Shown here: piece after piece, positions 1 to 27,899 of the stretch
How positions within the stretch are numbered: position 1 is the first letter of the stretch
Layout of the letters: each line of letters opens with the position of its first letter
Source of the DNA: a virus
Reading direction: 5' to 3' (one strand)
Virus record (IMG/VR): IMGVR_UViG_3300024054_000050
Span: 1-27,899 of that record
Length of the DNA: 27,899 nucleotides
Notes under the pieces: model-generated
Database searches by the model: none
What the model was told of the DNA's origin: nothing
What the model saw: only the letters and a program-made list of their open reading frames with translations
Made by a program: the position numbers and the translations under genes

Positions 1-2
1 AT

Positions 3-1193
3 GAGCGCGGCCTGGTGTGGAGCGAGGCGCAGGCGCAGGCGGCCGACGAATGGGGAGACAGCCTGGCGGCGCTCAAGTTGAGCCTGGGGGCCTTCGTCCG
101 GGAAGCGGTTGTGCCGACGATGGAGGCTCTGCAGCCGATCGCCGACAGCATGGGACGGATCATCGGTGAAACGGCTCGCTGGGTCGGTGAGCACGAGACC
201 GCCGCCAAGGTCATCGGCACGGCGGCCATCACGATCGGCGCCGCCCTGGGCGTGGGCGGGCCCATCCTGATGGCGCTGGGGCCACTCATGAACGGGATCC
301 GGATCGTATCGGGCTGGTTCGGCGGCATGGGGATCGCCGCCACGGAGGCCGGCACGGCGTCGGTGGTGGCGAGCGAACGGGCGGCTCTGGCCCTGAATGC
401 CGAGACGGCAGCGGCCGAACGAGCGGCCGCGGCGTATGTGAGCAAGGGCGCCGCGGCGGCGGGCGGCGGGGCCGCCGGCGCGGGCGGGATCGGGGCCGGG
501 GCGGCCGCCGGCGCAGCGGGGATCCCCGCGGGGGCCGCCGTGGGCGCCGGGGTCGCGATCGGCGCGGGGATCCTGGGAACCCTGAAGATCGGGCAGCTGG
601 CGCTGCGGCAGCGGGACTATCGGCGGGACCTGGAAGCCGCGAAGACGCCGGAGGAGCGGGCGACCCGGAACTGGCAGGAGATGCGGTGGCTGCTGAACGA
701 TCCGGCCGGCTCGTTCCTGATCGGCGGCCGCCGGCGGGAGCGGTTGCGGGAGGCGATGGAGGTGGAGAGTCAGGTCGCCTTCGGCCGCAGCAGCGCCGAG
801 GTGGAGGCGCTGCTGGCCCAATGGGAGCAGGAGGAGCGCGAGGGCCGCATCCGGACGGCTGTGAACGAGCGGAGGCAGAAAGCGGGCCTGCCTACCCCGC
901 CCCCCTCGCCGAAACGGCCGGGCGGCGGGATGCTGCCGCTGTGGACGCCGGAGGTCGGGGCGGTGAAAGACAGGCTGCTGCAGCCGGTGTTGGGGGAGCG
1001 CGGGGACCTGAGCGGGGTGCGGGCCAAGGGCCCCGCGACGGAGGGCGCGGGCGGGCGGCAGCGGGTCGACGTGAACGTGCGCGTGACCGGCAGCCCCGAG
1101 ATGATGCGGGAGCTGCTGAGGAGCCCCGAGGGGCGACGGGCGTTCGAGGATCAGCTCCGCGAGACGGGGCTGCGGGCGGCGTATGCGCCGTGA
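3..1193 (+). CDS. Phage tail tape measure protein, C-terminal part (5' end outside window)
   Basis: The frame is open to the left edge, so only the last ~396 residues are present. The segment has long Ala/Gly-rich hydrophobic stretches (roughly residues 65-100 and 140-200) flanked by charged helices. This is the usual composition of TP901-type tape measure proteins, which set tail length and can insert into the host membrane during DNA ejection. The start of the segment, with VVPTMEALQPIADSMGRI and WVGEHETAAKVIGTAAITIG, resembles the region of this family just before its hydrophobic segments. The last ~80 residues include beta-like RVDVNVRVTGSPEMM and a charged tail. It is followed at once by tail genes in the same direction, as expected. 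The family call rests on composition and context, not on an alignment. Confidence 0.8.
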   Translation, partial: ERGLVWSEAQAQAADEWGDSLAALKLSLGAFVREAVVPTMEALQPIADSMGRIIGETARWVGEHETAAKVIGTAAITIGAALGVGGPILMALGPLMNGIRIVSGWFGGMGIAATEAGTASVVASERAALALNAETAAAERAAAAYVSKGAAAAGGGAAGAGGIGAGAAAGAAGIPAGAAVGAGVAIGAGILGTLKIGQLALRQRDYRRDLEAAKTPEERATRNWQEMRWLLNDPAGSFLIGGRRRERLREAMEVESQVAFGRSSAEVEALLAQWEQEEREGRIRTAVNERRQKAGLPTPPPSPKRPGGGMLPLWTPEVGAVKDRLLQPVLGERGDLSGVRAKGPATEGAGGRQRVDVNVRVTGSPEMMRELLRSPEGRRAFEDQLRETGLRAAYAP

Positions 1194-1217
1194 GCCGGAG
1201 GACGGGGGCAGCGGAAG

Positions 1218-1637
1218 ATGGACGAGCGCCGCGATCTGCAGGGCCTGACGGTGAAGACGCAAGCGGGCTTCGAGGCCGTGGCCCCGAAGGGCGGGCTGCC
1301 GCGGGGGGACGGGCGGAACCTCGAGGTGTGGGTCCGCTATCGCGAGTACCCCATGTTCGCGGTGGTCGTGCCCCAGGAGGCAACGTCCGAGGAGGTAGAG
1401 GCTGCCATGCTGCTGCGGTGTGAGGCACTCGAGGCGCAGGAGGCGGAGCAGCAGGCTGAGGCTCGGGCGGCGATAGACGCGGAGTTCGCGGACCTCCAGC
1501 AGGCCTTCGCGGACCTGAGGGCCGGGAAGGTGACGACCGCGGCAGTGAAGGCGAGGCTGGGAGACAAGCTGGGGTTGAGCGTCGCGGCAGCGTCGGTCAA
1601 GATCGCCGGGGAGGGGGTGATCGCGGATGTCGATTGA
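1218..1637 (+). CDS. Hypothetical phage tail-region protein, 139 aa
   Basis: I do not recognise this protein. It lies 24 bases after the tape measure stop and starts with ATG behind a purine-rich stretch (GGAGGACGGGGG, somewhat distant). The N-terminal half is probably folded and beta-containing (LEVWVRYREYPMFAVVVP). The second half is an acidic, Ala/Glu-rich helix likely to form a coiled coil (residues ~55-105), followed by a short Ala/Val-rich end. Its last 11 bases overlap the next gene, which suggests translational coupling in the tail operon. A minor tail or assembly protein is possible from position only. Confidence 0.7.
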   Translation: MDERRDLQGLTVKTQAGFEAVAPKGGLPRGDGRNLEVWVRYREYPMFAVVVPQEATSEEVEAAMLLRCEALEAQEAEQQAEARAAIDAEFADLQQAFADLRAGKVTTAAVKARLGDKLGLSVAAASVKIAGEGVIADVD

Positions 1638-3195
1638 GTACTGGGACCCGACCTACGGAGGCGGCGGCAACAACGGGGACTGGGCGACGCCCTGGGTCTC
1701 ATTCGACAATGCGAGCACGAACGCGGGCGCTGGTGGCGAGACGCGGCTCAAGGGGGCCGCCAAGACGACCCTGGCCGGGACGGCGACGATCACGAACGGG
1801 AGCACGAGCGTAGTCTTCACGAACAGCCAAGCGGGTGTCCTGGCGGCGGGTGGAGGGGACTGGATCTTCTGCGCGGGTTTGGTCGGGCCGGATGGGGAGG
1901 AGATCGGCACGTGGATGCTGACCGCCAGCTACACGGACGGGACCAAGACGGCGGTTCTCGTCCGCACCCCGTACTTCCCGACGCAGGCTGGGGTCACGGT
2001 CTACAAGGCGGGCGGGGTCGTGACGCTCTCCGCCTCGATGACGACGCAAGCCGCGAACCAGACCCACTCGGTGGGCTGGACGGCGGACGGTGTGCAGGGC
2101 GGGATGAACGTCATCGTGCAGGATGGGACGCGCTCGAACCTCGTCGTCGCGCACTCCGGTCTGCTCGATGTGAGCGTCGGGGAACTGTGCCTCGGGCACG
2201 CGAGTGGATTGAGTACTGGGTCTACCGGGATCAACTGTGCCACGGCGAACGTGGCGTTCCGGGTCAAGGGAACGCTACACGTAGCGCACGGCGGATCGAC
2301 AAGTTATGCGGTAATCGCTTCCATCTACAGCACCATCGAGCTCTTCTTGGATGAGGTCCGGTCGGCGCACGGCGCAGGGTATTGTGTCGTTGCGTCGTTT
2401 GGTCGGATCGTCGTTCGCCGGGTCGTGGTGCTAACCAATGCAGTCTATACAAGTACATCTTTTAGTGCAGGTGCAGAGGGGCAAGGGGTTTGTGGGGTGC
2501 TGCTGACATACGGCGGCGGCGCCACCCGCCACCTGAGCGCTCTGGTGGGGCATGTGTGGATCGGCTCCGCGTATCTCCGGGGCCAGAGCGCCTCATATCC
2601 TCCGGCAGCCGTAGCGGGCGGAGGCCTCTGGTTCGGCAGCTTGTCGTCGCTGACGCAGGCGGGGGCCGACAACCCGTTGACGCCGACCGGAAACTGCGAG
2701 ATCGGCAACCCGCCAGACCATACTCAGGTGCCGTGGATACTGAGTCAGAACACCTGTGGCACCGTGCAGAAGGCGACGGGCAACAAGGCGGGGGCGAGCG
2801 GGTTCAGCTACAAGCTGAATCCGGGCTCCCCGTACCTTGCGGTCCATGTTCCCCTCAAGCGCCCGCTGGCCGCGGGCGCGACTCTCACGGTGAAGTTCTA
2901 CGCGGTCTACACGGGCACGGCGGGGGACGCGCCGCCGTGCTTCGTGCGCGCCCTGGAGCCTAACGGCCTGACGGTCGCGGACACGGCGTTCACGCCGAAC
3001 CGCTCGGCCAACACGCCGGGGGGAGTCCCGGATGGCTGGGCTGACGCGAGTCAGCACAGCATTGCCCTGGGTAGCGTAGCGGCGGAGAACGCCTCGGTTG
3101 TCATCGGCATCTGGTGCCGGGACAACGCTGCCGGGGACGCGGTGCTCTACCTCTCAGAGGATGCGGCGAGCCCTGGAATTCTGGTGGCCTCTTGA
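1627..3195 (+). CDS. Beta-rich phage tail or fibre-type structural protein, 522 aa
   Basis: The protein begins MSIEYWDPTYGGGGNNGDW and is dominated by Gly, Ser, Thr, Ala and Val with many short beta-strand-like segments. This is typical of tail fibre, baseplate or surface decoration proteins that fold as beta-helices or beta-sandwiches. The middle (about residues 130-330) reads like a right-handed beta-helix; the C-terminus has a jelly-roll-like pattern (TLTVKFYAVYTGT, SVVIGIWCRDNAAGDAVLYL). It overlaps the previous gene by 11 bases and its TGA overlaps the next ATG (TGATG). Bases ~2260-2480 are noticeably more AT-rich than the surroundings, which could mark a recombined receptor-binding segment. 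No enzymatic motif was seen. Confidence 0.75.
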   Translation: MSIEYWDPTYGGGGNNGDWATPWVSFDNASTNAGAGGETRLKGAAKTTLAGTATITNGSTSVVFTNSQAGVLAAGGGDWIFCAGLVGPDGEEIGTWMLTASYTDGTKTAVLVRTPYFPTQAGVTVYKAGGVVTLSASMTTQAANQTHSVGWTADGVQGGMNVIVQDGTRSNLVVAHSGLLDVSVGELCLGHASGLSTGSTGINCATANVAFRVKGTLHVAHGGSTSYAVIASIYSTIELFLDEVRSAHGAGYCVVASFGRIVVRRVVVLTNAVYTSTSFSAGAEGQGVCGVLLTYGGGATRHLSALVGHVWIGSAYLRGQSASYPPAAVAGGGLWFGSLSSLTQAGADNPLTPTGNCEIGNPPDHTQVPWILSQNTCGTVQKATGNKAGASGFSYKLNPGSPYLAVHVPLKRPLAAGATLTVKFYAVYTGTAGDAPPCFVRALEPNGLTVADTAFTPNRSANTPGGVPDGWADASQHSIALGSVAAENASVVIGIWCRDNAAGDAVLYLSEDAASPGILVAS

Positions 3196-3410
3196 TGGCA
3201 CAGACTGACTATGGGGAACTCACGTACCACGGGCTCGACTGCTGGGTCTACGACGAGGCGGAGGCCGGCATCGCCGGCGAGGACTTCGGCGAGGGGGACT
3301 GGCACGGGCTGGCGGTGCTGGCCTATGCGGTGGAGACCGCCGCGTTGAGGCTGTTTAGCGAGCTGCGCCGGCGAGCGTTCGGCGGGCCGGCCATGCCGCA
3401 GCGGCATTGA
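3195..3410 (+). CDS. Hypothetical small tail-region protein, 71 aa
   Basis: The ATG at 3195 overlaps the preceding stop codon in a TGATG, so it is probably translated by re-initiation. The same frame stays open further upstream (to 3114), but the start at the overlap is much more plausible. The protein begins MAQTDYGELTYHGLDCWVYD, has an acidic Gly-rich middle, and a helical stretch VETAALRLFSELRRRAFG near the end. I do not recognise it. It lies between two beta-rich structural genes in the tail operon. Confidence 0.6.
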   Translation: MAQTDYGELTYHGLDCWVYDEAEAGIAGEDFGEGDWHGLAVLAYAVETAALRLFSELRRRAFGGPAMPQRH

Positions 3411-3439
3411 GTCGTGAGCACCGAGCACACGGTGAGGCC

Positions 3440-4384
3440 ATGCTCAAGAACACGGCGGCACAGGTGATCGAGTTCGCGCCCCGAGACAGCTCCGGCCTGT
3501 TGGCGCCCGGGTGCGGGGCCACGCTGAGTCTGTACGTGGCGAAGGACGGCGGCGCTCTGACGGCCGCCGCGGGTGTGCTGAGCGAGAAGCAGATCGGCGA
3601 TCCGGCGACCGATACCGGCCTCCTGAAGTATGTGCCGACCCAGGCCGAGACCAACTGCGACGCGCTGACCCTCTTCTGGCAGGATACCGGCGACGCGGTC
3701 GACGACTATCTGAGCCTCGAGACCAACCCGGGCTGGACGGCCACGCGGGCGGGGTATCTGGACGTGCCGGTGAGCAGCGTGGGCCTGGGGGCGGGGGCGA
3801 ATGCGGTCACGATCACGGTGGATGACGGGACCGATCCCCTGGCCGGGGCGACGGTGGCGATCCGCGCGAGCGCGGGCGGCGCGAACGTGTATCGGGTGGT
3901 GACCGATACCCTGGGCGAGGTTACGGTCAACCTGGATGACGGCACCTACTACGTGCAGTGCAGCCTGGTCGGGTACAGCCACGTCGAAGAGAGCCTGGCC
4001 GTCAACGCCAACCCGCAGAGCGCGACCGTGAGCATGGCGGGGATCAGCGTGCCGGCGCCGGACAATCCGGACCTGGTGCGCCTGTACCTGGTGCAGCGGA
4101 CGGCGGATGGTGAGTTCCTGGACGGCAACCCGTTCACCCTGCGGCTGAACACGGACTGTCTCGATGCGGCAGGGGAGGTCGTGCCGCGGCAGCTGACGGC
4201 GACGGATGACGTGAACAACGGCTACTGCTACGCGGATGTGTACCCGACCGAGAGCCTGACCCGGGTGGACGGGGGCAGCGCGGCGATCACGTACCTGGTG
4301 CGAACGGCCCTGGGGGCGACGACGGAGATCGAGGTGGAGGCGAGCCCGAGCGTGCAGGACCTGAGTGGGCTGCTGCATCCCTGA
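3440..4384 (+). CDS. Phage structural protein with carboxypeptidase-regulatory-like (Ig-fold) domain, 314 aa
   Basis: The ATG at 3440 is chosen because GGTGAG lies just upstream; an in-frame TTG at 3407 overlaps the previous stop but would add 11 residues encoded by a heptad repeat. Residues ~1-110 resemble the first domain of many phage baseplate or fibre proteins (ends with a YLDVPVSSVG segment). Residues ~120-215 contain TITVDDGTDPLAGATVAIR, then LGEVTVNLDDGTYYVQCSLV and a Ser/Thr-rich strand, the pattern of carboxypeptidase-regulatory-like or PEGA-type beta-sandwich domains. The rest is another beta domain. It likely sits on the tail tip or fibre; ligand unknown. Confidence 0.7.
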   Translation: MLKNTAAQVIEFAPRDSSGLLAPGCGATLSLYVAKDGGALTAAAGVLSEKQIGDPATDTGLLKYVPTQAETNCDALTLFWQDTGDAVDDYLSLETNPGWTATRAGYLDVPVSSVGLGAGANAVTITVDDGTDPLAGATVAIRASAGGANVYRVVTDTLGEVTVNLDDGTYYVQCSLVGYSHVEESLAVNANPQSATVSMAGISVPAPDNPDLVRLYLVQRTADGEFLDGNPFTLRLNTDCLDAAGEVVPRQLTATDDVNNGYCYADVYPTESLTRVDGGSAAITYLVRTALGATTEIEVEASPSVQDLSGLLHP

Positions 4385-4393
4385 GGTGTGCTG

Positions 4394-4603
4394 ATGCGCG
4401 CAGATGAACGGGCGCTGGTAGAGTGCGAGCGGCGCTGCGAAGAGAAGCGCGCCGACATCTATGCGCGTCTGACGGCGCTGGAGGTCAACATGGGCCGGGT
4501 TACCTTGCAGACCGGGCTGGTGATCGGCATTCTGGCGTTCGTCGGCAGCGCCCTGGCGTCGGCGGCGATCGCGGCGGTGCAGCAGGCGCTGGGTAGCGGG
4601 TGA
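4394..4603 (+). CDS. XhlA-like small membrane protein (possible lysis-associated), 69 aa
   Basis: The ATG at 4394 follows GAGGTG with a 5-base spacer; a GTG six bases upstream is the alternative. The N-terminal ~40 residues form a charged, probably coiled-coil helix (RADERALVECERRCEEKRAD) followed by one transmembrane segment (TGLVIGILAFVGSALASAAI) and a short tail. This helix-plus-one-membrane-span layout matches the haemolysin XhlA family, which acts with a holin and amidase in some phages. No endolysin or second holin was found next to it, so a lysis role is inferred. It is the last gene before a gene-free stretch with strong hairpins. Confidence 0.6.
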   Translation: MRADERALVECERRCEEKRADIYARLTALEVNMGRVTLQTGLVIGILAFVGSALASAAIAAVQQALGSG

Positions 4604-4641
4604 GGACGGCATGGAGCGTGTCGGAGCAGCCACCGCCAACA

Positions 4642-4688
4642 GGGGACAGTCCATGCGGTCCCGCGAAGCGGGACCTTGGACAGTCCCC
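4642..4688. repeat. Dispersed palindromic repeat E, copy 1 (long hairpin)
   Basis: An inner perfect 8-bp stem (GGTCCCGC/GCGGGACC, loop GAA) is extended by GTCCA/TGGAC and GGGGAC/GTCCCC. The same architecture and outer sequence recur at 24087-24132 inside the portal-MuF gene, and the right half alone recurs at 20343-20355. This marks a mobile or dispersed hairpin family rather than a simple terminator, although copy 1 could also terminate transcription. Confidence 0.8.
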
Positions 4689-4698
4689 ACGGCGCCAC

Positions 4699-4715
4699 CG
4701 CGCGTAGAACGCGCG
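4699..4715. repeat. Short GC hairpin
   Basis: A perfect 7-bp stem CGCGCGT/ACGCGCG with loop AGA lies 10 bases after repeat E copy 1. It may be part of the same composite repeat. Confidence 0.5.
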
Positions 4716-4924
4716 TAGAGCCATTCTGTGGGGATGAGGGGGTCGGTTGGCCCTCCTGACCCACATCGAGGCTCGGAGGGGCTCCAGGGGGCTCACAGGG
4801 GGCAAGTTTGTGAGAGGGTGCGGTTGGGTGTCCAGGCCGGGCGGCGGCTGAGTGGGCTGCCCCCCACTCGCACCGGAGGAGCCGGCGGCCGGCCTGCAGA
4901 CCCGATCGACAAAGCGATGGAACG

Positions 4925-7762
4925 ATGGCTCTCTCCCCAGGCCACTCACTGGACTTTGACGGGGCAACCGGCAGCGTTGTCGCCGTCACCGCCACCACCG
5001 ACGCCGACGGGCGGGGGTCGATCAGCTACGGCGGGGAGACCTTCAGCTTTCGCGCGCTGAAGGCGACGGTGGATGAGACCGAGTACCCCCTGGTGGCGAC
5101 GGCTGACCCCGTGTTCCGCGTCGGCGTCGTGCAGCAGGCCGCAGACCCCACCCTCTTCTGCATGGTCCTGGACGACGGCCCGGCCCCCTGGGGCTGGGGG
5201 CGGTCGGTGGTCGGGATCGGCGGCGCCTGGGCCGTGGCCTCCGAGTTCGCCGCCGAGGACTCCGTGGTGTTCACGATGGGCTGGGCGCCGGGGGAGATCA
5301 CGATCAAAAAGGGCGGGGTGCTGGAGGCGAGCGTGTATACCGACCTCGTGCTGACCTACGCGACGAGGGACGGGGCGCACGTCGCCTGGCGGCAGCCCGC
5401 GTACCCGAGCAAGGCGTGGGCGACTTGGGGCGCGGCACCCGGGCGCTTCCAGACAGACGTGAACGGGGTCCTGTGGGAAGTCTCCACTGGAGTTCCGCAA
5501 CCGATCATCGTACCGCGCGGGTTCGGGGCGCTCGGCTACCGCTCGGCGGTGACGGACGGCTGGACCGACTGCCCCGCGGCGGAGCGCCTGCTGACGGGCG
5601 CGGAGGTCTGGTACCTCGGGTTCCACCGGGCGGTGACGGAAGGGGCCGCGCTCGTCGTCGATACGCAGGCGACGGTCAACGTGACCGGACCGGCCAACGC
5701 CGACGTGCAGTTCTGCTGGGAGGACGGCGTCTATCGCAGCGCCGGCCTGGGGACCCTGAATGGCTCAGGAGAGGGGACGTTCACGGTCGCGCTCGGGCGC
5801 TACAGCATCCGGGTCTCGACGTCAGACCGCACGAAGGGCCTGCCGCGCTCCGCGTACCTGGACGTGATCGACCCGGGCGGGAGTTACGACGTCGACTTCG
5901 GCAGTTCGTGGACTGAGGTGGGCAGCCCCGCCGACCCCGAGGTCCAGGGGGTCATCTACCTGTACGGCTCGACGCCCGCGGCGGGACTGACCATCTACGG
6001 CACCAAGAACACCACGCCACCGTACCCGACGCCGATCACCTGGGATAACCTGGGGACGACGGGGGCGGACGGGTCCTTCGGGCCCATCGACACGACCGAT
6101 TACGTGGCTCTCGTAGTGCAAGATGGTACCTACGGGTGGGCCGGGTACTCGAAGGAGGACCCCAATCCGGAGGTCTACGGGTGGTGGGACAGCGTGATCG
6201 CCGCCTCCACCGGCGCCTGCCGGGGGGCCGGCCCTGCGGGGCTCATCGGCGCGGAGGGGGTGCTCCCCTGGGGTAACGGGGGCGCGCACAACAACCTCCA
6301 GACGCTGTTCCAGGCGGCCTACCTGGAGTGCAACGAGACGGGCGAGCCGTTCTGGCTGCACCCCACCGACAGCGAGTTCGGGCAGCACACCGACCCGCTG
6401 CGCTACCAGTACTACACCCCCTTCCCTCCGCAGTACACCAGCGATCTTGTCACGTTGACCTACGACTTCTACGACGCGGATGGAACGCTGCTGTGGGGCA
6501 ACAAGGGGCCGGGGCACAACGCGGGCTCCGCCTCCCCGCATGGTACGATGTGCATAGGACAGACGGTTTACGGGATCGTCGGCGGGAAGATCGCGGGCAA
6601 CCTGATCGAGGCCTCGCGCGGGAACCTCGTGACCGTGGACAACCTCCGCGAGGCGGCGCGCATGGGCCTGGAGACGGGCCGCTTCGCTCAGCCGCTGGAA
6701 GCGCGCGCGGACTCGGCGACGGCGGCGCCGAGCACGAAGCCCACGACGTGGACCGCCGCCGAGTGCCCGTACTGCGGAGGGCCGGCGTGGAGCGAACCGG
6801 ATGGCGGCGGTTACCTGCGGGGGTACTGCATCCCCTGCGCCGCGAACGGGTATCTCGTCGACTGCCGCACCTACTTCCTCACGCAGACCCTCTCGGCGCT
6901 CGGTGACTGGACGACGCGCTGCGTCCGGAACACGACCTCGGGCGCGCACACCGACAAGCGCATCGCCGGCTGGCCGCGCCCCGCCGAATACTACGAGACC
7001 GACGGATACCTCGTGGACCCGTGGGCGGACGGGCTGCCGCGGTGGGTGGCGGTCCACCTCGTGCTCGGGAGTCTCGCGGGCGGGACGTTCACGGACGGCG
7101 AGAGCGTCGCAGACGCCGAAACCCGCGTCGGCGACACCCTCGGACCGGTGCAGCTGAAGCTGCTGCTGACCGCTGACTACACCGGCACGGGGCGCGTGGT
7201 GACGGTGACGGCGACGAACGCCTACACCGGAGCCGCCGACGCGCTGACCGCCCGCGTGCCGGCGGGGGCCAGGGCGGGGGACCTCGTGTTCCTGAGATGG
7301 AGCCCCCACGACGCCTACCCCGGCGCGCGGAACTGGTACACCGATGTCACCGACGCCGAGGAGGTCTCCGGCGACGGCTACCTCGCCTGCCAGATCGTCA
7401 ACGACGGCCCTTCGTGGCGGAGCTCGACCGGCTGCCTCGTGACCCGTCACGCCCACAGCCCGTGGGCCTGCGACGTTCGGTTGCGCGGCCCGCGGCCGTG
7501 GCTGGATCGGGACCCGATCGGGCGGGTGTGGCTGGTGGCCGAACGGCACGGGCGGGTCCTCTGCTGGTGGAGCAGCCATCCGGACCTGGGCTGGAGCGGC
7601 CCGTGGGCGGTGACCGATGACCAGGGATGGAGCAACCCGACCGTCGCGACCCGCGCGGACGGCTGCCCGATCGTGAGCGCGACGCGGGCGGACGGGCGGA
7701 CGGTGCTGTTCGTGACGCGGGACGACGGAGCGCATTGGGAGGCGGTGACAGGTGACGGGTGA
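4925..7762 (+). CDS. Large fibre-like structural protein, 945 aa, C-terminus probably truncated by a repeat array
   Basis: This is a long beta-rich protein. The first ~240 residues look like a lectin or concanavalin-like sandwich (MALSPGHSLDFDGATGSVVA, later ERLLTGAEVWYLGFHRAVTEG). Ig-like segments follow (~250-400). Near residues 615-650 there is a Cys pattern (CPYCGG ... GYCIPC ... DC) that could bind zinc. The last ~120 residues contain repeats of the BNR/Asp-box type, ending TRDDGAHWEAV. The frame then runs into a heptad array and stops at a TGA inside it. Asp-box sequence resumes downstream in another frame (7843-8163), so I infer that the original gene was longer. The start at 4925 has only a weak upstream GGA. 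Likely a receptor-binding or side-fibre protein; no catalytic residues are proposed. Confidence 0.7.
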   Translation: MALSPGHSLDFDGATGSVVAVTATTDADGRGSISYGGETFSFRALKATVDETEYPLVATADPVFRVGVVQQAADPTLFCMVLDDGPAPWGWGRSVVGIGGAWAVASEFAAEDSVVFTMGWAPGEITIKKGGVLEASVYTDLVLTYATRDGAHVAWRQPAYPSKAWATWGAAPGRFQTDVNGVLWEVSTGVPQPIIVPRGFGALGYRSAVTDGWTDCPAAERLLTGAEVWYLGFHRAVTEGAALVVDTQATVNVTGPANADVQFCWEDGVYRSAGLGTLNGSGEGTFTVALGRYSIRVSTSDRTKGLPRSAYLDVIDPGGSYDVDFGSSWTEVGSPADPEVQGVIYLYGSTPAAGLTIYGTKNTTPPYPTPITWDNLGTTGADGSFGPIDTTDYVALVVQDGTYGWAGYSKEDPNPEVYGWWDSVIAASTGACRGAGPAGLIGAEGVLPWGNGGAHNNLQTLFQAAYLECNETGEPFWLHPTDSEFGQHTDPLRYQYYTPFPPQYTSDLVTLTYDFYDADGTLLWGNKGPGHNAGSASPHGTMCIGQTVYGIVGGKIAGNLIEASRGNLVTVDNLREAARMGLETGRFAQPLEARADSATAAPSTKPTTWTAAECPYCGGPAWSEPDGGGYLRGYCIPCAANGYLVDCRTYFLTQTLSALGDWTTRCVRNTTSGAHTDKRIAGWPRPAEYYETDGYLVDPWADGLPRWVAVHLVLGSLAGGTFTDGESVADAETRVGDTLGPVQLKLLLTADYTGTGRVVTVTATNAYTGAADALTARVPAGARAGDLVFLRWSPHDAYPGARNWYTDVTDAEEVSGDGYLACQIVNDGPSWRSSTGCLVTRHAHSPWACDVRLRGPRPWLDRDPIGRVWLVAERHGRVLCWWSSHPDLGWSGPWAVTDDQGWSNPTVATRADGCPIVSATRADGRTVLFVTRDDGAHWEAVTGDG

Positions 7763-7838
7763 CAGGTGACAGGTGACAGGTAACAGGAACGGCGGGACCG
7801 GATGTTCCGGTCACCTGTGACCTGTGACCTGTAACCTG
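7744..7838. repeat. Inverted pair of heptanucleotide arrays around a perfect hairpin
   Basis: Six 7-base units of GGTGACA type (7744-7785) are followed by a perfect hairpin GACCGGA-TGT-TCCGGTC (7796-7812) and four 7-base units of TGACCTG type (7811-7838). The two arrays are near-complementary, differing by about one base per unit. The array creates the stop codon of the 945-residue gene and separates it from an Asp-box remnant. Confidence 0.9.
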
Positions 7839-7857
7839 TAGTTTGGAGGTGGCGCCG

Positions 7858-8163
7858 GTGGCGGCGCTCGGCAGCGATCTCGTGAACGGAGTGGTGATCG
7901 ACCAGGACGGGACGCTCTACTGCGCCGGCCAGGCGGAGGGCTGGGTGTGGTGTGAGCACAGCCTGGATGGGGGGCTGACCCAGGCGACCTGGATCTCGGG
8001 CGGGACGCGGCGGGCGATCTGCGAGGCGGCGGACGACGCGGCGCCGGGGCTGGAGGCCCTGCCGAGCGGGGAGCTGATCGCGGTGGTGGCCCTGGACGAC
8101 CTGCTGAGGATCTGGAGCAGCCGCGATGCCGGCGAGCATTGGGAGGGGTTGGGGGCGCTATGA
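7858..8163 (+). CDS. Asp-box (BNR) repeat fragment, probable C-terminal remainder of the split fibre gene, ~101 aa
   Basis: The frame opens at 7843 (TTG) right after the heptad array. GTG at 7858 has GGAGGTGG just upstream and is the most plausible functional start. The product contains SLDGGLT and, near its end, SRDAGEHWEGL. The latter matches the Asp-box pattern (S/T-x-D-x-G-x-x-W) and closely resembles TRDDGAHWEAV, the last motif of the preceding gene. Repeats of this kind form beta-propeller blades, and ~100 residues is too short for a propeller alone. I therefore read it as the detached end of the upstream protein, perhaps still translated separately. Its TGA overlaps the next ATG (ATGA). 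Confidence 0.6.
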   Translation: MAALGSDLVNGVVIDQDGTLYCAGQAEGWVWCEHSLDGGLTQATWISGGTRRAICEAADDAAPGLEALPSGELIAVVALDDLLRIWSSRDAGEHWEGLGAL

Positions 8164-8225
8164 CGGAGCTTCCGGTCGTGGCGATCGAGAGGGCGGGCGT
8201 TGCGCGGCGGGGAGGGGGCCAGTGA
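8160..8225 (+). CDS. Possible tiny linking ORF, 21 aa
   Basis: ATG at 8160 overlaps the stop of the previous frame (ATGA), and its own TGA overlaps the GTG start of the next gene (GTGA). The product, MTELPVVAIERAGVARRGGGQ minus its last residue and stop, has no recognisable feature. It may serve only to couple translation between its neighbours, or may be chance. Confidence 0.3.
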   Translation: MTELPVVAIERAGVARRGGGQ

Positions 8226-10303
8226 ACGTGCGCCCAGAGGGCCGTCTCGTGTTCGACAACCCGGACGCCGCGGGCATGATCGACCTGCGGGGGTTCGGCT
8301 GCGACTGGACGTTTGAGGCCCGGCGGCAGGAGGCGGCCCTCTCCCCCACCTCATGGGCGCCGGAGTGGATCCACGAGGGGACGGAGATCGTGCCCGGGCT
8401 GAACGTCCTGACCCTGCGCGGCCAGGCGCCGCCGGCGGCCATGAGCCTGAGCGGAGTGACCATCGGGCTGGGCGACGGGTACTGGGGCGTGCGGGTGCCG
8501 GCCTGGCAGCCGCGGGCGGCGTGGCTGGCGTTCGTGGACGGCCGCGCGGGGCAGAACGGGTGGTGCACGAGCACGGGGATCGTGCAGCCGCGGCTGTGCG
8601 TGCGGTTCATCGATTACCTGCCGACCGCCGCGTGGACGGGCCAGAGCAGCAGCGGCATCAACCTCCTGGGCGACGGCAGCGAGGAGCACGGCTACAGCCT
8701 GTTCCTGCCGGTGCAATCGACGGAGTACAAGTTCCCGCGCCTGTATCGCGGACAGCCCGGGGCGTGGACGCTGGTGGACGAGTTCGAGCGCGCGGACGCG
8801 GCGGCGGAGATGATCGGTTGGCAGGCGCGGGGGACGGAGGTGTGGATCGAGGAGTGCGACGGGCAGCTCGTGATCCGGTTCGGCGGGATCGCCGAGCCGT
8901 GGGTCTACCAGCCGGAGAGCGGCTGCGAGCCGCTGGCGGGCCCCTGGAACGTGGCCTTCGAGGCCCACATCGGCCTGGTGAACGTCGCGGAGATCGCCTA
9001 CCCGACCTCCGGCGTGTGCACGGCGGCGCACTACATCGACCTGCCGGCGGACTGCAACCCCCTGCCCGGGCAGGTGATCGCCGAGGAGACGTTTGGCGGG
9101 CCGGCCAGCAGCGTGGTATGGCTGACGAATGGCGGGCAGATCAAGCCGGAGGTGACGCTACAGACGGCGGACGTGCACCAACGGCCGATCGTGCGGGTGG
9201 TGCACGAGTTTCACGAGGCCACGCTGACGTCCAGGCCGATGGACACGCCGATCGACACCGAGACGCGGAAAGCCACGTTGATCGCCGGCGGCCTGGACCC
9301 GGCGGAGCTGGTGGGGTTGCGCTGGCGGCGCAACCTGTGGCGGGACTGGCAGTTCCGCGCGCTGATCCGGGACCCGCACGAGTATTGGGAGGGCGCGCTG
9401 AAGCCGAACATGCCGGTGACGGTCCACGCCGGCTGGGACGGCAGCCTGACCGAGCTGATGACCGCGTACCTGACGCGGCCGAAACCGATCCGCCAGCCGG
9501 CCCCCTCCCCTACCCTGTTCGACCTGGAGTGCCGAGACTACATCACGGCCCGCCTGGCCGGGAAGAAGTTCCTGCTGGAAACCTGCAGCCCGGAGGGGTG
9601 GGACCTGGGCGCCTGGGCCGAGTGGCAGATCGTCCGCGCGGGGTGCGGGCTGAGCACGAGCTTCCCCAGCGGGACGATCGTGACCCAACAGAGCCTCGGG
9701 GAGATCGCCTGGCGGCGCGGGGCGACGGACGATCTGGTGACGGCCCTGGACGAGGTGTTCGCGGCCCACGGCTGGGCGCCGCTGGCGATCGACGCCGATA
9801 ATACGATCTGGAGCGGGCCCGAGCCGGCCTACAGCGGGACGCCCGACTTCACCCTGGACGAGAGCACCGCCAGCGGGGACGACATCATCGTGGGGCTGGA
9901 CGTGGAGCTCGAGGACGCCGAGTTCCGGAACATGGTCGCGGGCGAGAGCGAGGCCGGCCTGATCCGGACCTGGGCGGAGGGCTGGAACGACCCCGATGAC
10001 CCGGACTTCGTGGGCGATGACTGGTGGCACGCCGAGCGGCGCGGCGGGGACTCGGCGAACGCGCTGGCGGCGTGGGCGCAAGAGGAGCTGAGGCGGCGGC
10101 TGCAGACGCGCCAGGTGCTGACCTGGACGCGGCTGGCGGCGCCGGCGGACGTGTGGCCCGGGGCGTATGTGGAGGTGACCGTCGATCACCTGGCCGTGCC
10201 CGCGGGCACCATCATGCGGGTGGTGAGCGACGAGGGGGAGCTGAGGCCGGGGCGGCTCGAGGGCTGGGCAACGTATGTCTGTGAGCGCGTCGATACGGGC
10301 TAA
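8222..10303 (+). CDS. Large tail-hub or baseplate-like protein, 693 aa
   Basis: The GTG at 8222 is preceded by GGGGAGGGGG and overlaps the tiny upstream frame; the open frame extends back to 8126 but without a better start. The first ~330 residues are beta-rich with many Trp and Gly and resemble a carbohydrate-binding or jelly-roll region. Residues ~335-693 look like a tail-hub protein of the gp27/late-control-D type. A strand-rich region (VTVHAGWDGSLTELMTAYL) leads to FDLECRDYITARLAGKKFLL, then an alpha/beta region, and it ends with a small barrel-like domain (GAYVEVTVDHLAVPAGTIMR). This assignment rests on pattern and on position behind the tape measure and fibre genes; no alignment was made. 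Its stop lies inside the extended left part of repeat A copy 1. Confidence 0.55.
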   Translation: MNVRPEGRLVFDNPDAAGMIDLRGFGCDWTFEARRQEAALSPTSWAPEWIHEGTEIVPGLNVLTLRGQAPPAAMSLSGVTIGLGDGYWGVRVPAWQPRAAWLAFVDGRAGQNGWCTSTGIVQPRLCVRFIDYLPTAAWTGQSSSGINLLGDGSEEHGYSLFLPVQSTEYKFPRLYRGQPGAWTLVDEFERADAAAEMIGWQARGTEVWIEECDGQLVIRFGGIAEPWVYQPESGCEPLAGPWNVAFEAHIGLVNVAEIAYPTSGVCTAAHYIDLPADCNPLPGQVIAEETFGGPASSVVWLTNGGQIKPEVTLQTADVHQRPIVRVVHEFHEATLTSRPMDTPIDTETRKATLIAGGLDPAELVGLRWRRNLWRDWQFRALIRDPHEYWEGALKPNMPVTVHAGWDGSLTELMTAYLTRPKPIRQPAPSPTLFDLECRDYITARLAGKKFLLETCSPEGWDLGAWAEWQIVRAGCGLSTSFPSGTIVTQQSLGEIAWRRGATDDLVTALDEVFAAHGWAPLAIDADNTIWSGPEPAYSGTPDFTLDESTASGDDIIVGLDVELEDAEFRNMVAGESEAGLIRTWAEGWNDPDDPDFVGDDWWHAERRGGDSANALAAWAQEELRRRLQTRQVLTWTRLAAPADVWPGAYVEVTVDHLAVPAGTIMRVVSDEGELRPGRLEGWATYVCERVDTG

Positions 10304-10307
10304 CGGC

Positions 10308-10360
10308 CTTCGACGCCACCGCTGCCGGTCCCGCACATGCGGGAGTGCCGGCGCTCCCGG
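10308..10360. repeat. Dispersed palindromic repeat A, copy 1 (left direct repeat of the methyltransferase cassette)
   Basis: This 53-bp sequence is identical, base for base, to 11716-11768. It contains the hairpin TCCCGC-ACAT-GCGGGA followed by GTGCCGGCGCTCCCGG. Similarity to copy 3 (17574-17643) extends further left to about 10283. After the 53 bp, GCGGCAGGATGAG (10365-10377) also recurs at the right border (11810-11822). Confidence 0.95.
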
Positions 10361-10390
10361 CGGCGCGGCAGGATGAGGTGACTGCAGGCG

Positions 10391-11821
10391 ATGCAACCGT
10401 ACTGGACGGATGGCGAGCGGGAGGTTCGGCAGGGCGACGCCTGGGCGTTGGCGGGGCAGCTCGCGCCGACGTCCGTGGACTGCCTCGTGACCAGCCCGCC
10501 GTACTGGGGGCTTCGCGACTACGGCGTTGAGGGGCAGTGCGGCCTGGAGGCGCACCCGCAGGAGTGGCTGGAGAAGATGGTGGACCTGTTCGTGCGGCTG
10601 CGTCCGGCGCTGAAGCCCACGGCAACGCTGTGGGTGAACCTGGGGGATACCTACGGGTTCAGCGGCAAGGGCCAGGGCAAGGAGCGGTCACCCGGCTTCG
10701 ACCAGTGGAAGCAGGCCACCAACAGGGGCACCATCGGGGTTGAGGCGCCTGACTGGAACCGCATTCGAGACGGATGGGTGCGCCCGAAGCAGCTTCTGAT
10801 GCTCCCGGAGCGGTTCGCCATCACAATGCAGGACGCGGGGTTCCTGCTCCGCAACAAGGTGATCTGGGCGAAGCCTAACGCGATGCCCTCCAGTGCGCGG
10901 GACCGGCTGACCACGAAGCATGAGACGGTGTTCTTCTTCACGCTCGGGCCGAAGTACTACTTCGACCTGGAGGCGGTGAGGGTGCCATTGGCCCAGGCGT
11001 CGGTAACGCGACTGAGCCAGCCGACCTTCGATGACCAGACCGGCGGACCGAAGGACGGGATCAACCCGAACCGCTCCGCGCGCAAGGCGCTGGTGAACCT
11101 ACAGAAGCGATACCCGAACGGGCCAGGAGGGTCGCCGCTGCATCGAGGATCGCCGGATGGAGAGAGCCACGGCGGCCAGGAGCGAGAGAGCAATCCCTAT
11201 GGAGGCGCGAACCCCGGGGATTTCTGGATGATCCCGCCCGCTCCGTTCCCCGAGGCGCACTTCGCGACGTTCCCGCCGCAGCTCGTGGAGCGGCCCCTGA
11301 AGGCGGGCTGCCCGCGGGAGGTGTGCGTGGAGTGCGGGAAGCCGAATGTGAGGGAGGTCGTCGCCTACGGCGGGGCCATCGGACGGTCCTGGCATGGGCA
11401 CGAGTCTGATTTGCGGGTCGGCGCGGGGCAGGCTGCGTGCCTTGCAGAACGGCGGGACTCCCAGGGCCGGGCATACCGGAGAGAGACCCTCGGCTGGCGA
11501 CCTACCTGCGACTGCGAGGCGCCCTTCGTGCCGGGCCTGGTGCTCGACCCGTTCCTGGGTAGCGGCACGACGCTCTGTGTCGCGAAGGAGCTGGGCCTGC
11601 GCGGGATCGGCTTCGAGCTGAACCCGACGTACTGCGCGATGGCCGCCCGGCGGATCGCGGACTGGCGGAGGCCGAAGGCGATGGTCACCGCCGAAGCCAA
11701 CGGCCAGGCTACCCTCTTCGACGCCACCGCTGCCGGTCCCGCACATGCGGGAGTGCCGGCGCTCCCGGAGGCGGCGTGCTCAGTGTTCACTGCTGAGGTG
11801 GAGGAGGTAGCGGCAGGATGA
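10391..11821 (+). CDS. DNA methyltransferase, beta class (N4-cytosine or N6-adenine type), 476 aa
   Basis: This is an S-adenosylmethionine-dependent site-specific DNA methylase. Catalytic motif IV reads TSPPYWGLRDYG (residues 34-45) and comes before the AdoMet-binding motif LDPFLGSGTT (about 385-394). That is the beta-class order, and SPPY favours N4-cytosine, although N6-adenine enzymes can share it. A Cys cluster between the motifs (CVECGK near 311 and CDCEAP near 373) looks like a small zinc site, as in many phage-encoded methylases. The last ~40 residues, including AGPAHAGVPALPEA, are encoded by repeat A copy 2 and a heptad array and are probably not part of the ancestral enzyme. No restriction endonuclease is adjacent, so it is a solitary methylase, possibly protecting phage DNA. 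The stop overlaps the next ATG. Confidence 0.9.
   Translation: MQPYWTDGEREVRQGDAWALAGQLAPTSVDCLVTSPPYWGLRDYGVEGQCGLEAHPQEWLEKMVDLFVRLRPALKPTATLWVNLGDTYGFSGKGQGKERSPGFDQWKQATNRGTIGVEAPDWNRIRDGWVRPKQLLMLPERFAITMQDAGFLLRNKVIWAKPNAMPSSARDRLTTKHETVFFFTLGPKYYFDLEAVRVPLAQASVTRLSQPTFDDQTGGPKDGINPNRSARKALVNLQKRYPNGPGGSPLHRGSPDGESHGGQERESNPYGGANPGDFWMIPPAPFPEAHFATFPPQLVERPLKAGCPREVCVECGKPNVREVVAYGGAIGRSWHGHESDLRVGAGQAACLAERRDSQGRAYRRETLGWRPTCDCEAPFVPGLVLDPFLGSGTTLCVAKELGLRGIGFELNPTYCAMAARRIADWRRPKAMVTAEANGQATLFDATAAGPAHAGVPALPEAACSVFTAEVEEVAAG
11716..11768. repeat. Dispersed palindromic repeat A, copy 2 (right direct repeat, inside the methyltransferase 3' end)
   Basis: It is identical to 10308-10360 and read in frame as DATAAGPAHAGVPALP in the methyltransferase C-terminus. 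A 41-base insert containing 7-base-period units (about 11774-11795) separates it from GCGGCAGGATGAG, whereas copy 1 has only 4 bases there. Confidence 0.95.
11774..11800. repeat. Short heptad array of the GTGCTCA type
   Basis: Units GTGCTCA, GTGTTCA and CTGCTGA at 7-base spacing lie at the methyltransferase 3' end, in frame (encoding CSVFTAE). The same type occurs at 14264-14294 and, as its complement, at 17524-17558. Confidence 0.6.
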
Positions 11822-12081
11822 GTCGACTGCGGGCGATCGGCAGACTGTGGAGGGGGCGCGGCGCGGGGGCGCCCGGAGAGCGGATTGCGCTCGGGTCTCC
11901 GAACATGGCGGAGGTGGGCCTCTTCGACATGAGCTACTTCGACGACTGCACTTTCGCTGATGACCAGGTCGACGGGCATTTCGACGGGAGCTACTTCGAC
12001 CACTGCTACTTCGTAAACGAGCCGGACCTGTCGGCGCGGTTCGACCTGGACTGCTTCGACGAACGCTGCTTCGGGGAGTGA
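11818..12081 (+). CDS. Small FD-repeat phage protein, 87 aa
   Basis: The ATG overlaps the methyltransferase stop (ATGA). After a ~30-residue basic N-terminus, three related units follow: LFDMSYFDDCTF, HFDGSYFDHCYF and RFDLDCFDERCF (consensus xFDxSYFDxCxF). They are separated by short acidic linkers and also share codons at DNA level. Short proteins rich in FD repeats are common next to tail genes of phages infecting high-GC bacteria (from memory), but their role is unknown to me. The regular Cys and acidic residues could bind metal or pack as a small solenoid; this is speculation. A near-copy of its start region occurs at 10365-10393, upstream of the methyltransferase. Confidence 0.7.
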   Translation: MSRLRAIGRLWRGRGAGAPGERIALGSPNMAEVGLFDMSYFDDCTFADDQVDGHFDGSYFDHCYFVNEPDLSARFDLDCFDERCFGE

Positions 12082-12086
12082 GGAAC

Positions 12087-12875
12087 ATGGCCTACAAGGA
12101 GTTTGACGGCAAGTTCGTGCCCACCGGCGCGACCAAGGTCGGGAGCACGGCGTTCGACAACGTGTTCGACGGACTGCAGGCGGAGCTGGAGGAGCGGATG
12201 GAGGCGGCGGGGCTGAACGGGATCGAGAGCGGCTGCGCGCTGAGCATCAGCACGACCAATATCTCGATCGCGACGGGCGTGCTGTGGGTCGAGGGCCGGC
12301 GCTTTGAGCCGGCGCCCAGCACGATCGCGTTCACCGCGGGCGACGGCAACAACACCTACTACCTCTATGTCGATCCGACCGACACCGGGAGCCCGTACAA
12401 GAAGTCGACGTCGGATCCCGGAGCCGGGTACCTCGTGCTAGGCACGGTGGCCTGGAACGGGTCGGACACGCTCTCCAGCCTGGTCGACTACAGCGTGACG
12501 GGGATGGAGGCGTGGGAGTTTCACGCCCAGGTCGTGGGGGCGGTGAGCGCCGACACCATCGGCTTCTGCATCCTGCCGTTCAACGTGTGGATCGAGAGCG
12601 TGTCGGCGAGCCTGGAGAACTGCGGCACGGCCGCCGGTCCAAGTTACATCGACGTGCACGGCGGCGCCGGCGGGAGCGAGGCGACCATCTTCACCACGCA
12701 GAGCCGGCGGCCCACGATCGCCCACGACGGCACCGATGGCGCGGTCTACACCAGCGGCGTTCCGGACGGCACGCGGAAGTTCACGGCGGGGCAGAAGCTG
12801 CTGGTGATCGTGGATGCCGCGAGCACCAACGCGGCGGACCTGGCGGTCGTGGTGAAAGGCAGGAGGTACAACTGA
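12087..12875 (+). CDS. Phage structural (tail or baseplate) protein, 262 aa
   Basis: ATG at 12087 follows GGGGAGTGAGGA; a GTG at 12078 overlapping the previous stop is less likely because the ribosome site would be too close. The first ~30 residues (MAYKEFDGKFVPTG...) lead to a helix, then a domain whose SISTTNISIATGVLWVEGRR and TYYLYVDPTDTG segments resemble phage fibre N-terminal and baseplate domains. Residues ~150-262 form a second beta domain (IDVHGG, KLLVIVDAASTNAADLAVVV), probably a jelly roll. It is the last gene of the tail block and is followed by a strong hairpin terminator. Confidence 0.65.
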   Translation: MAYKEFDGKFVPTGATKVGSTAFDNVFDGLQAELEERMEAAGLNGIESGCALSISTTNISIATGVLWVEGRRFEPAPSTIAFTAGDGNNTYYLYVDPTDTGSPYKKSTSDPGAGYLVLGTVAWNGSDTLSSLVDYSVTGMEAWEFHAQVVGAVSADTIGFCILPFNVWIESVSASLENCGTAAGPSYIDVHGGAGGSEATIFTTQSRRPTIAHDGTDGAVYTSGVPDGTRKFTAGQKLLVIVDAASTNAADLAVVVKGRRYN

Positions 12876-12876
12876 G

Positions 12877-12916
12877 GCGGGAGTTTGGGAGTGTAGGAGT
12901 CTTGGAGTTTGGGAGC
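12877..12916. repeat. Octanucleotide-period array (GGAGTTTG type)
   Basis: Five GGAG cores recur every 8 bases just after the stop of the structural gene. A shorter array of the same type is at 20072-20096. Confidence 0.75.
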
Positions 12917-12944
12917 GCGGCCCGGGCGAGGTTGCCCGGGCCGC
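12917..12944. terminator. Strong hairpin terminator between convergent genes
   Basis: A perfect 11-bp stem GCGGCCCGGGC/GCCCGGGCCGC with loop GAGGTT is followed by GTTGCTT. It lies between the end of the tail operon and the convergent 47-residue minus-strand gene and could end transcription from both sides. Confidence 0.75.
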
Positions 12945-12962
12945 GTTGCTTATGGGAAGCGC

Positions 12963-13106
12963 TCAGGGCTGAGAAAGGAGCATGTCGGCATAAGACTGAA
13001 CGGACAGGCAGTAGACCCCGATGGCGATGGCGGTGGAGAGCAGCCACGCGCCGGTGACGATCCAGAAGATCAGGGGCGGTGTACGGGGGCGCGGATCGGT
13101 CGGCAT
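12963..13106 (-). CDS. Small single-span membrane protein, 47 aa, minus strand
   Basis: This appears to be the only plausible minus-strand gene in the window. ATG at 13106 follows GGAGG with a 6-base spacer. The product starts MPTDPRPRTPP, then has a membrane span (LIFWIVTGAWLLSTAIAIGV) and a short end YCLSVQSYADMLLSQP. The basic N-terminus and hydrophobic core are features of a real membrane peptide and not of a chance GC-rich frame. It is convergent with the tail operon and divergent from the HTH gene at 13317. A role in lysogeny, superinfection exclusion or host interference is possible but not shown. Confidence 0.6.
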   Translation of the reverse strand: MPTDPRPRTPPLIFWIVTGAWLLSTAIAIGVYCLSVQSYADMLLSQP

Positions 13107-13126
13107 GAGGGGCCTCCGTGGAATGC

Positions 13127-13160
13127 GTTCACGGGCGAGCCGCCCGTGCTACCCGGAGGG
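13127..13160. repeat. Dispersed palindromic repeat B, copy 1
   Basis: TTCACGGGCGAGCCGCCCGTG forms a small hairpin (CACGGGC/GCCCGTG) and is related to TTCACCGGCGAGACGCCGGTG at 22771-22790. Translated, both give FTGE(P/T)PV. It lies in the intergenic stretch upstream of the minus-strand membrane gene. Confidence 0.6.
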
Positions 13161-13211
13161 TTCGCCCGCGGGTGTGCGGGTTCCTGCCGGCGCGCGAACG
13201 ACGGCATGATG

Positions 13212-13257
13212 CGACGGCGTTACAGCGTTATGACGTCATAGCGGTGTAACCCCGTCG
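13212..13257. promoter_or_regulatory. 46-bp near-perfect palindrome, probable operator
   Basis: The central TATGACGTCATA is a perfect 12-bp palindrome. The 17-base flanks match as inverted copies at 14 of 17 positions (CGACGGcGTTACAgCGt on the left against CGACGGgGTTACAcCGc read on the other strand). It is locally AT-richer than its surroundings. It fits a binding site for a dimeric or tetrameric repressor; the adjacent HTH protein (13317) is a candidate binder. Confidence 0.75.
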
Positions 13258-13316
13258 GCATTCCGGCAAGAAGGAGGGTGGGCGCGGACGAGGAAACGGG
13301 TGGGCGAGGTGCGACA

Positions 13317-13784
13317 ATGGGACAGGGACAGAATGGGACAGGCGCCCGGGTGAGCCTCAGCGAGGCGGCCCGGCGGGCGCGCGTGAGCCGGAAAACCCTG
13401 CGACGCTGGGAGCTCGCCGGAACGCTCTCCGTGGACCGTAGCGGCCCGCAACCGCGTGTGGACATTGCGGAGCTGCTGCGGTTAGGGGTCCTGGACAGGG
13501 TGGGCGCGGACATGGGACATGCTGGGCAGATGTCCCAGGATGTCCCTGGGCAGGTGGGCGCGACGGCGGAGGCGAGCGAGCTGGCGGCGCTGCGCGCCGA
13601 ACGGGATCGGCTGCAGGACGAGGTGCGGTGGCTGCGCGGACGCATCGAGCACCTGGAGGGCACAATCGGTCAGCTCGCGCTGCCGGCGGCCAGGGCGGAG
13701 ACGCCGGCGCCGAGCTCGCCGGACAGCCGCGGCCGCTGGGCGCGCTGGTGGGGATGGTTTGTGGGGCGGAAAGAGGGGAGTTGA
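13317..13784 (+). CDS. HTH (MerR-like/excisionase-type) protein with coiled coil, 155 aa
   Basis: ATG at 13317 has GAGGTG upstream; the frame is open from 13278 without a better start. Residues ~12-56 form a helix-turn-helix (SLSEAARRARVSRKTLRRWE, then a wing-like GTLSVDRSGPQPRV and IAELLRLG). Residues ~83-120 are a coiled coil (LAALRAERDRLQDEVRWL...), presumably for dimerisation. The C-terminus carries a Trp-rich basic patch (RWARWWGWFVGRK). This layout fits a DNA-binding regulator or plasmid-type accessory replication protein. The 46-bp palindrome 60 bases upstream could be its own operator. The last bases of the gene overlap the -35 element of the next promoter. Confidence 0.7.
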   Translation: MGQGQNGTGARVSLSEAARRARVSRKTLRRWELAGTLSVDRSGPQPRVDIAELLRLGVLDRVGADMGHAGQMSQDVPGQVGATAEASELAALRAERDRLQDEVRWLRGRIEHLEGTIGQLALPAARAETPAPSSPDSRGRWARWWGWFVGRKEGS

Positions 13785-13810
13785 CAATTGGTGCCGAAGT
13801 GCGCTATGGT
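13781..13810 (+). promoter_or_regulatory. Sigma-70-type promoter
   Basis: TTGACA (13781-13786), an 18-base spacer and TATGGT (13805-13810) lie upstream of a perfect Shine-Dalgarno AAGGAGGTGA (13831-13840) and the 68-residue HTH gene. The -35 hexamer overlaps the stop of the previous gene. Confidence 0.7.
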
Positions 13811-13845
13811 GCGCGGGATGGAGTGGCTGGAAGGAGGTGATCGAG

Positions 13846-14052
13846 GTGACGCATGTGACTGACATCGAGCCCCTGCTGACCGTCGCCGACCTCGCGAGGT
13901 GGCTGCGGAAGCACGAGAACCAGATCCGACGGATGGCCGGCGACGGAACCATGCCTGCCTTACGGATCGGTGAAACCTGGCGTTTCGACCGGCGCGAGAT
14001 CGAGCGTTGGCTCCGGGGCGAGGGGCCGGCGCGGACGGAGGAGACAGACTGA
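13846..14052 (+). CDS. Excisionase/MerR-type HTH protein, 68 aa
   Basis: GTG at 13846 is chosen because AAGGAGGTGATC, matching the 16S rRNA tail, precedes it at ideal distance. The product is a single compact domain: LLTVADLARWLRKHENQIRR, then MPALRIGETWRFDRREIERW. This is the HTH_17 pattern of excisionases and small plasmid or phage regulators (helix-turn-helix followed by a wing whose WRF motif precedes the last helix). It has its own promoter (13781) and a hairpin right after its stop (14051), so it is probably a monocistronic unit. It could be a Xis-like factor, Cox/Cro-type repressor or replication accessory protein. A related domain occurs at 17127-17558. Confidence 0.85.
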   Translation: MTHVTDIEPLLTVADLARWLRKHENQIRRMAGDGTMPALRIGETWRFDRREIERWLRGEGPARTEETD

Positions 14053-14079
14053 AGCCCACGGGCGCGATCCGTGGGCTTC
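14051..14079. terminator. Perfect hairpin terminator
   Basis: An 11-bp perfect stem GAAGCCCACGG/CCGTGGGCTTC with loop GCGCGAT begins within the stop codon of the 68-residue gene. There is no T-run, so termination strength is uncertain. Confidence 0.65.
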
Positions 14080-14117
14080 GTCACTACTGGGGTGTCAGGC
14101 AGGCGGACAGCATGGCC

Positions 14118-14215
14118 TTGACACTCACAACGGAGACGTCGGGCGCCGGACTGGGGCTCTGGCACTCTGGCGCTCACGACGGGCATAGTGTAGACGTTCC
14201 CCTCGTGAGTGTCAA
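14118..14215. repeat. Inverted pair of TTGACACTCAC elements
   Basis: TTGACACTCAC begins a 23-base block at 14118-14140. Its inverted partner at 14193-14215 matches at 19 of 23 positions, both ending ACGTC. Fifty-two bases lie between. They may be operators, ends of a miniature element, or a promoter and its decayed mirror copy. Confidence 0.75.
14187..14215 (-). promoter_or_regulatory. Minus-strand sigma-70-like promoter
   Basis: On the minus strand TTGACA is followed after 17 bases by TACACT. Transcription would run leftward, antisense to the 68-residue HTH gene. No good minus-strand gene follows, so a regulatory or antisense transcript is the only suggestion. Confidence 0.45.
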
Positions 14216-14228
14216 GAGCCCCCAACGA

Positions 14229-14294
14229 TGTGAGACGTGAGACATGAGACCGGCCGTTGCCGTGCGTGCCCAGTGCTGAGTGCTCAGTGCCGCC
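14229..14294. repeat. Two heptad arrays (GTGAGAC type and GTGCTGA type)
   Basis: GTGAGAC, GTGAGAC, ATGAGAC lie at 14229-14249, then GTGCCCA, GTGCTGA, GTGCTCA, GTGCCGC at about 14264-14291, both with exact 7-base spacing, just upstream of the replication gene. Confidence 0.8.
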
Positions 14295-14319
14295 GTACCG
14301 CGTTACCCTGGGAGGGGCG

Positions 14320-15303
14320 ATGACGGCCTCGCGCAAGCCCCCCGAACCGGAACGGGAAGAGGGACGGAACGGGTACGTGAAGGTTCCGCGGGCCGTGCTG
14401 TTTCGCACGAGCCTGTCGGCGGAGGCGCGCATCGTGTACGCGAAGCTGCTGGAACATGCCCGGGGCGGCGCCGAGTGTTGGCCGCGCCAGGACGTACTGG
14501 CCGCCGAGCTGGCGATGTCGCGGCGCAGCCTCGAGCGCCGCATCGCCGAACTCGTGAGTGCCGGGCTCGTGGAATGGGAACGCAAAGGGCGCGGACACCC
14601 GAGCGTGTATCGGCTCGCAGTGACCGTTCCCGATCTGTTTGACCCGCCAACAGTGGCGGGTCAAACGAAGCCGCGCGAGACACTTGACCCGCCAACGGTG
14701 GCGGATCAAACGAAGCCGCGCGAAGCACTTGACCCGCCAACGGTGGCGGCAGAACGACGTAGAAGTACGTCGTTACGTCTTGAGGACAGTAGAAGTTCTC
14801 CTCCTCCTCGTCGTTGTCGGTCGTCGTTGACGTTGCCGTTGCGCGACGGCGAGGAGGAAATGGCCCGCGCTTCGCGCGACACGGCGACGGACGAACTGCA
14901 ACGGCTCGGGATGGACCCACAGACTGCTCGCGACGTGGCCAGTCAGTATGACGAAGCTACCATCGCCGAGGCGTGCCGCCGCCTACGGGAACGGCGTCCA
15001 CCACCACGGCATGTGGTGGGTTGGCTGAAGCGGACCCTCAAGAGCGTGCACGTCGCGAACACCGAGTGTGCTCAGCCGACAGCCGAGGAACGCCAGGCGC
15101 AACGCACGGCCGCGCGGCTCGCGGAGCAGAAGCGGATGGATCGGGAGCGCGCGGCGGAGCTGCGGCGGACGTGGGAGAGGCTGAGCGCCGCGAAACGCCG
15201 GAGCCTGATCGCCGAGGCGCGCCGACGTATGCCGGCGCTTCAGGGGCGACCGGATGACCATCGGCTCGTGGTCGCGGCGGCCATCAACGTCCTGGGGGAG
15301 TGA
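14320..15303 (+). CDS. Replication initiator-like protein with N-terminal HTH and internal iterons, 327 aa
   Basis: ATG at 14320 follows GGGAGGGGCG. Residues ~20-105 contain a winged-helix domain of the HTH_36 type (ARIVYAKLLEHARGG, DVLAAELAMSRRSLERRIAE, then LVEWERKGRG), typical of phage and plasmid replication initiators. Residues ~105-145 are three copies of a 15-residue repeat (DPPTVAxQTKPREx) created by 45-bp DNA iterons. A lower-GC, Ser/Arg-rich linker follows. Residues ~188-250 (LQRLGMDPQTARDVASQYDE ... HVVGWLKRTLK) resemble the C-terminal domain seen in similar Rep proteins. The end is a charged helix. As in lambda O, where the origin lies inside the initiator gene, the DNA repeats probably form the origin. 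It stands first in the early block. Confidence 0.75.
   Translation: MTASRKPPEPEREEGRNGYVKVPRAVLFRTSLSAEARIVYAKLLEHARGGAECWPRQDVLAAELAMSRRSLERRIAELVSAGLVEWERKGRGHPSVYRLAVTVPDLFDPPTVAGQTKPRETLDPPTVADQTKPREALDPPTVAAERRRSTSLRLEDSRSSPPPRRCRSSLTLPLRDGEEEMARASRDTATDELQRLGMDPQTARDVASQYDEATIAEACRRLRERRPPPRHVVGWLKRTLKSVHVANTECAQPTAEERQAQRTAARLAEQKRMDRERAAELRRTWERLSAAKRRSLIAEARRRMPALQGRPDDHRLVVAAAINVLGE
14637..14774. other. Candidate replication origin: three 45-bp iterons plus an inverted repeat, inside the initiator gene
   Basis: TTGACCCGCCA starts at 14639, 14684 and 14729, exactly 45 bases apart. In the first unit it pairs with TGGCGGGTCAA as a perfect inverted repeat (13-bp arms 14637-14649 and 14654-14666). 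The second has one mismatch and the third keeps only part of the right arm. A perfect 9-bp inverted repeat AACGACGTA/TACGTCGTT (14753-14774) follows. A visibly lower-GC tract (about 14753-14840) lies next to it and could be the unwinding element. Confidence 0.7.
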
Positions 15304-15713
15304 GGGGGCGAGGGGGCGCGGGAGGAGGGTACTGGGAAAACAGAAGGGGCGGTGGACGCGAATGCATCTTATGTTAACTACACAGGTTGGACACAGGGGA
15401 AACCGGAGGGAACGGGGCGCGGCGGGGCTGATAGGGGGCACAGCGGGGCTGGCAGGGGGCGCGGCGGGGAGACGGGGCGCCGGGCGAGGCGCGGGACCGG
15501 GCGAGTGAAGATGTGAACGCTGAGCGCCGGCGAGGCCGGCGGAAGGGGGTGAGCGGACGGGCGAGAGGGGAGGTTGTGGCGGATCGACACAGATCGCCAC
15601 ACGCGCGAGGGGGGAGCCCGGTCCGAAAATCAGGGGCCGGGCGGGAGGGGTGAGGAGAGGGGGGAGGGGGTCACACGCGGGCGCGGCGGCAACACGAACC
15701 GGGAGGTGAGGGC
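15304..15713. other. Purine-rich non-coding stretch (~410 bp)
   Basis: I see no convincing gene. The + strand is very G-rich, with many GGGG runs between 15410 and 15510 that could form G-quadruplexes and that arise from short imperfect repeats of the CGGGGCTGATAGGGGGC type. A small AT-rich island (about 15362-15392, containing GTTAAC) and an imperfect hairpin at 15576-15600 are the only other signals. It may be a regulatory or transcription-pausing region between the initiator and downstream early genes. Confidence 0.5.
15576..15600. promoter_or_regulatory. Imperfect inverted repeat, possible operator
   Basis: GTGGCGGATC and GATCGCCAC flank GACACA, pairing over 9 bp with one bulged base. 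It lies 114 bases upstream of the 112-residue gene. Confidence 0.4.
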
Positions 15714-16052
15714 GTGAGCGGGTATCCGTACCGGGTGAGGATCGAGTTCTGGGACCATGTGAGTGAGACGTGGGGCAGGCGGCCGTTATGGGTGAGTCAG
15801 TGGGACGCCGGGCAGAGCCATGTGCTGCACTTGCGGAAGGTAGCGGCGGCGTTTCGACAACTGGCGGCGGCGCGGAGCTGCGCGTTCGATGTCCTACAGC
15901 GAATTGAGCGCCAAGCAAGACAGGGTGAGCGCGCCCGGGCGGTGATCGAACGCGGCGTGCGAGTGATCCTGGACCTCGAGGTCTGTGAGCTCGCGGCGCC
16001 GGCCGAGATCACGGGCGGCGGGCAGATCGAGCCGGTCTGTCACCCGGCGTGA
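15714..16052 (+). CDS. Hypothetical early protein, 112 aa
   Basis: GTG at 15714 follows GGGAGGTGAGGGC, the same initiation leader found before the gene at 16087. The protein starts MSGYPYRVRIEFWDHVSETW, with a beta-rich N-terminal third, a helix (HLRKVAAAFRQLAAARSCAF) and a longer basic helix. I do not recognise it. The compact alpha/beta composition and place in the early region suggest a small regulatory or host-directed protein, but this is only context. Confidence 0.6.
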   Translation: MSGYPYRVRIEFWDHVSETWGRRPLWVSQWDAGQSHVLHLRKVAAAFRQLAAARSCAFDVLQRIERQARQGERARAVIERGVRVILDLEVCELAAPAEITGGGQIEPVCHPA

Positions 16053-16086
16053 GCGAGGGCAGACAACGAACAGGGAGGTGAGGGCG

Positions 16087-16938
16087 TTGGCGATACGGCT
16101 GGTGCTGGTGGAGGCGGAGCAGGCGGACGAGGTGGAGGCCTTGGGGCGCGCGGTCGAGCGCGTGATCCTGGCGGCGCGGGGTGAGGAGGGGTTGGGCGGC
16201 GAGCGGTTCGCGATCACGGGACTGGGGCGAGCGGCGATCGGGGACGGGGCGCCGGCGGAGGTGAAGGCCCTGGGCGACGGCGGCGAGGTGGCGGACCCTC
16301 CGCTGCCTGGCGTGGAGGCGGTGCACGATTACCGGGGGATGCCGATGGAGGTGGGAGAAATCACGACGACGGCGGACGACGAGGTGTGGATGGCGGCCGA
16401 TGCGGAGGCGGGTGAAACGGCACGTACGGTAACGCCGAGGAGGAACGTGAGGCGCGACGCGGACCGTCGCGCCGCGGCGGCGGCGGACGGACCGTTCGTG
16501 TGCGAGGTGGAGAACTGCGGCCGGAGCTTCGGATCGACGAAGGGGCTGGGGCGGCACCGGCGGGCCGCGCATGGGATCGCCGGCAGCAGCGCGGCGGCGG
16601 TGTATCGGCAGGACCGGCAGCAGCGCGGCGGCGCGACGCGGATCGAGCGCGATGGGTTGGCGGTCGATCCGGAGGGGCGGGTCGAGTGCGCGGTCTGTGG
16701 GAAACGGATGCCGGCGAGGGGGTACGGGAAACACATGCGCTCCCACGAGGTACAGGGGGAGAGCGCGGGAGCGTTGGCGAGGGCGACGGTCGGGCCGCGC
16801 CACCGGCCGCGGACCCGGATCTATGACGGGGTGCCGGCTTCGCTGGCGAGGAAGGCGAGCGTGTTGAGTCCGTCTCTGTTGGATAGCGGAACGGTCGGCG
16901 GGACGACGGGAGGGGATGAACAGGATGGAGACGACTGA
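16087..16938 (+). CDS. Protein with two C2H2-type zinc fingers, 283 aa
   Basis: TTG at 16087 is preferred because the leader GGGAGGTGAGGGCG is identical to that of the gene at 15714; a GTG at 16078 is too close to the ribosome site. The N-terminal ~100 residues form an alpha/beta domain (IRLVLVEAEQADEVEALGRA, later GERFAITGLG). Finger 1 uses C139, C144, H157 and H162 with the classical 12-residue C-to-H spacing and a conserved Phe (FGSTKGLGRHRRAAH). Finger 2 uses C201, C204, H216 and H220. Between them lies a linker with a conserved-looking basic patch. Such fingers are rare in bacteria and phages and suggest nucleic acid binding. It overlaps the next small gene by 14 bases. The specific function is unknown. 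Confidence 0.7.
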   Translation: MAIRLVLVEAEQADEVEALGRAVERVILAARGEEGLGGERFAITGLGRAAIGDGAPAEVKALGDGGEVADPPLPGVEAVHDYRGMPMEVGEITTTADDEVWMAADAEAGETARTVTPRRNVRRDADRRAAAAADGPFVCEVENCGRSFGSTKGLGRHRRAAHGIAGSSAAAVYRQDRQQRGGATRIERDGLAVDPEGRVECAVCGKRMPARGYGKHMRSHEVQGESAGALARATVGPRHRPRTRIYDGVPASLARKASVLSPSLLDSGTVGGTTGGDEQDGDD

Positions 16939-17068
16939 CGGAGGGACGGGGCGCGGCGGGGCGCGGCGGCGGTTGATGGAGGCGTTGGTGGATGCGCTGA
17001 TCTGTGGGTTGTTGCTCGGGGTCCTGGTCGGCGGGGTGACGGTGGAGCTGTGGCATTGGTGGCGGTGA
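16925..17068 (+). CDS. Small membrane protein, 47 aa
   Basis: ATG at 16925 lies inside the end of the zinc-finger gene with GGAGGGG about 10 bases upstream. After a Gly/Arg-rich N-terminus (METTDGGTGRGGARRRLMEA) there is one membrane span (ALICGLLLGVLVGGVTVEL) ending in WHWWR. The positive N-terminal side and Trp-rich end fit a single-span inner membrane peptide. It may be a small holin-like or host-modifying protein; nothing specific can be assigned. Confidence 0.55.
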   Translation: METTDGGTGRGGARRRLMEALVDALICGLLLGVLVGGVTVELWHWWR

Positions 17069-17085
17069 GGGCGGCTGCACCGAAC

Positions 17086-17110
17086 CGAATGAGCACTGAG
17101 CACCGCGCGG
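17086..17110. repeat. Short heptad array, AGCACTG type
   Basis: Two to three units (AGCACTG, AGCACCG) precede the HTH gene at 17127; the same type is at its 3' end (17524-17558) and, briefly, at 3414-3430. Confidence 0.5.
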
Positions 17111-17126
17111 AAGGGGGGAGCGAGAC

Positions 17127-17558
17127 GTGAAGCGGAGCGCGAAGGTCGGAGGCCGACACGCGAGCGATCCCGGCCCAACGGGATCGGGACGACCCCCGAC
17201 CTATCCCGCTCTTCGCGGTCAACAACCGAGACTCCTGCCGGGTGGAGCTGCGTCGGCTGGGGTGAGCCGATTCGCCGGGCCGAAGATTGCCACGGCCGCT
17301 CGCGCGCGGGTGGCCGAACAGGGGGAGGGCGGCCACGTGACATGCGAACGTGTTGCGCCGCTAAGAGCAGAGCGGTTGATGGGCACCTCGGAGTTCGCGC
17401 GCCGCTTGGGCGTGCATCCGAACACCGTCTATCGCTGGGTCCAGGAGGGGCGGGTGCGCCCGCTGCAGGTTGGCCGCCGATGGCGGTTCGGGCCGTCGCA
17501 GATCGCCGAGGCGTGCGGTATCGAGCACTCAGCACGGAGCACTGAGCAGCGAGCATGA
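17127..17558 (+). CDS. HTH (excisionase-type) protein with extended N-terminus, 143 aa
   Basis: GTG at 17127 follows GGGGGGAGCGAGAC. The first ~80 residues are Gly, Pro, Arg-rich and probably disordered, so a later start is possible (ATG 17379, without clear ribosome site). Residues ~85-130 hold the HTH_17 pattern: GTSEFARRLGVHPNTVYRWV, then GRVRPLQVGRRWRFGPSQIA. This is the same fold as the 68-residue protein at 13846. The C-terminal EHSARSTEQRA is encoded by a heptad array. It overlaps the next gene by ATGA, so both are probably cotranscribed. It may regulate the packaging genes or bind DNA in terminase assembly. Confidence 0.65.
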   Translation: MKRSAKVGGRHASDPGPTGSGRPPTYPALRGQQPRLLPGGAASAGVSRFAGPKIATAARARVAEQGEGGHVTCERVAPLRAERLMGTSEFARRLGVHPNTVYRWVQEGRVRPLQVGRRWRFGPSQIAEACGIEHSARSTEQRA

Positions 17559-17560
17559 GC
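17524..17560. repeat. Heptad array, AGCACTC type, within the gene end
   Basis: AGCACTC, AGCACGG, AGCACTG, AGCAGCG and AGCATGA recur every 7 bases and encode the last residues of the HTH protein. The start codon of the next gene lies in the last unit. Confidence 0.8.
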
Positions 17561-18523
17561 GGCAAGGGCAGGCGAGCGCGTCGAGACGGCGTAACGGCCT
17601 GCGACGCCACCGCTGCCGGCAAGGGTGCCGGCGCTCCCGGCGGCTGGACGTCGATCCCGCTGCCGCTCGAGCTGGGGGAGGACGCGGGCCGCCCGGCCGC
17701 GGTGGAGAACGTCGCCGCGGCCGGGCAGCTCGCCCGGAGGGACGAGGGCGAGCTGCGGGAGCGGATGCGCCGGGCGGAGGAGGAGCAGCGGCGGCAGGCG
17801 GAGCGCCGCCGCGAGATCCAACGGGCGAACCTGCAGCCCGACCAGGCGCCGGTCCGGCACGGGGTGCACGCGCGACCGGGCGCCTACATGCTGTGCGATC
17901 GGTGCCCGATCCGGGAGCAGTGCGAGGAGTACGAGCCGGGCGAACGCTGCGGGCCCGAGCAGGAGTATGTCGAGCGGCGGACCCGCGAGCTGTACGCGGT
18001 CGAGTGGATCGAGCCGCAGCTCGATGGGCCCACGGTGAAGTTCCTGGTGTGGCTGGAGGTGCGGATGGAACGGGCCGCGCGCTACATCGGGATGCGGGGC
18101 GAGATCGAGGGCGGGGCGTACCTGCCCGTCGCGAAGGACGTGCAGGGGCTGCACAACAGTTGGCTGCGGACGCTGGAGAAGCTGGGCTTGACCCCCGAGC
18201 GGCGCAAGGCCATGAGCGAGACCGGCCAGGCGGGCTTCGGCGATCTCGCGGCGGCGCTGCTGGGGATTGCACGGGAACGGGCCGGGGAGCCGGAGGGCGG
18301 GGGCGCGGAGGTGGTGGAGGCGGAGTTCACGGTGACGGGTGAGACGGGCGACGGGCTGAACGACGAGGACGCGCCGCGCACGCCGCGGCACGAAGAGGGC
18401 GCGGGTCTGGGAGACGACGCGGAACCCGCGACGGAGCCTGAAGGAGGCTGGGGAGATGAAGGGCCTGCCGACAACGAGGATCCCCTACGCGACACACGCC
18501 TGGGGGATCGCGACGGGCTGTAG
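17555..18523 (+). CDS. Candidate terminase small subunit (P27-like) with Cys cluster, 322 aa
   Basis: ATG overlaps the preceding stop (ATGA). The N-terminal DATAAGKGAGAPGG is encoded by repeat A copy 3. Residues ~60-95 are a charged coiled coil. A cluster C114, C117, C123, C132 follows (CDRCPIREQC ... C), a CX2CX5CX8C arrangement that could bind zinc or an iron-sulfur cluster. Residues ~160-220 (FLVWLEVRMERAARYIGMRG and LRTLEKLGLTPERRKAM) resemble the C-terminal part of P27-type small terminase subunits, where a Leu-Gly-Leu-(T/D)-Pro motif ends the fold. The last ~70 residues are acidic and probably disordered. Position four genes before the large terminase supports this, but the intervening genes weaken it. 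It overlaps the next gene by 68 bases. Confidence 0.5.
   Translation: MSGKGRRARRDGVTACDATAAGKGAGAPGGWTSIPLPLELGEDAGRPAAVENVAAAGQLARRDEGELRERMRRAEEEQRRQAERRREIQRANLQPDQAPVRHGVHARPGAYMLCDRCPIREQCEEYEPGERCGPEQEYVERRTRELYAVEWIEPQLDGPTVKFLVWLEVRMERAARYIGMRGEIEGGAYLPVAKDVQGLHNSWLRTLEKLGLTPERRKAMSETGQAGFGDLAAALLGIARERAGEPEGGGAEVVEAEFTVTGETGDGLNDEDAPRTPRHEEGAGLGDDAEPATEPEGGWGDEGPADNEDPLRDTRLGDRDGL
17574..17643. repeat. Dispersed repeat A, copy 3 (central hairpin missing), in frame
   Basis: It shares GAGCGCGTCGA...TAACGGCCT.CGACGCCACCGCTGCCGG with copy 1 and GTGCCGGCGCTCCCGGCGG on the right. The inner hairpin TCCCGCACATGCGGGA is replaced by a short CAAG-type spacer. Confidence 0.8.
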
Positions 18524-19415
18524 CGAGGGGCTGCCCTGTGCCGATCGGTGCTGGGCCAAAGCCGATGCGGCGCGCCTGGCCAACAACCCCCGCGAGGAGA
18601 TCGCGCGGCGGTATCGGGGGTTGGTGGCGCCCGCCGGGGAGAGCAGCTGCCGGCCTTACGAACGAGCGGAGCCGGAGGGGCGCTGGGCGTGGACCGGACG
18701 CATCAACGAGTTCCCCGAGTTCCTCGAGGCGCCGGGTCGGCTGCGCGATCCGGCGGTGATCTTTGTGGGGACTCATACGGACCTGGGGTTGGTGAGCACG
18801 GAGCTGAAGTGCAGGATCTGGGGCGCGATGGAGGGCTGCCCCCGGCATGAGTTCCTGGTGGTCACGAAGCGGTGGTATTGGCTCTCCAAGGCCGTCGTAG
18901 TGTGGAGTGGCCGCGAGGTTTGGGGCGCGCTGCCGAACGTGACGGTGTGCCTGTCGTGCAGCACGCAGGAGCAGTTGGATGCGGAGATGACGCGGGCAGG
19001 CGGAGAGTTCCACTATGCCTGGCGCGGCCGCCTCGCGGCGTTCCTCGAGCCGCAGCTCGAGCCCATCGACATCCGGCGGTGGGTGCGCCGGCTGGACTGG
19101 GTCGTGCAGGGCTGCGAGAGTCTCGGACGGGGGACGCCGGGGAGGCCGTTCGCGGAGACGTGGGCCTGGGAGACCTTGCGCGCCTGCCGAGACGCGGGCG
19201 TGCCCTACTGGCTGAAGCAGATTCCGGGGTGGTGGTGCAGCAAGTGTCGGGAGTGGACCCTCACGCAGAAGGGCTGTCCCGAATGTTGCGGGCGGCAAGC
19301 ACTCCGGTTGATCCACGCCCCGAGGCTGGACGCGTACCGGGACTGGCAGCAGGCGCCGGAGCGGATCGCGAACATCCTCGAGGCGCGCGGAAAGCGGTTA
19401 GAGGGGCAGCCATGA
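18456..19415 (+). CDS. DUF5131-like (phage Gp37/Gp68 family) protein, 319 aa
   Basis: ATG at 18456 has AAGGAGG upstream, inside the preceding gene. The protein follows the DUF5131 pattern: an N-terminal Cys set (C22, C28, C32 in ATGCSEGLPCADRCWAKADA), then VIFVGTHTDLGL, then CPRHEFLVVTKR, NVTVCLSCSTQEQLDAEM, LDWVVQGCES and AGVPYWLKQIPG. The family is common in phages and distantly related to radical-SAM-type barrels (from memory); its reaction is not established. Here the Cys spacing (CX5CX3C) differs from the more usual pattern with CX2C. The C-terminus carries an added zinc-ribbon-like CSKC ... CPECC. It sits with an ASCH gene between the candidate small and the large terminase genes. Confidence 0.75.
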   Translation: MKGLPTTRIPYATHAWGIATGCSEGLPCADRCWAKADAARLANNPREEIARRYRGLVAPAGESSCRPYERAEPEGRWAWTGRINEFPEFLEAPGRLRDPAVIFVGTHTDLGLVSTELKCRIWGAMEGCPRHEFLVVTKRWYWLSKAVVVWSGREVWGALPNVTVCLSCSTQEQLDAEMTRAGGEFHYAWRGRLAAFLEPQLEPIDIRRWVRRLDWVVQGCESLGRGTPGRPFAETWAWETLRACRDAGVPYWLKQIPGWWCSKCREWTLTQKGCPECCGRQALRLIHAPRLDAYRDWQQAPERIANILEARGKRLEGQP

Positions 19416-19432
19416 TCGTCGCCCAGCCCGAC

Positions 19433-19464
19433 CCGTCCCCCTCTCCGGCACGGAGGGGGGACGG
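19433..19464. repeat. Palindromic repeat C (intergenic hairpin)
   Basis: CCGTCCCCCTCTCCG and CGGAGGGGGGACGG form a ~14-bp stem with one bulge and a GCA loop, followed by CCGGGTGAGGG. This resembles the gene-end CCCTCTCC/GGAGAGGG repeat type found in many high-GC bacteria. A 25-residue frame across it (19412-19489) is probably not a gene. Confidence 0.65.
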
Positions 19465-19496
19465 CAGGCCGGGTGAGGGCAGGAGGTGAGGGAGCG

Positions 19497-20060
19497 ATGG
19501 CGACGCAGCAGCTGAGCCTGCCGTTTGAGAGCGGGCTGAGGCTCGAGCGGGAGAGCAGTCCCGAGCGAGAGGTGCGACTCTATGAGTGGCTGGCCTCGCG
19601 GCCCGCGCCAGGGCAGATCCTGACCCGGGCCGTGAGCCTCCGCCAGCCGTGGCTGCGGCTCATCACGCTCGGGCTGAAGACGTGGGAGTTCCGGACGCGG
19701 CCTCACGGTCGACCGGACTGGACGATCGCGCTGCACGCGAGCAAGAAGGTGGACCCGGACTGGCGCGCCATCCTGCGCCACTGGCACGCGCCCGGTGAGA
19801 CGATGGGTCCCATCGCGGCGATCTGCGCGGTGGCCACGCTGGGCCGCTGCGTGCCCCTGGGTCCGCTCTCGCAAGATCCGGAGCGCCACCGGGTTCCTGA
19901 TCGACACCCCGGCCGACCGCCGGACGAGTGGAGCGGATTCGCGTGGGAGCTGCTGGACATGCGCCCGATCGATCCGCCGCTCGAGTGCGGCGGGCAGCTC
20001 GGGGTCTGGGTCCTGCGGCCGCAGCAGAGGGAGGAGCTGCTGAGGCGGGTGAGGGTGTAA
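19497..20060 (+). CDS. ASCH-domain protein, 187 aa
   Basis: ATG at 19497 follows AGGAGGTGAGGGAGCG. After ~45 residues the ASCH signature appears: RAVSLRQPWLRLITLGLKTW followed by EFRTRP (about residues 43-68), then a beta strand WTIALHAS, a loop, and MGPIAAICAVATLGRC. These match the conserved Pro-Trp ... Gly-x-Lys-Thr ... Glu-x-Arg core of this PUA-like fold. ASCH proteins bind RNA or modified nucleotides. The end (GGQLGVWVLRPQQREELLRR) completes the barrel and adds a helix. A link to nucleic acid modification, perhaps with the adjacent DUF5131 protein, is inferred. Confidence 0.8.
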   Translation: MATQQLSLPFESGLRLERESSPEREVRLYEWLASRPAPGQILTRAVSLRQPWLRLITLGLKTWEFRTRPHGRPDWTIALHASKKVDPDWRAILRHWHAPGETMGPIAAICAVATLGRCVPLGPLSQDPERHRVPDRHPGRPPDEWSGFAWELLDMRPIDPPLECGGQLGVWVLRPQQREELLRRVRV

Positions 20061-20071
20061 GACGGCAACGG

Positions 20072-20096
20072 CTGGGAGTCTGGGAGTTTGGGAGTT
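20072..20096. repeat. Octanucleotide-period array (GGGAGTTT type)
   Basis: GGGAGTCT, GGGAGTTT, GGGAGTTG recur every 8 bases in the gap after the ASCH gene, like 12877-12916. Confidence 0.75.
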
Positions 20097-20126
20097 GCGG
20101 ACCGATCTGAACGGAGGGAGACGGAA

Positions 20127-20363
20127 ATGGAACGCGGGCATTATGCGGACGCACAGTCGACCGTGCTGGCGATCGGCCATCGGTTGTTGGACACCCCCCT
20201 CGAGGACCTGATCGCGGCCCTCGATAACGGTGAGCATCGCGGGGTCTTTACCGATAAACCGGAGGAGGAGGATGTGGGCCGCAAGGTGGTGCGGGAGCTG
20301 AGCGTTGCGCTGCAGCCGGTCCGGGAGATCGCGCGGCGCGAGCTTGGACCGTCCCGGAGGTGA
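20127..20363 (+). CDS. Hypothetical small protein, 78 aa
   Basis: ATG at 20127 follows GGAGGGAGACGGA. The protein is helical: AQSTVLAIGHRLLDTPLEDL, then IAALDNGEHRGVFTDKPEEE and VVRELSVALQPVREIARREL. Its last residues LGPSRR come from a half copy of repeat E (20343-20355). The gene ends three bases before the large terminase start, so the two are probably coupled. It might be a terminase-associated or small-subunit-like protein, but no motif shows this. Confidence 0.65.
   Translation: MERGHYADAQSTVLAIGHRLLDTPLEDLIAALDNGEHRGVFTDKPEEEDVGRKVVRELSVALQPVREIARRELGPSRR
20343..20355. repeat. Right half of repeat E (copy 3)
   Basis: CTTGGACCGTCCC is identical to the right arm of repeat E copy 2 (24120-24132) and adds LGPSRR to the end of the 78-residue protein, the same peptide as in the portal-MuF linker. 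Confidence 0.6.
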
Positions 20364-20366
20364 GCG

Positions 20367-21980
20367 ATGGGCGTGAGCGAGGCGCAGATCAAGCGGTGGT
20401 CGGTGGACCCGGCGGCGTTTGCCGAGGAAGTGCTGTGGGCCGTGCGGCCCGATACCGGGCGGCTCGGGCCGCTGCAGCTCGAGCCGCAACAGAGTGCGTG
20501 GCTGCGCGCAGCGGCCGCGCGCGATGACCGCGGGCACTTTCGGCGGCGGGTGTGTGTCGCCAGCTGGCCGAAGCGCGAGGGCAAGACGATGCTCGCCGGG
20601 CTGTACGGCTGTTGGCGCGGCGTGACCATGCAGCGCCAGAACATCGGGGTGCTCGCGAACAGCGAGCGCCAGGCGCAGAGCAACGTGTTCGCCGAGCTGA
20701 GCGGGTTCTTCCGGAACTCGCCGATGCTGAAGGGCCTGGTGCCGGAGTCGGACTTCCAGACCCGGGTGCTGCGGGTGCCCGGGCTACACAACAAACTCGA
20801 GTGCTACCCCGCGAACTTCCGGACGATCCAGGGCACCGAGTTCCACGTGCTGCTGACCGACGAGCTGCACGCGGCGGAGGACCGCGGGCGGGCCTTCACG
20901 TACGCCGCCCAGCAGACCGAGAGCCGCGACGCCCAGGTCGTCATCGCGAGTCAGGCCGGCGAGAACGTGGAGGCCAATGCGCTGTGGCGCTACTACCAGG
21001 CCTGGCAGCAGGACCCGGAGGGGCACATCCTGTTCGACTATCGGCAGGATCCGGTGACCCCGTGGGCGCGGCGGCTGGCGCGACTCGCGCAGCGCGAGCT
21101 GCTGCCGGCGGAGTACGATCGCCTGTGGCGGAACTGCTGGGGGGCCCTGGGCCAGAAGCTCTTTCGCGCCGAGGACGTGGAGGCGGCGGCGCGGGACTTC
21201 GAGCCGCCGCGCTCGCGGGAGGCATGGCGGGCCCTCCAGGAGGCGCTGGGGATCGCCGGACGACCGCTGGCGTATGGCGCGGGATTGGACCGGGCCGGCG
21301 TGAGCCGCGAGGGCGACCGGACGGTGTGGACGGATGTGGTGCAGGTTGAAACGGCGACCACAGACCACAGACCACAGACCGCAGACTCGGCGGATGACGA
21401 TCCAAGTCTGAAGTCTGAGATCCGGAGTCCGGGGTCGCCGTTGATCCTGGTCGCGGACTGTGAGACGTTGCCGACCGGCAGCGAGGCCGAGGTGTTGGAC
21501 AAGGCCCGCCGCAGCCGCGCGATCTATGGCGGCGGCCCGGTGGTGATGGAGTACTACGGCTGCAGCGATCTGTACGGGAAGGTGGCGGAGGCGCGGCTCG
21601 AGCACCCGACGCCTCAGGCGCAGCAGGCGATGTTCAACCGCGCCTACCGCGCCCTGCGCGAGCGGCGGATGATCCTGCCGGCGCGGGCCGGAACCAGCCC
21701 GACTGACGGGACGCCCGGGCTGCTGAAGGCGGAGCTGCTGAACCTGGAGTATGAGATGGGCACGACGCTGCCCAGGTTCGGGACGCAGTCGGGACATGAC
21801 GACCATCCCTACAGCCTGGCCTGGGCGATGATCGCCGCGGCGGAAGCCGCGGGCAGCCCGGTGTTCGTGCAGGAGCTGGGGGCGGCCGAGAGGGCGGAGG
21901 AGCGGACGGCGGCGGAGATCCGCCGGCTGCAGCTGGCGGGCAGGAGCGAGGCCTTGTGGGGGGAGGACGGCGAGGAGTAG
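20367..21980 (+). CDS. Terminase large subunit, 537 aa, with an in-frame heptad-array insert
   Basis: This is the ATPase-nuclease that cuts and pumps DNA into the prohead. ATG at 20367 follows GAGGTGAGCG. The ATPase domain shows a Walker A variant SWPKREGKT (66-74) and Walker B VLLTDE with D165-E166. The nuclease domain has acidic residues D308 (GAGLDRAG), D364 (LILVADCE) and D478-D479 (GHDDH). Between D308 and D364, residues ~328-357 (DHRPQTADSADDD..., SLKSEIRSPGSP) are encoded by heptad arrays CCACAGA and AGTCTGA. They lie in a probable surface loop between nuclease strands, and no frameshift results. Length is normal for the family apart from this insert. It is followed by a DnaJ-type zinc protein and then the portal gene. 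Confidence 0.9.
   Translation: MGVSEAQIKRWSVDPAAFAEEVLWAVRPDTGRLGPLQLEPQQSAWLRAAAARDDRGHFRRRVCVASWPKREGKTMLAGLYGCWRGVTMQRQNIGVLANSERQAQSNVFAELSGFFRNSPMLKGLVPESDFQTRVLRVPGLHNKLECYPANFRTIQGTEFHVLLTDELHAAEDRGRAFTYAAQQTESRDAQVVIASQAGENVEANALWRYYQAWQQDPEGHILFDYRQDPVTPWARRLARLAQRELLPAEYDRLWRNCWGALGQKLFRAEDVEAAARDFEPPRSREAWRALQEALGIAGRPLAYGAGLDRAGVSREGDRTVWTDVVQVETATTDHRPQTADSADDDPSLKSEIRSPGSPLILVADCETLPTGSEAEVLDKARRSRAIYGGGPVVMEYYGCSDLYGKVAEARLEHPTPQAQQAMFNRAYRALRERRMILPARAGTSPTDGTPGLLKAELLNLEYEMGTTLPRFGTQSGHDDHPYSLAWAMIAAAEAAGSPVFVQELGAAERAEERTAAEIRRLQLAGRSEALWGEDGEE
21358..21435. repeat. Two heptad arrays inside the large terminase gene
   Basis: Units of the ACCACAG type (21358-21385) and of the AGTCTGA/AGTCCGG type (21404-21435) keep 7-base spacing and total length divisible by three as far as reading frame is preserved across the nuclease domain. 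Confidence 0.8.
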
Positions 21981-22032
21981 GCGCCGCCATAGCCTCCGGT
22001 CTCGGTGAACGTCAACGGAAGGGAGCACGAAC

Positions 22033-22476
22033 GTGAACCTGTGGGCGGTGTACGACGGGCAGGGCGGGCTGATGCTGGCGGCGCCGGAGACGGAGGTGAG
22101 CGGGGAGGCGGGCGACTGCCTGTTTTGGCGGCTCTCGAGCCGGGATCGGCTCAAGCTGGGGCCCGCTGACGACGAGTTGGAGGTGTGTGAGGAGTGCAAG
22201 GGGGAGGGCAACGTGGTCTGCCTTGAATGCGATGGCCGGGGTTGCGGCGAGTGCGAGCGCGAGGGCGTGGTGACCTGCGGGGAGTGCGAGGGGCTCGGGA
22301 TGTGGCCGAGGCCCTATGAGCCGTGGAAGCCCATCGAGGTGGCGCCGGTGCGGCTGGAGGGGGTGCCGGAGGACCTGGCGGCGACGCTGTGCGCCGCGTA
22401 CTGGGAGACGGGCTACATGGCCGATCGGCTGCGGGCGGCCTGGTGGACAGAGCCGTACCGGCGGGCCGAGCGATGA
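22033..22476 (+). CDS. DnaJ-type Cys-rich zinc protein, 147 aa
   Basis: GTG at 22033 has AAGGGAG upstream with a 7-base spacer. Residues ~55-95 contain repeated CXXCXGXG-type motifs (CEECKGEG, CLECDGRGCGEC, CGECEGLG) that fold as the zinc-binding domain of DnaJ chaperones. The J domain and the rest of DnaJ are absent. The N-terminus is an unrelated small domain (MNLWAVYDGQGGLMLAAPE), and the C-terminal ~50 residues form helices. It lies between large terminase and portal, so it could help assemble the packaging machine or bind nucleic acid, but no role is established. Confidence 0.75.
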   Translation: MNLWAVYDGQGGLMLAAPETEVSGEAGDCLFWRLSSRDRLKLGPADDELEVCEECKGEGNVVCLECDGRGCGECEREGVVTCGECEGLGMWPRPYEPWKPIEVAPVRLEGVPEDLAATLCAAYWETGYMADRLRAAWWTEPYRRAER

Positions 22477-22559
22477 AAGCGCCTCGGAGGTCAGCATTTT
22501 TCACCAAACACCACCATGTTCCACCACTGCGCTTGACGCACCGGGGGGAGGCCGCGTAA
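22473..22559 (+). CDS. Possible short peptide, 28 aa
   Basis: ATG at 22473 overlaps the previous stop (ATGA). The product is basic and His-rich (KAPRRSAFFTKHHHVPPLRL). The sequence looks partly like a dispersed repeat, so it may not be a real gene. Confidence 0.25.
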   Translation: MKAPRRSAFFTKHHHVPPLRLTHRGEAA

Positions 22560-22662
22560 AAGCGGGGAGACATCTCCCTGTTGGTGGCGCGGTTCAGGCA
22601 GGCGGACGGTCGGTCGCAGGGCCCAGGGGAAGCGCGAGCCCCGACGGCCCAGGAGCTCTGAA

Positions 22663-22717
22663 GCTGCGGTGGGGAATGACCCGATACCCCAATCGGGCCC
22701 ACCCTCCCCGCCGCAGC
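22663..22717. repeat. Long nested hairpin upstream of the portal gene
   Basis: Outer arms GCTGCGGTGGGGAA and CTCCCCGCCGCAGC pair at 12 of 14 positions. An inner perfect stem CCCGAT-ACCCCA-ATCGGG (22680-22697) is nested in it. It lies in the otherwise gene-free stretch 22560-22730. Confidence 0.7.
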
Positions 22718-22730
22718 CGGGGCTCGATGA

Positions 22731-22800
22731 ATGTGGCACCGCCGTCCCGGCGGTGAACCGAGAGCGGCATTCACCGGCGAGACGCCGGTGCCACGAATAT
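22731..22800. repeat. Dispersed palindromic repeat B, copy 2 (double hairpin), in frame at the portal N-terminus
   Basis: CACCGCC-GTCCC-GGCGGTG (22737-22755) and CACCGGC-GAGAC-GCCGGTG (22772-22790) are two perfect 7-bp hairpins. The translation (AAFTGETPVPR) is one I recall from repeat-derived frames in several bacterial phyla. Confidence 0.75.
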
Positions 22801-24905
22801 GGTCGCGCGGAGACGCTGTGCTCAGGTGGCCCTCGTGGCTACGGCAGGCGCCCCCGCCCCCGGCTGAAGCCGGGGTGTTCTTTGGTCCCCAGCACACCGC
22901 CGTGCCGTTGGCCCCCCCGAGCAACCCCGAGGAGTGGTATCGCAGATCGACCTGGGCGCACGTCGGCGTGAAGCGCGTCGCACAATCCGTCGCCGCCATC
23001 CCCTGGATCGTGGAGGAGAAGCGGGGCGGACTGTGGCGCGAGCCGGACGACCACGCGCTCGCGCGACTGCTGGGGTATGTCAACGCGCGGGACAACCTCT
23101 ACACGCTGAAGTGGGGCACGGCCAGCTCGCTCATCCTGCGCGGCAGCGCCTACTGGCAGATGGCGGGCGGCGGCCAACCGGCGGCGCTGTTCCCCCTGCC
23201 GGCGCACCTCACCCGGCCCCAGCCGTCCGAGGGGAATGGGCAGCTGCAGGGCTTCGTGTACTTCCCGCGGGGGGAGGGCACGCGCGGCCTTGTGTACGCG
23301 GCGGACGAGGTGCTCCACTTCCGGCAGTGGGACCCGCTGGACCCCTGGTTCGGGCAGGGCGATTGCGTAGCGGCGGAGACGGAGCTGAACCAGGCATGGC
23401 AGGCGGGCAGCCTGGTGAATGCGATCCTGCGCGCCGGCGGCCTGCAAGGGATCTTCACGGCCGACCGCGCGGTGGACGACCCGGACGAGAAGCGGCTGAC
23501 CGCCTGGGCCCGCAAGCTGGCGGCGAAGTTTCGGGGCGACCGGATCACCGTCATCGGCAACAACCTGAAGTGGCAGGAAGTCGGGCAGCAGGTCAACGAG
23601 ACGATCGTGAAGGACGTGCCGGAGAGCACGCGCCGCGCGACCCTGGCGGTGTTCGGGACGCCGCCCACGATGGCGGGCATCGGCGAGCGCGCGAGCTATG
23701 CCCAGGCGCGGGTCGAAGCCAAGGTGATGTACGAGACGGTCGTGATCCCCCTGGACACGCTGCTGCTGGCCACCGTGAACGACGGGCTCGTGCGGAAGTT
23801 CGGCGACCCCTCGCGGCTGAGGGTGCGCCACAGCGTCGATCACATCTCGTGGCTGCAGGACGACCTGATGACGCGCGTGGAGGCGGCCGCGAAGTTCGTG
23901 AGCGGCCTGCTCGGCACGCCCAACGAGGCCCGGGCGCAGTTCCTCTCGCTGGCGCCGCGACCCGGCGGCGACGTGATCCTGGGGCCGATCAGCACGGTGG
24001 TCATTCAGGATGCGCGGGGGCAGGGGAACACCGTGGAGACGGTGACGGGGGGGGGTCGGGAGAACGGCAACCGACAGCTGCAACATGGGACAGTCCATGC
24101 GCTCCCGCCGGTGCGGGAGCTTGGACCGTCCCGGCGGCGGTTCGGCGCGGAGGCCAGGGTCGCCATCCACCGCGGGTACAACCGCCGGCGCGACACGCAG
24201 GCGGAGGAACTCGCGAAGCAGATCGGCGGGTGGTACGAGACGCTGGGGCAGCAGATGATCGAGCGGATCGAGGCGGACGGGGACCTCGCGCGGCGCGCGC
24301 GCGTCCGGCAGCCGCAGGTGTCGGCCCTGGTGTTCGACGTGGCCGAGGCGACGGCGGCGCTGGAGGACATCGTGGCGCCGGCGCTGGCGCAGCTGTATGC
24401 GGAGAGCGGCGCGGCCGAGCTGGAGACGGTCGGCGTCGACGTGAACTTCGACCTGGACAACCCCCGGGCGCGCGAGCTGCTGAGGGCCCGGCAGCAGGAG
24501 CTGCAGACGGTCGCCCGAGGGGCTGAGCAGCGCGTGCGGGAGAGCCTGGACGAGGGCCTGGCCCAGGGCGAGACGGTGGAGGAGCTGACGGCTCGGGTGG
24601 AGGCCTGGACGGAGGCCGGCCGCGAGGCGTATGCCGTGACCACTGCGCGGACCGAGACCGGCATTGTGATGAACGAGGCGGCCCGCGAGGCCGATCGGCA
24701 GGCGGGAGCGAGCGGGTTTGAGTGGCTGGCGATCGTGGACGACCGCACGCGCGACAGCCACGCCGAGATGGACGGCGTGACGCGCGGGATGGACGAACCG
24801 TTCGAGGTCGACGGCCACGAGTGTGACGGCCCGGGCGATCCGGCGCTGCCGCCGGAGGAGATCTGCAACTGCCGCTGCACCACGGCGGCGGTGTTCGGGT
24901 CGTGA
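22731..24905 (+). CDS. Portal protein fused to an MuF-like head morphogenesis domain, up to 724 aa
   Basis: The portal part (about residues 55-445) matches HK97-type portals: PEEWYRRSTWAHVGVKRVAQ, later EVLHFRQWDP, ELNQAWQAGSLVNAILRAGG, TRRATLAVFGTPPTMAGIGE and DDLMTRVEAAAKF. Portals form the dodecameric DNA channel and bind terminase. Residues ~475-724 look like an MuF/SPP1 gp7 minor head protein, ending AIVDDRTRDSHAEMDG and EICNCRC with the conserved Asp-x-Arg-x-x-His and final Cys motif. The two are usually separate genes. The linker (~453-470) is encoded by repeat E copy 2. The start is uncertain: a TGA lies directly upstream of 22731, no good ribosome site is seen, and the first ~55 residues are repeat-derived. 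The true start may be a GTG at 22788, 22818 or later. Confidence 0.85.
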   Translation: MWHRRPGGEPRAAFTGETPVPRIWSRGDAVLRWPSWLRQAPPPPAEAGVFFGPQHTAVPLAPPSNPEEWYRRSTWAHVGVKRVAQSVAAIPWIVEEKRGGLWREPDDHALARLLGYVNARDNLYTLKWGTASSLILRGSAYWQMAGGGQPAALFPLPAHLTRPQPSEGNGQLQGFVYFPRGEGTRGLVYAADEVLHFRQWDPLDPWFGQGDCVAAETELNQAWQAGSLVNAILRAGGLQGIFTADRAVDDPDEKRLTAWARKLAAKFRGDRITVIGNNLKWQEVGQQVNETIVKDVPESTRRATLAVFGTPPTMAGIGERASYAQARVEAKVMYETVVIPLDTLLLATVNDGLVRKFGDPSRLRVRHSVDHISWLQDDLMTRVEAAAKFVSGLLGTPNEARAQFLSLAPRPGGDVILGPISTVVIQDARGQGNTVETVTGGGRENGNRQLQHGTVHALPPVRELGPSRRRFGAEARVAIHRGYNRRRDTQAEELAKQIGGWYETLGQQMIERIEADGDLARRARVRQPQVSALVFDVAEATAALEDIVAPALAQLYAESGAAELETVGVDVNFDLDNPRARELLRARQQELQTVARGAEQRVRESLDEGLAQGETVEELTARVEAWTEAGREAYAVTTARTETGIVMNEAAREADRQAGASGFEWLAIVDDRTRDSHAEMDGVTRGMDEPFEVDGHECDGPGDPALPPEEICNCRCTTAAVFGS
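22858..22875. repeat. Palindromic repeat D hairpin
   Basis: CCCCGGCT-GA-AGCCGGGG is a perfect 8-bp hairpin, read in frame in the portal N-terminal extension. Confidence 0.7.
24087..24132. repeat. Dispersed palindromic repeat E, copy 2, in frame between portal and MuF-like domain
   Basis: Inner perfect stem GCTCCCGC/GCGGGAGC (loop CGGT) with outer GTCCA/TGGAC and GGGAC/GTCCC is the same structure as 4642-4688. The encoded linker includes HGTVHALPPVRELGPSRR. Confidence 0.85.
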
Positions 24906-24937
24906 GGGGCCATGCCGCCGCCGGAGGGAGGGACAGA

Positions 24938-26002
24938 ATGGGACGGGACCTGAGGATGCCGACCGAGGAGGAGTATCGGGCCCACGGGGCGGCGCCGTTC
25001 GCTCACATGCGCGCGACGGCGTTCACGCCGCTGGCCCTGGACGAGGCGGAGCACACGATCGACATGATGGTGAGCACCGGCCAGTGGGCGCGGGACGGGC
25101 AGCGCATTCTGCCCCAGGCCTGGCAGCGGAACCTGGGCACCTATCTGGAGAATCCGCAGGTCACTTGGGCCCATAGCTGGTGGGAGCCGGGGATCGGCCT
25201 ATGCCGCGACGCGCAGGTGCGGGACAACGGCTTGTGGGCGCGCCTGTGGTTCGACGTGGATGACGAGGAGATCGCGCGCATCTGGCAGGCCATCCGCACG
25301 ACCAGGGTGCGTTGTGCGAGCGTGAGCTGGGATGGCGAAATGGCATACACCTACCCGCGCAAGATCGGCGACAACAATGAGTTCGGTGAGTGGGTGGAGC
25401 GCGCCGACGGGAGCCTGGGGTGGGAGTGGCGCGACAACATCACCCTGATGGAGATCGCGATGGTGCCGATCCCGAGCGATACGGGCGCCAACACGACCCT
25501 GAGTCGGATGCTCGGGATCGCCTCGCCCCCTACCCACTCTCCTGAACGGCAGCTCGCGCACGAGCTGCCTGGGAGAGGGGGGACGGAGGCGGAGGTGCTG
25601 GAGTATCTCGGCCGGCTGAACGGGGCGGCCGAGTGGCTGCGGAACTGGACCCGACACGTCGCGAAAGGCGGGGGAGCCCCCTCCCCCGCAGTGATCGAGC
25701 AGGCGCTGAGCCCTCTCGGCGACCTGATCGAGATCGCGGCCGGCCGGACGGGCGAGGCCCGGGCGTTGAGCGCCGATAACCGGGCCCTGGTGGACGGAGC
25801 GGTGGAGGCCTTGCAGCGATTGGCGGGGAGAGGCGAGGAGGAGGGACGGGCGTTCACGGCTGCCACCCCGGCCGGTCCCGCACATGCGGGAGTGCCCGGC
25901 GCTCCCGGTGGCGACCACGGGCAGACCCTCGATGGGTTGCTCGCCAACATCGAAGAGCAGCGCGCGGAGGCCGCTCTGCGCGCGGTAGGGATGAGATCAT
26001 GA
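24938..26002 (+). CDS. HK97-type prohead protease, 354 aa, with repeat-derived C-terminal extension
   Basis: ATG at 24938 follows GGAGGGA; the frame overlaps the portal stop at 24902 but that start is weaker. Residues ~20-190 carry the protease domain: a substrate-binding strand region (LDEAEHTIDMMVSTGQWARD), the catalytic-His region VTWAHSWWEPG (H79), a Ser motif RCASVSWDGEM (S128, with S130 as alternative) and ITLMEIAMVPIPSDTGANTT, the conserved end of the family. The protease cleaves scaffold and capsid N-termini. The region after residue 195 holds three palindromic repeats in frame, separated by helical segments (EVLEYLGRLNGAAEWLRNW). The total is longer than the usual ~200 residues. The stop overlaps the capsid start by ATGA. 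Confidence 0.85.
   Translation: MGRDLRMPTEEEYRAHGAAPFAHMRATAFTPLALDEAEHTIDMMVSTGQWARDGQRILPQAWQRNLGTYLENPQVTWAHSWWEPGIGLCRDAQVRDNGLWARLWFDVDDEEIARIWQAIRTTRVRCASVSWDGEMAYTYPRKIGDNNEFGEWVERADGSLGWEWRDNITLMEIAMVPIPSDTGANTTLSRMLGIASPPTHSPERQLAHELPGRGGTEAEVLEYLGRLNGAAEWLRNWTRHVAKGGGAPSPAVIEQALSPLGDLIEIAAGRTGEARALSADNRALVDGAVEALQRLAGRGEEEGRAFTAATPAGPAHAGVPGAPGGDHGQTLDGLLANIEEQRAEAALRAVGMRS
25537..25577. repeat. Palindromic repeat in the protease gene (in frame)
   Basis: Perfect inner stem GGCAGCTCG-CGCA-CGAGCTGCC (25548-25569) with outer CTCTCC/GGAGAG (25537-25542 and 25572-25577). Encoded as part of PERQLAHELPGRGG. Confidence 0.8.
25668..25689. repeat. Palindromic hairpin in the protease gene (in frame)
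   Basis: Perfect 9-bp stem GCGGGGGAG-CCCC-CTCCCCCGC, encoding GGGAPSPA. Confidence 0.8.
25862..25908. repeat. Dispersed palindromic repeat A, copy 4, in the protease gene (in frame)
   Basis: GGTCCCGCACATGCGGGAGTGC is shared with copies 1 and 2. One extra C then changes the frame of the last part (CCCGGCGCTCCCGG), giving AGPAHAGVPGAPGG. Confidence 0.85.
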
Positions 26003-27429
26003 ACGAGACACCGACGGCGGTGCAGGCGTTTCGGCGGGAGCTGGTGGGGGGGCTGGAGGATCCCGGGGTCAGGAACGCCCTGATGGGCTGGTACCAGGCG
26101 ATGGATGACAACGCCCGGCGCGAGTGGATGCGCCAGGCGTTGGAGCACGAGTTCGACGAGAAGCTGCTGCCCAAGATCGAGGCCCTGGTTCAGGAGCGGG
26201 CGGCGCGCCAGCTGGCGGAGGCGCAGTACGTGCCGCCGGACCGCCGGGCGCTGCGCTACATGGAGCAGCCGCTGAGCGAGCGGCAGCTGAAGTATCCGGC
26301 GGACGGCGACGAGCTGATCCTCCGGCAGCAGCAGCTGCACGACGATCTATACTTCCTGAGCGAGCTGAGCCCGCGCGGGATCCGCGCGAACGTCATCCGG
26401 CGCTACCTGGAGTGGATCGACGCGCCGGATCACATCCGCGCAGCCCTCACCTCCACCACGTCCGGCGCCGCGAGCCAGTGGGTGCCGACGATCCTGAGCG
26501 CGGACTTCTACACGCTCATTCAGGGGCAGCTCGCCGTCGCGGCGCTGTTCCCCGAGTTCGAGATGGTCGGGGGCACGGTGGACGTGCCCACCGCCCTGAC
26601 CCGCACGCGGCCCTACCTGAAGACGGAGGGGTCAGCGGTCACCGAGGACAGCACGCTCGCCTCCGGCAAGGTGACCTTCGCCGCCAAGACGCTGGGCGCG
26701 TTCCGGGACTTCACCCGGGAGCTGGACGAGGACTCGATGCTGACGATCCTCCCGCTCCTGCGGGACGCCCTGGGCGGGTCGATCGCGTACGGCATCGACC
26801 TGGTGATGCTGGACGGGGACACCACCGCCACCCACATGGACACCGACATCGAGGCCCTGGGGGCGAGCGACTGCCGGACGGCGTGGATCGGGCTGCGGAA
26901 GAAGGCGCTGACCAACACCGGCGCCAACGCGGACCTCTCGACCTGGAACCTGGACGCCTTCAACGCGATCCCGGCCGCGATGGGGAAGTACGCGAACCCG
27001 AGCGAGCTGGCGATCATCGTGGGCAACAAGGTCTTCTGGAAGCACCTGCCCACGACGATCGACAACTCCACGAACAAGAACAGCGTGTTCCTCCCCGGCA
27101 CGTTCGGCGGCAGCATGGGCCCGGTCGTCAACGGGTTCACGGGCATCCGCCTGATGGGCGCGCCGATCGTCTACGCGCCGCTGCTGCGCGAGGACGTGGA
27201 CGCCACCGGCGTCAACGGCGCCTCGGGCAACACCTACACCTACCTGGTCGTGGTGAACGTCCGCGCCTGGCGCCGGGGCACCCGGCGCGAGGTGACGGTG
27301 CAGTACGCGGACAGCGATGCGGCCTCGATCAAGGCGGGCACGGCGACGGTGGCGGCGAGCTGGCGCGGGACGGCCATGCACATGGAGGGGTCGGGCCTGA
27401 CGACCGCGATCGGCTACAAGATGAGCTGA
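25999..27429 (+). CDS. Major capsid protein (HK97-type fold) with N-terminal scaffold-like region, 476 aa
   Basis: ATG overlaps the protease stop (ATGA). Residues 1-~145 are helical and charged (FRRELVGG, DEKLLPKIEALVQERAARQL), as in the scaffolding delta domain removed by the prohead protease. From ~150 the HK97-like capsid begins: SQWVPTILSADFYTLIQGQL, VAALFPEFEMVGGTVDVP, KTEGSAVTEDSTLASGKVTF, AKTLGAFRDFTRELDEDSM, then a long domain with LAIIVGNKVFWKHLP, GFTGIRLMGAPIVYAPLLRE and the C-terminal VVVNVRAWRRGTRREVTVQY. The order protease-capsid is standard for this group. No transmembrane or enzyme motif is present. Confidence 0.9.
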   Translation: MNETPTAVQAFRRELVGGLEDPGVRNALMGWYQAMDDNARREWMRQALEHEFDEKLLPKIEALVQERAARQLAEAQYVPPDRRALRYMEQPLSERQLKYPADGDELILRQQQLHDDLYFLSELSPRGIRANVIRRYLEWIDAPDHIRAALTSTTSGAASQWVPTILSADFYTLIQGQLAVAALFPEFEMVGGTVDVPTALTRTRPYLKTEGSAVTEDSTLASGKVTFAAKTLGAFRDFTRELDEDSMLTILPLLRDALGGSIAYGIDLVMLDGDTTATHMDTDIEALGASDCRTAWIGLRKKALTNTGANADLSTWNLDAFNAIPAAMGKYANPSELAIIVGNKVFWKHLPTTIDNSTNKNSVFLPGTFGGSMGPVVNGFTGIRLMGAPIVYAPLLREDVDATGVNGASGNTYTYLVVVNVRAWRRGTRREVTVQYADSDAASIKAGTATVAASWRGTAMHMEGSGLTTAIGYKMS

Positions 27430-27435
27430 GGGACC

Positions 27436-27524
27436 GTCTGGTCTTGGGTCTCGCGTCTCTGGATTGACGGCATGGCCGGAACGCGGGGCCCAAGACCTCA
27501 GACCAGAGACCCCAGACTGGAGCG
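27436..27524. repeat. Inverted pair of heptad arrays after the capsid gene
   Basis: Units TCTTGGG, TCTCGCG, TCTCTGG (27442-27462, preceded by a partial unit) face an array CCAAGAC, CTCAGAC, CAGAGAC, CCCAGAC (about 27490-27518) after a ~26-base spacer. Both keep 7-base spacing and are roughly inverted, as at 7744-7838. Confidence 0.8.
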
Positions 27525-27532
27525 AAGCGACG

Positions 27533-27899
27533 ATGGCAGCCACGAGCAACCTGACGTTCTTCGTGAGCGGGAACCTCGGCCACGACGCGGGGGTAGGGTC
27601 GGACGGCTGCCTGATCGGCGCCCTGACGGCCACCGACCCCGATGACGGCCTGCTGAAGTCCGCGGCGCTTGATCCGCTGTGCCTCGCGGAGGACAAGAGC
27701 GGCGACACCTACACCAGCTACACCACGCAGATCGCGGAGGCCACGGCGGATGACGTGACCTGCCTGCCGGCGACGCCCGCGGTGAACGATGCGCTGTATC
27801 TCGGCCACGCCACGCTGCAGTTCAAGCAGGCCGATCTGCAGATCACCACCCAGGGCGTCGGCACGTGGACCATCACGTGGGAGTACAGCAAGAACGACG
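27533..27899 (+). CDS. Phage structural protein, N-terminal part (3' end outside window)
   Basis: ATG at 27533 opens a frame that runs off the window after 122 codons. The ribosome site is weak because the heptad array lies just upstream. The product starts MAATSNLTFFVSGNLGHDAG, is acidic, rich in Ala, Thr and Asp, and ends with beta strands (ALYLGHATLQFKQADLQITT, WTITWEYSKN). Position after the capsid suggests a head decoration, head-tail joining or tail protein. I do not recognise a family. Confidence 0.65.
   Translation, partial: MAATSNLTFFVSGNLGHDAGVGSDGCLIGALTATDPDDGLLKSAALDPLCLAEDKSGDTYTSYTTQIAEATADDVTCLPATPAVNDALYLGHATLQFKQADLQITTQGVGTWTITWEYSKND

Follow-up and report, generated by a model that had tools for sequence, protein, structure and literature searches.

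Palindromes of a bacterial, dispersed type were found in a stretch of viral DNA of 27,899 nt (IMG/VR record IMGVR_UViG_3300024054_000050; the whole stretch is hereafter called the window). The original prediction was partly supported by sequence comparison. Its core holds: such host-type palindromes add in-frame residues to a head gene of the phage, at a linker of low conservation. Two families, repeat E and repeat A, were traced to metagenome-assembled genomes (MAGs) of Armatimonadota, and E was found there beside tyrosine transposase genes (RAYTs).

Repeats E and A in the phage window

The positions of the repeats and of the genes that carry or neighbor them are collected in Table 1. Among the full viral copies, only E copy 2 is clearly internal to a gene. 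Its hairpin (GGGACAGTCCATGCG...CTTGGACCGTCCC, 24087-24132) codes approximately residues 453-468 of ORF 22731-24905, in agreement with the original prediction that E lies between the portal and MuF-like parts of this protein: the Pfam matches Phage_portal (residues 80-402) and Phage_Mu_F (residues 600-718) stand on either side, and the left and right flanks of the copy are both coding in one frame. In the portal relatives, the linkers at the E site were unconserved and mostly shorter, which is consistent with E being an insertion. An empty E site was seen in no close relative, and the linkers differ in length in any case. Searches of IMG/VR with the portal and TerL retrieved only a near-identical contig, and the portal also three relatives at 22-24%. 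Structure prediction of the portal from a six-row alignment gave a mean pLDDT of 32, and no structural claim is therefore made.

Table 1. Repeats and associated genes in the window.
Feature	Position	Strand	Evidence
Repeat E copy 1, intergenic	4643..4687	+	host-trained covariance model, 61.4 bits, E=8e-15
Repeat A copy 1, intergenic, just upstream of methylase	10315..10360	+	host-trained model, E=6e-5
DNA methylase gene	10391..11821	+	PF01555
Repeat A copy 2, methylase C-terminal tail	11723..11768	+	host-trained model, E=9e-5
Candidate small terminase gene	17555..18523	+	homologue directly upstream of TerL in G032
Repeat A copy 3, near N-terminus of ORF 17555	17606..17640	+	host-trained model, E=5e-11
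E 3' arm only, at end of 78-residue ORF (20127-20363)	20343..20355	+	CTTGGACNGTCCC match
Terminase large subunit (TerL) gene	20367..21980	+	phrog_9
TerL word-repeat insertion, ~25 residues, not an E/A palindrome	21348..21425	+	absent from G003 and G032 TerL
Portal/MuF fusion gene	22731..24905	+	PF04860 + PF04233; phrog_2662
Third palindrome, family P, portal ORF 5' end	22733..22795	+	78-79% match to several G002 places
Repeat E copy 2 (GCAACA + hairpin 24087-24132)	24080..24132	+	host-trained covariance model, 50.1 bits, E=1e-11
Residue string across E insert of portal/MuF protein, HGTVHALPPVRELGPSR			
Protease-position gene, upstream of capsid gene	24902..26002	+	position; 30% identity to same-place gene in L125
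Repeat A copy 4, C-terminal tail of protease-position gene	25862..25908	+	host-trained model, E=4e-5

The motif GGGGACAG is present in the host E consensus and in viral E copy 1, and E copy 2 has TGGGACAG instead. The palindrome is imperfect, and 9 of the 19 pairs of its inner stem are changed on both sides, that is, compensated. The portal ORF has the palindrome of family P at its 5' end, and the 3' arm of this palindrome occurs five times in the MAG G002; the palindrome may form a leader if GTG 22818 is the portal start, alternative starts being present.

Copy 3 of repeat A has the short form that is also the host form, whereas the inner stem is longer in viral copies 1, 2 and 4. Over 58 nt, copy 1 matches copy 2 at 98% identity, and it has 46 nt of extra flank in common with copy 3 (91%), which indicates that A was copied within the virus too. 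At 10308-11773, direct A repeats of near-identical sequence stand before the methylase gene and at its 3' end, an arrangement that resembles a cassette and could be removed by recombination.

The original prediction described the palindromes as in-frame insertions into essential head genes. This description fits E copy 2 and is too strong in general, since one copy of each repeat (A copy 1, E copy 1) falls between genes and the remaining A copies are found at gene ends. The related copies said to add residues to the methylase and to the candidate small terminase were both recovered as repeat A: copy 2 falls in the methylase C-terminal tail, beyond the conserved domain, and the 17606-17640 hairpin precedes the part, beginning at about residue 92, that ORF 17555 shares with the gene beside TerL in G032. 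This neighborhood supports the assignment of ORF 17555 as a candidate small terminase by position only. Of the three palindromes read as insertions in the protease tail, A copy 4 lies in the C-terminal tail, beyond the part (residues 65-310) over which the G007 relative aligns, whereas the middle one (approximately 25669-25689) codes VAKGGGAPS where the relative has WAKEGGGPS and is thus no insertion. Residues conserved in relatives lacking the hairpin were accordingly seen at this middle palindrome and not at E or A. The protease-position gene had no Pfam match, and tblastn found no phage relatives of it. The related copy ascribed to the 78-residue protein proved to be a half-arm only, which has 18 identical nt in common with the 3' arm of the second E copy. 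In comparison with relatives, the clearest repeat-coded insertion is that of TerL, where approximately 25 in-frame residues are built of ACAGACC and AAGTCTG words; the TerL relatives in G003 (50% identity) and G032 (45%) are without them, and the words gave weak matches to host DNA (best E ~0.002).

Other repeats were observed elsewhere in the window. At 14637-14750, inside a gene with an HTH_36 domain, a 45-bp unit that contains a palindrome (TTTGACCCGCCA..TGGCGGGTCAAA) is directly repeated three times; these repeats look like origin iterons within an initiator gene. At 7744-7838, inverted blocks of GGTGACAGG-type words stand between two genes, and the same words occur at several places of the MAG G001.

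Host families and transposases in Armatimonadota

The host genome search with the hairpins, as originally suggested, located both families in Armatimonadota MAGs. A gapped (strict) E pattern was scanned over 84,980 species genomes, and 36 of the 37 loci fell in two Armatimonadota MAGs; the remaining match, in Methylophilus, is probably due to chance. With the strict pattern, 36 copies were counted in G001 and 5 in G002, and none in the other 289 Armatimonadota genomes searched (2 of 291 positive). Covariance models for E and A were built from the MAG copies alone and then run on the virus, where they detected E at 8e-15 and 1e-11 and A at 5e-11 to 9e-5, confirming E and A as real families. The exact host species is, judging from the lower scores of the viral copies compared with the MAG copies, absent from the genome collections searched.

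A gapped pattern of the A core yielded 12 copies in G001, all of the short form of viral copy 3. The exact core had given no match in the genome contigs because the host copies carry a different loop. Repeat A is a second dispersed palindrome family of one MAG (G001). Within the window, the 13-mers abundant in G001 are confined to E, A and GC stretches of low complexity. Host A elements were also seen in head-to-tail arrays with a 43-bp period (L122:4274-4456 and L107:15456-15638), and E copies repeat at a spacing of 156 bp in L028.

The neighborhood of the host copies connected E with transposases. At G001:C18, a RAYT gene is flanked on either side by E copies, which are inverted relative to each other, and its neighbors were read by eye as a hisA-like and a hisF-like gene; at G002:C94, a RAYT 69% identical to it has E just upstream, on one side; and at G001:C8 another RAYT is surrounded by a divergent E subfamily. 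The best NCBIfam match of the RAYTs was REP_Tyr_transpos, slightly under the cut-off, and GGGGACAG of E fits the GGGGWSAS motif of TIRYT repeats. Genes with PF01797 are common in the order to which the MAGs belong, and none was found in the viral record, so that viral E probably derives from the action of a host RAYT in trans. The model of A (R2) had no match at ten RAYT loci of G001, and A is classed only as a dispersed palindrome.

Origin and retention of the viral copies

We consider it probable that E is a host REP/TIR element which, together with A and P, was received by the phage DNA, that gene-breaking copies were lost and that the in-frame E was tolerated. On the host side, E is a short REP/TIR-type palindrome native to an Armatimonadota lineage and tied there to a tyrosine transposase (RAYT/TIRYT); the phage host would be a member of that lineage. 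The phage DNA would have acquired copies of E, A and P, those of E presumably through the host transposase acting in trans on phage DNA and followed by selection. Copies breaking genes would have been lost. Those that remain lie between genes, at gene ends or, in the case of E at 24087, within the portal/MuF linker without a break of frame, where approximately 17 extra residues would be tolerated and presumably neutral.

The frame of the surviving copy is in keeping with this scenario. Both E and A are nearly stop-free across all six frames, and the lengths of E are spread over all three remainders modulo 3. Given such open elements and the loss of frame-breaking copies, no special frame-keeping mechanism is needed, and an in-frame survivor is to be expected after selection. 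Avoidance of genes was strong in the host, where about 2 of 72 E copies and 1 of 31 A copies lie in frame, against ~59% at random; the E counts are approximate because the 72 copies were collected with a relaxed pattern from loci that overlap in part, duplicates were removed by their context, and coding was judged by a simple codon score. The proportions of strictly internal copies (1/6 in the virus, 3/103 in the host) did not differ significantly (p=0.2). The rare in-frame host copies, namely an A copy that separates two activase-like repeats in an ORF of 1434 residues (domains read by eye) and an E copy in a 488-residue ORF, resemble the phage case.

Recombination with host DNA, in which a fragment was picked up and then copied within the phage with no transposase acting on phage DNA, is a possible origin that we hold to be unlikely. 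It would account for repeat A, whose copies 1 and 2 at either end of the methylase and copies 1 and 3 with their common flank have the similarity described above, and beside which no transposase was found. E fits it poorly, as E flanks transposases and the viral copies share only the element and a short 5' flank with the sampled MAG contigs.

That the hairpins are kept for a function in the phage, as RNA structures tuning head-gene expression or as useful protein linkers, seems very unlikely. All six full viral copies of E and A point along the direction of transcription, and the hairpins are stable as RNA, as such a function would have it; the sites, however, have nothing in common (intergenic positions, ends of genes, a linker), relatives do not conserve the inserted residues, and the frames are open by composition.

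An assembly chimera or a decayed prophage, in which the in-frame insert would not be in a working gene, is highly improbable even though the window is a metagenomic contig and no isolate is available. Another contig of IMG/VR (L004, L008, L009) shows no difference from the window between 8781 and ~26600, carries the same E and A copies, and runs 7.5 kb beyond the end of the window. L009 and the window differ only at 26613-27772, by 25 substitutions and one indel. All 10 strain differences inside the capsid gene are at third codon positions, so that the head genes, whose ORFs are open, look under selection. The stretch 26613-27772 itself looks like local recombination between strains. The window begins (1-1193) inside a tape-measure-like gene, and what reads like the start of such a gene stands at the end of L009. 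The genome is thus probably permuted, and its length would hardly exceed that of both contigs together.

Chance palindromes of a 70% GC genome are of practically negligible probability as an explanation: generic perfect stems of at least 10 nt showed no clear excess in the window (5, versus 0-4 and 3-6 after shuffling in two different ways), which suits at least the middle protease palindrome, but the best E and A copies match host families at 1e-11 or better, and chance is excluded for both.

Related elements and implications

The original prediction likened the palindromes to those of Rickettsia. The likeness holds insofar as the Rickettsia elements are also palindromes coding in-frame residues in conserved proteins, but they are 105-146 bp long and found in Rickettsia only (PMC2229807), whereas the present elements are ~45-55 bp long and occur in Armatimonadota, with a transposase link for E. 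As E flanks RAYTs in two Armatimonadota MAGs, REP/TIR repeats with a tyrosine transposase are the better analogue. The TIR repeats of TIRYT transposases (TIRtrons; TnpA-REP/RAYT family) are likewise inverted, self-complementary repeats around a Y1 transposase, have the GGGGWSAS motif and form a moderately abundant dispersed family, as E does (PMC3733652; PMC6006769); E differs in having copies in a phage as well, of which one lies in the reading frame of a head gene. REPs have already been described in frame within bacterial ORFs, where they fall in linkers or at the ends of proteins (PMC3733652), and these copies, of GTAG REPs, were read as tolerated rather than useful; E and A are without the GTAG tag, and the gene concerned here is a phage gene, not a chromosomal one. 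A small non-autonomous element in a phage genome has also been described in wDam-MITE-1 of the Wolbachia WO prophage, which is, however, a 217-bp MITE with a 9-nt target duplication and is thought to be gene-disrupting (PMC5447182), unlike the in-frame coding E. In the literature searched, which was mostly without subscription journals, no report of REP elements or transposase-linked palindromes in phage virion (head) genes was found.

A more general proposal would be that transposase-linked host palindromes regularly enter phages as protein linkers and recombination joints, with E having lengthened the portal/MuF junction and paired A copies framing the gain or loss of a methylase cassette; we regard it as quite unlikely.

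How REP elements spread is still an open question (PMC8266576). Since a phage is a replicon from outside, the E and A copies in phage genes are evidence of passage between replicons. The repeats also link a phage that has not been cultivated with a lineage of bacteria, and they show that a portal gene may tolerate such inserts. These results suggest that repeats can pass from bacteria to viruses and that essential genes can tolerate them.
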